Source: Dehalococcoidia bacterium (GTDB lineage: Bacteria; Chloroflexota; Dehalococcoidia; Bin125). Taken from it: a stretch of 64,000 nt of DNA. The position numbers and the translations under genes are program-made. Each line of letters opens with the position of its first letter. Positions within the stretch are counted from its first letter, which is position 1. Shown one piece after another: positions 1 through 64,000 of the stretch. The notes below the pieces were generated by a model. That model was not told the DNA's origin, did no database searches, and saw only the letters and a list, made by a program, of their open reading frames with translations. The DNA lies in NCBI GenBank assembly GCA_022825855.1, contig JAJDWB010000020.1, positions 1 through 64,000 of the forward strand. Direction: 5' to 3'.

Positions 1-1407
1 GGCGCCCATCACGTCGGGCCTGGTGCGCTGGTCCGCGCCGCCGGGCAGGATCAACTCCCGAGACCTCTGCGTGGGCGGCCAGATCTGCGACTTGAGCGTC
101 GGATCCTCGGGCGCGAACTCGCGCAGCGACGACACGTTGGCCGAGATCGAGGGAACCGGGTTCTTCGGATCGAAGAGATAACTGGAGGAGCCTCCGTCCT
201 CTCCTGCTGCCTCGGAAGCCAGGCCGCCCTCAGGCTGGAGGAACCAGTCGATCGTCTGCGCCTGAGCGGGAGGCCAGGCCGACTCGTCGCGCCACTCGCC
301 GCCGTGGTCCATTCGGCCCGACGCGATCCGGCGCCCGCTGCCGCCGCCCATCACGAACATCTTGACCGGCGGCATCGCCGCCCAGCCGCTGTCGAGGTCC
401 TTGAGCGTGTGGTCGAAGAACTGCAAGCGCAAATCGGAGATGCTCGGCGCGAGATTACCTGATGTCGGCGCGGTCGGGCCGAAGTCGACATCGCCCGACC
501 AGGTCCGGTCGAGCGTCACTTCGCCGTGGGTCCAGGGACCCATGAGCAGGTACTGGGGCGACGACATCGCCTCGGAGAAGGCCATGAACGATTCAGTTGT
601 GGCCCGCGTGTAGCTGTCATACCAGCCGCCCGAGTAGACGCTGGGCACGTCGGCGGTCTGGCCGATAAATCGCTCGAAGTTCATCGAGGGCAGCTGCCAG
701 AGCCAATCGTCCTCGCGCCCGAGGGTGAGCAAATCGATCGCCCAGCGCTCGTAGTCCTGCGTCAGAGCAAGCGGCGTGTCGCCGTCGCGCCAGGGCAGAT
801 TGTTGAGGTGGCCGCGCAGGTCGACGGCGGCCTGGTCGAGCGCGGCGTAGAGCGCCGCATCGCCGACCGCTTCGGGGCTCACCGGAGCATTCCAGAAGGC
901 CCAGGCCAGCCAGCGCAGCTCGAGCGCGCCGCCTTGCCGCAACGACGAGGTCAACCCGTTGAAGGCGCCCTGGTTGACCCACATCGCCGACAGGTGGGGC
1001 GGGTGCTGCGTCGCAGCGGCCGACTGCACCCAACCCATGTAGGAGGTGCCCACGGTGCCGACCTTGCCGGTCGACCAGGGCTGTTCGGCCAGCCACTCGA
1101 TCGTGTCGTAGCCGTCCTCGGCCTCGTTCTTGAGCAGGTAGAAGTCGCCCTCCGAGGCGAATCGGCCGCGCACATCCTGGACGATCCGCGCATAGCCGCG
1201 CCTGGCCCACCATTCGGCGTCGGCGGCGAAGCCCAGTTTGTCGTACGGCGTCCGCGTCAGCAGCGTCGGCCACGATCCCGGAAGCGCGCTGCCGTCTCGG
1301 GCCGGCAGATACACGTCGGTGGCCAGCGAGACGCCGTCGCGCATCGGCACCCGTCGGTTGCGCTGGATCACGACTTCAAACTCAGGTCGCGAGTGTTGAC
1401 GGCTCAT
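1..1407 (-). CDS. CocE/NonD-family alpha/beta hydrolase (X-Pro dipeptidyl-peptidase S15 type), 3' end outside window
   Basis: The frame is open from an ATG at 1407 to the window edge, so the C-terminus is missing. An AGAGGAG ribosome site precedes the start, and the stop of the upstream MBL gene lies 1 bp away, so the two are probably co-transcribed. The N-terminus reads as a typical CocE entry (MRDGVSLATDVYLPA), followed by RTPYDK, the nucleophile elbow GTSYMGW (Ser as nucleophile), the YDSY segment and a PWTHG motif, all in the order usual for the S15/CocE family. The visible C-terminal part begins the jelly-roll domain (GEWRDESAWPP). Family members hydrolyse acyl esters or amides, including cocaine-type esters and X-Pro peptides; the real substrate cannot be read from sequence. 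No signal peptide is seen, suggesting a cytosolic enzyme. Confidence 0.88.
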   Translation of the reverse strand, partial: MSRQHSRPEFEVVIQRNRRVPMRDGVSLATDVYLPARDGSALPGSWPTLLTRTPYDKLGFAADAEWWARRGYARIVQDVRGRFASEGDFYLLKNEAEDGYDTIEWLAEQPWSTGKVGTVGTSYMGWVQSAAATQHPPHLSAMWVNQGAFNGLTSSLRQGGALELRWLAWAFWNAPVSPEAVGDAALYAALDQAAVDLRGHLNNLPWRDGDTPLALTQDYERWAIDLLTLGREDDWLWQLPSMNFERFIGQTADVPSVYSGGWYDSYTRATTESFMAFSEAMSSPQYLLMGPWTHGEVTLDRTWSGDVDFGPTAPTSGNLAPSISDLRLQFFDHTLKDLDSGWAAMPPVKMFVMGGGSGRRIASGRMDHGGEWRDESAWPPAQAQTIDWFLQPEGGLASEAAGEDGGSSSYLFDPKNPVPSISANVSSLREFAPEDPTLKSQIWPPTQRSRELILPGGADQRTRPDVMGA

Positions 1408-1408
1408 C

Positions 1409-2068
1409 TCAGACTCCTCTGGCCAACAGCGGGGCGACGGTCGGCGCGGAGGGAATCGACGATCGCGTGACATTGATGTGGTTGTCGCCCGGCGGATCGA
1501 CGGTCACGCCCATCTCACGCAGAAACGCGGACAGCGGTTCCAGCCCGGTCTCCAGCTCGCCGGCCGACTCGGGCTGGTAGAGCATCGGAATCACCAGAGG
1601 TGCGGCAATCGAGTTGGCCACGTCGGCCGCCGCCTGGGCCGAGAGATGCGCGCCGCCGCCGCAGGGCAGCAGGACGACATCGGCGCGGCGCAACTCCTCC
1701 AGGGCATCGCCTTGCGGCAGCCCCTGCAAGTCGCCGAGATGGGCGACGATGATCTCGTCGATCGTGATCACGAACGCGACGTTGCGTGATCCGTCGCGCC
1801 CGGGAGTCTTGACTCCCGTGGCGAGCACGCGCTTGACCTCGTACTCTCCCGGCGCATCGAGCGGCCGGGAGAGGCTGGAGGCTTCGAGCGCAACTCCGTC
1901 GATCCAGTTATGCGCGGGGTCGGCGGCGCGCGAGACCGTGACGATGTCGGCGCCGGGGCGATTGATGCGGAAGCCGGTCTGGGGCGCGCAGGGATCCATC
2001 ACGACTGCGGCCTCGCGCCCGCGCAGCCGGAATGCGGCGTGTCCGTACCAGGCGATGTCCATAGCCAC
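1409..2068 (-). CDS. MBL-fold metallo-hydrolase-like protein, metal site degenerate
   Basis: The protein (219 aa) has the layout of small UPF0173/UlaG-like metallo-beta-lactamase-fold proteins: WYGHAAFRL at the start, VVMDPC, ADIVTVS, a GEYEV segment and HLGDL near residue 110. The HxHxDH metal motif expected after ADIVTVS (residues 41-46) is not intact; SRAADPAHN stands there. The MHY motif expected after VIP reads MLY (residues 162-164). The fold is therefore recognisable, but hydrolase activity is doubtful. A second in-frame ATG two codons downstream of the start is an alternative. It sits between a ketosynthase-like gene and the CocE hydrolase on the same strand, with the CocE start 1 bp after its stop. 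Function unknown. Confidence 0.8.
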   Translation of the reverse strand: MAMDIAWYGHAAFRLRGREAAVVMDPCAPQTGFRINRPGADIVTVSRAADPAHNWIDGVALEASSLSRPLDAPGEYEVKRVLATGVKTPGRDGSRNVAFVITIDEIIVAHLGDLQGLPQGDALEELRRADVVLLPCGGGAHLSAQAAADVANSIAAPLVIPMLYQPESAGELETGLEPLSAFLREMGVTVDPPGDNHINVTRSSIPSAPTVAPLLARGV

Positions 2069-2124
2069 AGCCTACGAAGCGGACAGCATATGCGCTGCGG
2101 CGGCGCGACGGGCCGCACAAGGCG

Positions 2125-3372
2125 TCAGTTGATCACGACCGGCAATTCGTCGCCCGCTTGGGCGATGTGAGGCAGCAGCACCAGCGCGGCGTTCTGGCCG
2201 TGCGTCCCGTAGGCCGCGGTAGCCGCTCCCACGATCCGATCCTCGACCGACTCCCGCACGAAGCCCAGCTTGCAGGCGATGTCCTCTTCCTCGTGAGTCG
2301 CGTGCGGCGGGATCCTGCGTTGATCGACGATCTGGGCGGCGGCCAGGGCCGAGAGCGCGCCGGACGCGCCGACCGTGTAGCCCACGTTGGGCGACACCGT
2401 CGCGGCGTACATGTCCAACGTTCGCCGGCCGAAGGCGCGTTCGATGATGTCGGTCTCGCGCTCGTCGCCGGGACCGGAGCCGAGTCCCGCCGCGACGACC
2501 ACGTCGATATCCGAGGGCGAGACCTCGCCGCCCAGCAGCGCGTCGCCGGTGGCGCGGCGGGCGATCTCGATATCGGTCGGTGCGAATCCGTCGCCCATCG
2601 GACCGGCAGTCATCGCCTCGCCGCCGACCTCGGCATAGATGTGTACGCCGCGCTGGGCGGCGAGCTGGCGATCTTCGAGCATCAGCGCCGCCGCCCCTTC
2701 GGCCAGGATCATGCCCCGCCGGTTGACGTCGAACGGGCGCTGAGCGCGCGGGTCGTCGCCGGGATCGAGTAGTGCCGAGGCCTCGTATGCATCCCAGACC
2801 TCCGGACGCAGCGGCGCTTCCGCGCCGATCGCGAGCGCCGCGCGGACGAGGCCGGAACGGATCATCTGCGCGGCCAGGGCGATCGCGCCGATTCCCGAAG
2901 CACCGCCCATAGAGACTGTGAGCACGGGACCGGCGATGTCCAGTCCCAACGACGCGCCGGAGAGCCCGGATCCCAGACCGGCCCAGCCCTGCCCGGCGCC
3001 GGGATGCGCGATCCCGGTGACCGCGCCGACCACGAACGCGTTCTGCTGATTGAACTCGATCCGCGCATCGGTCTGCGCCTGGATCGCCGCATCGAGGGCG
3101 AGCTGGGAGGCGCGATCCATGCGCGCGAGCAGCCACTCGGGCGCGCCCGACGGGCCCTGCCAGGTGTCGGGGAGCTGTCCCGCCGCGGCGGGTCGGGATG
3201 CCTCGAAGGCCGTCAGCGGCGATGTGCAGACTCGACCCTCGCAGAGCGCCGCCCAGAAGTCGGCAGCGGAGAGACCGGCCGCCGTGACCGCGCCCAGGCC
3301 GGTGATCACCACGCGACGCCGTTCGCCGGCTTCCTCGGCTCGCACGCCCCGGCCGATGCCTCCGCTGACCAT
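2125..3372 (-). CDS. beta-ketoacyl synthase homologue lacking catalytic Cys-His-His (chain-length-factor-like)
   Basis: The 415-aa protein has the thiolase-fold ketosynthase layout: VVITGLGAVTAAG near residues 21-33, the RPFDVNRRGMILAEGAAALML block near 212-231 and an NVGYTVGASGA segment near 329-339. The three catalytic positions are changed. The nucleophile motif reads SMGGASG, with Gly at the Cys position (about 157). The AHGT motif reads AAGLGSG (His lost, about 296). The GH of the second His motif is GY (Tyr332). It should therefore not condense acyl chains by itself; ketosynthase beta subunits (chain length factors) of type II polyketide systems are known examples of such loss. No partner ketosynthase, ACP or ketoreductase is adjacent; an intact FabF is encoded at 38945-40228. 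GGGAG precedes the ATG. The gene diverges from hrcA. Confidence 0.82.
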   Translation of the reverse strand: MVSGGIGRGVRAEEAGERRRVVITGLGAVTAAGLSAADFWAALCEGRVCTSPLTAFEASRPAAAGQLPDTWQGPSGAPEWLLARMDRASQLALDAAIQAQTDARIEFNQQNAFVVGAVTGIAHPGAGQGWAGLGSGLSGASLGLDIAGPVLTVSMGGASGIGAIALAAQMIRSGLVRAALAIGAEAPLRPEVWDAYEASALLDPGDDPRAQRPFDVNRRGMILAEGAAALMLEDRQLAAQRGVHIYAEVGGEAMTAGPMGDGFAPTDIEIARRATGDALLGGEVSPSDIDVVVAAGLGSGPGDERETDIIERAFGRRTLDMYAATVSPNVGYTVGASGALSALAAAQIVDQRRIPPHATHEEEDIACKLGFVRESVEDRIVGAATAAYGTHGQNAALVLLPHIAQAGDELPVVIN

Positions 3373-3438
3373 GTCGCCACTCCCTCAGCGTCCAACGATC
3401 GAGGTGTGCTGCAACACCCCGGGCGTGGACAGATCGCT

Positions 3439-3467
3439 TTGCCGATTGTCGGAAACGCTGCTACGAT
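3439..3467 (+). promoter_or_regulatory. predicted sigma70-type promoter of the hrcA operon
   Basis: TTGCCG (3439-3444) and TACGAT (3462-3467) are separated by exactly 17 bp, a good match to the vegetative -35/-10 pattern. The expected start point, about 7 bp downstream, coincides with the left arm of the CIRCE element. That is the usual geometry for HrcA repression. Read by eye; no transcript data. Confidence 0.75.
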
Positions 3468-3474
3468 GACCGCG

Positions 3475-3501
3475 TTAGCACTCTCCCTCCGAGAGTGCTA
3501 A
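3475..3501 (+). promoter_or_regulatory. CIRCE operator (HrcA binding site), perfect consensus
   Basis: The arms TTAGCACTC (3475-3483) and GAGTGCTAA (3493-3501) are perfect inverted repeats separated by 9 bp, exactly the CIRCE consensus. The element lies 48 bp upstream of the hrcA start and just after the predicted -10 box. HrcA, encoded by the first gene of the operon, is expected to bind here and repress the operon until heat shock diverts the GroE chaperonin. No other copy was noticed in the window. Confidence 0.97.
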
Positions 3502-3549
3502 CTGCAGCCTAGCGGAGCCTGCGGGCAGAAACACGACGCAAGCCGAGCC

Positions 3550-4668
3550 ATGTCCTCTCACCTGTCTACCCAGGAGTTGTCCCAGCGACGGGCCGGCATC
3601 CTGCAGTTGGTCGTCCAGGATTACATAGAGACCGCCACGCCAGTGGCCTCGCGGCATGTGGTCGAGAAGTACGCCCTGCCCGCCTCTCCGGCGACGATCC
3701 GGCATGAAATGCACGCGCTCGAGCAGGATGGCTATCTGACGCATCCGCACACTTCGGCCGGCCGCGTGCCCTCGAACCTCGGCTACCGACATTTCGTTCA
3801 ATCACTGATGGGCCACGCCGAACTGGGCCTGGCCGAGCAGGCGCAAGTCAGGCACCAGTTTTTCCAGGCCGCGCCCTCGGTCGACGAGTGGGTCGAGCTG
3901 GCCGCCAACGTGCTGGCCCGCTCTTTGGGTCTGCTGGTCATCGTCGCGCCGCCCCATCCCGAGCAATTGCGGGTACGGCAAGTCGAGCTGATTTCGCTCA
4001 ACGAGTTGCTTGTGCTGATGATCGTGGTGGTCCAGGAAGCGCGCATGATTCGCCAACTGATGCCGCTGCCGCAACCGGTCGAGGTGGACGAACTGGACGA
4101 CCTGGCCGGCCGACTCTCCGGCGCACTGCGCGGACACTCGGCCAACGAGGTGCGCGAGGCGGCCCGGGCGGCGCTCGATTCGCCCGATACGCATCCCGTT
4201 CAGCACTTCGTGCTCGACACGCTCGCCCAGGTGCTCGATCGCGACGCCCGCCGGGCAGGCGTACCCGCCATCGCCGGACTCGGCGGCATGATGGCGCAAC
4301 CCGAGTTCCAGCAGGAGCCCGAGCGGTCGCTGGAACTGATCGAACTTGTCGACCAGCACGCCGCCGAAGATCTGATTCCGCCCGAGGTGATTGAAGACTC
4401 GATGCACGCCGGCGAGATGCACGTGCTGATCGGCGATGACTATCCCAATGAATTGCTGCAGGAGTGCTCGCTCGTGCTCGCGCCGTACGGATCCACGACC
4501 GGCGCTTCGGTTAGCGCCTTTCGCGCGGGCGGCGGTCCCGAGGTACCGGGATACGTGGGCATCGTCGGACCTACTCGAATGAACTATCCGCGCAGCATCG
4601 CCGCCGCGCGCTTCTACTCGCGACTGTTGCAGGAGATGATCGACGCCGTCTATGGAGCGAGCCAATGA
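3550..4668 (+). CDS. hrcA: heat-inducible transcription repressor HrcA
   Basis: This 372-aa protein begins with the HrcA winged-helix domain (about residues 8-75): RRAGILQLVVQDYIET, then PVASRHVVEKY, PASPATIRHEM and GYLTHPHTSAGRVPS, the hallmark recognition and wing segments. The remainder is the GAF-like dimerisation domain, ending with GIVGPTRMNYPRSIAAARFY, a C-terminal signature of the family. HrcA binds CIRCE, and a perfect CIRCE lies directly upstream, so the operon is autoregulated. Its last bases overlap the start of grpE (ATGA). No strong Shine-Dalgarno is visible before the ATG. Length fits the family. Confidence 0.97.
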   Translation: MSSHLSTQELSQRRAGILQLVVQDYIETATPVASRHVVEKYALPASPATIRHEMHALEQDGYLTHPHTSAGRVPSNLGYRHFVQSLMGHAELGLAEQAQVRHQFFQAAPSVDEWVELAANVLARSLGLLVIVAPPHPEQLRVRQVELISLNELLVLMIVVVQEARMIRQLMPLPQPVEVDELDDLAGRLSGALRGHSANEVREAARAALDSPDTHPVQHFVLDTLAQVLDRDARRAGVPAIAGLGGMMAQPEFQQEPERSLELIELVDQHAAEDLIPPEVIEDSMHAGEMHVLIGDDYPNELLQECSLVLAPYGSTTGASVSAFRAGGGPEVPGYVGIVGPTRMNYPRSIAAARFYSRLLQEMIDAVYGASQ

Positions 4669-5261
4669 GTGCAGAGAGCCAGGCCGCCGACGAGATCGAC
4701 GAGGTGGTCGACGCAGAGCCCGAGGCCGCCGCCGGACAGGATCCGGCGGACGATCTCGAATCACTGCGGCAGGAGTCGGCCCGCAATCTCGCCGGTTGGC
4801 AGCGGGCACAGGCGGACTACGAGAATCTCAAGCGGCGCAGCGCCCAGGATGTCCGCGACCGTGTGCAGCAATCGCAGCGGGGCATCCTGCTTGACTTGCT
4901 GGACCTCGCCGACGACTTCGAGCGCGCCGAACGCGAGGCGCCCGCCGACGATTCGCAGGCGGACGACGCCTGGCGGCGCGGCGTCGAGCTGATCTCGCAG
5001 AAGCTGCACGCCCTGTTGATCAAGCAGCAGGTGTCGCGGATCGAGACGCTCGATCAGCCCTTCGACCCCGATGTCCACGAAGCCGTCGGTCAACTGCCCG
5101 GAGGCCACAACGAGATCGTCGCCGTGCTGCGCACCGGCTACACGATTGGCCCGTCCAGCAACCTGCGCGTGCTGCGCGCGACCCAGGTGATGGTCGGCGA
5201 CGGCTCGATCGAATCCGTGCAACAGACAGACAGCCCGCAAGATTCAGAAGCCACCGATTAG
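4665..5261 (+). CDS. grpE: nucleotide exchange factor GrpE
   Basis: GrpE (198 aa) releases ADP from DnaK. An acidic, disordered N-terminus (about 1-35) is followed by the long coiled-coil helix containing [13 protein letters not shown], then [12 protein letters not shown], and the C-terminal beta domain with FDPDVHEAV and VLRTGYTIG, all standard GrpE landmarks. It starts within the hrcA stop (ATGA overlap), indicating translational coupling, and is followed by dnaK after 10 bp. It should share the CIRCE-controlled promoter at 3439. Confidence 0.96.
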
Positions 5262-5271
5262 GAGCCATCCC

Positions 5272-7164
5272 ATGCCCGGACGAGTGATTGGCATTGACCT
5301 CGGCACCACCAACTCCGCCGTCGCCGTCATGGAAGGCGGCGAGCCGACCGTGATCCCCAACGCGGAGGGCAATCGCACGACTCCCTCGGTCGTCGCGCTG
5401 ACCAAGAACGGCGAGCGCATCGTCGGCACCGCCGCCAAGCGCCAGGCCGTGACCAATCCCGAAGACACGCTGTTCTCGGTCAAACGGTTGATGGGCCGCC
5501 GCTTCGAGGATCCGAACGTGCAGGGCGCGGTCGGCCGGTTGCCCTACGTGGTGGACGCTGCAGACAACCACGACGCCCGCGTCTCGATGGGCGGCAACCC
5601 CTACTCGCCGCCCGAGATCGCTGCGATGGTCCTGCAGAAGCTCAAGGCCGACGCCGAGGCGTACCTGGGGGAGACCGTCAACGAGGCCGTGATCACCGTG
5701 CCGGCCTACTTCGACGACTCTCAGCGCAACGCGACCAAGGACGCCGGCCGGATCGCGGGACTGAACGTCTTGCGAATCATCAACGAGCCGACCGCCGCCT
5801 CGCTGGCCTACGGCCTGGAAAAGACGGAAGACCACTACATCGCCGTCTACGACCTCGGCGGCGGCACCTTTGACATCTCGATCCTCGAGCTGGGCGAAGG
5901 CACCTTCCAGGTCCGCTCGACCAACGGCAACACCTTCCTCGGCGGTGACGACTTCGATCAGCGGCTGATGGACTACCTGGTCGACACGTTCCGCAAGGAG
6001 CAGGCGATCGACCTCTCGCAGGACCGCATGGCGCTGCAGCGGCTCAAGGAAGCGGCCGAGCGGGCCAAGGTCGAGCTCTCGACGACACAGTCGACCGAGA
6101 TCAACCTGCCCTACATCACGGCCGACGCCTCGGGACCCAAGCATTTCACCCACACCCTGACTCGGGCCCAGCTCGAGCAGCTCGTTCTCGACCTGGTCGA
6201 AAGCACGCTCGAGCCCTGCCGCAACGCGCTCGACGACGCCGGCATCTCGCGCGAGCAGGTGGACGAAGTGGTGCTGGTCGGCGGCCAGACGCGGATGCCG
6301 CTGGTCCAGCAGAAGGTCGAGCAGTTCTTCAACAAGGAGCCCCACCGCGGCGTCAATCCGGACGAGGTCGTCGCGCTCGGCGCGGCCATCCAGGCCGGCG
6401 TGCTGCGCGGCGAGGTCAAGGACGTGTTGCTGCTTGACGTCACCCCGCTGACGCTGGGCATCGAGACCTTGGGCGGCGTCTCGACCCCGCTGATCCCGCG
6501 CAACACGACCATCCCGACCTCGAAGTCGCAGGTCTTCTCGACCGCCGCCGACAACCAGTCGCAGGTCGAGATTCACGTGCTCCAGGGTGAGCGCGAGATG
6601 GCCGGTGGCAACAAGTCGCTGGGCAAGTTCATTCTCGACGGCATCCTGCCCGCACCGCGCGGCATGCCCCAGATCGAGGTCACCTTCGACATCGACGCCA
6701 ACGGCATCCTCAATGTCGGCGCACAGGACAAGGGCACGGGCAAGGAGCAGCGGATCACGATCCAGGGTTCCTCCGGCCTCTCCGACGACGAGATTGCGGC
6801 GATGCAGCGCGACGCCGAGGAGCATGCCGAGGAAGACAAGAAGCTGCGCGAGCTGGCCGAGGTCCGCAACCGCGCCGAGACCACGGCCTACGAGGCGGAG
6901 AAAGTCCTCGCCGACCAGGATGACAAGCTCGACGAGGAGCTGAAGACCGAGATGCAGGGCAAGATCGATGCCCTGCGCGGTGCGCTGGAGTCGGAGGATC
7001 CCGCCACGATCCAGTCCGCGCTTGACGATCTCAACACGAGCCTGATGAAGGTCGGCGAGAAGATCTACGGCCAGCAGGAACCCGCCGGCGCCACCGCCGA
7101 CATGGGCGGCGCCGCCCCGCCGCCCGACGACGACACCGTCGAAGGCGAATTCCGCGAGGTCTAG
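5272..7164 (+). CDS. dnaK: molecular chaperone DnaK (Hsp70)
   Basis: DnaK (630 aa) is an ATP-driven cytosolic chaperone. The nucleotide-binding domain starts with [17 protein letters not shown], includes [18 protein letters not shown], the phosphate-2 loop [12 protein letters not shown] and [11 protein letters not shown], followed by the linker [15 protein letters not shown]. The substrate-binding beta domain and the helical lid follow, and the protein ends in an acidic tail close to the canonical EEVD-type end (EGEFREV). AGGAG lies just before the ATG. Codons are mostly C-ending, as expected for a highly expressed gene. The gene lies between grpE and dnaJ. Confidence 0.98.
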
Positions 7165-7246
7165 GACTGGCAAACAGCGGCTCATATCGCCAGGGCGCAT
7201 GACGGTACTCTGATCGCACGTCCGCGCCCACGACCGAAACTGGCCC

Positions 7247-8371
7247 ATGGCTCAATCCGACGACTTCTATGAGATTCTTGGCCTCTCGCGGGAGGCGTCG
7301 CAGGATGAGATCCGGCGCTCCTTCCGCAAGCTGGCGATGGAGCACCATCCCGATCGCGTGACTGACCCGGCGCAGAAGGAGGCCTCGGAGGCCGAGTTCA
7401 AGCGCATCGCGGCGGCCTATGAGGTGCTCTCCGACCCGGAGAAACGGGCCAAGTACGACCAGTACGGCTCGGCCGGCGCGTTTGCCCAGGGTGCCGGATT
7501 CGAGGGCTTCGATTTCGGAGGCTTCGGCGACATCTTCGACGCCTTCTTCGGCGGACGCCGCGCCGCCGGCCCGATTCGCGGCGGCGACCTGCGCATTCAG
7601 ATCGAACTCGACTTCGAGGAGGCGATCTTCGGTTGCGAGGAAGAGATCCGCGCCTCGCGCCTCGAGCACTGCACGATCTGCGGCGGCTCGGGCGGCGAGC
7701 CCGGCACGCAGCGCGTCGCCTGCGACCTCTGCGGCGGCTCCGGCGAAGTCCGCCGCACGCAAAGCAGCGTCTTCGGACGCTTCGTCAACGTCGCCCCCTG
7801 CGAGCCCTGCGACGGCGAGGGAACGGTGATCGAGCATCCCTGCAAGTCCTGTGGCGGGATCGGCCGCGAGCAGCGCAACCGACGGCTCAAGGTCAAGATT
7901 CCCGCCGGCGTCACCGACGGCGCGCAGATGCGGCTCTCGGGCGAGGGCGACGCCGGATTGCGCGGCGGCCCGGCCGGCAACCTCTACGTCGATATCAACG
8001 TCAAACCGCACGAGATGTTCCTGCGCGACGGCAACGACCTGATCCTGCCGCTGCACCTGAACGTCGCCCAGGCGGCGCTGGGCGACGAAGTCGACATCCC
8101 CGGCATCGACGGCCACGACCAGCCGCTCAACGTCCCGGCCGGAACCCAGCACGGTCACGAGTTCCGCCTGCGCGGACAGGGCGTGCCCCATCTGCGCGGC
8201 CGCGGTCGTGGCGACTTGCGCGTCCATGTCGTGGTCGAAACGCCGACCAAGCTGACCGGCAGGCAGCGCGAGCTGTTCGAACAACTCGCCGAGGAACTCG
8301 ACATCCCGACCCACGGCGGGGGAGACGACAACGGCGTCTTCTCGCGCATCCGCGGAGCGTTCACCAATTAG
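7247..8371 (+). CDS. dnaJ: co-chaperone DnaJ (Hsp40)
   Basis: DnaJ (374 aa) delivers substrate to DnaK and stimulates its ATPase. The J domain (1-70) contains the essential HPD (34-36). A short Gly/Phe region (GFEGFDFGGFGDIF) follows. The zinc domain has four CxxCxGxG-like repeats (CTICGGSG, CDLCGGSG, CEPCDGEG, CKSCGGIG). The C-terminal domains have the VPAGTQHGHEFRLRGQG motif. It is thus a complete type I DnaJ. An 82-bp gap after dnaK could hold a secondary promoter, but no convincing -35/-10 was seen. Confidence 0.97.
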   Translation: MAQSDDFYEILGLSREASQDEIRRSFRKLAMEHHPDRVTDPAQKEASEAEFKRIAAAYEVLSDPEKRAKYDQYGSAGAFAQGAGFEGFDFGGFGDIFDAFFGGRRAAGPIRGGDLRIQIELDFEEAIFGCEEEIRASRLEHCTICGGSGGEPGTQRVACDLCGGSGEVRRTQSSVFGRFVNVAPCEPCDGEGTVIEHPCKSCGGIGREQRNRRLKVKIPAGVTDGAQMRLSGEGDAGLRGGPAGNLYVDINVKPHEMFLRDGNDLILPLHLNVAQAALGDEVDIPGIDGHDQPLNVPAGTQHGHEFRLRGQGVPHLRGRGRGDLRVHVVVETPTKLTGRQRELFEQLAEELDIPTHGGGDDNGVFSRIRGAFTN

Positions 8372-8480
8372 CCGGTCGTCGAAACTACTCAGAGCCGCTG
8401 TCTGCCTCCCCTCGGCTCAGGCCGAACTGGCCGTCGCCGCCTGGGAGCTGGCCGGCGTCCGCCACTCGAGCATCGAGTAC

Positions 8481-9278
8481 GTGCTCGACGAGCCGCACGA
8501 AGAGCCCTGGCCCGGCTACGACCACCGTAGCGACCAGGCTGAAGTCGCCGCCTACCTCAATCCCGAGCAGTGGGCCGCGACGGAAGCGCTGCTCCGGGCG
8601 GCGCTGGCCGACTTGGTCGATCCTGAGCCGGAGATCGCCCTGAGGCGCATGCCCGAGCGGGACTGGCGCACCGCGTGGCACGATCACTTCAGTTTGGTGC
8701 GCATTCCCGGCGCGCGGCCGATCGTCGTCCGTCCGCCGCACATCGCCCACGACGCGAAGCCCGGCGAAGTCGTGATCGACCTCGTTCCCGGTCTGGCCTT
8801 CGGCACCGGCCAGCATCAGTCGACCAGGCTCTGCCTGCGCCTGCTGGGACAGCAGATCGCCGGCGGCGAGCGGGTGCTCGACGTTGGTACGGGCAGCGGC
8901 ATCCTTGCGGTCGCGGCGGCGCGGCTGGGCGCCGCAACCGTTGTCGCGACCGACATCGATCCGCTCGCCGTCGACGCCGCACGACAGACCGCGAGGCAGA
9001 ATCAGGCAGCCGATCGCATCGAGGTGCGCGAGGCCTCCATCCCCGGAACCGAGACCTTTGACCTGATTACGGCCAACCTCACGGCCGACATCCTGCAGTA
9101 CCTGGCTGCCGACCTGGCGACGGCGCTGCAGCCCCGGGGCCGCTTGATCGTCAGCGGACTGATCGAGACGCGCCTGGATGAGGTCGGCGAGACTCTGGCA
9201 GGCGTCGGACTGGAGCTGCTCGCGGTCGAGCGGGAGGACGAGTGGCGCGCGATGCTGCTGGAGAGCGCTGACCGCTAG
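8481..9278 (+). CDS. prmA: ribosomal protein L11 methyltransferase PrmA, N-terminal start uncertain
   Basis: PrmA trimethylates ribosomal protein L11 with S-adenosylmethionine. The methyltransferase core is clear: WHDHFSLVRI, LAFGTGQHQSTRLCL, the SAM loop DVGTGSGILAVAAARLGA and ITANLTADIL. The GTG given here is the first ATG/GTG/TTG in frame. However, the same frame is open upstream back into dnaJ, and its translation just before 8481 (AELAVAAWELAGVRHSSIEY) looks like the normal PrmA N-terminal domain. No ATG, GTG or TTG exists between 8043 and 8481 in this frame, so initiation may occur at a rare codon such as ATT (8367, overlapping the dnaJ stop) or CTG (8427). A sequencing indel is the other explanation. 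The hrcA-grpE-dnaK-dnaJ-prmA order is conserved in many bacteria. Confidence 0.9.
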   Translation: MLDEPHEEPWPGYDHRSDQAEVAAYLNPEQWAATEALLRAALADLVDPEPEIALRRMPERDWRTAWHDHFSLVRIPGARPIVVRPPHIAHDAKPGEVVIDLVPGLAFGTGQHQSTRLCLRLLGQQIAGGERVLDVGTGSGILAVAAARLGAATVVATDIDPLAVDAARQTARQNQAADRIEVREASIPGTETFDLITANLTADILQYLAADLATALQPRGRLIVSGLIETRLDEVGETLAGVGLELLAVEREDEWRAMLLESADR

Positions 9279-9291
9279 CGCCAATTCGCCC

Positions 9292-10071
9292 TTACCAGGC
9301 GGCGGACGCGCCGCCGTCGATGTTGATCGCGCAGCCGCTGATGAAGCTGGCCGCATCGGAGGCGAGGAAGACGAGCATGTTGGCCGCCTCCTCCGACGTG
9401 CCGATCCGCTTGACCGGAATGCCCTGACCGACCGTTTCGAGAAATTCCTCATAGGTCGCGTCGGGCATGCGCTGCTCGTGAAAGCCGTGCCACTGGGCCG
9501 ACTCGACCGACCCGATACAGGCTGCATTGACCAGGATCTGATCGGCGGCGACTTCCTTGCTCAGCGCCTTGCTCATCGCCAGTCCGGCGGCGCGCGAGGC
9601 CGCCGTGGGCATCGAGCCTGCGCCCGGCGTCTTGGAGCCGATGTTGAGCAGGTTGATAATCCGCCCGCCCCCGCGCTCGCGCATCAGCGGGATGCAGAGC
9701 TTGGCCAGGCGGATCGCGCCGTAGAGCTTGAGGTCCAGGTCGACCGCCCAGGTCTCGATCTCGTGCGACTCGATCCGGCCCGAGGATGATTGGCCGGCAT
9801 TGTTGATCAGGATGTCGACGCCGCCGAATCGCTCCACGGCTGTGTCGACCAGTCGGGCGCAGTCGCCGTCTGAGGTGACGTCCATTGATACGGCGGCGCA
9901 CTCGCCGCCGGCTGCCTCGACCTCGGCGCGGGCTTCATCCAGCGGAGCCTGACGCCGCGCGCCAATCACCACCGACGCGCCTTCCCTCGCCAGGACCACC
10001 GCCGTCGCTCGCCCGATGCCTTCTGATCCTCCGGTGACAATCGCCACCTTGCCCTGTAACCCAAGCTCCAT
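9292..10071 (-). CDS. SDR-family protein with altered catalytic tetrad
   Basis: This is a classical-length SDR (259 aa from the ATG at 10071; a longer frame upstream lacks the family's start). It has the NAD(P) motif TGGSEGIG (13-20), DVT near 64-66 and NNAG (90-93). The active-site segment is unusual. Where SDRs have Y-x-x-x-K, the sequence reads T-A-A-S-R (156-160), so both the catalytic Tyr and Lys are missing, although SKALSKE and INIDGG follow as normal. It therefore may bind nucleotide without standard dehydrogenase chemistry, or belong to a divergent SDR subgroup. It lies inverted between prmA and rsmE and is divergent from rsmE by 82 bp. Confidence 0.85.
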   Translation of the reverse strand: MELGLQGKVAIVTGGSEGIGRATAVVLAREGASVVIGARRQAPLDEARAEVEAAGGECAAVSMDVTSDGDCARLVDTAVERFGGVDILINNAGQSSSGRIESHEIETWAVDLDLKLYGAIRLAKLCIPLMRERGGGRIINLLNIGSKTPGAGSMPTAASRAAGLAMSKALSKEVAADQILVNAACIGSVESAQWHGFHEQRMPDATYEEFLETVGQGIPVKRIGTSEEAANMLVFLASDAASFISGCAINIDGGASAAW

Positions 10072-10153
10072 GACTCGTCGTCCAATCTGGTCAGAATCCG
10101 CTATTGTGCGTGTCCCAACGGAGTCTAGCGCTGGCCAGGGGAGGGGAGGCGGC

Positions 10154-10957
10154 ATGACCCAGCACGACGAAGACGCAAGCGCCGGAGAGTCCGTTGCCTC
10201 CGGACTCGTGCCCCGCTACTTCCTGGACGAGTCGGCCCGTGTCGAGGGCGACACCATCATCATCACCAGCGGCAAGGCCAACCGGCTCAAGCGAGTGATG
10301 CGAATCCGCCGCGACGACCCGCTGGAGTTGGTCCATCCGCCCAGCGATCGGCTCTATCACGCGGAAGTGGAACGCGTGACCCGCGACGAAGTGATCTGCA
10401 GGGTGGTCCAGTGCCGGCCGCTGCGTGAGCTGCCGCCGCCGCGGATCGTGATTTCGGCCTCGCTGATCCGACCGCAGCGCTACGACTTCATGATCGAGAA
10501 GGCGACCGAGCTGGGCGTCGACGAGATTCGGCCGGTCTGGTCGCAGCGGGCCCTGATCAAGGGCGACGCGAACCAGCGGCTGCATCGCTGGCGACGGCTC
10601 GCAACCGAGGCGGCCGAACAATGCCGGCGCGAATATCGGCCGACAATCTATCCGCCCGTGGAGGTCATCGACCTGATCCAGGAGGAACCCGAGCCGAACT
10701 CGCTGCGCCTGTTGGCCTCGGCGCTCGAACCGGACCAGCGAATCTTGCCGGTCTTCCAGCGCCGCCGAGACCGCGGCCAGCCGCCGCCCGATCGGGTGCA
10801 TCTGCTGATCGGACCGGAGGGCGGCTACACGCCCGAAGAGGCCGGCCTGGCCCGGGCCCATGGCTGGCTGCCAATTTCGCTCGGCAACCGACCGTTGCGT
10901 GCCGAGACCGCCGCCATCGTCGCGCTGGCGCTGACCCAGGAAGCGGCCAGGTCCTAG
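10154..10957 (+). CDS. rsmE: 16S rRNA (uracil-1498-N3)-methyltransferase RsmE
   Basis: RsmE (267 aa) methylates U1498 of 16S rRNA using SAM and has a SPOUT (knotted) fold. The N-terminal PUA-like part contains RYFLDE and HHVL-equivalent SGKANRLKRVMR. The C-terminal SPOUT domain has EKATELGVDEIRP, LLIGPEGGYTPEE and LGNRPLRAETAAI, the family signatures for cofactor binding. The ATG at 10154 is chosen because GGGGAGG precedes it and because it matches the family's N-terminus; upstream in-frame codons overlap the SDR gene. The stop overlaps the convergent M23 gene stop by a shared CTAG. Confidence 0.95.
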   Translation: MTQHDEDASAGESVASGLVPRYFLDESARVEGDTIIITSGKANRLKRVMRIRRDDPLELVHPPSDRLYHAEVERVTRDEVICRVVQCRPLRELPPPRIVISASLIRPQRYDFMIEKATELGVDEIRPVWSQRALIKGDANQRLHRWRRLATEAAEQCRREYRPTIYPPVEVIDLIQEEPEPNSLRLLASALEPDQRILPVFQRRRDRGQPPPDRVHLLIGPEGGYTPEEAGLARAHGWLPISLGNRPLRAETAAIVALALTQEAARS

Positions 10958-12099
10958 CTGCGGGCGAGGTTGGTCGACTTCAGCGCGTTGGCCGGGTTGA
11001 GGTCCTGGAACGGGTCGGGATACTCCAGCAACCGGATCCAGGGGAGCGGATTGACGGTCACTCCACGTACGACGACCTCCCAATGCAGGTGCGGCCCGGT
11101 GGCCAGTCCGGTGGCGCCCATCCGCCCGATCAGATCGCCCTGCTCCACGACCGTGCCCGAGGTTTGCAAGACCTCCGAGAGGTGGTAGTAGCCGGTGAAG
11201 ATGCCGGCCCCGTGATCGACGATGATCCCGTTGCCCCGCCGCCGCGTGCGGCCGGCCCAACTGACAACGCCGCTGTTGGCCGCCTTGATCGCCGCTCCGG
11301 TCTCGCCGCCAAAGTCCATCCCCGTGTGGTACTCGGAGATCGGGCCGCCGTTGAACGATCGCTGCTCGCCGTAGAGCGCCGTGATCTGGCCGTCGGCGGG
11401 AGGATTGAACACGCCCAGCCAGTGCAGTTCCGGCGACAACGTCGTCTGGAAGGGCCGTCGCGCGGACTCGTCGGCGCGGCGCACCGACGGATCCAGCAGG
11501 GCGGCGTTCGGGCCGTCGATCTGGATGTTGTCGATCGTCCACTCGTAGGCCACGATCTCGATCACGGTCTCCTGCCAGAGCAGTTGTTCGCCGCGCGGGC
11601 CCCAGACCGAGATGCCCAGCGCCTGTGGACCGACCTGGGCGTTGGCGTCGATGCCGAAGAATCCCACGAAGCGGTCCTCGCTGCGCAGCAGCGAGAAGGT
11701 CTGGCCCTGCCACCAGAGCGAGGCAGTCTCGGCGCCGGGCGCTTCGACCACGACCAGCACCGTCTCTCCCTGGGAGATCGGGCTGGGCATGACGTAGACC
11801 TGCGGCTCGGCAATCTCCTGCGCGACGACGATCTGTTCCTGAGCCGCCTGCGCCTGCGCTTGCCCGCCGTCCTGCTGGTCGGCCTGTGCCTGGGCTACCG
11901 GCGTGTCCGCGCCGTCGGGTGGGTCCGAGGCGGGAGGAGGCGCGACCTGGCGGCCGGTCGCAAAGGGATCGAGATCGTCGTCGCCGCAAGCCGTGAGCAA
12001 TAGCCCGGCGCCGACGCCGACGAAGACACGCAGCAGCGTGCGCCGGCTGAGTCGTACCGGACCGGTCACAATTCGCTCGGGATCAGCCGAATCCAGCAT
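10954..12099 (-). CDS. M23-family peptidase-like lipoprotein with twin-arginine-type signal
   Basis: The N-terminus holds an SRRTLLR twin-arginine-like motif, a hydrophobic stretch and the lipobox LLTAC (Cys about residue 38), so it is probably exported folded and lipid-anchored. A Gln/Ala-rich linker follows, then a beta-rich middle domain. The C-terminal LytM/M23 domain has YHTGMDFGG, the central NGIIVDHG segment and GPHLHWEV, which supply the zinc ligands, so the peptidase site looks intact. M23 enzymes cut peptide cross-links or act as morphogenesis factors. An alternative TTG start lies at 12108. It converges on rsmE and diverges from the MoxR gene. Confidence 0.9.
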
Positions 12100-12184
12100 C
12101 TCGACCAATCCACTTTACACACATCGGGTACGCTCACTGCAATTGCGCCAATCGCCGGGCGGACAGTTAGCGGAGAGCTTCGCG

Positions 12185-13135
12185 ATGGACGATCCCCGAA
12201 CCGTGTTGCTGAGCGTCGTCGCCAACGTCGAACGGGTGATTCTTGGCAAGACCCCTGAGGTCAGGCAAGCGGTAATCGCGCTCGTCGCCGACGGTCACTT
12301 GCTGATCGAGGACGTACCCGGCACCGGCAAGACGATGCTGGCGCGGGCCCTCGCTGTCTCGACCGGCTGCACCTTCAATCGCATCCAGTTCACGCCCGAC
12401 CTGCTGCCCTCGGACGTTACCGGCGTCTCGGTCTACAACCAGAAGACCCAGGACTTTGAGTGGCGCCAGGGTCCGATCTACTCCCAGATCGTGCTCGCCG
12501 ACGAGATCAACCGGGCCACGCCCAAGACCCAGTCGGCATTGCTGGAGGCGATGGAAGAGCGTCAGGTTACGGCCGACGGCGTGACACGGCAGTTGCCGCC
12601 GCCGTTCATGGTCATGGCGACCCAGAACCCGGTCGAGTACGAGGGCACCTTCCCGCTGCCCGAGGCGCAGCTCGACCGCTTCCTGCTGCGCATTCACCTG
12701 GGCTATCCCGACGCCAACGACGAGGTCGCGGTGCTTGAGGGCCAGCAGCAGCAGCACCCGATCCAGTCGCTCAGCCCGGTCACCTCGCCTGAGGAAGTCC
12801 GCGAGATTCACCGGGTCGCCCGCGATATCTGGGTGGACCCGCAACTCAAGCAGTACGCCGTGCAACTGGTCGCGGCGACCCGCTCGCACGAGGCGGTCTA
12901 CCTGGGCGCGTCGCCGCGCGGCTCGCTGGCGCTGTTCCGCTGCGCCCAGGCTTCGGCGCTGCTCTTCGGCCGCGACTATGTGATTCCCGACGACATCAAG
13001 ACCCTGGCCCATGCGGCGCTCGGGCACCGGATCATCCTCAGCCCCTCGGCGCAGGTGCGCAATCAGGACGCGCGCACGGTGATCGACGACGTGCTGGATC
13101 GCGTGCCGGTGCCGGGCGCCCGCGCGGCATCATGA
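12185..13135 (+). CDS. MoxR-family AAA+ ATPase (cluster 1)
   Basis: This 316-aa MoxR ATPase contains Walker [14 protein letters not shown], the MoxR-typical [17 protein letters not shown], Walker [27 protein letters not shown], sensor [22 protein letters not shown], and the lid domain. MoxR ATPases act as chaperone-like assembly factors and are almost always next to DUF58 and VWA or transglutaminase genes, as here. The ATG at 12185 matches the family start (an upstream open stretch is antisense to the lipoprotein gene), with GGAGAG upstream. A DUF58 gene follows after 59 bp. Confidence 0.95.
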
Positions 13136-13194
13136 CCTGCCTATCCTGCGTCGGAGTCCGAACCCCGTAGGCGGCTTGCAGATCGGAACGGACC

Positions 13195-14631
13195 GTGCGC
13201 GGCCTCGGCGCAGCCATCGCCAGACCCTTCCGTCGCGCCTGGCGCGCGACCTTCGGTACCCGGCGCTCGCTGAGCATCGTCGTCACGCTGACGATTGTTG
13301 CGTTCGCCGTCGGCTTCGCCTCGAACTACTGGTTGCCGCAGCGGCTGGGCTACACGCTGCTCTTCGGTCTCGCCCTGGCCGCGCTCTGGACCTGGTCGTC
13401 GGGACAGGGCGTTCGCGTGCGCATGTCGCGGTCACGCGATCGGGTGCAGGCCGGCGAGTCGATCATCGAGCGCTTTGAGGTGATCAACGACTCCGCCATC
13501 CCCAAGCTCTGGCTGGAAGTGGCTGAGGAGTCCGACCTGCCGGGACACACGGCGCAGTTCGTCACGTCGCTCTCCCGCAGCAGCCATCGCAATTGGCGCG
13601 TGCAGACCACCTGTCACCGCCGAGGGGTCTTCAACCTGGGCCCGATCACGGTGCGCAGCTCGGACCCGTTCGACATCTTCAGCCGCGAGCTGCGCTTCGG
13701 GCATCGACGCGGGTTGGTCGTCTATCCGCGCGCGCTGGAGCTGCCCCGCTACTCCGCGCCGCCGGCCAATCTGCCCGGCGAGGGGCGCTTCCGCCGGCGC
13801 ACGCATTATGTCACTCCGAACGCTTCGGGCATCCGCGACTACGAGGCGGGCGACTCGGTCAACCGCATTCACTGGAAGAGCAGCCTGCGCACCGGTTCGC
13901 TCAAGGTCAAGACGTTCGAGCTCGACCCGGCCTCGCACCTGTGGGTGATCCTCGACCTCTCCAGCCAGGATCACATCGGCAGCGGCGACGATGCGACGAT
14001 CGAGACGGCCGTGACCGTGGCGGCCTCGGTCGTGCGGCTGTTCATCAACCAGAACCGCTCTGTCGGGCTGATGATGTTCGGTGAGCGTCTGGACGTGATC
14101 GAGCCGGATCGCGGTTCCCAGCACTTCGGCCGCATACTCGAATCGCTGGCCGTCGCTCAACCGGTCGGAACCGTGCCGGTCGCCTCGATCCTCTATCAAC
14201 AGTCGCGGCGCTGGGGCCGCCATACGACCGTGATCGTGGTCACGGCGTCGACCGATCCGCGCTGGCAGGGGGCGATCCGCACCCTGACTCATCGCGGCGT
14301 GAAGGTCGCGGTCGCGCTGCTCGATCTCGAGTCGTGGGGCGGACGCGCCGGCGCCGCCGGCACGGCGGCTGAGCTTCGCGCCCTGGGTGTCCAGGTCAAC
14401 GTGATTCGCCAGGGCGACTACATCCCGGCGGTGATGGTCGGACAGATTCCGGGCGGGCCGATGATGAGCGGCGCGGCGGCGTCGGCCGCTGCCATGTCCG
14501 CCGGCGCAGCCAACGGCGCCGACGGCGCCGCCGCGACCGCGCAGATGGACCTGGAAGAAGTGGGCGCGGCGACCCGAGGGGGCGATGCCGGGTACGCGGC
14601 CGCCCCCGACGACGAGGCGGCCCTGCAATGA
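13195..14631 (+). CDS. DUF58 membrane-anchored protein (cluster 1)
   Basis: This 478-aa protein starts with a GTG and has two N-terminal hydrophobic helices (about 25-45 and 50-65). It then has a beta-sandwich region (RFEVINDSAIPKLWLEV, CHRRGVFNLGPITV), and the DUF58 core GIRDYEAGDSVNRIHWKSSLRTG, followed by a VWA-like domain beginning LWVILDLSSQDH. The C-terminus is a low-complexity Ala/Gly/Met tail (about residues 420-478). DUF58 proteins pair with MoxR ATPases in cell-envelope or stress modules. The gene overlaps the transglutaminase-like gene by ATGA, indicating translational coupling. Confidence 0.93.
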   Translation: MRGLGAAIARPFRRAWRATFGTRRSLSIVVTLTIVAFAVGFASNYWLPQRLGYTLLFGLALAALWTWSSGQGVRVRMSRSRDRVQAGESIIERFEVINDSAIPKLWLEVAEESDLPGHTAQFVTSLSRSSHRNWRVQTTCHRRGVFNLGPITVRSSDPFDIFSRELRFGHRRGLVVYPRALELPRYSAPPANLPGEGRFRRRTHYVTPNASGIRDYEAGDSVNRIHWKSSLRTGSLKVKTFELDPASHLWVILDLSSQDHIGSGDDATIETAVTVAASVVRLFINQNRSVGLMMFGERLDVIEPDRGSQHFGRILESLAVAQPVGTVPVASILYQQSRRWGRHTTVIVVTASTDPRWQGAIRTLTHRGVKVAVALLDLESWGGRAGAAGTAAELRALGVQVNVIRQGDYIPAVMVGQIPGGPMMSGAAASAAAMSAGAANGADGAAATAQMDLEEVGAATRGGDAGYAAAPDDEAALQ

Positions 14632-17486
14632 ACCGCCCGCCGCAGCAGAACCCGACCGAGCAGCCCGACGCGCCGGCCACGCTGGCGGCCGAGGCCGAGC
14701 GCAGCTTCTTCGCCAGAAGGAGCTCGACCGAGACCCTCGTCGTCTCGGGCGAAGCGCGCTCCTTCTCCAGGACGCAGCGGCTGATGGAAGCGACGATCAC
14801 CTTCGGCATCCTGCTGCTCGTCGCGCTCTCCACCGCCAACAGCATCTACGTCGCCAACTGGGTCGACGACATGCCCGACCTGCGCGTCACGGCGACCGCC
14901 GGCGTGCTGCTGGCGCTGATCGTGGGACGGGTTCGGCGGATTCGCTTCAGTCTGGCGCTGCTAATCGGCTTCCTGGTCGGCGGACTGATCATCATGGCCC
15001 AGATCACCCAGCTCGAGACGCTGGGCGGACAGCCGCTGTTCTGGGATCGATTCACCGACTTCGGCTTCCGCTTCCAGGACTGGTTCAATCAGGCGTTCAG
15101 CTCCGGGCTGACGACGGACAACCTGCCCTTCGTCTTCTTTACCGACGTGTTCGTCTTTGTCGCCTCGTTCCTCGGGGCCTACGCAGTGGCGCGCTGGCGG
15201 AACCCGTGGATCGCGATGATCCTGCTCGGCGCGCTGCTCGCCGTCAACGTCTCCTATCTCTCCGACCGCCAGTGGAATCTCTCCTACGGCTTTTTCCTGA
15301 CCGGCGCGATGCTGCTGCTGATGCGCGCCTCGCTGTTGCGGCGCATGGACCGCTGGCGGGTGCAGGGCTCGGCCTACCCGGACTGGATCTCGCTCTCCTT
15401 CCTCGGCGCGACGTTCATGGCCATCGTGCTGCTGCTCACACTGTCCCGGGTGCTGCCCAGGCCCGACGAATCGCAGGCGCTGGAAGATGCCTGGGCGGCG
15501 ATCGCCGAGCCGTTTGAGGGCCTCAACGACGACTTCCGCCGGCTCTTCAGCGGGATCGATTCGCGCCGCGGCGTGCCGGTCCACTCGTTCGACGATTTCC
15601 TCGTCATGCAGGGCGACATCGATCCGGGCGACGCGATCGTCATGCGCGCAGCCGCCACAGAGCCGGGACTGTTACGCGGCGCTGCCTACGACGAGTACAC
15701 CGGGCGCGGCTGGCGCCAGTCACCGTCGGTCTCCAGGACCGTGCCCGAACTGGAGCCGATCAGCGGCACGAAACCGACCGACGACACCTCGCTCGAGGAC
15801 GGCGGCGGAGTGATCGCCTCCGATTACATCGACCGACGCCCGGTCGCCGCCCAGATTTCCGTCGAGCGATCGCCGGCCGTGCTCTTCTCGTTCGGCGCGC
15901 CGGTGCTGGCCAACAAGGACACTCGGGTGGACACGCTGGCCTCGGTCGACTTCGAGATTGACTTTTCCGACACCTCGCGCTTTGCCGGGACCGACCTGGA
16001 GCCGGCCCTGAGCGCGATCGCCGACCGGATCGCCGCCGGCAACGCCGATCCCGACGACGACATCGAGTCACCCTCGGCCGACGAAGTGGCGACGTACGTG
16101 CCGACGCAGTACTCGCTGATCGAGGTCGATGTCGACTCGACCAGCGGTCTGCCGGTCGGTCTGCTGCTGCGCTCCAACCCGGAGGAGACCGACGTGCTCT
16201 CGCTGCGCCCGCTGCAGCGACGAGTGCGGGCCGGGTTCACCTACCAGATCACGGGCACGGTCTCGGGAGCGAACGAAGAGGCGCTGTCCGGCGCCGGCGA
16301 CGACTATCCGCTGTGGGTGACCGAGACGTTCCTGCAACTGCCGGACTACGACGAGGAAGAGCGGGCCAATCTCGACAGCCTGGTAGCCACCATCGCCGGC
16401 AGTTTCAACCTGGGGCCCGACCCCGAGCGCGCCGACGGCGGCTACAACCCGTATGCGATCGCCGCGGCCGTCGAGACATACCTGCGCTCGGCGCCGGCGG
16501 TCGACGAAGAGGGTCGCATCATTCGCAACGAGGACGGCGAACCGGTCCCGCTGTATCCCTTGACCACCGAGATTGAACTGCCGCCGGCCAAGTCGGACGC
16601 GGTCTACTGGTTCCTGTTCGAGAACTGGGAGGATGGCCGTCCGATCGGCGGCTACTACGACTACCACGCCTCCTCGATGGCGATCCTCTTGCGCGTCGCC
16701 GGCGTGCCGGCGAGGATCGCGACGGGCTTTGTCCTGAGCGGCAACAACTTTGACGACCGGACGCAGAACTACATCGTGCGCGGCCACGATTCCTACGCCT
16801 GGGTCGAGGTCTACTTCCCCAACTACGGCTGGGTCGACTTCGACCCGACCCCCAGCACTTCGGCCGACGAGGCGCTGGCCTCGATCGCGGGCGGCGGCGC
16901 AGGCGTGCGGCGGATCGCGGCGCAACGGCTGACCACGCCGCGCTTCGACCTGCGTCCCGGCGTCGGCGGCGGACCGCTGACCGATGTCGAACTGACCGAC
17001 ATCCTGCAATACCTGGCGGCAGGCACGATTCCCGGCGAAGGCGGAGCGCTGAGCGAGGGTCCGAGCAAGTGGATCTGGCTGGGCCCGACGATCGGCGCGG
17101 CCGTCTTCGTGGGAGCCCTGCTGCTCATCTGGTTGATCTGGCGGCTGTCGCTGCGCGGCCTCGAGCCGACCGCGCGACTCTGGGTCTCGGCCTCGCGACT
17201 GGCCCGCTGGATCGGCGTGCGCGCCGAACCGTCGACGACGCCGCAGGAACATGCCCGCGCGATCGACGGCGCGCTGGGGCTCGGCGACCTCGCGCTCGAC
17301 CTCGCCAATCGCTACACGGCGACGCGCTTCGGCCGCAAGTCGCTGAGCGATGTGGAGCGCGCAGAGACGATCGAGATCTGGAAGCGCCTGCGCGCCGGCC
17401 TGATTCGATCCGCCTTGCGAATTCCGGCGCGACCCGCGGCGGCGGACGACGAAATGGAATCGGCGCCGGCGCCTGCCGGCGACTGA
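14628..17486 (+). CDS. TgpA-type membrane transglutaminase-like protein with Cys and His replaced by Tyr
   Basis: The 952-aa protein has a run of about six N-terminal membrane helices (residues 45-280), a large extracytoplasmic region, a transglutaminase-like domain (about 640-745), a further membrane helix (about 820-845) and a C-terminal DUF4129-like segment (QEHARAIDG to WKRLRAGLI). The transglutaminase landmarks are present (LLRVAGVPARIATGF, AWVEVYFPNYGWVDFDPTPST). However, the catalytic Cys is Tyr677 (GYYDYHAS against the usual GxCExFAS) and the catalytic His is Tyr723 (DSYAWVEV). Only the Asp (739) remains. It is thus predicted to be a non-catalytic scaffold. Third gene of the MoxR-DUF58-transglutaminase unit. 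Confidence 0.92.
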   Translation: MNRPPQQNPTEQPDAPATLAAEAERSFFARRSSTETLVVSGEARSFSRTQRLMEATITFGILLLVALSTANSIYVANWVDDMPDLRVTATAGVLLALIVGRVRRIRFSLALLIGFLVGGLIIMAQITQLETLGGQPLFWDRFTDFGFRFQDWFNQAFSSGLTTDNLPFVFFTDVFVFVASFLGAYAVARWRNPWIAMILLGALLAVNVSYLSDRQWNLSYGFFLTGAMLLLMRASLLRRMDRWRVQGSAYPDWISLSFLGATFMAIVLLLTLSRVLPRPDESQALEDAWAAIAEPFEGLNDDFRRLFSGIDSRRGVPVHSFDDFLVMQGDIDPGDAIVMRAAATEPGLLRGAAYDEYTGRGWRQSPSVSRTVPELEPISGTKPTDDTSLEDGGGVIASDYIDRRPVAAQISVERSPAVLFSFGAPVLANKDTRVDTLASVDFEIDFSDTSRFAGTDLEPALSAIADRIAAGNADPDDDIESPSADEVATYVPTQYSLIEVDVDSTSGLPVGLLLRSNPEETDVLSLRPLQRRVRAGFTYQITGTVSGANEEALSGAGDDYPLWVTETFLQLPDYDEEERANLDSLVATIAGSFNLGPDPERADGGYNPYAIAAAVETYLRSAPAVDEEGRIIRNEDGEPVPLYPLTTEIELPPAKSDAVYWFLFENWEDGRPIGGYYDYHASSMAILLRVAGVPARIATGFVLSGNNFDDRTQNYIVRGHDSYAWVEVYFPNYGWVDFDPTPSTSADEALASIAGGGAGVRRIAAQRLTTPRFDLRPGVGGGPLTDVELTDILQYLAAGTIPGEGGALSEGPSKWIWLGPTIGAAVFVGALLLIWLIWRLSLRGLEPTARLWVSASRLARWIGVRAEPSTTPQEHARAIDGALGLGDLALDLANRYTATRFGRKSLSDVERAETIEIWKRLRAGLIRSALRIPARPAAADDEMESAPAPAGD

Positions 17487-17495
17487 GCCCGCCGG

Positions 17496-19364
17496 TTACC
17501 AGTCCAGACCTTGCTCTCCGAGGTTGAGCCGCCCGGCCGCGAGCGGCTCGCCGGGCACCGCGCGAAACGCGTCGAGCACGGCCAGTGCCTGATCGAGGCT
17601 GGCGTCTTCGAGCGGCAGGTCGTCCAGCGCGGCCTGGAGCTCTTGCAACGCCTGCTCGCGGCGCTCGGTCAGCGATTCCTCCTCGGCGAACGTGGGCGCA
17701 GTCGGCGGACCTCCGCCGGCTTGCCCGGGCAGTGCCGTCGGAGCGCCCTGTCCCTGCGCGTCGGTCGCTGCTTCGGAGCTCTCGGGCTCGGATTGCGCCT
17801 GTTCCGTCCGCTCCGGCGTCGCCGACTGGCCTGACTGGCCTGAAGTCTCGGGCTCGTCACCGGCGTCGTCCGAGTCCTCAGTGCCGTCCTGCTCCAGCGA
17901 TTCGAGGATGGAGTTGACCAGTTCGAGGTTGACCTTGGCGTCGAGCAGCGAGGACGACTCGCGGAGGGATTCGATGAAGGCGGCCCGGGCGCCGAGCAGA
18001 TCGTCATTGGCCCAGCGGTGATTGCCCGTGTGTAACCAGGCCAGCGCGCGGACGCCGGCATCCTCCGAGCGCAGCGCCGCGAGCGACTCCGTCTCCGCGC
18101 GGTCCAACTCGCCCAGGCGGTGCAGCGCGCGTCCCGCGTTGAGGTGCAGGCGCGGGTCGACGCCGGCATCCGTGCGGCGGGCGAGACGCTGCGCCTCGCG
18201 CCAGTCTTCGAGCGCCTCGCGGTACTCGCCCGCCACGTAGTGGATGACGCCCTCGCGATTGGCCTGCTCCACGCCCGGACCGGCACAGCCTCCCACCAGC
18301 GTGAGCGCCGCGACCAGCGCGCCCAGCGACACGAGGCCTCGGCGTCGTCCCAGCGTCCAGCCGAACACGCGAGCCGCTGCTGCTAGGACCAGCGCCAGCG
18401 CGGCCGCGCCGGCGAACCACTGGAACTGCTCGTCCAGGGACGCCTCTACGACGACCGCCTCGCGGATCAGGTCGAAGGCGGCCAGGTCCGCGTTCATGCT
18501 CGACATCGCGCCGGGTGAGGCCAGTTCGATGTAGCGGCCCCCACCGGCCTCGGCGAGGGCGCGCAAGCGCTCGGCGTCGAGCCTGGTCACGATCGGCTCG
18601 CCGCTGCGCGGATCGATCTTCAGGGCCCCCGACCGGGGCAGGGCGATGTTCGCTCCGCGCTCCGAACCGACGCCAACGGCGAACACCTGCAAGCCCAGGT
18701 CTCGCGCCGCCTGCGCCGCTTCGACCGCGTCGCTGCCTGTGCCCCGGTCATGTTCTTCTCCGTCCGTGACCAGCGCGATCGCGCCGTTGACGCGGGTGTC
18801 GTCGTCGGCTCCGCGCAGGATGGCGGCGGTCGCGAGTTCGATGGCGCGGCCCATGCCGCTGCCGGGCGGGACCAACGCCTCGCCGGGTTGCAGCGCCTCC
18901 AGCACTTCCAGCGCGGCCTCGTGATCGCGGGTCAGGGGAAAGCGCAGGAAGGCGTCGCCGGCGAAGATCACGAGCCCGATCCGGTCGCCGCGGCGGCCGT
19001 CGATCAGGCGGCGAATCTCCGCCTTGGCCGCGCTCAAGCGGTTGACCGGCTGGCCCTGTCCCTCGGCGACGTCCTCGGCGGACATGCTGAGGGAGACATC
19101 GAGGGCGACCACGAGCGAGACATCGGGCAGGCCGAGCGTCTGTTCGCCCGGATTCCACATCGGCCGCGCCGCCGCGACGCCGATCAGGACCAGCGCCAGC
19201 ACCAGCAGCAGGCGCGACAGCGCCGCACCGGCTCTGCTGCCCTCGACAGCGGCGCCGACCGCGGTTCGGTGCAGCCTGCGCGCTCGCCAGAGCCACCACC
19301 AGGCGACCGCGGCGGCGGGAATCAGGGCGAGCAAGGCCAGCATCGCAGGTGATCCCAGAGCCAT
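17496..19364 (-). CDS. BatB-BatC fusion: VWA domain membrane protein with C-terminal TPR region
   Basis: The ATG at 19364 is preferred because it overlaps the stop of the preceding gene by one base (TGATG). Two N-terminal helices (about 3-25 and 50-68) precede a von Willebrand A domain with an intact MIDAS motif DVSLS (89-93), TDGEE and the closing FAVGVGS. A third helix (about 318-335) follows. Then comes a hydrophobic segment ending in LVGGC (Cys about 360) that looks like a lipobox, TPR repeats (YREALEDW to SLRESSSLLDAKVNLELVN) and a Glu/Ser/Gln-rich tail. This is the domain content of BatB plus BatC in one chain. Last gene of the Bat-type operon, ending 9 bp from the convergent cluster 1. 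Confidence 0.9.
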   Translation of the reverse strand: MALGSPAMLALLALIPAAAVAWWWLWRARRLHRTAVGAAVEGSRAGAALSRLLLVLALVLIGVAAARPMWNPGEQTLGLPDVSLVVALDVSLSMSAEDVAEGQGQPVNRLSAAKAEIRRLIDGRRGDRIGLVIFAGDAFLRFPLTRDHEAALEVLEALQPGEALVPPGSGMGRAIELATAAILRGADDDTRVNGAIALVTDGEEHDRGTGSDAVEAAQAARDLGLQVFAVGVGSERGANIALPRSGALKIDPRSGEPIVTRLDAERLRALAEAGGGRYIELASPGAMSSMNADLAAFDLIREAVVVEASLDEQFQWFAGAAALALVLAAAARVFGWTLGRRRGLVSLGALVAALTLVGGCAGPGVEQANREGVIHYVAGEYREALEDWREAQRLARRTDAGVDPRLHLNAGRALHRLGELDRAETESLAALRSEDAGVRALAWLHTGNHRWANDDLLGARAAFIESLRESSSLLDAKVNLELVNSILESLEQDGTEDSDDAGDEPETSGQSGQSATPERTEQAQSEPESSEAATDAQGQGAPTALPGQAGGGPPTAPTFAEEESLTERREQALQELQAALDDLPLEDASLDQALAVLDAFRAVPGEPLAAGRLNLGEQGLDW

Positions 19365-20329
19365 CAGGGCAGCCTCCGCCAACGGGTCGAGCGCAGGGCC
19401 AGTTCGAGCACGATCAGTAGACCCGCCGCCAGCAGCAACCAGGGGCCCAGCTCGCTCGTTGTCAGAAAGAGCTCGTCGCCCACCCGTTCACGCTCGAGGT
19501 CGGAAATCGATTGGTATGCGTCGGCCAGCTCTCCGGGGTCGGTGGCGCGGAAGTAGACGCCGCCGGTCTCGTCGGCCATGTAGATCAGGGTCAGTTCGTT
19601 CAGGTCGACGCCGACCTGCCGCGCCTGCGAGGGCAGGCCGATCGTGTAGAGCCGGACGCCCACGGCACGGGCGACCGCCGCCGCCTGGTTGGGGGTGATG
19701 TCGGGCACGTTGTTCTCGCCGTCGGTCAGCACCACGACGATGCGCGAGGCGGCGTCGGACCCGCGCAGCAGATCGATCGCCTCCATCGTGGCGACGCCCA
19801 GCGCGGTGCCGTCGGGAATCAGGCCGCTGCGCACGGAGACGTCGATCATCGCGTCGATCGCGTCGAGGTCCAGCGTGAGCGGGCTCAATACCAGCGCGCG
19901 GCGCTGGAACATGACCAGACCGATGCGGTCGGAACCGCTCGCCTCGCGCTCGGCGACGAAGTCGCGAGCCACGCGGCGCGCGGCTTCCATCCGCGATTCG
20001 TCGCTGGAGATGCGCGTGATCGCCATCGACGACGAGGCGTCAATCACGAGCACGATGTCGATCCCCTCGGCCGGGCGGATCGCTTCGACGGTCGTCGCCT
20101 GGGGCCGCGCGACGGCGATCACGATCAGCACCAGTGCGAGCACGCGCAACAGGCCGAGGAAGGGCAGCGCCCGCAGCCGCCGGCTGCCCGGTCCGGCGGC
20201 GGGCGGCGCGCCGAAGAGCTGCGGCAGCAGATATCGGGGCTGCGGCAGCCGCGCCTCGCGGCGCAGCAGCCAGGCGTAGGGAATCAGCAGGAAGAGCAGC
20301 GCCAGCAGAGCGGGGTCGTCGAGTCTCAC
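19364..20329 (-). CDS. BatA-like VWA domain membrane protein
   Basis: From the GTG at 20329 (overlapping the upstream stop, GTGA) the protein has 321 aa. A hydrophobic N-terminus (7-22) and a second helix (about 56-75) lead into the sequence ARPQ, typical of BatA/BatB, and a VWA domain with an intact MIDAS DASSS (97-101), a SGSDRIGLVMF segment, LTDGENN and LYTIGLPS. A C-terminal membrane helix (LLLAAGLLIVLELAL) follows. The bulk of the domain should lie outside the cytoplasm. Frames upstream of the GTG lie inside the preceding gene in another register and are not coding. Confidence 0.9.
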   Translation of the reverse strand: MRLDDPALLALLFLLIPYAWLLRREARLPQPRYLLPQLFGAPPAAGPGSRRLRALPFLGLLRVLALVLIVIAVARPQATTVEAIRPAEGIDIVLVIDASSSMAITRISSDESRMEAARRVARDFVAEREASGSDRIGLVMFQRRALVLSPLTLDLDAIDAMIDVSVRSGLIPDGTALGVATMEAIDLLRGSDAASRIVVVLTDGENNVPDITPNQAAAVARAVGVRLYTIGLPSQARQVGVDLNELTLIYMADETGGVYFRATDPGELADAYQSISDLERERVGDELFLTTSELGPWLLLAAGLLIVLELALRSTRWRRLP

Positions 20330-21207
20330 GAGGACGGGCCGTCCTCCCAGATCGCTTCGGCGAGCTGCAGGTAGCCCTGCAGCCGCTCCGGCGTGGGGCG
20401 CTCTCCGCCGAACTGCACCCGGTCGCAGGCCTCCAGCAGCCGCGTCGCGCGGAGCGCCACGACGCCGGGCGCGCCGGCTGCCGAGAGCGCCGGACCGATC
20501 TCCGACGCGGTCAGCGCGGTCGCGGGCAGGGACCAGTCGCGGCCCAGGCGGGCGCGCACCGAGGTGGCGAGCCGCCGGCACTGCTCGGCCGCCTCCAGCG
20601 AGCCGTCCATCTCAAACGAGACCGCCGGGCCTGGTCCCGACACCGCCGCCGGCTCGGACGCCGGGACGGTGGATCTGCGCGTCCACTGACGCGCCACTCG
20701 CGCCGCGACGAAGCCGAGACCGATGCCGATGATGGCGACGATCCAGGGCGTGAAGCTGCGGCCCTCGGATTCGAGCAGATCGGGAGCGGTATTGGGTCTC
20801 GCTTGTGCGTCGCCGGTCAGCACCGAGACCACGGAGATCAGGACCGGATCGAGGGTAACCGCGTCGAGCCCGCCGTCGGCGCGGCGAATCGGTATGGACG
20901 GCAGGTCGACCTCGAACGAGCCGGTCGTGAAGGCGCGGGTGTGGAAGACGACGAGCGTCTGCGTTTCGTTGACCTCCGTGATCAGCGGCGCGGACGGCTC
21001 CATCGCGCCCATTTCGACCAGCGACGCGTCCATCGCGATCGCGTCGCCGGGGGCATGGGTGATCGTGACGCGCACGGCGACCGGATCACCGACCGTGAGG
21101 CCGACGAACGGATCGACCTCGACTTCCGCGGCGGGCTCCTGCGCGAGCACGGCGGAGAGGCCGAGCAGCAGCGCGGCAACGGCTGCGGCCATCTTGAACC
21201 GCGTCAT
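20326..21207 (-). CDS. BatD-like exported membrane protein of the Bat operon
   Basis: A 293-aa protein with a cleavable-looking signal peptide (FKMAAAVAALLLGLSAVLAQ), a beta-rich domain (VGLTVGDPVAVRVTITH, TGSFEVDLPSIPI), one membrane helix (about 155-172, FTPWIVAIIGIGLGFVAARV) and a helical cytoplasmic tail ending QLAEAIWEDGPSS. This matches the general plan of BatD/DUF4381-type proteins in Bat operons, although similarity is to layout rather than a sharp motif. It begins with an ATGA overlap with the DUF58 stop and ends in a GTGA overlap with the BatA-like gene, so the operon is tightly coupled. Confidence 0.75.
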   Translation of the reverse strand: MTRFKMAAAVAALLLGLSAVLAQEPAAEVEVDPFVGLTVGDPVAVRVTITHAPGDAIAMDASLVEMGAMEPSAPLITEVNETQTLVVFHTRAFTTGSFEVDLPSIPIRRADGGLDAVTLDPVLISVVSVLTGDAQARPNTAPDLLESEGRSFTPWIVAIIGIGLGFVAARVARQWTRRSTVPASEPAAVSGPGPAVSFEMDGSLEAAEQCRRLATSVRARLGRDWSLPATALTASEIGPALSAAGAPGVVALRATRLLEACDRVQFGGERPTPERLQGYLQLAEAIWEDGPSS

Positions 21208-22175
21208 TGCCGGCTCCGGCGTTGGCGGAACAGGCCGATCAGGATGGGCAGCCAGTCGTCGTCGGTGCCGATCAGGACCGCGTCGCAGCCGCAGTGACGC
21301 AGCCGCTGCAGCATCGCGTGCTGCTCGGCGCGCAGGGCGATTTCCTGGCGCTGGGCGGTCTCCAGGTCGGCCAGCACCGTGTCGCCGCGCTCGGAACCGC
21401 CCCAGAGGACGAGTCCTTCCGCGTTGGCCGAGGCCAGGGCGACTTCGCGGCGATCGCGCAGGCAGACGGCGACGACATCGTGGCGTCTCGCGAGCCGCGC
21501 CAACGCCGGCTCCCAGAGGTGATCGGGGTGAGTGGCGACGAAGTCGGAGATCACGATGACGACGCCGCGCTTGCGCATCACGCGGCCGGCGTAGCGCAGG
21601 GCGCGGGCGAGTTCGGTACGGCCGCCGGTGGGCAGCCTGAGCAGGTCGCGGAGAATGCGCAGCACGTGGCTCGATCCCTTGTCCGGGGGCACGGAGAGCA
21701 CGACGTCGGTCCCGAACGCGGCGGCGCCGACCAGGTCGTTGGCGGACGCCGCCGCCAGTCCCAATGCGCCTGCGATCTCGACCGCGCGGTCGCGCACCGA
21801 CGCGCCCGAGGCGGCGTAGGCCATCGAGCCCGAGACGTCGACCAGCAGCAGGATGGTCTGCTCGCGTTCCTCGACGTAGCGGCGGACGACCGGCGTGCGC
21901 AGTCGGGCGGTGGCCTTCCAGTCGATGGCGCGGACATCGTCGCCCGGGTTGTAGGGTTGCAGCTCGGCGAATTCGAGGCCGCGGCCGCGAAACGCGGTGC
22001 GGTACTCGCCGGCTAGCGCGTCGCGCAGCGCTCGGCGGGCGCGGATTTCGATCTGCCGGACCTGTGTGCGCACATCGTCCAGCGTGGGCGGCTCGGCGGC
22101 AGGCGGGGGCGCGGGCGGCGCGATCCACTCGCGGACGCGGCTGAGGCGAGAGCTGGGGCGCGGCGCTGAGGGCAT
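21204..22175 (-). CDS. DUF58 protein of the Bat operon (cluster 2)
   Basis: The 323-aa protein contains the DUF58 signature FRGRGLEFAELQPYNPGDDVRAIDWKATAR, cut here into its recognisable pieces FRGRGLEFAEL, YNPGDDVRAIDW and VVRRYVEEREQT, followed by a VWA-like domain LLLVDVSGSMAY with an intact DxSGS site and VVIVISDF. There is no transmembrane segment, unlike the cluster 1 DUF58 protein. The ATG at 22175 is the first start after the divergent frame; the stop of the MoxR gene lies 23 bp upstream. It is the shorter, soluble DUF58 type usual in Bat operons. Confidence 0.93.
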   Translation of the reverse strand: MPSAPRPSSRLSRVREWIAPPAPPPAAEPPTLDDVRTQVRQIEIRARRALRDALAGEYRTAFRGRGLEFAELQPYNPGDDVRAIDWKATARLRTPVVRRYVEEREQTILLLVDVSGSMAYAASGASVRDRAVEIAGALGLAAASANDLVGAAAFGTDVVLSVPPDKGSSHVLRILRDLLRLPTGGRTELARALRYAGRVMRKRGVVIVISDFVATHPDHLWEPALARLARRHDVVAVCLRDRREVALASANAEGLVLWGGSERGDTVLADLETAQRQEIALRAEQHAMLQRLRHCGCDAVLIGTDDDWLPILIGLFRQRRSRQ

Positions 22176-22198
22176 GGCCAGACCAGTCCAACCCCGGA

Positions 22199-23269
22199 TC
22201 AGGGCACCGGCAGCGCCGTGAGCAGTTGCGCGATCACGTCGTCGGCCGAGACCTCGTCGGCCTCCGCCTCGTAACTCATGACGATCCTGTGGCGGAGCGC
22301 GTCCAGGGCGATGGCCTTGACGTCGTCGGGCGTGGCGTAGTCGCGGCTGGAGAGCCAGGCCAGCGCCCGCGCGCCCATCGCCAGCGCAGTGGTCGCGCGG
22401 GGCGAGGCGCCGAACTCGACGTAGGCGGAGAGCTCCTCGACCATTCGGCCGGGCGCGCGGGTTGAGCGCACGAGCTGCACGATGTAGTCGCGCAGGCGGG
22501 GCTCGACGCGCACCTCGGCGACGGCCGCGCGGGCCTGGAGGACGTCGTCCAGTTGCATCACCGGCGCGACCGCCGCGGCGTCGCCGGCGAGGGTGCGGTC
22601 GAGGACCTCGCGCTCGTCCAGTTCGCCGGGATAGCTGACCCGGACGTTGAGCATGAAGCGGTCGAGCTGGGCCTCGGGCAAGGGGTAGGTGCCCTCCTGC
22701 TCGATCGGATTCTGCGTGGCGAGGACGAGGAAGGGGGCGGGCAGGGGGAAGGTCTGGCCGCCGATCGAAACGTGGCGCTCCTGCATCGCCTCGAGCAGGG
22801 CCGACTGGACCTTGGCCGGAGCGCGGTTGATCTCGTCGGCCAGCAGGACGTTGGTGAAGATCGGCCCCTGGCGGACTTCGAAGCGCGATTCGGCGGCGTT
22901 GTAAATCTCGGAGCCGGTCAGGTCGGCTGGCAGCAGGTCGGGCGTGAACTGCAGGCGGGTGTAGGAGGCATGCAGGCAGCGTGCCAGGGTCGAGACGGTG
23001 AGCGACTTGGCCAGCCCGGGCACGCCTTCGACCAGGCAATGTCCGTCGCAGAGCAGCGCGACGAGCAATCGTGTGACGAGGCCGTCCTGGCCGACGATCA
23101 CGCGGCCGATCTCGGCGCGCAGCGCGGCCAGCGGCGAGTCCTGCGGCAGGTCCAGCGCGGGCAGCGGCTCGGGATCGGCCAGGGCGACGGCCGGCGCCGG
23201 AGACGGCGCGACCGGCGGCGCGGGGCGCTCCGCCTCGGTTGAACCGTCGCCTCGGGCCCATTGCGACAC
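22199..23269 (-). CDS. MoxR-family AAA+ ATPase of the Bat operon (cluster 2)
   Basis: This has Walker [36 protein letters not shown], Walker [24 protein letters not shown], and [22 protein letters not shown]. The Walker A has GLAKS, the common MoxR variant. A Pro/Ala-rich N-terminal tail of about 45 residues precedes the AAA+ domain. Two GTG starts are possible: 23269 (chosen, with AAAGGCGGGGG just upstream) and 23320. First gene of the Bat-type operon MoxR-DUF58-BatD-BatA-BatBC. The paralogue at 12185 shares the overall motifs but lacks this tail. Confidence 0.93.
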   Translation of the reverse strand: MSQWARGDGSTEAERPAPPVAPSPAPAVALADPEPLPALDLPQDSPLAALRAEIGRVIVGQDGLVTRLLVALLCDGHCLVEGVPGLAKSLTVSTLARCLHASYTRLQFTPDLLPADLTGSEIYNAAESRFEVRQGPIFTNVLLADEINRAPAKVQSALLEAMQERHVSIGGQTFPLPAPFLVLATQNPIEQEGTYPLPEAQLDRFMLNVRVSYPGELDEREVLDRTLAGDAAAVAPVMQLDDVLQARAAVAEVRVEPRLRDYIVQLVRSTRAPGRMVEELSAYVEFGASPRATTALAMGARALAWLSSRDYATPDDVKAIALDALRHRIVMSYEAEADEVSADDVIAQLLTALPVP

Positions 23270-23341
23270 GTCGCCCCCGCCTTTCTGCTGCGTCTGCGTC
23301 CCGTGGTTCAGTCTATCCACGAACGCCTACCATTCACGGAC

Positions 23342-23364
23342 AGCGCGGCGGCGAGCGCCGCGCT
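23342..23364 (+). promoter_or_regulatory. hairpin in the leader of the first LLM gene
   Basis: AGCGCGGCG (23342-23350) and CGCCGCGCT (23356-23364) form a perfect 9-bp stem around a 5-nt loop, ending 21 bp before the ATG at 23386 and just upstream of its GGAGGGAGG ribosome site. It may shape the mRNA leader or simply be a GC-rich inverted repeat; no T-run follows. Confidence 0.4.
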
Positions 23365-23385
23365 CGACAGCGGAGGGAGGACGGC

Positions 23386-24360
23386 ATGCGCTTCGGCGTG
23401 ACCGTGGGCAACATGAACGGGTTCAATGACGAGTCGGGACCGAACGCCTGCATCGATGTCGCGCAGGCGGCCGAGGACCTGGGCTTCGATTCGGTCTGGA
23501 CGAACGATCACATCGTGGTGCCGACGCAGATCGAGTCGCGCTATCCCTACAACGACCTGGGCGAATTTCCGGCGCCGTCGACGATCCAGTGCTTCGATCC
23601 GCTGGTCGTGATGTGCGCGCTGGCCGAGGCGACGCAGTCGGTCGAGATCGGCTGTTCGGTGCTGGTCATTCCCTATCGGCATCCGGCGGTGGTGGCCAAG
23701 ATGCTGGCCGCGGCGGACCAGATCTCGGGCGGGCGGATCGTGCTGGGCGCGGGGGTGGGCTGGATGCGCGAGGAGTTCGAGGCGCTGGGACTGCCCGACG
23801 TGCACTACCGGCGGCGGGGTGCGGTGACGAACGAATACCTGCGGGCGATGCGCGAGATGTGGACCAATCCCGGGCCCTGTTCGTTCCACGGCGACTTCGT
23901 CGAGTTTCACAACGTGGGCGCCTATCCCAAGCCGGCGGCGCGGGAGGACGGCGGCACGATTCCGATCGTGATCGGCGGCAACGGGATCAATGCCTGGCGG
24001 CGTGCGTCGCGCTACGGCGACGGCTACCACGCCGCGTTCCAGACGGTGGACGCGATGGCCGACGAGGTCGAGGGCGTCCGCCGCGCCTGCGAGCGGGACC
24101 GGCGCGACCCAGACGAGCTGGAGATCCAGTTGCTGCAGAACCTGCGGCCGTCGGAAACGGCGCTGGACGAGGACGATCGGCCGCTGCTGCACGGGTCGCC
24201 GGATCAGATCGCGTCGGACCTGCTGGCCTTCGGCCGGGTCGGGGTGGAACACCTGATCGCGACGCCGATGATGGTCAGTCCGACGGGAGACACGACGGTC
24301 GAGCGGGTGCTGAACAGCATGCAGTTCGTGGCGGACGAGATCCTGCCGGCGTTTGCGTAG
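23386..24360 (+). CDS. LLM-class F420-dependent oxidoreductase (first copy)
   Basis: The 324-aa TIM-barrel protein follows the luciferase-like monooxygenase pattern of F420-type enzymes: MRFGVTVGN at the start, GFDSVWTNDHIVVP, EIGCSVLVIPYRHP, QISGGRIVLGAGVGWMREEFEALG, IPIVIGGNG and a C-terminal GSPDQIASDLLAFG. These enzymes transfer hydride between coenzyme F420H2 (sometimes FMNH2) and an organic substrate, which is not predictable here. The ATG at 23386 has GGAGGGAGG upstream. A paralogue starts at 24495, separated by a double REP-like hairpin. Codons are strongly G-ending, unlike the chaperone and RNA polymerase genes. Confidence 0.92.
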   Translation: MRFGVTVGNMNGFNDESGPNACIDVAQAAEDLGFDSVWTNDHIVVPTQIESRYPYNDLGEFPAPSTIQCFDPLVVMCALAEATQSVEIGCSVLVIPYRHPAVVAKMLAAADQISGGRIVLGAGVGWMREEFEALGLPDVHYRRRGAVTNEYLRAMREMWTNPGPCSFHGDFVEFHNVGAYPKPAAREDGGTIPIVIGGNGINAWRRASRYGDGYHAAFQTVDAMADEVEGVRRACERDRRDPDELEIQLLQNLRPSETALDEDDRPLLHGSPDQIASDLLAFGRVGVEHLIATPMMVSPTGDTTVERVLNSMQFVADEILPAFA

Positions 24361-24380
24361 AACAGGACAGCAATCACCTC

Positions 24381-24472
24381 CGTCATACCCGCGCTTGCCG
24401 CGGGTATCTCGACGCACACACGATCACCGTCTCGGTTGCATCGAGATTGCCGAGGCAAGCTCGGCAATGACG
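24381..24472. repeat. REP/BIME-like pair of inverted hairpins
   Basis: Two hairpins lie between the LLM genes. The first has stem ATACCCGCG / CGCGGGTAT (24385-24393, 24399-24407) with loop CTTGC. The second has stem ATTGCCGAG / CTCGGCAAT (24446-24454, 24460-24468) with loop GCAAG. The second, reverse-complemented, aligns with the first: both read CGTCAT, a 7-bp stem arm, CTTGC, the other arm, ATCTCGA, differing only in base-paired stem positions. This is the structure of paired REP elements (BIME): same borders and loop, compensated stem changes. An imperfect relative with a GCAAG loop lies at 25500-25523. No transposase is encoded in the window. Confidence 0.7.
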
Positions 24473-24494
24473 AGAAACAGCAAGGAGCGGCGAC

Positions 24495-25472
24495 ATGAAG
24501 TTTGGAATCCCGATTGGCAACTTCGGCACGGCGGGCAAGTACGGGGGGATCAACGATGTGGTCGACGTGGCCGAGCGGGCCGAGCTGCTGGGCTACGACT
24601 CGGTCTGGGTACACGACCACATCTTCATGCCGGCGCGGATTGCGTCGCGCTATCCGTACAACGACTCAGGCGTGGCGGGCTTCGCTTACCACCAGGACAT
24701 CATGGATCCGCTGGCAGTGATGTCGGCGGTGGCGATCCGCACGTCGGAGGTGCAGATTGGCACCTCGGTGCTGATCATTCCCTACCGCGACCCGCTGTAC
24801 CAGGCGCAGGCGATCGCGACGATCGACCAGCTCTCGGAGGGTCGGGTGCTGCTGGGCATCGGAGTGGGCTGGATGGAGGAGGAGTTCGCGGCGCTGGGGC
24901 TGGAGGGCGAGCCGTTCACGCGGCGGGGCGCGATGACGGACGAGTGGATGTCGATCGCGATCAGCGCCTGGACGCACGGGGTGCAGCGGGAGCCGATCTC
25001 GCACGAGGGACATTTCCGCGATTTCGACAACCTGGGCGGGCTGTCAGGCTGCTTCCAGCAGCCGCACGTGCCGATCTGGGTGGGCGGCAAAGGCCGGATC
25101 GCGGCGCGGCGGGTGGCGCGGTACGGCAGCGGCTACCACACGATCACCTCGACGCCCGATCAGATCCGCGAGGAGCTGGCGATCGTCGAGGAGGAGATGG
25201 AGCAGGCCGGGCGGGAGATGTCGGAGCTGGAGATCTCGATGCTGGGTCCGATGGTGCTGCTGGACGGCGACACGGAATCGGTGCGGGGCTTCCCGGCCGT
25301 GGTCGGGGGCTCGCGGGACGAGATCGTGGACACGCTGGGGCAGTACGAGGAGGCGGGGCTGGATCACGCGCTGACGATCCCGGCCTACCGGACGCCAAAC
25401 TGGGACGTGCCGCCCGACCAGCAGATGCAGGCAATGGCCGAGCTGGCGGAGATGATCGAGGAGCTCCGCTAG
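24495..25472 (+). CDS. LLM-class F420-dependent oxidoreductase (second copy)
   Basis: A 325-aa paralogue of the preceding LLM protein, with MKFGIPIGNFG, GYDSVWVHDHIFMP, SRYPYND (shared with copy 1), QIGTSVLIIPYRDP, QLSEGRVLLGIGVGWMEEEFAALG and VPIWVGGKG. The two probably arose by duplication but have diverged substantially outside the cofactor-binding segments, suggesting different substrates. AGGAG precedes the ATG. A terminator-like hairpin begins 4 bp after the stop. G-ending codons dominate. Confidence 0.92.
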   Translation: MKFGIPIGNFGTAGKYGGINDVVDVAERAELLGYDSVWVHDHIFMPARIASRYPYNDSGVAGFAYHQDIMDPLAVMSAVAIRTSEVQIGTSVLIIPYRDPLYQAQAIATIDQLSEGRVLLGIGVGWMEEEFAALGLEGEPFTRRGAMTDEWMSIAISAWTHGVQREPISHEGHFRDFDNLGGLSGCFQQPHVPIWVGGKGRIAARRVARYGSGYHTITSTPDQIREELAIVEEEMEQAGREMSELEISMLGPMVLLDGDTESVRGFPAVVGGSRDEIVDTLGQYEEAGLDHALTIPAYRTPNWDVPPDQQMQAMAELAEMIEELR

Positions 25473-25475
25473 CGC

Positions 25476-25499
25476 GAGAGAGCACGGGCAGGCTCTCTC
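25476..25499 (+). terminator. terminator-like hairpin after the second LLM gene
   Basis: GAGAGAGC (25476-25483) and GCTCTCTC (25492-25499) form a perfect 8-bp stem with an 8-nt loop directly after the stop codon. A second imperfect hairpin (CCGGCGGAG, loop GCAAG, CTCCCTCCGG; about 25500-25523) follows and resembles the REP-like units at 24381. No T-run is present, so intrinsic termination is uncertain. Confidence 0.5.
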
Positions 25500-25611
25500 C
25501 CGGCGGAGGCAAGCTCCCTCCGGTCCCCCTCCGCAAACCACGACACAACACCGAACACCCATTCATGTATAGTGCACAGAACATCTGTCTGACCAAGAAG
25601 GAGCCAACCCC

Positions 25612-26310
25612 ATGCACATCTCACCCAAACGACGCCGGCGCTGCCTCAACATCCACCACCTCAGCATGCAGGGACACTCCCAGCGCCAGATCGCCAAGCG
25701 ACTCGAAGTCTCCCACGCCACCGTCCGCTCGGACCTCCAACTGATCGAGACCCACTGGGCCGACATCGCCGCACCGGCCGCCGACGACCTGCTCCTCGAA
25801 CAACTCCACCTGATCCGCGAGCAGACCGCCCGCATCAACGAGTTCAACATCATGGAGACCTTCGGCAAGCACATGACGATCTCCGAATACCTCAAGGCCT
25901 GCGACGACCGCGACGCCCGGGTGCTCGCCTACATCCGCGAGGCCCGACGCACGATCGAGGCCGTCCACCGCCGCGCCGGCGAGCGCGAGGCTCAGCCCGA
26001 CCTCTACGAGGACGCAGAAACCGACACAAACCCGTCAGAAACCAGCACCAAATCTGACATCACTGTCCAGCCAGAATCGGTTTCGCCGCAGCCAGAGCTG
26101 GAGATCGTCGCCTCAGACCCCTCACAGGAAAAAAATCCGCCCGAGACCGCTCAAACCGACCCCGATCCCCTGCTCGACCCCATAATCCAGGAGGCCATCG
26201 CCCTCTTTCCCCAGCTCAAGGGCAAACCCACCGAAGAGATCCTCACCTTCCTCGACCAACTCACCGACCCAGCCAACGAGCAACCCCTCCAAACCGCCGC
26301 CGCCGGCTGA
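25612..26310 (+). CDS. helix-turn-helix protein of unknown function
   Basis: The 232-aa protein has an Arg-rich N-terminus and a homeodomain-like helix-turn-helix at about residues 16-45 (GHSQRQIAKRLEVSHATVRSD). A helical region follows (about 50-125, EQLHLIREQTARINEFN to RRTIEAVHRRAGE). The tail is acidic, Thr/Pro/Glu-rich and probably disordered (about 130-185), with a final helical segment (LFPQLKGKPTEEILTFLDQL). The layout resembles DNA-binding small-terminase or resolvase-like HTH proteins, but no family can be named. Codons are C-ending and the preceding 100 bp are less GC-rich, both unlike the flanking genes. REP-like hairpins lie upstream and a 40-bp tandem repeat lies downstream, so this could be an inserted segment. 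Confidence 0.7.
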   Translation: MHISPKRRRRCLNIHHLSMQGHSQRQIAKRLEVSHATVRSDLQLIETHWADIAAPAADDLLLEQLHLIREQTARINEFNIMETFGKHMTISEYLKACDDRDARVLAYIREARRTIEAVHRRAGEREAQPDLYEDAETDTNPSETSTKSDITVQPESVSPQPELEIVASDPSQEKNPPETAQTDPDPLLDPIIQEAIALFPQLKGKPTEEILTFLDQLTDPANEQPLQTAAAG

Positions 26311-26350
26311 CAAGACTCCCTCTCCCTCAAACGAAGTCGCCCCCGCGCAG

Positions 26351-26430
26351 GCGGGGGCCCCGCGCAGCCTGCCCCTGGCGCGAACAGGGGGCGGGGGCCC
26401 CGCGCAGCCTGCCTCTGGCTTGAACAGGGG
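26351..26430. repeat. two tandem copies of a 40-bp repeat
   Basis: 26351-26390 and 26391-26430 are the same 40-bp unit, beginning GCGGGGGCCCCGCGCAGCCT and ending GAACAGGGG, with three substitutions. Each unit contains the palindrome GCGGGGCCCCGC-like core (GGGGGCCCCGCG). It lies 40 bp after the HTH gene and 38 bp before the end of the convergent small membrane protein gene. The rest of the 157-bp gap shows no gene. Confidence 0.9.
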
Positions 26431-26467
26431 ACACAGGGGAGCCGGAAGGGGGATCGGTTCGTCGTGT

Positions 26468-26713
26468 CTAGAAGAGCTGCGCGATCGCGACGGCGGCCGC
26501 CAACAGCGCTGTCCAAATCCCCGTGGCCCAGATCAGCATGGTTTGCTGATCGTGGCGAATGTCGTTTCGCAGCGTTTGCAAGTCGTCTTTTGTGGCGAGC
26601 GGAGCGAGATCATCCTCAAGCGCGTCGGTGAACGCTTCCGCGTCCTCTTCGCCGATGTGCGAGCGCAGAATTCGGAAGTAACGCAGTCTGTTGATCCGAT
26701 TGAACGTTGCCAT
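26468..26713 (-). CDS. small coiled-coil membrane protein (DUF1640/CCDC90-like)
   Basis: An 81-aa protein with a short charged N-terminal helical part, a heptad-like segment (about 34-55, LAPLATKDDLQTLRNDIRHD) and one C-terminal membrane helix (about 58-80, MLIWATGIWTALLAAAVAIAQ). The combination of a KDDL...LRNDI coiled coil and a C-terminal anchor is that of the small DUF1640-like proteins found in many bacteria near mobile or repeat-rich regions. Function unknown. It is the only minus-strand gene between 23386 and 35002. Confidence 0.65.
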   Translation of the reverse strand: MATFNRINRLRYFRILRSHIGEEDAEAFTDALEDDLAPLATKDDLQTLRNDIRHDQQTMLIWATGIWTALLAAAVAIAQLF

Positions 26714-26790
26714 GGGGGTCAGCGTAGCCGACGGAGAGCGGTCTCAGCGGCGTAGACTGCGTGCCTGTTGGGTGAGTTGGAGGGTTTGAT

Positions 26791-27705
26791 ATGTCGAAGC
26801 CGGTGGTGATTGAGGCGGCGATCAATGGGGGGACGCCGAAGTCCCGGAATCCCAACGCTCCGCGGTCGGTTGAGGAGATTGCCGTGGACGCGGTGCGGGC
26901 GGTGGATGCGGGGGCGGCGATCGTGCACAACCACAACGACGATCCGGTGATCGTCTCGGGCGCGCGGACGACGGCGGGCTGGCACAATCCGCAGCCGTAC
27001 ATCGACGCCTGGCGGGAGGTGCTGTCGCAGCGGCCGGACACGATCCTGTATCCGACGATGGGCTCGGGCGGGCACGACTCGGAGATCGCGGTGCGTTATT
27101 CGCACCTGCCGGCGCTGCATGAGGCGGGCGTGCTGGGGCAGGGGCTGATCGATCCCGGCTGCGTGGGTCTGGGTCCGGCGGACGAGCACGGGCTACCGGC
27201 GCCGACGGACAACGTCTACATCAACACGTACCGGGACGCGCGCTACATGTTTGAGACCTGCCGGCGGATGGGCCGCGGGGCCTCGATCTCGATCTTCGAG
27301 CCGGGCTTCCTGCGCGTCGTGCTGGCCTATCACGCGCAAGGACTGGTCCCGCAGGGATCGCTGGTCAAGCTGTACTTCGGCGGGACGGAGCGCGGCCCGC
27401 TGGGCTTCGGCATGTTCCCCACCGAGCCTTGCCTGGACGCCTACCTCTCGATGCTGGAAGGCACCGGACTCGAATGGTCGGTCGCGATCCTGGGCGGGGA
27501 CTGCATCGGCTCCGGTTTCGCGCGGCTGGCGCTGGAGCGGGGCGGGCACCTGCGGGTGGGGCTGGAGGACTTCTACCAGGGCAATCGCACGCCGACGAAC
27601 ACGGAGTTGCTGGAGGAGGCGGTCAGCCTCTGCGACGAGGTGGGACGGCCGGTGGCGTCGCCGTCGGAGGCGCGTGAGCTGCTGGGTCTGCCGTCGACGC
27701 CATAG
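26791..27705 (+). CDS. BKACE-family beta-keto acid cleavage enzyme (DUF849)
   Basis: BKACE enzymes condense a beta-keto acid with acetyl-CoA to give acetoacetate and a new CoA ester; the best-known member cleaves 3-keto-5-aminohexanoate in lysine fermentation. This 304-aa protein shows the family order: VIEAAINGG near the start, RSVEEIAVDAVRAVDAGAAIVHNHNDD with the zinc-binding HNH pair, an IFEPGFLR segment, WSVAILGGD and GGHLRVGLEDF with the catalytic Glu, then NTELLEEAVSL. The real substrate is unknown. It begins 77 bp from the divergent small membrane gene and precedes the two PNPOx-fold genes. Confidence 0.9.
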   Translation: MSKPVVIEAAINGGTPKSRNPNAPRSVEEIAVDAVRAVDAGAAIVHNHNDDPVIVSGARTTAGWHNPQPYIDAWREVLSQRPDTILYPTMGSGGHDSEIAVRYSHLPALHEAGVLGQGLIDPGCVGLGPADEHGLPAPTDNVYINTYRDARYMFETCRRMGRGASISIFEPGFLRVVLAYHAQGLVPQGSLVKLYFGGTERGPLGFGMFPTEPCLDAYLSMLEGTGLEWSVAILGGDCIGSGFARLALERGGHLRVGLEDFYQGNRTPTNTELLEEAVSLCDEVGRPVASPSEARELLGLPSTP

Positions 27706-27732
27706 AACAGCCACGACCACATCCCCTCCGAT

Positions 27733-27755
27733 CCCCTCTCCCCGAGGGAGAGGGG
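27733..27755 (+). terminator. strong 10-bp hairpin after the BKACE gene
   Basis: CCCCTCTCCC (27733-27742) and GGGAGAGGGG (27746-27755) are perfectly complementary with a 3-nt loop CGA, located 28 bp after the BKACE stop and 40 bp before the next ATG. It may terminate or attenuate transcription. Similar CCCTCTCCC-type hairpins are widespread as repetitive elements in bacteria, so it may also be a repeat unit. Confidence 0.55.
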
Positions 27756-27794
27756 GTTAGCCCCGGATAGGTCTGCACGAAAGAGGAAAGAACA

Positions 27795-28292
27795 ATGTAC
27801 GAAATGACGGCAGAGACGTTGAGAGCAATGCTCGGCCAGCGGTCGACTGCGGTGCTGGCGACCGTGCGGCGGGACGGCAGTCCCTACACGATTCCGCTCT
27901 GGTTCCTGTGGGAAGGCGAGGTGCCGGACGACGTGGACCCGGTCTCCAATCCGCCCAGCGGCCACGTCTGGTTCTCGGGACGCACGACCAGCACCTGGGC
28001 GAAGCACTTGCAGCGCGACCCGCGCGCTTCGCTCTGCATCGACGTCGAGGGTCCGCCCGCCATGCACATCGGACTCGACGGCCCGGTCGAGTGCCTGACG
28101 GAGAACGAGTTCGATCACGACCCGCTGATGCGCCGCGTCGTCGAGAAGTACGTCGGCCGGGGCGATCCAGCCAACGACGAGATGGTCGAGCGTTACCTCG
28201 AAATGACCAGCGCAATAACGCAGTTGCATTTCAGGCTGACCCCGACCCGCTGGCGCGCCATCGATCTGTCGTCGTTCGAGGCCGGGCAGTGA
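27795..28292 (+). CDS. pyridoxamine 5'-phosphate oxidase-fold (split-barrel flavin/F420) protein, copy 1
   Basis: The 165-aa protein has the split-barrel core: TAVLATVRRDGSPYTIPLWFLW, then VWFSGRTTSTWAKHLQRDPRASLCID and a C-terminal RWRAIDLSSF. The first block corresponds to the strand pair that binds FMN or F420 in the PNPOx-like superfamily. Whether it is an FMN or F420H2 enzyme cannot be decided by eye; its location among F420-type LLM genes favours F420. AGAGGAAAG lies before the ATG. A close paralogue follows after 30 bp. Confidence 0.88.
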   Translation: MYEMTAETLRAMLGQRSTAVLATVRRDGSPYTIPLWFLWEGEVPDDVDPVSNPPSGHVWFSGRTTSTWAKHLQRDPRASLCIDVEGPPAMHIGLDGPVECLTENEFDHDPLMRRVVEKYVGRGDPANDEMVERYLEMTSAITQLHFRLTPTRWRAIDLSSFEAGQ

Positions 28293-28322
28293 CGTCGGAG
28301 TTCACGAGCGAAGGAGCTAGAG

Positions 28323-28847
28323 ATGCCGAGAATGAGAGCGGATGCGTGGCGGGAGTTCATGGAGCAGCCGCACAGCGGGGTACTGGCGACGCTGCGGCGG
28401 GACGGGCGGCCCTACACGATCCCGCTCTGGTTCCTGTGGGACGGGGAGATCGACGACGACGCGCATCCGCTGCGCAATCCGCCGCGGGGGCAGATCTGGC
28501 TGACGGGGACGCTGAGCCGGATCTGGTGCCGGCAGCTCATGCGTGATCCGCGGATGTCGTTCTGTATCGAGGATTCGGGTCCGCCGGCGCGGCACGTGGA
28601 GATCGACGGCACGGCCGAGGCCTGCACGCTGCCGGAGTTCGACATCTGGCCGATCTCGCACAAGCTGGCGAAGAAGTACGTGGGCCGGGGCGATCCGGCG
28701 AACGACGAGGCGGTGGAGGCGTTCTTCGCCAACATGCAGACGGAGCCGCGGATGCTGTTCCGGGTGACGCCGGAGGTGTGGCGGGCGATCGATCTGACGG
28801 TGTATCGGGGCAAGCGGGAGGATCGGGAGTTTCAGGCCGAGAGATAG
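28323..28847 (+). CDS. pyridoxamine 5'-phosphate oxidase-fold protein, copy 2
   Basis: A 174-aa paralogue of the preceding gene: GVLATLRRDGRPYTIPLWFLWDGE, IWLTGTLSRIWCRQLMRDPRMSFCIE, KKYVGRGDPANDEAVE and VWRAIDLTVY all have counterparts in copy 1 (for instance EKYVGRGDPANDEMVE). The pair results from tandem duplication. AAGGAGC precedes the ATG. The MFS gene starts 9 bp later, so the two PNPOx-fold proteins and the transporter may share a transcript. Confidence 0.88.
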   Translation: MPRMRADAWREFMEQPHSGVLATLRRDGRPYTIPLWFLWDGEIDDDAHPLRNPPRGQIWLTGTLSRIWCRQLMRDPRMSFCIEDSGPPARHVEIDGTAEACTLPEFDIWPISHKLAKKYVGRGDPANDEAVEAFFANMQTEPRMLFRVTPEVWRAIDLTVYRGKREDREFQAER

Positions 28848-28856
28848 CCTGAGCGG

Positions 28857-30149
28857 GTGAGCAACCGGCTCCCCTCGTCGCGGACTTCGCTGCTAAACAA
28901 TCCCGGCTTCCGGCGGGTCTGGGCGGCGGGTGCGCTCACGGGCATGGTGCGCTGGCTGGACATGCTGGTACTGACGCTGTTTGCGCGGGACCTCGCCGAG
29001 GCGGCGGGGTTCGTGGCGCTGGCCTTTCTGATCCGGATGCTGCCGCGGCTGCTGTTCGGGATGTTCGTGGGCGCGATCGCCGACCGCTTCGACCGCAAGA
29101 AGATCTGGATCGGCTCGTTGCTGATCCTCTCGGTGATGTACTTCGGGCTGACGGCGTACGTGATGCTGATCGGGATCGACTTCTGGACGCTGCTGGTCTT
29201 CGTCTTCATCGCGGGGATCGTCTGGTCGGTGGAGTTTCCCACGCGGCGGGCGATGATCGCGGACGTGGTGGCGCCGCACCAGGTGGGTCGGGCGGTGGGT
29301 CTGGACTGGTCGACGGACTCGATCGTGCGGATTCCCGGTCCGCTGATCGGCGCCGGTCTGCTGCAGAAGCTGGGGGCGGAGTGGGCGTACCTGTTCACGG
29401 CCTGCGCGTTCATCGGCTCGGCCGCGATTGCCTCGACGCTGAGCTACCAGAAGCCGCTGCGGAGCGGCGCGGCGGAGGGATTCGGCGAAGTCGCGCGGGA
29501 GACCTGGCGGGACATCCGCGACGGCTTCAGCTACATCCGGCGCAGCGAGCTGTTGCTGGGCGTGTTGATGGTGACGCTGGCCTTCAACCTGCTCTTCCCG
29601 GCCTACAACGCGGCGCTGCCGGATATCGGCCAGGAGCTGCTGGGCGTGGACAAGTTGCGGATCGGCGTGCTGGAGGCGCTGGTCGGCGCGGGATCGTTCG
29701 TCAGCGCGCTGGCGATCGCGGGCTGGAGCAGTTGGGGGCAGTCGGGCCGGATCTACTACGCGGGCACCGCCTGGTTCCTGTGCTGCGTGACGGGGATGGT
29801 GCTCTCGCCCTGGTACGAGCTGTCGATGCTGATCTCGTTCTGCATGGGCTTCGGCTTCTCCGCGTTTGCGATCATGCAGACATCCTTGCTGGTGACGCGG
29901 ACGCCGCCGGAGATGCGGGGGCGGGTGATGGGCGTGCTGTCGATGGTGATCGGGATGGGGCCGGTGACCGGGTTGCAGGTGTTCTTCATGTTCGAGTGGT
30001 TCGGGATCCAGGGAGGCGTGATCTCGGTGGTGATCGAGGCGGCGGCGCTGATGCTGTTGGCGATCCTGATCTTCCCGGTGGTGATCCGGCGGCTGGTGGG
30101 GTCGGATCCGCGCACGGCGGCAACGTTTGCGCCGCAGCGGTCGCGCTGA
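28857..30149 (+). CDS. major facilitator superfamily transporter (EntS/MFS_3-like exporter)
   Basis: The 430-aa integral membrane protein begins at a GTG. It has about 11-12 predicted helices, the MFS loop 2-3 motif as ADRFDRKKIWIGS, the N-terminal NPGFRRVWAAGALTGMVRW, and EFPTRRAMIADVV after helix 5, features of the MFS_3 exporter group (enterobactin exporter EntS and relatives). The second half repeats the pattern with TRTPPEMRGRVMGV. Substrate unknown; a drug- or metabolite-exporter is the family expectation. Confidence 0.9.
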   Translation: MSNRLPSSRTSLLNNPGFRRVWAAGALTGMVRWLDMLVLTLFARDLAEAAGFVALAFLIRMLPRLLFGMFVGAIADRFDRKKIWIGSLLILSVMYFGLTAYVMLIGIDFWTLLVFVFIAGIVWSVEFPTRRAMIADVVAPHQVGRAVGLDWSTDSIVRIPGPLIGAGLLQKLGAEWAYLFTACAFIGSAAIASTLSYQKPLRSGAAEGFGEVARETWRDIRDGFSYIRRSELLLGVLMVTLAFNLLFPAYNAALPDIGQELLGVDKLRIGVLEALVGAGSFVSALAIAGWSSWGQSGRIYYAGTAWFLCCVTGMVLSPWYELSMLISFCMGFGFSAFAIMQTSLLVTRTPPEMRGRVMGVLSMVIGMGPVTGLQVFFMFEWFGIQGGVISVVIEAAALMLLAILIFPVVIRRLVGSDPRTAATFAPQRSR

Positions 30150-30188
30150 GCGCGGGTTGACTAGGCTGGGTCGGGATGGAGGCGCGCG

Positions 30189-30524
30189 ATGACGACCATG
30201 CGCCGGCGGCGGCAATTCAAGGCGGACCTGTTGACGACGGGCGGCTCGCTGCTGACCGAGTGCTTTGCGATCGTCGACATCGAGACGACGCGCAACGGCG
30301 ACGTACGCGAGCGGAGCTGGCGGGGCAAGCTGTCCTCGCTGTCGCAGCCCGAGCACTCGCTGGGCGGCGTCTACCAGTTGCGGGCGCGGGGCGAGGATGG
30401 GGAGGGCAGCCGGATCGAGATCATCGACGGCTTCGAGGAGCGGCTGGGGGTGACGTCGGATGAGTACAGCTTTATCGGCTCGGGCGAACCGCCCAACGCG
30501 GGAGGGCGCCAGCGTCGGCGCTGA
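30189..30524 (+). CDS. unknown 111-aa protein upstream of proA
   Basis: A small basic-ended protein with an Arg-rich start (TMRRRRQFK) and end (GGRQRRR). The middle looks like a compact beta-rich domain (LLTECFAIVDIETTRNGDVRERSWRGKL, with GVYQLRARGEDGEGSRIEIIDGF). No signal peptide, membrane segment or recognisable motif. GGAGG lies 7-11 bp before the ATG and the codon pattern matches the neighbouring genes, so it is likely real. It lies 39 bp after the MFS gene and 56 bp before proA. Function unknown. Confidence 0.65.
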   Translation: MTTMRRRRQFKADLLTTGGSLLTECFAIVDIETTRNGDVRERSWRGKLSSLSQPEHSLGGVYQLRARGEDGEGSRIEIIDGFEERLGVTSDEYSFIGSGEPPNAGGRQRRR

Positions 30525-30580
30525 GTCTGGCAGGGGGCTACGATCATCGAGAGCGACGACAGCGAACAGGACCGGGCGAC

Positions 30581-31876
30581 ATGACGACGGCACAGGCGGT
30601 GGATGCATCGGCGGAGTTGCGGGCCCAGGTGGAGGCGGCCAAGACCGCGTCGCCGTCGCTGGGCTGGGCAACGCGCGAGCAGAAGGACGCCGTGCTGCAT
30701 AGAGCGGCGGCGCTGCTGCGCGAGCGGTCGGCGGAGGTCGTGGCGGCCAACGAGGCAGACGTCGCCGAGGCCGGCGGACATCTGAGCGAGGCGATGATCG
30801 ACCGGCTGAGGTTGACGCCGGAGCGGGTCGAGGCGCTGGCGGTGTCGCTGGAGGAGCTCGCCCTGCTGGAGGATCCGGTCGGAGAGACGATTGACCGGAC
30901 GACGACGGAGTCCGGGCTTGAGATCGAGCGGGTGCGGGTGCCGCTGGGCGTGATCGCCTCGATCTACGAGTCGCGGCCGAACGTGACGATTGACATCGGC
31001 GCGATCTGCCTGAAATCGGGCAACGCGGCGGTGTTGCGCGGCGGGCGCGAGGCGCTGCGCTCCAACCGCATCCTCGCCGATGTGCTCCGCGACGCGCTGG
31101 CCGACAACGGGTTGCCGGCCGACGCGATCCAACTCGTGCGCAGCACGGATCGGGCGCTGGTGGGCGAACTGCTGGCGATGCATGATCTGATCGACCTGAT
31201 GGTGCCGCGAGGCGGGCAGGCGTTGATCAACCGGGTGAGCCGGGAGGCGTCGATGGCGGTGGTCGCCGGCGGCGTGGGCATCTGTCACACCTACATCGAC
31301 GCAGCCGCGGACCTGGAGATGGCGCTGGCGGTGGTCGACAACGCGAAGCGCCGGCGGGTGAGCATCTGCAACGCGCTGGATGTGATGCTGGTGCACGAGT
31401 CGGTGGCGGCGGAGTTTCTGGCGGAACTGGGCCGGCGCTGGGACGCAAACGGTCCCGCTGCGGTGGAGTTGCGGGCGGACGAGCGGGCGGCGTCGCTGCT
31501 GGCGGGGACGCCGGCCTGCGTGGTGCCAGCCGGTGCGGACGATTTCGATACCGAGTTTCTCTCGCTGACGGCGGCGGTCGGCGTCGTCGACAGCGCGGAT
31601 GCCGCGCTAGCGCATATTGCCGAGCACGGCAGCGGGCACTCGGAAGCGGTGATCACGGCCGACGGGGCGCTGGGCCAGCGGTTCCTGCGCGAGGTCGATG
31701 CGGCGGCGGTCTACGTCAATGCCTCGACGCAGTTCACCGACGGCGGACAGTTCGGGCTGGGCGCGGAAGTGGGCATCTCGACCGGCAAGCTGCACGCGCG
31801 CGGCCCGATGGGTCTGCGCGAGCTGACCTCGTACAAGTGGGTGATCCGCGGCGACGGACACATTCGGCCGGTCTGA
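30581..31876 (+). CDS. proA: glutamate-5-semialdehyde dehydrogenase (gamma-glutamyl phosphate reductase)
   Basis: ProA (431 aa) reduces gamma-glutamyl phosphate to glutamate semialdehyde with NADPH in proline synthesis. The ALDH-superfamily landmarks are present: RVPLGVIASIYESRPNVTID, GGREALRSNR, VPRGGQALI, the catalytic Cys in RRVSICNALDVMLVH, and the C-terminal QFTDGGQFGLGAEVGISTGKLHARGPMGL, cut here at FTDGGQFGLG and KLHARGPMGL. proB is not adjacent. AGGA precedes the ATG. Confidence 0.96.
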   Translation: MTTAQAVDASAELRAQVEAAKTASPSLGWATREQKDAVLHRAAALLRERSAEVVAANEADVAEAGGHLSEAMIDRLRLTPERVEALAVSLEELALLEDPVGETIDRTTTESGLEIERVRVPLGVIASIYESRPNVTIDIGAICLKSGNAAVLRGGREALRSNRILADVLRDALADNGLPADAIQLVRSTDRALVGELLAMHDLIDLMVPRGGQALINRVSREASMAVVAGGVGICHTYIDAAADLEMALAVVDNAKRRRVSICNALDVMLVHESVAAEFLAELGRRWDANGPAAVELRADERAASLLAGTPACVVPAGADDFDTEFLSLTAAVGVVDSADAALAHIAEHGSGHSEAVITADGALGQRFLREVDAAAVYVNASTQFTDGGQFGLGAEVGISTGKLHARGPMGLRELTSYKWVIRGDGHIRPV

Positions 31877-31900
31877 GCGGCGATCGCAGGAGACGGAATC

Positions 31901-32890
31901 ATGCCCGACCGACCAAGTCCAACCGTCGCCGGCGCGGCCATGCGCGCGACCGCCGCGGAGTTTGCCGAGAGCCTCGATGCGCAGCAGCGGTCGCAGACGA
32001 TCTACGACTTCATGGATGGCGAGCGAATCTTCTGGTACTACCCGCCGACCAATCGGCATGGTCTGGCGCTGCGCGACATGACGCCGGGGCAGCGGGAGCT
32101 GGCCCTGGGTCTGATGCGGGCCGGATTGAGCGAGCGCGCCTACTCGCAGGCGGTGGGGATCATTGACCTGGAGATCGTGCTGGGCGAGATCGAGCGGGCG
32201 GCGGGGCGCCACACGTTCCGGCGCGACCCGGAGCTGTACTACTGGACGATCTTTGGCGATCCGAGCAGCGACGCCGAGCCCTGGGGCTGGCGGGTCGAAG
32301 GGCATCACATCTCGCTCAACTATGCGCTCTGGGGCGACGGGTTGTTGTCGCTGACGCCCTGGTTCCTGGGAACGAATCCGGCCGAGGTGCGGGAGGGTCC
32401 GCAGGCGGGATTGCGGATTCTTGATCGGCGCGAGGACCTGGCCTTCGAGCTGATGGCCTCGCTGGACGGCGAACAGTCGGAACGCGCCGTGATCTATGCG
32501 GAAGCGCCCTGGGACATCCTCACGTTCAACGCCTCACGGGCGGTGATGCCTGCCTATGAGGGTCTGGCGTCGTCGGAGCTGGACGACGATCAGCGGGCGG
32601 TGCTGGACCGGTTGGTCGACGTCTACGTCGACCAGGCGCCGGCGGAACTGGCGGAGGATCGGCGGGCGCGGATCGCGTCGGCGGGGCGCGAGGGCATGCA
32701 CTTTGCCTGGGCCGGTCCCGTGCAGAGCGGGGAGCCGCATTACTATCGGATTCACGGCGGCAACTTCCTGGTCGAGTTCGACAACCGCCAGAACGGCGCC
32801 AATCACATTCACTCGGTCTGGCGCGACGTGGAGAACGACTTCGCCAACGATGTCCTGGGCGAGCATCTGATCCTGTATCACGTGCTCTGA
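31901..32890 (+). CDS. DUF3500 family protein
   Basis: This 329-aa protein matches the DUF3500 pattern: DGERIFWYYPP, ELYYWTIFG, WGWRVEGHHISLNYALW, TPWFLGTNPAEVREGPQAGLRIL, REDLAFELMASL, MHFAWAGP and the C-terminal FLVEFDNRQNGANHIHSVWRD (FDNRQNGANHIHSVWRD region). The conserved GHH, HIHSVWRD and charged residues suggest a metal- or heme-type site, but the biochemical role is unknown. No signal peptide is visible. It lies 24 bp after proA and 27 bp before a small unknown gene, probably in one unit. Confidence 0.85.
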   Translation: MPDRPSPTVAGAAMRATAAEFAESLDAQQRSQTIYDFMDGERIFWYYPPTNRHGLALRDMTPGQRELALGLMRAGLSERAYSQAVGIIDLEIVLGEIERAAGRHTFRRDPELYYWTIFGDPSSDAEPWGWRVEGHHISLNYALWGDGLLSLTPWFLGTNPAEVREGPQAGLRILDRREDLAFELMASLDGEQSERAVIYAEAPWDILTFNASRAVMPAYEGLASSELDDDQRAVLDRLVDVYVDQAPAELAEDRRARIASAGREGMHFAWAGPVQSGEPHYYRIHGGNFLVEFDNRQNGANHIHSVWRDVENDFANDVLGEHLILYHVL

Positions 32891-32917
32891 GTTTCGAGGA
32901 AACGAGGCGCCGAGCGG

Positions 32918-33208
32918 ATGTTTCACTACGAACGCGAGAGCCGAACGGCGCACTCGGAGTGCTACGTGATCGAGAACGAGGCCGGTTCGCGCGGGCGGAT
33001 CGATCTGCACTTCGCGCCGCCGCTGGTCTACGCGACGCTCTGCGTGCCGGAGTCGTGGGCCGAGGAGGACATCCAGGACGTAATCGCCGACGCCGACGAT
33101 CGCTGGGCGCTGACCGCGGATCCGTTGCGCGACGACCTGATCGTCACCGTCTGGCGCGGCCAGGAAGTGGGCGTCTATTCGCAGGAAGAGGGAGGCGCAG
33201 ATGACTGA
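32918..33208 (+). CDS. unknown acidic 96-aa protein
   Basis: A compact protein with alternating beta strands (HSECYVIENEAGSRGRIDLHF, LVYATLCVPESW) and a helix (EEDIQDVIADADDRW), ending in an acidic tail. No cysteine cluster other than isolated residues, no signal peptide and no recognised motif. It overlaps the next gene by 8 bp, so the two are translationally coupled, which supports both being real. Function unknown. Confidence 0.65.
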   Translation: MFHYERESRTAHSECYVIENEAGSRGRIDLHFAPPLVYATLCVPESWAEEDIQDVIADADDRWALTADPLRDDLIVTVWRGQEVGVYSQEEGGADD

Positions 33209-33617
33209 CGAGACACCGGAGATCGAGGACGCGGCGGAGGAGGCCGAGGCGGCGGACGCGCTGCAGATGCTGTTCGACGGTCATGTCGACGTGATGCTGC
33301 CGCCGGAGGAGATCGAGGAGTTTCACGACTTCATCCGCGAAGAGGCGTTGATGCGGCGGCGGTTCGCCGTCTCGTTCCGGCTCGAGTGCCGTTGCCTGGC
33401 CTGGATTGGCTATTCGCTGGCCAACATCGTCACCCACGAGGACGGGATCGAGTTCAAGGCCAATCCGCTCCAGACCTACGTGCCCGATCACGAGCCGGAC
33501 GTCGAGCATCCCGAGGGCGCGACCGAGGATCCACCCGAGCAGTTTCTCGACTGGCCGATCTGGCCGCTGGAGATTTACCAGGACGAGATGGAAGACGAAC
33601 TCGAGGACGACGAGTGA
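33201..33617 (+). CDS. unknown very acidic 138-aa protein
   Basis: A strongly acidic protein with Glu/Asp-rich ends (TPEIEDAAEEAEAAD and DEMEDELEDDE) around a central part (VSFRLECRCLAWIGYSLANIV) with a CRC pair and an aromatic, proline-rich C-terminal section (LDWPIWPLEIYQ). It may act as an acidic adaptor or binding protein; no family recognised. It overlaps the preceding gene by 8 bp and the HAD gene by 4 bp (GTGA), so the three form a coupled set. Confidence 0.65.
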   Translation: MTDETPEIEDAAEEAEAADALQMLFDGHVDVMLPPEEIEEFHDFIREEALMRRRFAVSFRLECRCLAWIGYSLANIVTHEDGIEFKANPLQTYVPDHEPDVEHPEGATEDPPEQFLDWPIWPLEIYQDEMEDELEDDE

Positions 33618-34360
33618 CGACGGGGCACACGGACGGGAACAGCCAGGGCCGCTTCGCGGCCGTCTTCTTCGACCTGGACGGGACGCTGGTCAGCGAGCGG
33701 AGCGGCGTCCGCGAAGCGCGCACGGCGGTCGGCGAGCGGCTGATCGCACTCGGCCTCTACGACAAGCCCGCCTCGGCCTTCGCCGACACGATCGAGATGG
33801 TGATCGGCGGGATCATGGAAGAAAACGACTGGCAGTGGCCGCTCTGGCTGCACGCCGAGGAGTGGATGAAGCGCAGCATGGCGGTTGAGGAGATTGCCGT
33901 GAGCGAGGACGAGTTCGCGGGGTTGAACCGGGTCTATCGCGACGAACGCAGCGATCGAGCCGAGGCGATCGAGGGATGGCCGCAGGCTCTGGCCGCGGCG
34001 CGCCGGCATGGACCGATCGGGCTGATCACGAACTTCAACGACGGCCTGATGCAGCGGGAGAAGATCCGCGGCGCCGGCCTCGAGGGTCAGTTCGACGGCG
34101 TCTACATCTCCGGCGAGGTCGGGGTCTGGAAGCCGGAACCCGGCATCTTCGAGCACGCCGCGCGCGATCTGGGCGTCGATCCCGGGGACTGCGTGCATAT
34201 CGGCAACAACATCCAGTCGGATGTCGAGGGCGCGCTCTCGGCCGGGATGAGCGCGGTGCTGGTGGAGGAAGACGATCGTCCCCGCCCCGCGGGTCTCAAC
34301 GGCGACGTGGTCTGGTGCGAGGACCTGCTTGGAGTGGCCGAGTGGTTGCGCGGTGGCTAG
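33614..34360 (+). CDS. HAD-superfamily hydrolase
   Basis: The 248-aa protein starts at a GTG overlapping the preceding stop. HAD motif I is FFDLDGTLVS (nucleophile and acid Asp), motif II LITNFND, motif III Lys in VWKPEPGIFEHAA, and motif IV HIGNNIQSDVEGA, where the first acidic position of the usual GD is Asn. Residues 30-130 form the helical cap. It is most like subfamily IA phosphatases (phosphoglycolate or pyrimidine nucleotidase type); the substrate is unknown. The next gene, toxin-like, starts within its last codons. Confidence 0.88.
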   Translation: MTTGHTDGNSQGRFAAVFFDLDGTLVSERSGVREARTAVGERLIALGLYDKPASAFADTIEMVIGGIMEENDWQWPLWLHAEEWMKRSMAVEEIAVSEDEFAGLNRVYRDERSDRAEAIEGWPQALAAARRHGPIGLITNFNDGLMQREKIRGAGLEGQFDGVYISGEVGVWKPEPGIFEHAARDLGVDPGDCVHIGNNIQSDVEGALSAGMSAVLVEEDDRPRPAGLNGDVVWCEDLLGVAEWLRGG

Positions 34361-34691
34361 GGATCGGCCGCGGCCAACAGGGACACTGACCATCAGTCCC
34401 AGTGTCGCCACAAAAGTCCGGCTTCGCGGCCTGGGCATTGAAGACGCACAAGCCGTGTTCGAACGAGATCCGCTCTGGCGTTGGCAGCCTGGGAGTCACA
34501 AGACTATTGAATCGGGTCAGCTGCAGAGCAGGCCAGACCGGTGGCGGCTGGTCGGTCGCGGGCTTGGCGGGGCGGTGTTGTCGGTGATTATCGACCTGCC
34601 GGATGACAACGGTGATTCGCAAGTCGTAACGATCTTCCAAGCGTCACCGCGATACCGAAGCGAGTACGCTGAGTGGAGAAGGAGACGATAG
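34353..34691 (+). CDS. putative BrnT-like toxin of a toxin-antitoxin pair
   Basis: The GTG at 34353 overlaps the HAD stop; an upstream ATG at 34329 is possible. The 112-aa product has the small alpha/beta order expected for BrnT/RelE-like toxins: VRLRGLGIEDAQAVFERDP, a loop, [19 protein letters not shown], then VVTIFQASPRYRSEYAEWRRRR with a basic end. Base composition is less GC-rich than in flanking genes. The downstream gene, overlapping as TAGTG, carries a ribbon-helix-helix-like segment, giving the toxin-first order seen in brnTA. The family assignment is by pattern only. Confidence 0.6.
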   Translation: MARDRPRPTGTLTISPSVATKVRLRGLGIEDAQAVFERDPLWRWQPGSHKTIESGQLQSRPDRWRLVGRGLGGAVLSVIIDLPDDNGDSQVVTIFQASPRYRSEYAEWRRRR

Positions 34692-35002
34692 TGGCAGATT
34701 CGCAACAGGAATGGCTGAACTCACTTCCGCCGGCTGTACGCGCCGAGGCTGCCGCTGAGATTGCCTTGTACGACAGTGAAGAAATGTGGGAACTGGAAGA
34801 AGTAGATGTGGACGACGACTGGGAACCATCGGGCAGGTATGGTTTGACGGTCGAATTCAGCAGCAAAGAACTCAGGATCCTGACCAAGGCGTTCGGCACT
34901 TCTGTAGAGATGTTCGAGATCATGCACGACGCGCTGATGGAGCGAGCGCAGACGGTGTTGGCGGAGCGGGGCGAGTCTGATTCAGTGGCGGCGGCCGACT
35001 GA
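34691..35002 (+). CDS. putative antitoxin with C-terminal ribbon-helix-helix-like segment
   Basis: The 103-aa product starts with GTG at 34691 (GGAG 7 bp upstream), overlapping the toxin stop by one base. The N-terminal half is acidic (IALYDSEEMWELEEVDVDDDWEP). The C-terminal half, LTVEFSSKELRILTKAFGTS and VEMFEIMHDALMERA, looks like the strand-helix-helix of RHH DNA-binding antitoxins, as in BrnA, where the RHH is also C-terminal. It probably neutralises the preceding protein and autoregulates the pair. AT content is raised as in its partner. A GTG at 34673 is the alternative start. Confidence 0.6.
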   Translation: MADSQQEWLNSLPPAVRAEAAAEIALYDSEEMWELEEVDVDDDWEPSGRYGLTVEFSSKELRILTKAFGTSVEMFEIMHDALMERAQTVLAERGESDSVAAAD

Positions 35003-35019
35003 AGATGCCGACAGTCTGA

Positions 35020-35994
35020 TCACTTTCGCGCGAGTGCGCGTTTGGCGGCGGCCACGACCGATTCCGCGGTGAGACCGTACTCCTGCAACAGCGCCTGCCA
35101 GGGGCCGGACTGGCCGAAGCGGTCTTCGATCCCGACCTGCTCCATGGGCACGGGACAGTGCCTGGCCAGCGTGCGCGCGACGGCCGAGCCGAGGCCGCCG
35201 ATCACGTTGTGCTCCTCGGCGCAGACGATGGCGCCGGTCTGTTGGGCGGCCATGATCACTTCTTCTTCGTCGAGCGGCTTGATCGAGGCCATATTGAGCA
35301 CGCGCGCGCCAATGCCTTCCTGCGCCAGCGCGTCGGCGGCGCGAATCGTGGGCTCGACCATCAGCCCGCAGGCGATCAACGTGAGATCGTCTCCCTCGCG
35401 GATGTTCTCCGCATGTCCGAGATCGAATCGCGAAATCGACTCGTCGAGGTGGATGATCGGCAGCTTGGGACGGCCGAGGCGGATGTACCAGGGTTCGTCG
35501 TCTTCGGCGGCGCGGCGGATCGCCCAGTCGGCTTCGACGGCGTCGCTGGGCACGACCACGTTCATGCCGGGCAACGAGGTCATCAGCGCGAGGTCCTCGA
35601 TCGCCTGGGCGGAAGCGCCGTCCTCGCCGACGGAGATACCGCCGTGCGAGGCGATCAACTTGACGTTCATCCGCTGCTGGGCGATCTGCACGCGGATCTG
35701 GTCGAAGCAGTGTCCGGGCATGAAGACGGCGAAGGACGCGGCGTAGACGGTCTTGCCGGTCGAAGCCAGGCCGGCGGCGATGCTGATCATGTTCTGCTCG
35801 GCGGCGCCGACGGTGAACCAGCGATCGGGGTGCGAGGCGGCGAGCTTGTTGCCGCCGGTCGAGGCGGAGAGGTCGGCGTCGAGCGCAACGATGTCGCAGC
35901 CGGCGTCGGCCAGCTTGACCAGCGCCGGGCCGTAGGCCTCGCGGGTCGCTGCGGGCGGCGGTGTGGGCAGCGCGGCAGGTCTGGGGGACGTCAT
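35020..35994 (-). CDS. transketolase C-terminal subunit
   Basis: The 324-aa protein carries the pyrimidine-binding and C-terminal domains of a split transketolase: IVALDADLSASTGGNKLA, the catalytic Glu in VGAAEQNMISIAAGLAS, a FMPGHCFDQIR segment, ASHGGISVGEDGASAQAIED, and the C-terminal MASIKPLDEEE and EEHNVIGGLGSAVA. With the N-terminal subunit encoded directly upstream (ATGA overlap at 35991-35994) it transfers two-carbon ketol units in the pentose phosphate pathway. Split transketolases are usual in many bacteria and archaea. Confidence 0.94.
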   Translation of the reverse strand: MTSPRPAALPTPPPAATREAYGPALVKLADAGCDIVALDADLSASTGGNKLAASHPDRWFTVGAAEQNMISIAAGLASTGKTVYAASFAVFMPGHCFDQIRVQIAQQRMNVKLIASHGGISVGEDGASAQAIEDLALMTSLPGMNVVVPSDAVEADWAIRRAAEDDEPWYIRLGRPKLPIIHLDESISRFDLGHAENIREGDDLTLIACGLMVEPTIRAADALAQEGIGARVLNMASIKPLDEEEVIMAAQQTGAIVCAEEHNVIGGLGSAVARTLARHCPVPMEQVGIEDRFGQSGPWQALLQEYGLTAESVVAAAKRALARK

Positions 35995-36851
35995 GACAGT
36001 CCCGCCTCGATCTCTTCGAGCGCCTGAGCGAGCTGTTCGTCGGACGGGCCCTTGCCGTGCCAGCCGGCGGGGTTCTCGGCCATGAAGGAGACGCCGCGTC
36101 CCTTGACGGTCTCACAGATCACGACCTGCGGCGCGTCGCTGCGGGCGCGGGCGCTGAGCAGCGCGTCGCGGACCGCTTCGACGTCGTGGCCGTCGACATG
36201 CTGGACCCCCCAGCCGAAGGCGGCCCACTTGTTGCCGACCGGGTCGATGCGCATGATCTCGTCGCCGGGTCCGTCGTTCTGGAAGTGGTTGCGGTCGAGA
36301 ATCGCCGTGATGCGATGCAGGCCGAAGTGCGAGGCGGACATGATCGCCTCCCAGTTCTGGCCCTCGTTGAGCTCGCCGTCGCCGACCACGACGAAGATCT
36401 GTCCCTCGTCGTCGGGCAGGCCGTCGAGCTGATGCCCGAGGGCGATGCCCACGGCGAACGACAGGCCCATGCCCAGCGCGCCGCCGGACATCTCGACGCC
36501 GGGCGGCTTGTTGCGGACCACGTGACCCTGCAGCTCGGTCCCCAGCGTGCGGAAGCTGGAGATCAGGTCGCGGTCGAAGTAACCGGCCTCGGCCAGCGTC
36601 GCGTAGACGACCGGCGTCGCGTGGCCCTTGCTGAGGATCACGCGGTCCCGGCGAGTCCACTGGGGGTTGGCCGGATCGTGACGTGCGACGCCGCCGAAGT
36701 AGAGCGCGGCGAAGATCTCGGTCGCCGAGAGCGAGCCGCCCGGGTGTCCCGACTGGGCGGCGTGAGTCATCTCGACGATGTGGCGGCGAATGCGCTTGCA
36801 GACATCGAGCAGGGTGCTGGTGTCGGCTGGCGTCGCGGTCGAAGTAGTCAT
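35991..36851 (-). CDS. transketolase N-terminal (thiamine diphosphate-binding) subunit
   Basis: The 286-aa protein contains the thiamine diphosphate-binding domain: SGHPGGSLSATEIFAALYF, RDRVILSKGHATPVVYATLAEAGYF, MSGGALGMGLSFAVGIALG and the TPP motif GDGELNEGQNWEAIMSASHF with DRNHFQNDGPGDE. Stops 4 bp into the C-subunit gene. A perfect 12-bp-stem hairpin lies 24 bp upstream of the ATG and may affect expression. Confidence 0.95.
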   Translation of the reverse strand: MTTSTATPADTSTLLDVCKRIRRHIVEMTHAAQSGHPGGSLSATEIFAALYFGGVARHDPANPQWTRRDRVILSKGHATPVVYATLAEAGYFDRDLISSFRTLGTELQGHVVRNKPPGVEMSGGALGMGLSFAVGIALGHQLDGLPDDEGQIFVVVGDGELNEGQNWEAIMSASHFGLHRITAILDRNHFQNDGPGDEIMRIDPVGNKWAAFGWGVQHVDGHDVEAVRDALLSARARSDAPQVVICETVKGRGVSFMAENPAGWHGKGPSDEQLAQALEEIEAGLS

Positions 36852-36874
36852 CGCGTGAGGAATCTAGCCTCTGG

Positions 36875-36901
36875 ATTGGCGTGCGAGGATCGCACGCCAA
36901 T
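36875..36901. promoter_or_regulatory. perfect 12-bp inverted repeat between divergent transketolase and thpR genes
   Basis: ATTGGCGTGCGA (36875-36886) and TCGCACGCCAAT (36890-36901) are perfectly complementary around a 3-nt spacer. The site lies 24 bp before the transketolase start and 112 bp before thpR. It could be an operator dyad, a leader hairpin or a repeat unit. The remainder of this 161-bp gap shows no other clear signal. Confidence 0.6.
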
Positions 36902-37012
36902 GCTAATGCGGGATCGCGGTTACCGATACTGAGCGTCAGCCAACGCCGTGGGACGCTGTGGAGCGCTGGGGCGCGCTGTGGAACAGTGGTCACGCTAGGA
37001 GGGCCGGAACGA

Positions 37013-37585
37013 ATGCGGCTGTTCGTCGAGGCCGTTCTCGATCCACTGGCGCTGGACGCGTGCTGGTCTGCGGGCAGGACGCTGGCGGCTGATCCGTCCT
37101 TCCCTGAGCGGCGTATCCGCTGGGTCGCCCGCGAGGCGAGTCACCTGACGCTGCGATTTCTGGGCGAAGTGGAGGACGATCGTGCCCCAGAGATCGCCGA
37201 GTCGCTGTCGGCGCTTGAAGGCTCGGGCGGCTTCGAGCTGCAATTCGACCGGGTCGGCAGGTTCGGCGGTCGGCGGCCGCGCGTGATCTGGATCGGCTTT
37301 GCCGGCGACGCCGGCCTGGAGCGACTGAGTGCGTTGCGGTCGGAGCTGGACTCGGCGCTCGAGACGATGGGGATTGAGCCCGATGCGGCCGCCTTTCGGC
37401 CGCACCTGACGCTGGGGCGGGTGCGGCGGCAGGCGTCGCCGGACGATCTGGCGGCGATTCGGGCGGCGGTCGATCGGGCCGAGCCGCTGCGTCAGCGTGC
37501 GGCGGTGGGGCAGGTCGCGTTGGTGCATTCCACACTGTTGACGGATGGCCCGCGCTATCGACGCCTGGCGCGGATAGACCTGTAA
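37013..37585 (+). CDS. thpR: RNA 2',3'-cyclic phosphodiesterase ThpR (2'-5' ligase fold)
   Basis: The 190-aa protein belongs to the 2H phosphoesterases, with both catalytic HxTL motifs: SHLTLRFLGEV (about residue 44) and FRPHLTLGRV (about residue 124), and the family start RLFVEAVL. ThpR opens 2',3'-cyclic phosphates on RNA ends and can ligate 2'-5' bonds. ATG at 37013 with AGGAGG upstream; an open stretch upstream of it is intergenic. It is followed by a small zinc protein after 52 bp. Confidence 0.93.
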   Translation: MRLFVEAVLDPLALDACWSAGRTLAADPSFPERRIRWVAREASHLTLRFLGEVEDDRAPEIAESLSALEGSGGFELQFDRVGRFGGRRPRVIWIGFAGDAGLERLSALRSELDSALETMGIEPDAAAFRPHLTLGRVRRQASPDDLAAIRAAVDRAEPLRQRAAVGQVALVHSTLLTDGPRYRRLARIDL

Positions 37586-37637
37586 CATTTGGACATACGG
37601 CGAGACGCCCGCCGGCGGATTCCGAGGGAGTTCAGCG

Positions 37638-37895
37638 ATGCAGAGCAGCCTGATCTCGAAGATTGAGAAGGCGCGGATCTACGCGGAACAGCTTGAGCGG
37701 TTTCAGGTGACGTCGTTGCGCTGCGACGTACGCGGCGATTCGACGACCCACACGGCAGAGCTGGGTCCCGACGGCTGGGACTGCGACTGCCACTTCTTCC
37801 GGGACGCCAACACCTGCTCGCACACGATGGCGCTGGAGCGGATCCTCGATCAGATGCTGCCCGAGGCGTACCGGCCCGCGTTTTCCAGCAGCTAG
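37638..37895 (+). CDS. small SWIM-type zinc-finger-like protein
   Basis: An 85-aa protein with the SWIM-like pattern CxC...CxH: WDCDCHFFRDANTCSHTMALERIL. A short helix (KIEKARIYAEQ) and two strands (VTSLRCDVRGDSTTHTAELG) precede it. SWIM zinc modules bind DNA or proteins. Such stand-alone versions occur in Chloroflexota and actinobacteria. Good GGGAG upstream. Function unknown. Confidence 0.75.
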   Translation: MQSSLISKIEKARIYAEQLERFQVTSLRCDVRGDSTTHTAELGPDGWDCDCHFFRDANTCSHTMALERILDQMLPEAYRPAFSSS

Positions 37896-37920
37896 CAGCG
37901 GGAGCCACCGGGCGCCGCCG

Positions 37921-38985
37921 TTAGCGGGCGGCGTTCCAGCGTTGGGCTCGGCTTGAGAACACGTCGGGATCGGCCGCCCACTCGGCGTAGCCGATCCGGC
38001 CCCGGTCGGTCAGCCAGTTGATGCGTTCGTTGAGCAGTTGCAAGAGCTCGGTGTCTTCGACCGAGACGGTGAATCCGGCGCGCTCGACCAGCGGATCGTA
38101 CGCGGTCACGACGAACGCGCCGTTGCTGTCGCGGGCGGCGTCGGTGTTGCCAAGCTCGCCGCGGGCGAAGGCGTCGATCCGGCCCTCGGCCAGGGCGTTG
38201 AGGTAGGCGTCCTCGTCATTGCCCAGATACATGACCTGGGGCAGGTCTCCTGGCGGCGCGAGACGAGTGCGATCTTCCAGCGCGGGCGACGCGTCGGCGG
38301 CGCCGATCCGGAAGGCGCCGCTGCCGTCGGCCAGATGGGTCTGCTGCGGCGTCTCGACCCGCGTGCCGGCGAGCAGGACGCCGTCCTCGTCGGCGGCGCC
38401 GATCAGTTGCAACAAGCGCGCCTCGCCGGTGGTGCCGGCGACCGCGCCGACGACATCGTCCGCGCGGAGGTCGTCGTGCGAGCCGATGCGGGCGGCGTCG
38501 GCGGCGCGGACCAGGAGCGTCTGGCGGAAGCCGATGTGCGCGTCGGTAAAGGCGACCACGGTGCGGCCGCCGTCCTGGGTGCGCGAATCGAGGATCGTGA
38601 TTCCGCCGCCGGCGAGGTCAAACTCCTCGGTCGCAGGCGCGAGCCAGATGTCGGGCCATTCGGCGATCGGGACGCGGCGGAAGCGGATATCGGTGTTGGC
38701 CATCGACTCCAGCGCGGTGAGCAGGTCGGCCTCGTAGCCGAGATGGACGAGGCCGGGATCGGTGAGGTCGTCGTGCGAGGCGTAACTGACCGGCTCGAAG
38801 TAGGCGAAGAATCCGTAGGTGAGCACGCGTACGTCCGATCGATCGGCCGGTTCTGCGCCGCAGCCGGCGAGCCAGGCTCCGGCGGCCGCGATGAGTATCA
38901 GACACGCGACCAGCGCGGCGGCCCGGCGCGTCAGGCGAGACGGCTCACGAGGCGTCGGATACCCGGCGGAAGACGAGGCAGGCAT
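37921..38985 (-). CDS. family 3 extracellular solute-binding lipoprotein
   Basis: The protein has a basic n-region (SRLTRRA), a hydrophobic core and lipobox LAGC (Cys about 42), then a bilobal periplasmic-binding fold typical of SBP_bac_3: VRVLTYGFFAYFEPVSY, LGYEADLLTALESMA, FDLAGGGITILDSR, RQTLLVRAAD, AGTTGEARLL and GRIDAFARGE. These bind polar amino acids or, in related proteins, act as sensory domains. No permease or ATPase gene is adjacent. The chosen ATG (38985) overlaps fabF by 41 bp; closer to the signal peptide only non-standard starts exist, so the start is uncertain. Confidence 0.85.
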   Translation of the reverse strand: MPASSSAGYPTPREPSRLTRRAAALVACLILIAAAGAWLAGCGAEPADRSDVRVLTYGFFAYFEPVSYASHDDLTDPGLVHLGYEADLLTALESMANTDIRFRRVPIAEWPDIWLAPATEEFDLAGGGITILDSRTQDGGRTVVAFTDAHIGFRQTLLVRAADAARIGSHDDLRADDVVGAVAGTTGEARLLQLIGAADEDGVLLAGTRVETPQQTHLADGSGAFRIGAADASPALEDRTRLAPPGDLPQVMYLGNDEDAYLNALAEGRIDAFARGELGNTDAARDSNGAFVVTAYDPLVERAGFTVSVEDTELLQLLNERINWLTDRGRIGYAEWAADPDVFSSRAQRWNAAR

Positions 38986-40228
38986 TCTGGCCGCCGAAGC
39001 CGAACGAGTTCTTGAGCACGGCGTTGACCTCGGCGCTGCGCGACTGGTTGGGCACATAATCCAGGTCGCAGTCCGGATCGGGCGTGGTGTAGTTGATCGT
39101 GGGGTGGATGCGGCCGTCGGTGATTGATTTGATCGCGGCGATCGATTCAAGGCCGCCGGCGCCGCCGAAGATGTGGCCTATCATCGACTTGGTCGAGGAG
39201 ACGGGAACATTGCGGGCGGCTTCGCCCAGGGCGACCTTGATGGCGCGGGTCTCCGAGGCATCGTTGAGCGGGGTCGAGGTGCCGTGCGCGTTGACGTAGT
39301 CGATGGCCTCAGGTTCGATCCCGGCGTCGGCCAGCGCCCAGTTGATGGCGCGAATCGGACCGGCGCCGTTGGCGTCGGGCATGACCAGGTGATGCGCGTC
39401 GGCGGAGGAGCCGAAGCCGGCCAACTCGACCTGCGCCTCGACGCCGCGTCGGCGCGCCGACTCCTCGGACTCGAGCACGATGATCCCGGCGCCTTCGCCG
39501 GGGACAAAGCCGTCGCGGTCGGCGTCGAAGGGGCGCGAGGCCGCGGTGGGGTCGTGGTTCTGCGTGGTCAGGGCACGCATCACGGCGAAACCGCCCAGCC
39601 CGAGCTGGCAGAATCCCGCCTCGGCGCCACCGGAGATGACGATGTCGGCGAGTCCGTTGCGGATCACGTTGGCGGCGTCGCCGAGAGCCTGAGTGCCGGC
39701 GGCGCAGGCTGTGACCACGGTCGTGTTGTAGCCCAGCAGGCCGAACTGCATGGCGATGTTGGCGGCAGCCATGTTGGGCAGGACCTTGGGCAGGAAGAGC
39801 GGATCGAGCCGCATCCCGCCGCGGTCGAAAAGCGTGCTCGCGGTGGCCTGGATCTCCGGATAGCCGCCGGCCCCGTTACCCAACACGACGCCGATCCGGC
39901 TGCGGTCGACGGCATCCAGTTCGAGCTGGGCGTCTTCGATCGCCTCTTTCGCGGCGGCGACGGCGAACTGGGTGAAGCGCGCCATGCGGCGGGCCGACTT
40001 GCGGTCGATGAAGTCGCGCGGTTCGAAATCGCGGATCTCGCCGCCGATCGTGCAACTGAAGCCGGAGACGTCGAAGTTCTCGATCGGCTTGATTGCGCTC
40101 TCCCCGGCGAGCAACTTCTCCCACAGCAAGCCGACGCCGGGTCCATAGGGGGAGACGGCGCCCATGCCGGTGATCAGCACTCTGGGGCGATCGTTGCGGG
40201 CGGCGGCCGCGTCCTGGGATACAGTCAT
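38945..40228 (-). CDS. fabF: beta-ketoacyl-ACP synthase II
   Basis: FabF (427 aa) condenses malonyl-ACP with acyl-ACP in fatty-acid elongation. All catalytic residues are present: Cys175 in VVTACAAGTQ, His315 in NAHGTSTPLND and His352 in TKSMIGHIFGGAGG. RPFDADRDGFVPGEGAGI and the C-terminal NSFGFGGQNACLVF complete the family pattern. It overlaps folC upstream (ATGA). It serves as the intact reference for the inactive-looking homologue at 2125-3372. Confidence 0.96.
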   Translation of the reverse strand: MTVSQDAAAARNDRPRVLITGMGAVSPYGPGVGLLWEKLLAGESAIKPIENFDVSGFSCTIGGEIRDFEPRDFIDRKSARRMARFTQFAVAAAKEAIEDAQLELDAVDRSRIGVVLGNGAGGYPEIQATASTLFDRGGMRLDPLFLPKVLPNMAAANIAMQFGLLGYNTTVVTACAAGTQALGDAANVIRNGLADIVISGGAEAGFCQLGLGGFAVMRALTTQNHDPTAASRPFDADRDGFVPGEGAGIIVLESEESARRRGVEAQVELAGFGSSADAHHLVMPDANGAGPIRAINWALADAGIEPEAIDYVNAHGTSTPLNDASETRAIKVALGEAARNVPVSSTKSMIGHIFGGAGGLESIAAIKSITDGRIHPTINYTTPDPDCDLDYVPNQSRSAEVNAVLKNSFGFGGQNACLVFRRVSDAS

Positions 40229-41697
40229 ACGGTCGGATCCTCGGCTCGACGAACGATGGCGGTTTCGGGCGGGGCGCTGAGGCAGCGTCGCGCGTCGGCG
40301 GCAAGCGAGAGAGAACCCAGGACGAGGATCAGGTCATCGGCCTGCGCCTGCTGGCGGGCGGCGTCGAGCGCCGCGCGCGGATTGCCGTGCGCGGCGACCG
40401 CGCCGCTCCAGTCATCGTCGGCGAAGGCGTCGGCGACCTGCTGCGGCGGCCGCGCCCGTGGGTGGTCCGAAGTGGTCGCGTAGACGTGTTCGCTGCGCGA
40501 CTGGATCAGGTGGGCCATGTCGACGAGCGCCTTGTCGCCCAACACGCCGAAGATCACGTGGAGCTGGCGGTAGGGGAAGTACTCGCGGCAGGCGTCCAGG
40601 GCGCGCTGTACCGATTCGGCGTTGTGGGCGCCGTCGATGACGACGCGCGGCGCGCCGCCGGGCTCGTTCGAGGCGAAGGTCTCGGGAAGGTCGAACAGTT
40701 CCAGGCGGGCCGGCCAGCGAACCGTGGCCAGACCCTTGTGCAGCGCCTCGGACGAGACGGCCACGCTGCCTTCGGCGGCCAACGCGTCGATCGTCGCGAT
40801 TGCGGTCATCGCGTTGTCGATCTGGTGACGACCGAGCAGGGGCAGCAGGTGCATCGCCTGGGGCTGCTCGCCCGGCCGGGGCTGGTTGCGGCGCAATCGG
40901 AACCACTGACCCCAGGGCTCGACGCCGGCCGGCTCGGACTCGTAGGCGGCGCCGACGTCGACGAGCGGGACGGGCACATCGTCGGCTGCGTTGACGACGA
41001 CGTCGGCCGCCTCGCGGTAACGCTGCGGGGCAAGAATGACCGAGCGGCAGCCGGCGCTGATGATGCCCGCCTTCTCTGCCGCGATCTGTGTGATCCGGTC
41101 GCCGAGGATGTCGGTGTGCTCGTAGGAGAGCGAGGTGATCACGGCGGCGTCGGTGCGGGCAAACACGTTGGTGCTGTCCAGCCGGCCGCCCAGTCCGACC
41201 TCGACGATCTGGACATCCACGTCGTGCGCGTGGAAGGTATGGAAGCTGAGCGCGGTGAGGATCTCAAAGGTGCTGATGTGGCCCGGCTCGTCGGCCAGTT
41301 CGGCCTCGATCACGTGGCGCAACTGCTCGGCCAGGCGGGCGAATTCTTGCTCAGGCAGCGGTGCGCCGAGGATGCGGATGCGCTCAGTGAACTCGTGCAG
41401 ATGCGGACTCGTGAAGAGCCCGGTGCGAAAGCCGGCCGCGCGCAGGATCGATTCGAGGATCGCGGCGGTGGAACCCTTGCCCTTGCTGCCGGCGACGTGA
41501 ATCGTCGTGCGGCCCTGCTGCGGGTCGCCCAACCGGCGTAGGATCGAGCGGATGCGATCGAGCGCAAAGTCGCCTTTGGCGCGCCGCGGTCCCGAGCCGC
41601 GCTCGAAGTCGGCGAACGACATCAGCCATTCGACCGTCTCTGCGTAATTGCCGAGCGGTTCCCCGATTCGCGGACCGGTTGCCTCTGTCGACCCCAT
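40225..41697 (-). CDS. folC: bifunctional folylpolyglutamate/dihydrofolate synthase
   Basis: FolC adds glutamates to folates. The 490-aa product (ATG 41697, with GGGAGACAGG upstream; further upstream frames are not family-like) has LDRIRSILRRLGDPQ, the P-loop HVAGSKGKGSTAA, GLFTSPHLHEFTERIRI, VEVGLGGRLDSTNV, SLSYEHTDILGD and the C-terminal VIDGAHNAESV and VFGVLGDK. It is the first gene of the folC-fabF unit and diverges from fbp by about 150 bp. Confidence 0.95.
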   Translation of the reverse strand: MGSTEATGPRIGEPLGNYAETVEWLMSFADFERGSGPRRAKGDFALDRIRSILRRLGDPQQGRTTIHVAGSKGKGSTAAILESILRAAGFRTGLFTSPHLHEFTERIRILGAPLPEQEFARLAEQLRHVIEAELADEPGHISTFEILTALSFHTFHAHDVDVQIVEVGLGGRLDSTNVFARTDAAVITSLSYEHTDILGDRITQIAAEKAGIISAGCRSVILAPQRYREAADVVVNAADDVPVPLVDVGAAYESEPAGVEPWGQWFRLRRNQPRPGEQPQAMHLLPLLGRHQIDNAMTAIATIDALAAEGSVAVSSEALHKGLATVRWPARLELFDLPETFASNEPGGAPRVVIDGAHNAESVQRALDACREYFPYRQLHVIFGVLGDKALVDMAHLIQSRSEHVYATTSDHPRARPPQQVADAFADDDWSGAVAAHGNPRAALDAARQQAQADDLILVLGSLSLAADARRCLSAPPETAIVRRAEDPTV

Positions 41698-41848
41698 CTG
41701 CCTGTCTCCCGCTCTGCGTCCACCTGGGTGCGTCCGGACCGTTTCATCGTACGCCACTTGATCAGGGGGGTTCAGGCTGCGACGATTCGCTCAAGAGCAG
41801 TTGCGCAGTGTTGCGCCGCGTTTCTCTCATGTGGCGGACAGGACGGTT

Positions 41849-42826
41849 ATGTCTGATTCAGGCGATTCTCCAAGAACCTTGGCCGACGTCGTGGCGGACA
41901 CAGCACCGGCTGACTTGGTCGAAGATGGATTTCTGACCGTGGTCGGCGCGATTGCCTCCGGAGCCAGGCGGGTCAGCGACTTGACCCGTCGCGCCGCGCT
42001 GGCCGGCATGCTCGGCGATATCGGTGAAATCAACGTGCAGGGCGAGATCGTGCAGGTGCTCGACGCCGCCGGCACCGACGCCTTCGTCTCCTCGCTGCGC
42101 GACTGCGGCGCCGTGGCCGCGCTGGCCTGCGAGGAGCTGGAAGAGGCCGTCTTCGTCTCGGACCGCGCCGACCACCCCTATCTCGTGCTCTTCGACCCGG
42201 TCGACGGCTCCTCGAACATCGATGTCGCGGTTACAATCGGCTCGATCTTCGCGGTCTACCGTCGCAGCGACGACGCGCCCGTGACCGACGCCTCGCTGCT
42301 GCGTCCCGGCCGCGAGCAGTGCGCGGCCGTGTATGTCGTCTACGGCTCGTCAACCGTGCTCGTAGTCGCGACCGAAGGCCGGGTGGACGGCTTCACGCTC
42401 GATCCGGCATCGAGCGAGTTCCTGCACTCCCATGAACAGATCCGGATACCGTCGCAGTGCGCGGCCTACTCGGTCAACGAGGGCAACCAGGGCAACTGGC
42501 ATCCCGAGATGCAGGCGGCCGTCGCCGATCTCAGGGCCGACTATGGCCTGCGTTATGTGGGTTCGCTGGTCGCCGACTTCCACCGCGATCTGCTCAAGGG
42601 CGGCATTTTCCTCTATCCGGGAGACGTGAAATCGTCGGCCGGCAAACTGCGCCTGGGCTACGAGGCCAACCCGCTTTGTTATGTTGCCGAACAGGCCGGC
42701 GGCGCCGGTTCGACGGGGAGCGAGCGGATTCTCGACGTTCAGCCCGAGATCCTGCACCAACGCACGCCGCTGATCGTCGGCAACGCCGACGTGGTCGAAC
42801 GCGTCGTCGCCAAACTGGCCGAGTAA
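41849..42826 (+). CDS. fbp: class I fructose-1,6-bisphosphatase
   Basis: FBPase (325 aa) dephosphorylates fructose 1,6-bisphosphate in gluconeogenesis. It has the GDIGEINVQGEIVQVLD start of the core, CEELEEAV, the metal-binding LFDPVDGSSNIDVAVTIGSIF, SVNEGNQGNW, RYVGSLVADFHRDLLKGGIFLYPGD and the C-terminal GSERILDVQPEILHQRTPLIVG. The ATG at 41849 with AGGA upstream is used. Followed 48 bp later by class I aldolase, its pathway neighbour. Confidence 0.95.
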   Translation: MSDSGDSPRTLADVVADTAPADLVEDGFLTVVGAIASGARRVSDLTRRAALAGMLGDIGEINVQGEIVQVLDAAGTDAFVSSLRDCGAVAALACEELEEAVFVSDRADHPYLVLFDPVDGSSNIDVAVTIGSIFAVYRRSDDAPVTDASLLRPGREQCAAVYVVYGSSTVLVVATEGRVDGFTLDPASSEFLHSHEQIRIPSQCAAYSVNEGNQGNWHPEMQAAVADLRADYGLRYVGSLVADFHRDLLKGGIFLYPGDVKSSAGKLRLGYEANPLCYVAEQAGGAGSTGSERILDVQPEILHQRTPLIVGNADVVERVVAKLAE

Positions 42827-42874
42827 CACCAACTTCTCCATCCGGCAGACCGAGATATCGAGAGGCAACATCCG

Positions 42875-43885
42875 ATGAGCAACTCACTGCACGAGACGGC
42901 GCGGGCCCTGGTTGCGCCGGGCCGCGGGATCCTCGCCGCCGACGAATCGGCGCCGACGATCAAGCGCCGCTTCGACACGATCGGCCTGGAATCGACCGAG
43001 ACCAACCGCCGCGACTGGCGTCAGTTGCTGTTCACCAGCGCGGGGATCGGCGATTGGATCTCCGGTGTGATCCTGTTCGAGGAGACGCTCGCCCAGGACG
43101 CCTCGGACGGCCGTTCGCTGGTCGAGGTGCTGACCTCGAACGGCGTGATTCCCGGAGTCAAGGTGGACAAGGGCGCCAAGGACCTCGCCGGCTCGCCGAG
43201 CGAGAAGGTAACCGAGGGTCTGGACGGTATGCGCGAGCGGCTTGAGCTCTATCGCGAGCAGGGCGCGCGCTTCACCAAGTGGCGGGCCGTAATCGACATC
43301 GCCGAGGATCGCCCGAGCGACTACTGTCTCGACGTCAACGCGCACGCGTTGGGCCGCTTCGCGGCGCTGTCGCAGGAGGCGGGTCTGGTGCCGATCGTGG
43401 AGCCCGAGGTGCTGATGGACGGCGAACACGATATCGGGGCCTGCGCCGCCGCCACCGAGCGCGCCCTGCGCGCCACCTACGCCGCCCTGGCGACGCAGCA
43501 GGTCGATCTCGAGGGCACGCTGCTCAAGCCCAACATGGTGCTTTCGGGCAAGAGCGCCGCGAACCGCGCTTCGGCCGAGGAGGTCGCTGTCGAGACGCTG
43601 CGCGTCTTCGCCAACACGGTGCCCTCGTCCGTACCCGGCTGCGTCTTCCTCTCCGGTGGACAGTCGGACGAAGAGGCGACGGTCAATCTCAACGCGATCA
43701 ACCAGGCCGCCGCCGGATCTCCGTCCGCGCCCTGGCAGCTGAGCTTCTCCTACGGCCGCGGGCTGCAGGCGACCCCGCTTTCGGTCTGGGCCGGCAAGCC
43801 CGAGAATGTCGGCGCGGCCCAGCAAGCCTTTCAGGAGCGCGCCCGCATGACCTCCGCCGCTCGCAAGGGCGAGTACGTCGGCTAG
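42875..43885 (+). CDS. class I fructose-bisphosphate aldolase
   Basis: The 336-aa enzyme is of the Schiff-base (class I, eukaryote-like) type: GRGILAADESAPTIKRRF, FTSAGIGDWISGVILFEETL, GVIPGVKVDKGAKDL, RFTKWRAVI, VPIVEPEVLMDG and the Schiff-base lysine in LLKPNMVLSGK, then FLSGGQSDEEATVNLNAIN. It interconverts fructose 1,6-bisphosphate with dihydroxyacetone phosphate and glyceraldehyde 3-phosphate. AGAGG precedes the ATG. With fbp it forms a gluconeogenic pair. Confidence 0.96.
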   Translation: MSNSLHETARALVAPGRGILAADESAPTIKRRFDTIGLESTETNRRDWRQLLFTSAGIGDWISGVILFEETLAQDASDGRSLVEVLTSNGVIPGVKVDKGAKDLAGSPSEKVTEGLDGMRERLELYREQGARFTKWRAVIDIAEDRPSDYCLDVNAHALGRFAALSQEAGLVPIVEPEVLMDGEHDIGACAAATERALRATYAALATQQVDLEGTLLKPNMVLSGKSAANRASAEEVAVETLRVFANTVPSSVPGCVFLSGGQSDEEATVNLNAINQAAAGSPSAPWQLSFSYGRGLQATPLSVWAGKPENVGAAQQAFQERARMTSAARKGEYVG

Positions 43886-43904
43886 GTCGAGGCGCCGCGC
43901 ACCA

Positions 43905-44543
43905 GTGCCCCACCGACTGCTGATCGCGACCGGCAATCCCGGCAAGCTGCGCGAGTTTCGCGCGCTGTTCGACGCGCATGTCGAATCGCAGTGGGAGCTG
44001 GTCGCGCCGGCCGATGCCGGCCTGTGCGGTTTCAGCGTGGTCGAGGACGGTGAGACATATGCCGAGAACGCGGGCCGCAAGGCGCGCTCCTATGCCAACG
44101 CCGCCGGCTTGCCGGCGCTGGCCGACGATTCGGGGCTGGAAGTCGACGCGCTCGAGGGCGCGCCGGGTCTGTACAGCGCTCGATATGCTGGGGAGGCAGC
44201 GGATGACGCCGCCAATCGCGCCAAGCTGTTGCAGGCATTGGCCAGTATCCCAACCGAGCGGCGGGCGGCGCGCTTCCGCTGCGTGATTGCGCTCGCCTTC
44301 CCCTACACGACGAACGTGCGGCTGGGCGAAGGCGTGGTGGAAGGATCGATCGCGATGGACGAGCGCGGCGACCTCGGTTTTGGCTACGACCCGATCTTCA
44401 GTCTGCCCGACGGCCGCCGCATGGCCGAACTCGAGGTGGCCGAGAAGAACCGGATCTCGCACCGGGCGCTGGCTCTGGCCAATGCCGCCTGGGCGCTCGA
44501 CGCCATGGCCCAGACGCTGGACCGGTCAGGCGGTTCGTCATGA
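43905..44543 (+). CDS. rdgB: RdgB/HAM1-type non-canonical purine NTP pyrophosphatase
   Basis: The 212-aa enzyme hydrolyses ITP, XTP and their deoxy forms. Motifs: LLIATGNPGKLREFRAL, TYAENAGRKARSYA, LADDSGLEVDALEGAPGLYSARYAG, GEGVVEGSIAMDERGDLGFGYDPIF and the C-terminal NRISHRALAL. Start is GTG. It follows the aldolase by 19 bp and overlaps moaA by ATGA. Confidence 0.95.
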   Translation: MPHRLLIATGNPGKLREFRALFDAHVESQWELVAPADAGLCGFSVVEDGETYAENAGRKARSYANAAGLPALADDSGLEVDALEGAPGLYSARYAGEAADDAANRAKLLQALASIPTERRAARFRCVIALAFPYTTNVRLGEGVVEGSIAMDERGDLGFGYDPIFSLPDGRRMAELEVAEKNRISHRALALANAAWALDAMAQTLDRSGGSS

Positions 44544-45571
44544 ACCCGAGCGCCGACGCGCCCGTGGATCGGTTGGGCCGGCGATTCGCCGACCTGCGCA
44601 TCTCGGTCACCGACCGCTGCAACTTCCGCTGCCCATACTGCATGCCCAGGGAAATTTTCGGTCCCGGCTACGAGTTCCTGCCGCGCGATGCAATCCTCAG
44701 CTTCGAGGAGATCGTCCGGCTGGCGGCGATCTTCGGACGCATGGGACTGCGCAAGCTGCGGCTGACCGGGGGCGAGCCGACCGTCCGGGCGGAGTTGTCG
44801 ACCCTGGTGCGGATGTTGCGCGAGACGCTGCCCGAGATCGATATCGCGCTGACAACCAACGGCTCCCGCCTGGCCAGCCTGGCCGAACCGCTGAAAGCGG
44901 CGGGGCTCGACCGGGTCACGGTCAGCCTCGATTCGATTGACCCGGAAATCTGCCGCGAGATGAACGGCGTCGACTTCCCCCACGAGCGCGTGCTGGAAGG
45001 CATCGAGGCGGCCGCCGCTGCCGGCCTCGGTCCGATCAAGATCAACGCCGTGGTCAAGCGCGGTGTCAACGACGAGGGCATCGTCGACATGGCGCGCCAC
45101 TTCCGCGGCACGGGTCACATCGTCCGCTTCATCGAGTACATGGATGTCGGCGCGACCAACGGCTGGAAACTGGACGAGGTCGTCCCGGCCCGGGAGATCA
45201 TCGAGCGGCTGGAGCAGGTCGAGGGATTGGAAGCGGTCCAGGCCGCCTACACCGGCGAGGTGGCTCGGCGCTGGCGCTGGAGCGACGGCTCGGGCGAGAT
45301 CGGCGTGATCACGTCGGTCACTCAGCCGTTCTGCGGCGACTGCACGCGGGCCCGCCTGTCGGCCGAGGGTTCGCTCTACACCTGCCTGTTCGCCTCGGTC
45401 GGCCACGACCTGCGCGGTCCGCTGCGCGAGGGCGCAGACGACGAGGAACTGTATCAGCGGATCGCCGGGGTCTGGACCGTGCGCGAGGACCGCTACTCCG
45501 AACTGCGCGCGGCGATGACCGACGATCTGCCGCGCCTGGGGCGAGTGGAGATGTCCCACATTGGCGGCTGA
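44540..45571 (+). CDS. moaA: GTP 3',8-cyclase MoaA (radical SAM)
   Basis: MoaA (343 aa) performs the first step of molybdenum cofactor synthesis. It has the N-terminal radical SAM cluster motif [42 protein letters not shown], the [11 protein letters not shown] segment and a C-terminal second [4Fe-4S] cluster region [18 protein letters not shown]. It overlaps rdgB and moaC. Only moaA and moaC of the pathway are here; other moa genes must lie elsewhere. Confidence 0.96.
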
Positions 45572-46067
45572 GCATTCCCCATCACCGGAACCACAGGAGC
45601 TGAGCCACGTCGACCCCGAGGGGCGGGCGCGGATGGTCGACGTGGGTGGCAAGGACGTGACCGAGCGCCGCGCCGTCGCCGAGGGCCGCGTGCTGATGCA
45701 AGCGGAGACGCTCGAGCTGATCCGTCGGTCGGCGCTGAAGAAGGGCGACGTGCTGACCACCGCCGAGATCGCCGGCGTGATGGCGGCCAAGCGCACGCAC
45801 GAGTTGATCCCGCTCTGCCACCCGCTGATGCTCAACCGAGTCCTAGTTGAGCTCAGCCCGGTCGACGATCCGCCCTCGGTCGTGATTCGCGCCGAGGTCC
45901 GCTGCAGCGGCAAAACCGGCGTCGAGATGGAGGCGCTGACCGCCGTCTCGGTCGCCGCGCTGACCGTCTACGACATGGCCAAGGCCGTCGATCGCGGGAT
46001 GCGGATCGAGGCCGTCCGGTTGCGGGAAAAGGACGGCGGCCGCTCGGGCTCGGTGCGGCTCGACTAG
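45561..46067 (+). CDS. moaC: cyclic pyranopterin monophosphate synthase MoaC
   Basis: MoaC (168 aa) converts the MoaA product to cyclic pyranopterin monophosphate. It has [29 protein letters not shown], cut here at [15 protein letters not shown], then [39 protein letters not shown] and the C-terminal EKDGGRSG. The TTG at 45561, inside the 3' end of moaA, is the only standard start upstream of the conserved N-terminus. The stop shares CTAG with the convergent TPR gene. Confidence 0.94.
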
Positions 46068-47197
46068 CTGCCGGCGCCGACCAACGACTCGAAGGCCTGG
46101 TTGCCCCTGAGGCTGTCGAAGTGGTCGTCGGTGCGGGCCGCTTCGGCGTAACGCGGATTGAGCTGGGTCGCCTGGCGCAAGGCCGAGATCGCGTCGTCGG
46201 ACTGACCCAGCTTGGCCGCCGCCGAGGCCAGCCCGTAGTGTGCGCCGGGCTGGTCCGGTTCGAGCCGGACGGCCGACTGGAACGAGTCGAGCGCCTCCTG
46301 GGCGCGATCTTCGTAGAGCAGGGTGAGGCCCAGGTTGGTGTGCGCCGCGCCGTCGTCGGGTCGCAGTCGCAGCGCGTGGCGGAAGTCGCCCTCGGCCGTG
46401 TCGAAGTCGCGCCCGAACAGCCGCAGCAGACCGCGGTTGACGTAGATGTCGGGATCGTCCGGAGCCAGCTCGATCGCGCGTTCGTAGTCGCTGGCCGCCT
46501 CCTCCGTGCGGTCCAGCCTGACCAGCGCGTTGGCGCGGTTGTAGTAGGCGGCGGCCGAGTTGGCGTCCAGGTCGATCGCTCGGGCGTACTGGTTGACGGC
46601 GGCGTCGTAGTTGCCCGCGCCGAAGTAGGCGTTGCCCTCGTCGAGGTGCGAGGCGGCGCTGCGCTCGGCCGGAATCGCGGCGGCGGCGGGAGCGTCCGCC
46701 GGCGCAGTCGGCGCGCTGGGCGCAAGGGCCGGCGCAGGTTCGGACGGCGCTGGAGCGGCAGGAGGCGGAGGCGCGGGAGGCGGCTCGGGCGCTGCCGGAG
46801 CCGCGGGCGGGGTCGGAGCAGCAGCCGCCGGCGGTGGCGCAGCGGCCACTGGTTCGGGAGCCGGGGGAGCAGGCGGTGGCGGCGGAGGAGGAGGCGGAGC
46901 CGCGACCGGAGCCGGCGCGGGCGGGGGTGCTGCAGGACGCCTCGCGGGCGCAGCTGGAGCCGCCGCCACCGCGGTGCCAGCGGACATCTCGCTGCCTCCG
47001 GCCTGGGCAATCTGGCGGGCCATCAGCTCGGCCTGTTCGCGCCGCGCCCGCTCGTTGCGCAGTTGCAGTTCCAGGTGGTCGATCCGCTCCTCGGTCAATT
47101 CGCGTTCCAGCCGCTGCTGGGATTGCAGGGCGCGGTAGATCCAGAGGATCGCAGCCCAGGGCAAGAGGATGCGCAGGACGGTGGCGATGAATTGCAA
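46064..47197 (-). CDS. membrane-anchored TPR protein with Pro/Ala-rich linker
   Basis: The 377-aa protein has an N-terminal membrane helix (about 5-22, [16 protein letters not shown]), a coiled coil (about 26-65, [20 protein letters not shown]), a long Pro/Ala-rich low-complexity linker (about 75-180, including a run of nine prolines) and then about five TPR repeats (about 183-360), for example [22 protein letters not shown] and [21 protein letters not shown]. TPRs mediate protein-protein contacts; here they would be held away from the membrane by the linker. Function unknown. It converges on moaC. Confidence 0.88.
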
Positions 47198-47292
47198 GGC
47201 GGATCTCCTCTGCTTGGCGGACGCCCCTCAGGCGGGTTGCGCTGCCACTATCGGTCGGTCTGCTGCTCGGGCATCCCGGTACATCTCATTTG

Positions 47293-47724
47293 TCACCCAG
47301 GCGGTGCTTCCAGCAGGGCGCTGATCGCATCCAGTCCGTTGACGGCCAGCGTCAGCCGGTCCTGGGCCGACAGCGCGTCCAGTTCGGCCAGCGTTTCGTC
47401 GCGCATCGAGACCGGATCGTTCGCGCCCAGGATCGCGGCCGGACCTTCGTCGTCGAACGAGAGCTGCAACTCGCGCAGGGCGCCTTCCTCGGTCACGATC
47501 ACGCAGCCGATGTTCTTGTCGCGCACGCCGTCCGGCTCGACCTCGACGCCCATCGTGAAAAAGGCGCCGGGGAAGGGCGGGAAGGGCCGCAACTCCAGCG
47601 CCGCCTCGCGCAGCAGCGCTTCGACCTGCTCTGCCGCGGCCGACATCGCTTCCTCGGCCAGCCGTTTACGCATCTGCGTACGCACGGCCCGCTGGGTCGC
47701 GGTGGCGGGATCGGGATCGGACAT
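47293..47724 (-). CDS. unknown 143-aa protein
   Basis: The product starts with a helical, charged segment (QRAVRTQMRKRLAEEAMSAA) followed by strands (FTMGVEVEPDGVRDKNIGCVIV, LRELQLSFDDEG) and a helical end (DRLTLAVNGLDAISALLE). No signal peptide, membrane segment or catalytic motif. Its codon pattern is normal for the window. An 18-bp perfect palindrome and a TATACT box lie upstream, indicating its own regulated promoter. Function unknown. Confidence 0.7.
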   Translation of the reverse strand: MSDPDPATATQRAVRTQMRKRLAEEAMSAAAEQVEALLREAALELRPFPPFPGAFFTMGVEVEPDGVRDKNIGCVIVTEEGALRELQLSFDDEGPAAILGANDPVSMRDETLAELDALSAQDRLTLAVNGLDAISALLEAPPG

Positions 47725-47757
47725 GGTGCTCGCTCGTCGGGGCTGCGCGTTGCGTAC

Positions 47758-47784
47758 ATTTCAGCGCGCTGAAATATGAGTATA
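47758..47784 (-). promoter_or_regulatory. -10 box and 18-bp palindromic operator-like site
   Basis: ATTTCAGCGCGCTGAAAT (47758-47775) is a perfect palindrome ending 34 bp upstream of the minus-strand start at 47724. Read on the minus strand, TATACT (47779-47784) lies just before it, so the expected transcription start falls inside the palindrome, typical of a repressor site. The regulator is not identifiable. No clear -35 was seen. The rest of the gap (47725-47916) shows nothing else definite. Confidence 0.6.
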
Positions 47785-47916
47785 CGCAGCGCCACGCTAC
47801 GGGTCCGTCAGCCGCGCGACTCGATTCTGCACGGGCGCGGCCGTCGCACAGCGAGCGAGTGGCTACGATGATTGCGGGACGGGAACCTGATCCAGGTCGA
47901 CGCTGGGGATGAATGG

Positions 47917-50217
47917 ATGACCCAACCGAGATCCGACGAGGCGCAAGTCTGGAGCTCCCAGTTGCGGATCGCGGCAGGGCGCGCGGTCGAGGACGCGCCG
48001 CAGGTGGGCTTCGCCGAGAAGGTCGATCAGGTCGGGCGCATCGTCCGCCTCTCGATCCTGGCCGAATCCGCTTCCGACGGCGGCGACTCCTTCATGGATC
48101 AGTTTGTACGCCGGATCGGCGAGTTGTTCGATCCGGCCGCGCGTTCGCTGACCGGCGCGCTCAAGTTCGCCGTCGATACGGCGCACGAGGAGTTGCGCCA
48201 CTGGAACCGGCAGCATCTGCCCCAGGAACACGCCATGTACGGGCTCTCCTGCCTGATCCAGCGCGCTGATCAAGAGGACGTGCTGGGCCAGTGCGGGCCC
48301 TCGGCCGCGCTGCTCGCCGGTCCGGCCGGACTGGCCGACCTGCGCCGCCTGAGCTTTCACGCTCACCCACCCTCTGCCTACAGCCAATACGACGATCCGG
48401 TTGCGGCGCCGATCGGCGGCGCCGCGCCGATCTCGCTGGAGTTCGCCTCAGCCCCGGAGCCCGGTTCCGGATGGGGGTTGCTGTTCACCTCTAACGCCGC
48501 CGGGCTGTTCGATCCGGAACTGCGCGTGGCGCTCAGCCGGCTGCCGATCGAGCAGACCTTGCCGCATATCTATCCCGTAATCCTCCACCTGCGCGACGCC
48601 GCCCTGCTGGCCGTGGGCAGCGTTGCGGCGTCGGATCCGACGCCCTCGCAGCCGGACGATCGCGATCAGCTTGACCAGTTCGACCAGTCGGAACCCGTGG
48701 TCAACGACGCAGGCGAACATGCCGCGAACGAGGAGCAACCGGTTGATCGAGCTGAGCTCGCGCCGGCCACCGACCAGTTCACGTCGCCGCCGACTGCGCG
48801 CGCATGGCTGCGCTTCGACCCAGCCCCGATGGCTGAGCTCGAAGCCGTCGGCTGGCCGGTTAATCCCTTCGCCATGACCGAGGTCCGCACCCTGGAAGGC
48901 ACGCTGCCCCGCGTGGTCCTGCCTCCCGGTCCACTCGGTCGCCCGATCATGGACCTGCGCCGGGCGCTGCCGTCGTTGCGGGAACGCCGCTCGGAGCCGG
49001 CCCTGGAGCGGCCCGAGATCCGGCCCCGCCGACCGCTCACCCGTGCCGCCTCGATGCGGCGCGTCGGCGTCGTCCTGGCCGCGATGGTCGTGATCCTGCT
49101 CGGCGTTGCCGCCGTCCTGCTGGGTCCCTCCCTGCTGCAGTCCGAGGATGATCAGTTCCGCTCCAGGCTCGAGCGCGCCCGCAACGGGCTGGCCGCTTCG
49201 GAGCTGGCCGCCACCACCGAGGGCGCGCGCCTCGCCCTGCAGGACGCGCGCCTGGAGATCGAGGCGGCGCTTGAGATCAACCCGCTGGCCGCCGACGCGC
49301 TGCAGTTGCGCGACGAAATCGAGGCCGTGCTCGCCGAACTCAACCTCGTCCAAGCATCAGGAGAACTGACCACGCTGGCCGACCTGTCCGGATTCGGACC
49401 TTCGATCGCGCTCGGTGCGGTGCGCTTCGGCGGCGGCCGCGCCTTCGTCCTCGACGACGCCGGCGGGCGCGTCTTCTCCGTCACCGCTGAAGGCATGGCC
49501 CAGGTCATCTTCCTCGAGGGCGAGTTGCTCGGGCTGGGCAGCCGCTTCCGCGCCGGCCGCCCGATCTCGATTGCCTGGCAGCCTCAGCAGCCCGGCGCCG
49601 ACGACGGCCTGGCGGCATCCGACGGCCTCTGGATCCTCGATTCGCACGCGCGCCTCTTCCGCTGGACCGACTCGGGCGTCTTGCTCGTGCCGATCCCGCA
49701 ACTGGATCGCCTCGGTTCGGTCGACGCGGTTGCCGCCACCGCCGGCAGCGTATTCTTGCTCGACGGTTCCGGCGGCGCGGTCTGGCGCTTCGCGGTCGAA
49801 CGCGACGGGCTGGGCGAACCGGCCCGCGCCGTGGGTCGGACCGACCTGCTCAATGCCACCGAACTGCGGGCCGGCGTGAACCCCGAAGGCATCGTTGAGT
49901 TCCTGGTCGCCTCCGACGACGGCCGCCTGCGGCGCTTCCGCGGCAACGAGGAACTGCCTCTGGCCCTCGACCTGGAGCGCGGCCTGCTCGCCCCGGCTTC
50001 GATCTCGCTGGGCGCGGAGTCGGGCCTGATCTACGTGGTCGACCGCGGCCGCGGGCGGATCGTCGCGGTCGGGGCCGAAGGCTCGGTGATCAGCCAGATC
50101 CAGTCGCCGGAGATCGCCGAGCTGCGCGGCGCCTGGATCAACGAGGCCAGCGGTCAGATCATCTACGCCTTGCCCGACAGCCTCCTGATCGGCCGCCTGC
50201 CGTCCGGTCAGGAGTAG
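47917..50217 (+). CDS. membrane protein with PP2C-like N-terminal and beta-propeller-like C-terminal regions
   Basis: From ATG 47917 (GGGGATG upstream) the protein has 766 aa. Residues about 1-225 resemble a degenerate PP2C phosphatase layout: a helical segment, YGLSCLIQRADQEDVLGQCGPSAALL, and LLFTSNAAGLFDPELRVALSRL near where PP2C has its GLTD/GV motifs, but the metal-binding Asp motifs are not apparent. A disordered, acidic stretch follows, then one membrane helix (about 381-405, VVLAAMVVILLGVAAVLLGP). The outer part (about 490-766) has repeated strands with WILDSHARLFRWTD, VFLLDGSGGAVWRFAV, LIYVVDRGRGRIVAVG, consistent with a beta-propeller. Possibly a sensor or envelope protein. tsaD follows. 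Confidence 0.75.
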   Translation: MTQPRSDEAQVWSSQLRIAAGRAVEDAPQVGFAEKVDQVGRIVRLSILAESASDGGDSFMDQFVRRIGELFDPAARSLTGALKFAVDTAHEELRHWNRQHLPQEHAMYGLSCLIQRADQEDVLGQCGPSAALLAGPAGLADLRRLSFHAHPPSAYSQYDDPVAAPIGGAAPISLEFASAPEPGSGWGLLFTSNAAGLFDPELRVALSRLPIEQTLPHIYPVILHLRDAALLAVGSVAASDPTPSQPDDRDQLDQFDQSEPVVNDAGEHAANEEQPVDRAELAPATDQFTSPPTARAWLRFDPAPMAELEAVGWPVNPFAMTEVRTLEGTLPRVVLPPGPLGRPIMDLRRALPSLRERRSEPALERPEIRPRRPLTRAASMRRVGVVLAAMVVILLGVAAVLLGPSLLQSEDDQFRSRLERARNGLAASELAATTEGARLALQDARLEIEAALEINPLAADALQLRDEIEAVLAELNLVQASGELTTLADLSGFGPSIALGAVRFGGGRAFVLDDAGGRVFSVTAEGMAQVIFLEGELLGLGSRFRAGRPISIAWQPQQPGADDGLAASDGLWILDSHARLFRWTDSGVLLVPIPQLDRLGSVDAVAATAGSVFLLDGSGGAVWRFAVERDGLGEPARAVGRTDLLNATELRAGVNPEGIVEFLVASDDGRLRRFRGNEELPLALDLERGLLAPASISLGAESGLIYVVDRGRGRIVAVGAEGSVISQIQSPEIAELRGAWINEASGQIIYALPDSLLIGRLPSGQE

Positions 50218-50284
50218 TCGCGCTGGGCGCGGGTCGGGCGATAGGCTGACCGGCGGACGGCGTTGAGCGGAATTGAGGAATGGC

Positions 50285-51325
50285 ATGGGCTATCGCGTGT
50301 TGGCGCTGGAATCGTCCTGCGACGAGTTTGCCGGCGCGGTGATCGAGGACGGGATCGAGGTGCTCGCCTCGGTCGTCGCCTCGCAGGCCGGCATTCACGC
50401 TCGCTACGGCGGGGTCGTGCCCGAGGTCGCCGGGCGCGAGCATCTGCGCAACCTGGCCCCCGTGATGCAGGCGACGCTGGAGTCGGCCGGCCTCGACTGG
50501 GACGACCTCGACGCCGTCGCCGTCACCCAGGGCCCGGGGCTGGGTGGCTCGCTGCTAGTTGGCGTCAACGCGGCCAAGGCCGCCGCCTGGGCCCGCGGCC
50601 TGCCCCTGATCCCGGTCCATCACATCGCCGGACACCTCTACGCCAACTGGCTGCGTCCCGCGCGCGACGACTGGGACGACGCCCCGCCGCCCTTCCCGCT
50701 GGTCGCCCTGGTTGTCTCCGGCGGTCACACCGAACTCTTCTGGATGCAGGACCACGAGCGCGTCGAGCGCATCGGTCAGACCCGCGACGACGCCGCCGGC
50801 GAAGCCTTCGACAAGGTCGGCCGGCTGCTCGGACTGCCCTTCCCCGGCGGACCCGAGATCGAGCGCGCCGCCAACGCGGCGACCCCGGAACGCATCGCGG
50901 CGCTCGATCCGCTGCCCCGCGCCTGGCTGCCGGGCACGCACGACTTCTCCTTCTCCGGCCTCAAGACCGCCGTGCTCAACCGCGTGCGCAAGGCCGAACA
51001 CGCCGGCGAAGCGGTCGACGTGCCCGCCATGGCCGCCCGCTTCCAGCAGTCGGTCACCCACGTGCTCGCCGAGAAGACCGCCCGCGCCGCCGAGGAACTG
51101 GGCGCCGCCTGTGTGATCGTGGCCGGCGGGGTCGCCGCCAACGGCGCCCTGCGCGAAGCCCTGCGCGAGCGCTGCAGCGTCCCCGTGCGCGTGCCTCCGC
51201 CCCGGCTCTGCACCGACAATGCCGCCATGATCGGCGCCGCTGCCTGCTATCGCCAGTCCCCGGCGCCGCTCGACATCGACGTCTTCTCCACCTCCGGGCC
51301 CGAGGTCTTCTCCGCCGGCCGCTAG
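50285..51325 (+). CDS. tsaD: tRNA N6-adenosine threonylcarbamoyltransferase TsaD
   Basis: TsaD (346 aa) transfers threonylcarbamoyl to A37 of ANN-decoding tRNAs. Motifs: VLALESSCDEFAGAVIEDG, GGVVPEVAGREHLRNL, VTQGPGLGGSLLVGVN, the metal site HHIAGHLYANW, LVVSGGHTELFWM, GEAFDKVGRLLGLPFPGGPEIE, FSFSGLKTAVLN and VAGGVAANGALR. The Ala in HHIAGH (Glu in many homologues) is a variant. ATG at 50285; a TTG 12 bp earlier is possible. It shares its stop region (CTAG) with the convergent DUF2851 gene. Confidence 0.96.
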   Translation: MGYRVLALESSCDEFAGAVIEDGIEVLASVVASQAGIHARYGGVVPEVAGREHLRNLAPVMQATLESAGLDWDDLDAVAVTQGPGLGGSLLVGVNAAKAAAWARGLPLIPVHHIAGHLYANWLRPARDDWDDAPPPFPLVALVVSGGHTELFWMQDHERVERIGQTRDDAAGEAFDKVGRLLGLPFPGGPEIERAANAATPERIAALDPLPRAWLPGTHDFSFSGLKTAVLNRVRKAEHAGEAVDVPAMAARFQQSVTHVLAEKTARAAEELGAACVIVAGGVAANGALREALRERCSVPVRVPPPRLCTDNAAMIGAAACYRQSPAPLDIDVFSTSGPEVFSAGR

Positions 51326-52473
51326 CCGGACCGATCGCGGGCCAGCGCCGCCAGCGGGCAGATCCGGCAGGCGCCCTGCCGGCAGCGGCTCTGCTCCAGT
51401 TCGAGCAGCGCCTGACTGTGCGGGTGCCGCCAGCGCAGGCGTTCGCCCAGCCGCTCACGCAGCTCGTCGCTGCGCCGGTAGCGAACGGCGGGCAACTCGC
51501 GCCAGCGCTGCCAGCAGCCGGTCAGCGGATAGACCGCGTCGGCCAGCAGTTGCACGGCACGCCCCGGGCCCAACAGACGCGGGATGCGCAGCGACGCAAC
51601 CGCTTCGCCGGTGGGCAGCGCCGACAGCCGGATCACCGCCGTCCACGGCCGCTGCCCGCCGGCGCTCCAGCGCCGGCAGAGCGTGTCCAACACCTGCGCC
51701 AGACCCTCCGGCCGGCCCAGCGCGCCGCGGCCCCAGCGCCAACCCTGCGGATCGATCTCCAGCCGGACTTCGGACCAGTCCGACACCCGGCCGATAGCCT
51801 CGATCGCCGCCCGCTCCGCGCGCGCTGCGTTGTGCGGCTGGCCCAGCGCCCGAGCCGAGGCGATCAGCGCCCGGCGATCATCCGCCGTGCCCGGCCCGGA
51901 CGGCGGATCAATCGCCCGCAACACCCGCACCTTCCGCGCGAAGCGGCGTTCGGCGATCCGCTCCAGCCGCGCCTCGACCGCCGCCGGGCCGGCGCGAGCC
52001 ACGATGTCCACACAGGGAGGCGGCGCGGCTGCTCCAGGAGGCGCTCCGGCGGACTCGGCAGGGGGCAGCGCCACGGCCTGCGGCACGCGCGGATCGACCG
52101 GGACGGTCAGGCCGGCGTCACCCTCGCGCGGCGCGACGAGGTGCAGCAGGGTATCGGCGTAGGCCGCGTCGCCGTCGTGGCCGTGCTGCAGCCAGGCGTT
52201 GGCCCGCAGGTGTAGCTCGACATCGCCGCGCCGCGCCCGCCCCTCGGCGTCCAGGATCTGCGCCCCCTGAAAGTCGGGCCCGGGCCCGTGATTCCAGCGA
52301 CCCGGTGTGATCACCCGAACCCGACTCGCAGGTTCATCTGGTCCATCCGCGTACAGGAACGGCGTCGGCCAGCGCGACTCCGCCCAGCGCCGCTGCAGCG
52401 CCCGTTCGCCCCCCGCCTTACTGCCGCCGGGCTCGGCGTCGCCGCCCGCGTCCGATGCCCGTTCAGCCCGCCC
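51322..52473 (-). CDS. DUF2851 family protein
   Basis: The 383-aa product has the DUF2851 landmarks: RRWAESRWPTPFLYADG, VRVITPGRWNHGPGPDFQGAQIL, the GDVELHLRANAWLQHGHDGDAAYADTLLHLV block (GDVELHLRANAW, HGHDGD) and a C-terminal cysteine cluster CRQGACRICPLA. The histidine- and acid-rich block suggests a metal-dependent or nuclease-like active site, but no function is established for the family. ATG at 52473 lies within the 3' end of the XRE gene, so the two are coupled; other starts upstream (52497, 52563) are possible. Confidence 0.85.
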   Translation of the reverse strand, partial: GRAERASDAGGDAEPGGSKAGGERALQRRWAESRWPTPFLYADGPDEPASRVRVITPGRWNHGPGPDFQGAQILDAEGRARRGDVELHLRANAWLQHGHDGDAAYADTLLHLVAPREGDAGLTVPVDPRVPQAVALPPAESAGAPPGAAAPPPCVDIVARAGPAAVEARLERIAERRFARKVRVLRAIDPPSGPGTADDRRALIASARALGQPHNAARAERAAIEAIGRVSDWSEVRLEIDPQGWRWGRGALGRPEGLAQVLDTLCRRWSAGGQRPWTAVIRLSALPTGEAVASLRIPRLLGPGRAVQLLADAVYPLTGCWQRWRELPAVRYRRSDELRERLGERLRWRHPHSQALLELEQSRCRQGACRICPLAALARDRSG

Positions 52474-52765
52474 CATCGCCATCGTCCTGCCCGTCATCCG
52501 CCCGGTCCCACCCGTCCGCCCCGCTCGATTGTGGATCGCCCGGCTGGAAGGGAAACGCGACATCTTCGGCGACCCGGGTCAGCAGCCGCGCCGCCGTGCC
52601 CCGAGGTGCGTAGGCGCCCCGCTCCCACTCCGACACCGTCTGCTGGCGCGCGTTCAGCTCCTCGGCCAACGCCTGCTGACTGAGGCCGGCGTGACGTCGC
52701 AGCCGCCGGATCGTCTCGGCATCCCAGCTGTCGTCCCGGCGCCGCCGATCCTCCCTGACACCCAC
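52463..52765 (-). CDS. XRE-family helix-turn-helix regulator
   Basis: From the GTG at 52765 (GGGAAG upstream) the protein has 100 aa. Residues 16-66 form a lambda-repressor-type HTH: ETIRRLRRHAGLSQQALAEEL and ARQQTVSEWERGAYAPRG, closely matching the XRE consensus. The remaining tail is acidic. The HTH is the only domain. It precedes and overlaps DUF2851. A dyad TACACG-N4-CGTGTA 22 bp upstream of its start is a candidate autoregulatory operator. Confidence 0.88.
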   Translation of the reverse strand: MGVREDRRRRDDSWDAETIRRLRRHAGLSQQALAEELNARQQTVSEWERGAYAPRGTAARLLTRVAEDVAFPFQPGDPQSSGADGWDRADDGQDDGDGAG

Positions 52766-52786
52766 GGCACACTTCCCCCTTCCCGA

Positions 52787-52802
52787 TACACGGTAACGTG
52801 TA
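52787..52802. promoter_or_regulatory. dyad upstream of the XRE gene (candidate operator)
   Basis: TACACG (52787-52792) and CGTGTA (52797-52802) are a perfect 6-bp inverted repeat spaced by GTAA. On the minus strand TATGGT (52802-52807) is a possible -10 box just before it, placing the dyad near the transcription start of the XRE-DUF2851 pair. XRE regulators often bind such dyads to control themselves. Confidence 0.5.
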
Positions 52803-52893
52803 CCATACCCCTCCACAAGTCCCCCAAGGGCTTCCATCGTCCCCGATTCGGCCCAACCTGGCCCGGATCCGCCCCGCGCGGCGCGATCAGCCG

Positions 52894-52922
52894 TTGACGC
52901 AGCCGTCGCCGGATCATATGAT
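52894..52922 (+). promoter_or_regulatory. predicted rpoBC promoter
   Basis: TTGACG (52894-52899) and TATGAT (52917-52922) are spaced by exactly 17 bp, a near-consensus vegetative promoter and the best in the window. Transcription from about 52929 would give a leader of about 220 nt before rpoB. No attenuator hairpin was identified with confidence in the leader. Confidence 0.8.
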
Positions 52923-53151
52923 GGCGTTTCAACGTATGCCCCGAAACGTCATGGCACCTGCGAATTGCGCGCCGGCGCGTCCCTGCGGCGCGTGCATGCT
53001 CGCGGTCGTGGACCCTGCCCGACTGGCCGCCGCGCAACGAAGCGGCGCACGGACCGCCGGGCGCGGTTGCGAGGAGTAGCGCAGGCAAGACACAGGCCCA
53101 CAGCCAACAGGCTGCACACAGGCGACACACAGGCACCAAGGAGGTTCGCTG

Positions 53152-61591
<8,440 letters not shown>

Positions 61592-61617
61592 GCCGCCCCG
61601 ACACGCTGCCTCAACCG

Positions 61618-61646
61618 GGGGCGCTCTCGCCGCGCGGGAGCGCCCC
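61618..61646 (+). terminator. hairpin after rpoC, probable terminator
   Basis: GGGGCGCTC (61618-61626) and GAGCGCCCC (61638-61646) form a perfect 9-bp stem with an 11-nt loop, 26 bp after the rpoC stop. No T-run follows, as often in GC-rich genomes, so termination strength is uncertain. Confidence 0.6.
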
Positions 61647-61714
61647 TGTCGCATCCCATTCGATCAGGCTCCGGCGCCGCGTCGCGGGTCCGGGCCGAGG
61701 AGAGCGCAATCCAG

Positions 61715-62761
61715 ATGACTGCCGTCAGCGACTACCGGCTCTATCCCGCGATCCGGGCGCAACCTTCCGAGTGCGCCAAGCTGCTCAGCAGCGCCCAGCC
61801 CTTCGATCGGGCCGCCGCGGCGCTCTCCCGGGCGTCCCGCGTCTGGACCGTCGGCATCGGCACCTCATTCAACGCCGCCAACGCCGCCGCCTGGATGCTG
61901 CGCGCCGCCGGACTCGAAGCCCGACCATTGACCAGCCTCGAGTTCGCCGCCTGGCCGACCGTCTCCAACGGCGACGCCGCCCTGCTCTTCGCCCACACCG
62001 GCCGCAAGACCTGGAGCGGGCACGCCCTCGCGCTCTGCGTTGAGCGCGGCATCCCGGTCGTGCTGATCACCAAGATCGAGACCGAGTTCGATCTCGCCTC
62101 CCTGCCCGGCAGCGTCACCGTCCTGCACACGACCACGCAAGACCCCTCATCGATGTACACCATCTCCCACACCACGGCGATGACGGCGGCGGCGGCGATT
62201 GCCGATCTCGTCTCGCCCGGCTCGATTGGCGACACGGCCGAGATTCCCTCGGCATTGGCGTCGGCGCTCGCGCTGGAGGACGAGATCGCCGAACTCGCCG
62301 CCGAGTGGTCGTCGGGCGACCTGATCGCCCTGGGTGCAGGGCCGATACTGGCGGCTGCCGAGGAGGCGCACATCAAGATCGCCGAGGCCTCCCGCCGCCA
62401 GATCCGGCACCAGGAGCCGGAGTCCTTCCTGCACGGGCCCGTCGTGCAACTGCTCGACAGCAACCGCATCCTCAGCTTCGCCGCCAACGACGCTGCCGCC
62501 GACCGCACCCGCGCGATCACCCGGCTCACGATCGACATGGGCTGCTCGGCCGCTTGGGTTGCGCCGCCGAGCGTGCCCGCGCCCGAGTCCGCCCGCCATC
62601 TCCCGCTCGCGGAACTGTCGCCCGAGCTGCTCGGCATTCCCGCCGTCGTTCCCGCGCAACTGCTCGCCGCTCACCTCGCCGCCAACGACAACGTCAACGC
62701 CGACGACTTCCGCACCGACGTGCCCGAGTTCCTCGCCGCGCTGTCCAGGCTGTCGCTCTAG
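61715..62761 (+). CDS. SIS-domain sugar isomerase-like protein (GlmS isomerase-domain type)
   Basis: The 348-aa protein has two SIS domains. The first contains VWTVGIGTSFNAANAAAWML, LTSLEFAAWPT and DAALLFAHTGRKTWSGHALAL (GIGTS, TGR phosphosugar-binding loops). The second has LIALGAGPILAAAEEAHIKIAEASR, RHQEPESFLHGPVVQL, the equivalent of the GlmS E...FLHGP catalytic segment. There is no glutaminase domain, so it resembles the AgaS/GlmS isomerase half. The substrate is probably an amino- or keto-sugar phosphate. AGGAGAG precedes the ATG. It converges with valS. Confidence 0.88.
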   Translation: MTAVSDYRLYPAIRAQPSECAKLLSSAQPFDRAAAALSRASRVWTVGIGTSFNAANAAAWMLRAAGLEARPLTSLEFAAWPTVSNGDAALLFAHTGRKTWSGHALALCVERGIPVVLITKIETEFDLASLPGSVTVLHTTTQDPSSMYTISHTTAMTAAAAIADLVSPGSIGDTAEIPSALASALALEDEIAELAAEWSSGDLIALGAGPILAAAEEAHIKIAEASRRQIRHQEPESFLHGPVVQLLDSNRILSFAANDAAADRTRAITRLTIDMGCSAAWVAPPSVPAPESARHLPLAELSPELLGIPAVVPAQLLAAHLAANDNVNADDFRTDVPEFLAALSRLSL

Positions 62762-62769
62762 GCGAGTTC

Positions 62770-64000
62770 TCAGCCCAGCGCCCCGATCCGCGACTCCAGA
62801 TCCGCTTGCTGGCGCTGCAGGTCGGCGGCCAGTTCCTCCGCTTGCTGAACAACCTCAGCCGGCGCCTTGGCCCGGAAACCCTCGTTGGCCAGCTTCGCCT
62901 CAGCGCCCCGCAGACGCTTGACGATGCCTTCGAGATCCTTGCTCAGTCTCGCCCGCTCCTGCTCGAGGTCGACCAGGCCGCCCAGCGGCAGGATGATCTC
63001 CGCCGAAGGCAGCACCGCCGACGCGATCTGCTCGCTCGGCGCATCGCTGCGGTCGCCCACGATCGTCAGGGGACGAGCCCGCGACAGCACCTCGACGATC
63101 GGCTGCGCCGCCGAGACCGCCGCCGCCACGTCCTCCTGCGGCAGCACGTACGCTTCCGCCCACTGTCCGGCCTGCACGCGGTAGTCCGCTCGCACCTGCC
63201 GCACGGCCGTGACGATCTCCTGCACCGCCGCGAAGGCCTGTTCAGCCTCCATGTCCCGCCTGGCATCGCCCGGCTGCGGATAGCGCGCGCCGATCAACGC
63301 CGTCGTATCGGCGGCGTCGCCCAGATGCGGCCGCAACTGCTGCCAGATCGCCTCGGTCACGAACGGCATCCAGGGATGCAACAGGCGCAGGCCGCCGTCG
63401 AGCACCCGCGTCAACACCGGCAGCGGCGACGTATCCCCGTTGCGCAGGCGCACCTTGCTCGCCTCGACGTACCAGTCGAAGAACTCGCCCCAGAGGAAGT
63501 CCTGGATCTGCCGCCCCGCCTCGCCGAGCTGGTACTGACGCAGCAGCTCGTCCACCGAGTCCGTCACCGCCTGCAGCCGCGACAGGATCCATCGATCCTC
63601 CAGCGCGGTCGCATCCGATCCATCGCCGATCGACGACTCGGCCTGGGAGATCTCGCCCAGCACGAACTTCGCCCCGTTCCACAGCTTGTTGGCGAAGTTC
63701 CTCGAGCCCTCCAGCCGCTCGTCCGTCAAGCGCATGTCATTGCCCGGCGTCGAGCCCGTGGCCAGCGTGAAGCGCAGCGCGTCCATCCCGTACTGGTCGG
63801 CCTTCTCCAGCGGATCGATCACGTTGTCCAGCGACTTCGACATCTTGCGGCCCTGCGCGTCGCGCACCAGCCCGTGCAGGTAGACCGTGTGGAACGGCGC
63901 CGCGCCCATGTTGTAGCAACCCATCATGATCATCCGCGCGACCCAGAAGAACAGAATGTCGTAGCCAGTCTCCATCACCGAGGAGGGATAGAAGCGGGAG
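62770..64000 (-). CDS. valS: valyl-tRNA synthetase, C-terminal part (5' end outside window)
   Basis: The frame is open to the window edge, so the N-terminal two thirds are missing. What is seen: VMETGYDILFFWVARMIMMG, the class I KMSKS motif in GRKMSKSLDNVIDPLE, FTLATGSTPGNDMRL, the tRNA-binding helical domain (FANKLWNGAKFVLGEIS, ILSRLQAVTDSVDELLRQY, FFDWYVEASKVRLRN, LHPWMPFVTEAIWQQL) and the C-terminal coiled coil (LVDLEQERARLSKDLEGIVKRL to QRQQADLESRIGAL), the Val-tRNA-synthetase arm. It charges tRNA-Val. An ATG at 63978 is internal, not the gene start. Confidence 0.96.
   Translation of the reverse strand, partial: SRFYPSSVMETGYDILFFWVARMIMMGCYNMGAAPFHTVYLHGLVRDAQGRKMSKSLDNVIDPLEKADQYGMDALRFTLATGSTPGNDMRLTDERLEGSRNFANKLWNGAKFVLGEISQAESSIGDGSDATALEDRWILSRLQAVTDSVDELLRQYQLGEAGRQIQDFLWGEFFDWYVEASKVRLRNGDTSPLPVLTRVLDGGLRLLHPWMPFVTEAIWQQLRPHLGDAADTTALIGARYPQPGDARRDMEAEQAFAAVQEIVTAVRQVRADYRVQAGQWAEAYVLPQEDVAAAVSAAQPIVEVLSRARPLTIVGDRSDAPSEQIASAVLPSAEIILPLGGLVDLEQERARLSKDLEGIVKRLRGAEAKLANEGFRAKAPAEVVQQAEELAADLQRQQADLESRIGALG

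Follow-up and report, generated by a model that had tools for sequence, protein, structure and literature searches.

Ketosynthase homologues that have lost catalysis are known as subunits of polyketide-type pathways, where they are encoded beside an active ketosynthase (KS). For the active form, we follow the FabF numbering and residue roles set out in the relevant part of PMC7138838, which names Lys65, Arg68, Lys69, Arg127, Lys128 and Arg206 as the residues on which ACP docks. AmcG, the cyclization factor of cispentacin, is a KS-type protein that lacks the functional motifs and serves its KS as a partner, according to the part of its description cited here (PMC10698177). AmcG and ApeC, as presented in the portions of the two reports drawn on (PMC10698177, PMC8358021), provide a precedent for dead partners with the KS fold. 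In the titles and opening abstract lines covered by our literature search, which lay outside most subscription journals, no protein like the one analyzed below is described.

We analyzed a 415 aa KS homologue encoded in a 64,000-nucleotide stretch of Dehalococcoidia DNA (hereafter the window, meaning the whole of that stretch), and refer to it and its relatives as KS0, a label for the non-catalytic KS homologue (Table 1). Both Pfam ketoacyl-synt domains are recognized in KS0, the N-terminal one at 92.8 bits and the C-terminal one at 46.4 bits. When its residues were mapped by alignment to E. coli FabF, all three catalytic residues were found to be replaced, as were the catalytic Lys335 (Ser327 in KS0) and the gate residue Phe400 (Thr390), so that neither the Cys-His-His triad nor the Lys of FabF/KAS II is present. 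The FabF encoded in the same window, which the original prediction had named as an intact comparison, does keep the full C/H/K/H/F set and scores 554 bits against the FabF equivalog (TIGR03150), above the NCBIfam cut-off of 493.75 bits; KS0 falls below it at 178.1 bits. An AF2 model built from a 53-row alignment reached a pLDDT of 88.2 and a pTM of 0.90, and matched FabF structures over the whole chain (Z 60.4 and 1.6 A over 384 residues against 1e5m). Since most rows of that alignment are active KSs, the model supports the KS fold rather than any state or detail of the pocket. Pfam, the predicted model and the structure match agree in assigning KS0 to the ketosynthase (thiolase-type) fold. 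The original prediction of a KS homologue that has lost all three catalytic residues and kept the remaining fold is therefore upheld, with one correction: Gly157 and Tyr332 were placed correctly, and the proposed Gly296 lies one position off, the residue in question being Ala295.

Table 1. Coordinates of KS0, its landmarks and its neighbours in the window.
Feature	Position	Strand	Remarks
CocE/NonD-family hydrolase	3..1473	minus	extends beyond the start of the window; accessory neighbour that within family f1 occurs in genera g1 and g4 only
MBL-fold protein (TM0207-like, Lactamase_B_3)	1409..2068	minus	lacks most metal ligands; follows KS0 after a gap of 56 bp
KS0	2125..3372	minus	415 aa; ORF, translation, Pfam, residue mapping, AF2 model
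Former gate loop 1 (residues 386-396), AAYGxHGQNAA	2185..2217	minus	without gate Phe; strongly conserved in f1
Tyr332 codon, in place of catalytic His340	2377..2379	minus	alignment to E. coli FabF
Ala295 codon, in place of catalytic His303	2488..2490	minus	alignment to FabF; Ala in 20/20 of the window's family
Former gate loop 2 (residues 257-267), GPxGDGxxPTD	2572..2604	minus	strongly conserved in f1
Gly157 codon, in place of catalytic Cys163	2902..2904	minus	alignment to E. coli FabF
Perfect CIRCE	3475..3501	.	between the divergent KS0 and hrcA genes; 48 bp upstream of hrcA and 102 bp upstream of KS0
hrcA	3550..4668	plus	heads the divergent hrcA-grpE-dnaK-dnaJ genes; named by eye from its sequence and the conserved gene order
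Intact FabF	38945..40228	minus	comparison gene; C/H/K/H/F kept

We searched 393 genomes of the class, and 52 genomes from three families, with profiles and recovered KS0 in four families of Dehalococcoidia. It occurs in all 20 genomes of f1, the family of the window, to which all genomes analyzed from its order belong (five genera), and in 26 of 38 genomes of f33, six of eight of f17 and two of six of f66; the other 12, two and four genomes, respectively, fell below the threshold used. Within f1, the 19 other proteins are 51-84% identical to that of the window, and the reading frame is open and free of stops in every genome. Cys163 and His303 are absent from all 54 KS0 relatives of the four families. 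The other KSs of the same alignment keep C/H/K/H in 33 of 33 rows (31 distinct genes, two of them entered twice), and a second alignment shows C/H/K/H/F in all 41 other KSs, namely the FabF of the window and 40 proteins from viral contigs. As read from these residues, the known KS chemistry is unusable by KS0. The replacements at the Cys163 and His303 positions differ by family: Gly or Ala and Ala in f1, Gly and Tyr in f66, and Ala and Ser or Thr in f17. Because f66 and f17 retain His340 and Lys335, which for the most part are gone from f1 and f33, what all four families have lost in common is the Cys and the first His. In f33 (for example L122 7011-8135, minus strand), Glu occupies the place of Cys163 in 25 of 26 proteins and Cys that of His303 in 22 of 26. 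This exchange is conserved and might form a new site.

A sample of 400 genomes from the phylum gave seven matches at E <= 1e-108, all from f1, f33 or f17; those members of f33 that evolve fastest would escape this threshold, and the seven of 400 are to be read as matches at that threshold only. A first scan of viral contigs with the FabF of the window returned no matches. We also recorded 80 loci with KS relatives on viral contigs (L228-L307), some of these contigs being as long as ~220 kb, and the 40 proteins that were aligned keep the full catalytic set.

The gene that follows KS0 encodes an MBL-fold protein whose profile has TM0207 (1vjn) as its best PDB match (E 8e-32). The protein of the window differs from TM0207 in keeping only three of the seven ligand-motif residues, and across all 20 members of f1 two to four of the seven remain; IPMH has become IPML, and the HxHxDH motif is mostly gone in 20/20. 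The HxHxDH and distal His/Asp ligands of the TM0207/UPF0173 metallo-hydrolases are accordingly not found in this neighbour, and judged by its ligands it is a pseudoenzyme too. The gene is nevertheless conserved, with a dN/dS of 0.08-0.10. We aligned 74 MBL-fold proteins, which came from the loci that we had fetched rather than from a random draw. In families without KS0, at least five of the seven ligands are kept in 20 of 21 families (26 of 28 rows), the exception being f50. Among the families with KS0, the ligands are lost in f1 (20/20), f33 (18/18) and f17 (3/3), and at least five of seven are kept in f66 (5/5). Counted by family, ligand loss thus affects three of four with KS0 and one of 21 without it (Fisher one-sided ~0.007, computed by hand and uncorrected for kinship, with about four lineages involved). 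The families with KS0 do not form one group on the MBL tree (4 changes), and this scatter makes one gain followed by several losses indistinguishable from transfer.

The two genes are also linked. The proposed linkage to the MBL gene holds in all 20 genomes of the order, mostly with gaps of <130 bp and in three cases of 0.4-1.2 kb, and the two genes are probably co-transcribed. In f33, the MBL gene adjoins KS0 in 20 of 26 loci, lies within 3 kb in two more, and is missing from the stretch in three, with one KS0 at a contig end; adjacency is seen in both f66 loci and in none of the six f17 loci, one of which is cut off by a contig end. The CocE gene, which had been linked to KS0 in the same way, comes next in the locus in all 15 genomes of the window's genus and in G017, i.e., in 16 of 20 genomes of the order, and is absent there in the four other members of f1. 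The synteny check put forward with the original prediction therefore bears out the MBL gene and weakens the case for CocE, which belongs to the window's genus and one other. The original prediction had noted neither the loss of metal ligands in the MBL-fold neighbour nor the ancestral position of fabH next to hrcA.

The gene order around hrcA offers a view of how KS0 came to its position. Near hrcA-grpE-dnaK, genomes of the class often carry hrcA with fabH divergent from it and the MBL gene beyond fabH, the latter two being adjacent or separated by a BioY-like or sodium-symporter-like gene (the middle genes were named by eye); fabH-MBL near hrcA occurs in many families. In f66, two genomes (G149, G217) have hrcA and fabH-KS0-MBL, and three (G168, G198, G234) have hrcA and fabH-MBL; in f17, G208 has hrcA and fabH-KS0, and G069 has fabH-KS0. 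fabH thus lies directly upstream of KS0 in both f66 loci and in two of six f17 loci, and both ACP_syn_III domains are present in the FabH of f66. Loci in which KS0 directly follows an ACP_syn_III (FabH) gene include L112 (5519-6754), L115 (4484-5713), L174 and L172. The f1 order is hrcA and KS0-MBL in all 19 loci whose contig reaches hrcA, with KS0 standing where relatives have fabH, and none of the 20 f1 genomes gave a FabH match. At E <= 1e-10, FabH was matched in 121 of 294 genomes, with no f33 genome among them. The occurrence of fabH-KS0 in f66 and f17 and of fabH-MBL elsewhere, together with the absence of FabH matches from f1, suggests that KS0 probably entered the locus on the downstream side of fabH, which f1 lost later. 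We considered KS0 as a replacement for FabH and rejected this, since other families lack both a FabH match and a hit at the level of KS0, f66 and f17 have both proteins, and the residues for condensation and decarboxylation are missing from KS0.

Our preferred reading, to which we give a probability of about 0.4, is that KS0 holds a partner or ligand, most likely in a non-catalytic complex that includes its MBL-fold neighbour, an active KS or both, and so modulates fatty-acid synthesis. A FabF-type KS would have lost catalysis long ago and been kept as a binding-only, presumably dimeric subunit. The origin of its gene would lie in a locus for fatty-acid synthesis (fabH-KS0-MBL, running divergently from hrcA), a history that suggests a role for the protein in lipid metabolism. 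Most likely complexed with its MBL-fold neighbour and/or an active KS of fatty-acid synthesis, KS0 would modulate that pathway while itself condensing nothing. It might hold the MBL-fold protein encoded next to it, an intact KS of fatty-acid synthesis or a lipid-type ligand. Pairing with the MBL-fold protein is proposed because of the linkage and the joint loss of active sites, and pairing with a KS because of the precedent of AmcG and ApeC and the fatty-acid ancestry of the locus; KS0 and the pseudo-MBL alike have probably taken on binding in place of chemistry. The unlinked genes of f17, and an f66 KS0 that sits beside a fully or nearly fully liganded MBL-fold protein, count against pairing between these two. 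Against the reading as a whole also stand the patchy occurrence of KS0 in f66, f17 and f33, the placement of the four intact KSs of this genome elsewhere, and the gate-loop conservation of f1, which f33 does not share. In a more specific version, which we regard as speculative and rather improbable, a KS and an MBL-fold hydrolase would have lost their activities together and survived as a dedicated non-catalytic complex for sensing or regulating lipid synthesis in Dehalococcoidia, outside polyketide systems, with ACP docking abandoned and the pocket entrance rebuilt for a new ligand or partner.

The surface and the pocket entrance of KS0 depart from those of FabF in ways that bear on what it could bind. 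Five of the six ACP-docking positions are replaced or deleted in f1, where Arg at 69 remains in 19 of 20 proteins, so the FabF/KAS II docking patch as a whole is not found; the active KSs of the class carry Lys or Arg at 65, 68 and 69 in 28, 27 and 25 of 28 rows. The stretch 127-132 is deleted in all 20 f1 proteins and in the five f17 proteins examined, and ~25 residues of the cap beside the pocket are missing in both families. These losses disfavour a role in binding acyl-ACP, and from its docking residues KS0 should not be presented to ACP in the manner of FabF. Of what was suggested at the outset, the stand-alone dead KS homologue agrees with our findings and the repurposed acyl-binding protein loses ground; the distant FabF would be a candidate partner among four intact KSs in the genome, not the only one. 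In f1, the two former gate loops are strongly conserved, and only 0.5% (loop 1) and 1.7% (loop 2) of random column sets are equally so. We found 43 residues that are near-invariant in f1 and rare in active KSs, among them many in loop 2 as well as Ala295, His123, His357 and Tyr388. Judging from this pattern, the pocket entrance is re-specified in f1 rather than left to drift. The gate loops of f33 are of average conservation and helix 62-70 is conserved instead, which suggests that the families may have gone different routes.

Such re-specification could also mean that the former pocket of KS0 now takes a different ligand, or houses a new active site unlike that of a KS, and that KS0 binds or transforms a small molecule there. 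The family-specific residues are in keeping with this idea, in particular the invariant His123, Asp261, Ala295, His357 and Tyr388 of f1, the reshaped gate loops, and the Glu and Cys found in f33. The new residues differ between families, however, so that they define no single conserved new site, and we consider neofunctionalization of this kind doubtful.

The complex-forming role that we favour does not presuppose a particular partner. A narrower possibility is that KS0 resembles a chain length factor (CLF): it would occur in an obligate heterodimer, its partner being an intact KS (one of the two FabFs or the tandem pair on contig C22) whose pocket it shapes. Dead KS homologues do occur in complex with active KSs, as with 1tqy_B and 9s5h_C among our matches and with AmcG and ApeC, and the fatty-acid-synthesis ancestry of the locus fits this picture. 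The genome of the window has five KS genes, of which four are intact (two single FabFs and the tandem pair), and all four are located away from KS0; in the loci examined, no intact FabF-type KS lies beside KS0. The loss of most docking residues and, in f1 and f17, of the cap residues also speaks against this possibility, as do the residues at the Cys position, which are Gly, Ala or Glu and not the Gln of CLFs. The tandem pair (G000:C22:14166-16222, locus L067) belongs to a fabG-fabD-KS-KS-acpP cluster, with neighbours named by eye from sequence, in which both KSs are intact; the genome has no FabH match.

Phylogeny gives a mixed answer on kinship with CLFs. In a tree of 68 rows, the 35 KS0 rows fall on one side of a branch with support of 95/93, and of one with 98 (SH-aLRT, quick tree) after the removal of 45 catalytic-motif positions; identity to active KSs is only ~20-35%. 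This separation, with and without the catalytic columns, points to an old origin of KS0, which may have lost catalysis long ago. With all columns used, CLFs lie on the active-KS side of the branch. When the catalytic columns are dropped, a clade of KS0 and two Streptomyces CLFs is not rejected, with a p-AU of 0.71 and a likelihood that is slightly higher, by 9.6, and such kinship may therefore exist; KS0 and the CLFs alike form long branches. A CLF-like heterodimer seems unlikely to us.

The divergent hrcA gene raises the further idea that KS0 and the MBL-fold protein form a heat-shock accessory pair, placed under HrcA by CIRCE, which protects lipid metabolism in stress. Sequences matching what we take to be the CIRCE consensus (the HrcA operator) are present with 0-2 mismatches in all 19 KS0/hrcA intergenic regions of f1. 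They are equally present in all seven loci examined outside f1, where fabH or the MBL gene is the one divergent from hrcA. CIRCE precedes hrcA whatever the divergent gene may be and thus belongs to hrcA, for which reason we set it aside as evidence of heat-shock control of KS0. In addition, the KS0 genes of f33 and most of those of f17 show no hrcA in the stretches fetched, and a role in the heat-shock response seems very improbable.

The substitution patterns indicate that KS0 is maintained as a protein. The Nei-Gojobori method, applied with our own script, gives KS0 dN/dS values of 0.127, 0.141 and 0.156 in comparisons with its three closest relatives, similar to those for CocE (0.12-0.14), below those for GrpE (0.18-0.26) and PrmA (0.19-0.23), and to be compared with 0.05-0.07 for DnaK. 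KS0 is under purifying selection. A clade of f1 KS0 with its own FabF is rejected (p-AU 0.027), as is one with all four KSs of its own genome (p-AU 7e-7). For all its lost catalytic residues, then, the chance that KS0 is a decaying pseudogene or a recently broken copy of the local fabF is negligible, given the open frame in 20/20 genomes, the dN/dS of 0.13-0.16, the low identity to active KSs, its own side of the tree and the two rejected clades. The original prediction had named such a recent decayed copy, with raised non-synonymous change, as the outcome that would overturn it; the tree, the rejected clades and the dN/dS values refute that outcome. KS0 is almost certainly a real, conserved pseudoenzyme that is non-catalytic and under selection.

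Were a fatty-acid KS the partner of KS0, this would point to control of bacterial fatty-acid synthesis through heterodimers; were it the pseudo-MBL, we would be dealing with two pseudoenzymes that evolved together. Genes of this type, 54 in the present set, would be labelled beta-ketoacyl synthases by a domain search and should not be counted as active enzymes.

Among the systems already described, FabF/KAS II (TIGR03150; 1e5m, 4ls5, 1kas) shares the whole fold with KS0 and is its best PDB sequence match, whereas KS0 lacks the Cys-His-His triad, the catalytic Lys, the gate Phe and most of the docking patch, and has a shortened cap. The CLF/KS-beta subunits of type II polyketide synthases (1tqy_B) likewise have the KS fold without the catalytic Cys; KS0 differs from them in having no KS-alpha neighbour in the loci examined, and Gly rather than Gln in the place of the Cys. 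Chain C of 9s5h/9s5i, which is among the better PDB matches, is of KS type and, in the part aligned to KS0, has no triad either; it was solved together with another KS chain (B). AmcG, which we liken to KS0 by description, has its gene in a biosynthetic cluster together with that of its KS, AmcF, according to the part of its report cited above, and KS0 has no such setting. Given its housekeeping locus, its fixation in the lineage, the lack of an active KS as neighbour and a docking patch that is mostly gone, KS0 should not simply be classed as a chain length factor. Non-catalytic KS homologues are thus already known, and what is unusual in KS0 is its housekeeping setting, the disappearance of most of its docking patch and its equally dead neighbour.

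Follow-up and report, generated by a model that had tools for sequence, protein, structure and literature searches.

A TgpA-type protein with tyrosines at the catalytic positions in a MoxR–DUF58 operon of Dehalococcoidia

The operon and its membrane protein

The window, i.e., the whole 64,000-nucleotide stretch analyzed here (Dehalococcoidia bacterium, contig JAJDWB010000020.1), carries on its forward strand a gene for a MoxR-type AAA+ ATPase (12,173..13,135; the listed ORF starts at 11,903, and the conserved part begins near 12,173), followed by a gene for a 478-aa DUF58 protein (13,195..14,631) and by an ORF of 952 open codons for a TgpA-type membrane pseudo-transglutaminase of 952 aa (14,628..17,486), hereafter pseudo-TgpA. 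The pseudo-TgpA start and the DUF58 stop codon overlap in the letters ATGA, an arrangement found in operons with translational coupling. MoxR-DUF58-transglutaminase operons are widespread.

The DUF58 protein of the window lacks the VWA-type DxSxS metal site and bears LDLSSQDHIG instead. In the window and in over 100 other operons, the TgpA-linked DUF58 proteins are devoid of DxSxS and show LDLxxxVQAGxG in its place, whatever the triad state of the TgpA partner. The idea that loss of the metal site is peculiar to operons with a dead transglutaminase was rejected, since the site is also missing in the intact-triad operons.

The module is adjoined by a divergent gene for an M23 peptidase with a lipobox-like N-terminus (10,954..12,108, reverse strand), which occupies the same place relative to the MoxR gene in all five genus loci reaching that far. 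On the other side lies a second, convergent MoxR module (17,496..23,320, reverse strand) comprising MoxR, a canonical DUF58 protein that keeps the metal motif (LLVDVSGSM), a BatD-like membrane protein, a VWA protein and a VWA+TPR protein. This Bat-like module stands tail to tail with pseudo-TgpA in 6/6 sampled genus loci, in five of which its MoxR falls beyond the locus end. A scan of viral contigs turned up no relatives.

A Transglut_core domain (16,602..16,847, forward strand; residues 659–740), matched in Pfam at 7e-15, is better conserved than any other part of the protein. Matches to TgpA_N (residues 85–425, 9.4e-5) and DUF4129 (residues 857–914, 4.6e-5) are weak, both being under the curated cut-off. 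Hydropathy points to six hydrophobic segments outside the core, five of them N-terminal TM segments (about 51–277) and one a C-terminal TM segment (815–845); some 530 periplasmic residues (278–810) lie in between, and a DUF4129-like cytoplasmic tail (857–914) follows at the C-terminus. The architecture is shared by relatives. TM segments are arranged around a periplasmic region in the same way in TgpA (PMC3507681), and the TgpA of Pseudomonas aeruginosa (PA2873; PDB 6G49/6G4H) likewise has six TM segments, with Transglut_core at the end of its large periplasmic region. The P. aeruginosa protein resides in the inner membrane and is critical for viability, and its periplasmic domain shows transglutaminase activity in vitro (PMC3507681). 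It differs from the window protein in having the Cys-His-Asp triad where the latter has Tyr at the Cys and His positions, and the insert that precedes the Cys helix is longer in the window's family. Of the features that define the TgpA family, the window protein shows a periplasmic Transglut_core alignable to TgpA, the TM/DUF4129 layout and the MoxR + DUF58 operon, but in place of the Cys-His-Asp/Glu triad it has Tyr677, Tyr723 and Asp739. Judged from sequence, it is a TgpA homologue by descent, and we do not class it as an active transglutaminase.

Residues at the catalytic positions

A sequence-only reading of this DNA had placed Tyr677 at the position of the catalytic Cys and Tyr723 at that of the His, with only Asp739 left of the triad. 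Alignment to P. aeruginosa TgpA 6G49, the sole solved relative found by sequence, bears this out. The direct phmmer alignment of the window protein to 6G49 gave 3.5e-10, and a profile of 33 relatives gave 4.7e-26, the surroundings of the motifs being ungapped. GYYDYH is thereby placed on GFCAHY, and DSYAWVE on DAHAWVE. The direct and the profile alignments agree, with no gap near either motif, so the assignment of the Cys and His positions is correct: codon 677 (TAC, Tyr; 16,656..16,658, forward strand) corresponds to the catalytic Cys, codon 723 (Tyr; 16,794..16,796, forward strand) to the catalytic His, and codon 739 (Asp; 16,842..16,844, forward strand) to the third member of the triad, which is Glu in most Chloroflexota relatives. 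No cysteine occurs anywhere in the 952 residues, so that the nucleophile cannot have moved elsewhere in the protein. With the triad positions fixed by alignment, the protein is predicted to be dead by Cys-His chemistry, just as that reading had supposed.

The pattern is uniform in the window's GTDB family. Tyr677, His680 (codon 680; 16,665..16,667, forward strand), Tyr723 and Asp739 were present in all 18 orthologues examined, the window's own included, with codons 723 (TAC/TAT) and 739 (GAC/GAT) varying synonymously, which argues that the pattern is not due to chance. Orthologues retaining Cys and His, with this genome alone changed, would have spoken against the reading, and none was found among these 18. 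The catalytic loss is neither recent nor peculiar to the window's genome.

To count triad states, TgpA proteins were sampled across the class (294 genomes) and the phylum (201 genomes), the DNA being fetched for 100 places in addition to the loci returned by searches. The census relied on an alignment restricted to the N-terminal part, because the Transglut_core profile penalizes and under-ranks dead forms (in a Transglut_core search, the window protein's own match ranked below the matches listed); the triad state therefore did not bias the sample. Among the 165 full-length TgpA, 77 had both Cys and His intact, 29 had lost Cys and kept His, and 59 had lost both. Outside the class Dehalococcoidia, 54 of 60 were intact, and His was never lost (0/60). 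The 45 class families sampled comprised 15 with doubly dead proteins only, 14 with Cys-less proteins keeping His only, 13 with intact proteins only and 3 mixed. One PBP-containing genome (G072; loci L038 and L128) harbors both an intact C/H/D TgpA-like protein and a Cys-less A/H/N protein.

Origin and maintenance of the doubly dead clade

In a quick tree of 165 rows, 58 of the 59 doubly dead TgpA formed a single clade (SH-aLRT 99), and in a careful tree of 64 rows under a site-heterogeneous model its 20 representatives were monophyletic with a support of 100/100. The motif columns had been removed before both trees were built. Its members come from 58 genomes in 51 genera and 14 families, and the tree implies two state changes for His and nine for Cys. 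The simplest reading is that both catalytic residues were lost once, in a common ancestor of 14 or more Dehalococcoidia families, and that the lineage radiated thereafter. Outside the main clade, an isolated TgpA with an Ala/Leu/Asn triad (L133, genome G021) apparently represents an independent loss of His.

Both catalytic positions are aromatic in 51 of the 58 clade members, as Phe-Tyr, Phe-Trp, Phe-Phe or Tyr-Tyr, usually with Phe paired to Tyr, Trp or Phe. The pair is largely family-specific, Tyr-Tyr being the version of the window's own family. Tyr is conserved at both sites among the family orthologues examined (18/18), and other aromatic pairs occur in the wider clade. At the third triad position most of the clade has Asn or Ser, and the window's family has Asp. 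Residue 680 is most commonly His in the clade (39/58), and is Phe or Tyr in most intact-triad enzymes.

These data bear on the suggestion that the protein performs another chemistry at the old site through the two Tyr, together with His680 and Asp739. The invariance of Tyr677, His680, Tyr723 and Asp739 in the 18 family orthologues is what such a reaction would lead one to expect. However, Tyr is absent from both sites in 27 of the 58 clade members, with Phe or Trp instead and an otherwise unchanged architecture, and in most of the clade Asn or Ser takes the third position. A Tyr-dependent reaction thus cannot be the function shared by the clade, and we regard an alternative chemistry as very improbable.

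The surroundings of the protein have been kept along with it. MoxR and DUF58 genes lie directly upstream in 39 of the 40 loci of the aromatic group with enough upstream DNA, the remaining one having MoxR alone, so the MoxR-DUF58 module recognized in the first reading is real and conserved. No other Transglut_core domain was found in the window's genome, and each of the f33 genomes listed shows just one Transglut_core match; hence, in these genomes the dead protein is not simply the helper of an active paralogue. Some other clade members also have small transglutaminase-like proteins apart from TgpA, and in two of these Cys and His were seen to be intact.

Furthermore, the core is the most constrained part of the protein. 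In the window's genus, Transglut_core has a dN/dS of 0.064, the lowest of all regions, the others ranging from 0.11 to 0.21. Across the window's family about half of the core residues are invariant vs. 0–23% in other regions, and between families of the clade the mean identity is 48% in the core outside the motifs vs. 31–35% elsewhere, which is near the situation in the intact-triad enzymes. The ratio of core to TM-region distances is 0.79 in the dead clade vs. 0.69–0.73 in intact enzymes; measured against the TM region, the core thus evolves a little faster than in intact enzymes, possibly a sign of mild relaxation. Taken together, the results indicate that pseudo-TgpA is maintained by purifying selection, perhaps with mild relaxation. 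Pseudo-TgpA shows two of the marks of a pseudoenzyme, an inactive homologue kept by selection: the loss of essential catalytic residues and long-term conservation under purifying selection.

We also considered that the substitutions are neutral and the protein is on its way to disappearing. The slightly faster evolution of the core would fit such a decay, as would family f34, where the motif has eroded further (P/Y, V/M, V/L), and families f22 and f25, which carry odd residue pairs. Against it, the reading frames are mostly open in 51 genera, the sites stay aromatic in the great majority of the clade, dN/dS is low and the operon is conserved. Given the purifying selection in the window's genus and the long persistence over 14 families, relaxed decay is largely refuted and highly unlikely; the earlier view that selection rather than random decay lies behind the double change is thereby strengthened.

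Another explanation would be that the lineage lost its cell wall, so that catalysis became useless, and some Dehalococcoidia have indeed lost peptidoglycan synthesis (PMC10284905). The window's genome, however, keeps peptidoglycan genes, with five PBP transpeptidase matches and one MurG match. Moreover, a PBP transpeptidase was found in every genome that contributed one of the 59 doubly dead TgpA, and MurG in nearly all of these genomes, so wall loss is not the reason for the dead triad; for the dead clade this explanation is contradicted by the data, and we give it next to no credence. The genomes without PBP have instead Ser-His-Glu or intact TgpA.

The Ser-His-Glu form, in which Cys is replaced by Ser, was found in the class at 20 loci (L022, L025, L045, L058, L059, L067, L095, L098, L103, L129, L131, L132, L135, L143, L167, L168, L181, L185, L188 and L190), all 20 in genomes where no PBP transpeptidase was detected. 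In papain-like folds, some activity is possible with Ser (PMC10318531). Because the 20 of 20 rests on two to four phylogenetically independent pairs, a tie between Cys-to-Ser TgpA and wall loss is suggestive only and is not claimed here.

A possible non-catalytic role in the MoxR machine

All sampled descendants keep the dead protein beside the same AAA+ ATPase partner, and its lasting job is therefore probably binding or holding rather than catalysis. We consider it fairly probable that this ancient pseudo-transglutaminase serves as a non-catalytic periplasmic module of the MoxR machine, with a binding or structural role. Starting from what the data establish, namely the homology, the dead triad, the single origin, the conserved operon, the purifying selection and the lack of another Transglut_core in the window's genome, we infer the ligand binding, the identity of the ligand and the coupling to MoxR as follows. 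A TgpA-type ancestor lost Cys and His once, the protein being retained as the membrane partner of the cytoplasmic MoxR ATPase and its DUF58 adaptor. The periplasmic transglutaminase fold may bind a peptide or an envelope protein at or close to the former cleft, neither cutting nor crosslinking it, and the aromatic pair would fill the former active site, where it would either contribute to the contact surface or act as a structural plug. Through the TM bundle and the DUF4129 tail, the bound state might then be passed to MoxR-DUF58 or force received from it, much as other MoxR-VWA pairs remodel their targets. Putative binding of peptidoglycan is compatible with a genome having five PBP transpeptidase matches and one MurG match.

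The AlphaFold models were poor (pLDDT 39 for the periplasmic region and 56 for the core), the underlying alignments being shallow and made of the window and genus sequences, and Foldseek with the core model (pLDDT 56) returned nothing at E under 0.001. The geometry of the pocket, including whether the two Tyr side chains lie together in it, is therefore argued solely by homology, from the gapless alignment to 6G49.

The main rival to a binding module is that the TM bundle, the DUF4129 tail or the N-terminal periplasmic region serves MoxR-DUF58, while the transglutaminase fold is a mere spacer whose aromatics fill the cavity of the lost site. Conservation extends to the whole protein and the operon, beyond the core alone, and both the large aromatics in 51 of 58 members and the swapping of F, Y and W between families fit cavity filling. 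The strong constraint on the core in the window's genus (0.064 vs. 0.11–0.21) nevertheless exceeds what would be expected of a spacer, and we hold this possibility to be unlikely.

The proposed binding module has partial counterparts in known systems. In NorQ-NorD and RavA-ViaA, a MoxR ATPase works with a VWA-type adaptor on membrane or metal proteins (PMC9976466, PMC10585395). The window's operon resembles these in pairing a MoxR AAA+ protein with a VWA-type adaptor, but the adaptor is a DUF58 protein lacking DxSxS and the partner is a pseudo-transglutaminase. Among inactive transglutaminases, mutations of the membrane protein RloB rescue the envelope defects of P. aeruginosa protease mutants (PMC12239564). 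Unlike pseudo-TgpA, RloB-type proteins are fused to seven TM helices and encoded in an operon with an ATP-grasp protein and an aspartic protease, and with matches up to an E of 1 considered, the window protein hit none of the RloB-type Pfam families. The inactive transglutaminase domains that occur in polymorphic toxins, for which peptide binding and cell-surface anchoring have been proposed (PMC3482391), have similarly lost the conserved Cys, His and Asp residues, but they are N-terminal in RHS-type secreted proteins rather than membrane partners in a MoxR operon. Finally, the pseudo-transglutaminases EPB42 (erythrocyte band 4.2) and FBXO21 have kept the fold and lost catalysis (PMC10318531); they are eukaryotic and of unrelated architecture. 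Since inactive bacterial membrane transglutaminases are already known, the kind itself is not new; in the literature searched, we found no description of a large dead clade of single origin inside the TgpA/MoxR family.

As a tentative and rather doubtful extension, the core function of MoxR-DUF58-TgpA may not be crosslinking at all. TgpA would then be a MoxR-driven periplasmic sensor or clamp, and catalysis an add-on that was dropped once outright in Dehalococcoidia, where an evolved ligand pocket with the aromatic pair would replace the active site, and several more times by the loss of Cys alone. A natural clade that keeps the machine without the catalytic Cys and His separates a catalytic from a non-catalytic role, so that the question of what MoxR-DUF58-TgpA does becomes testable.
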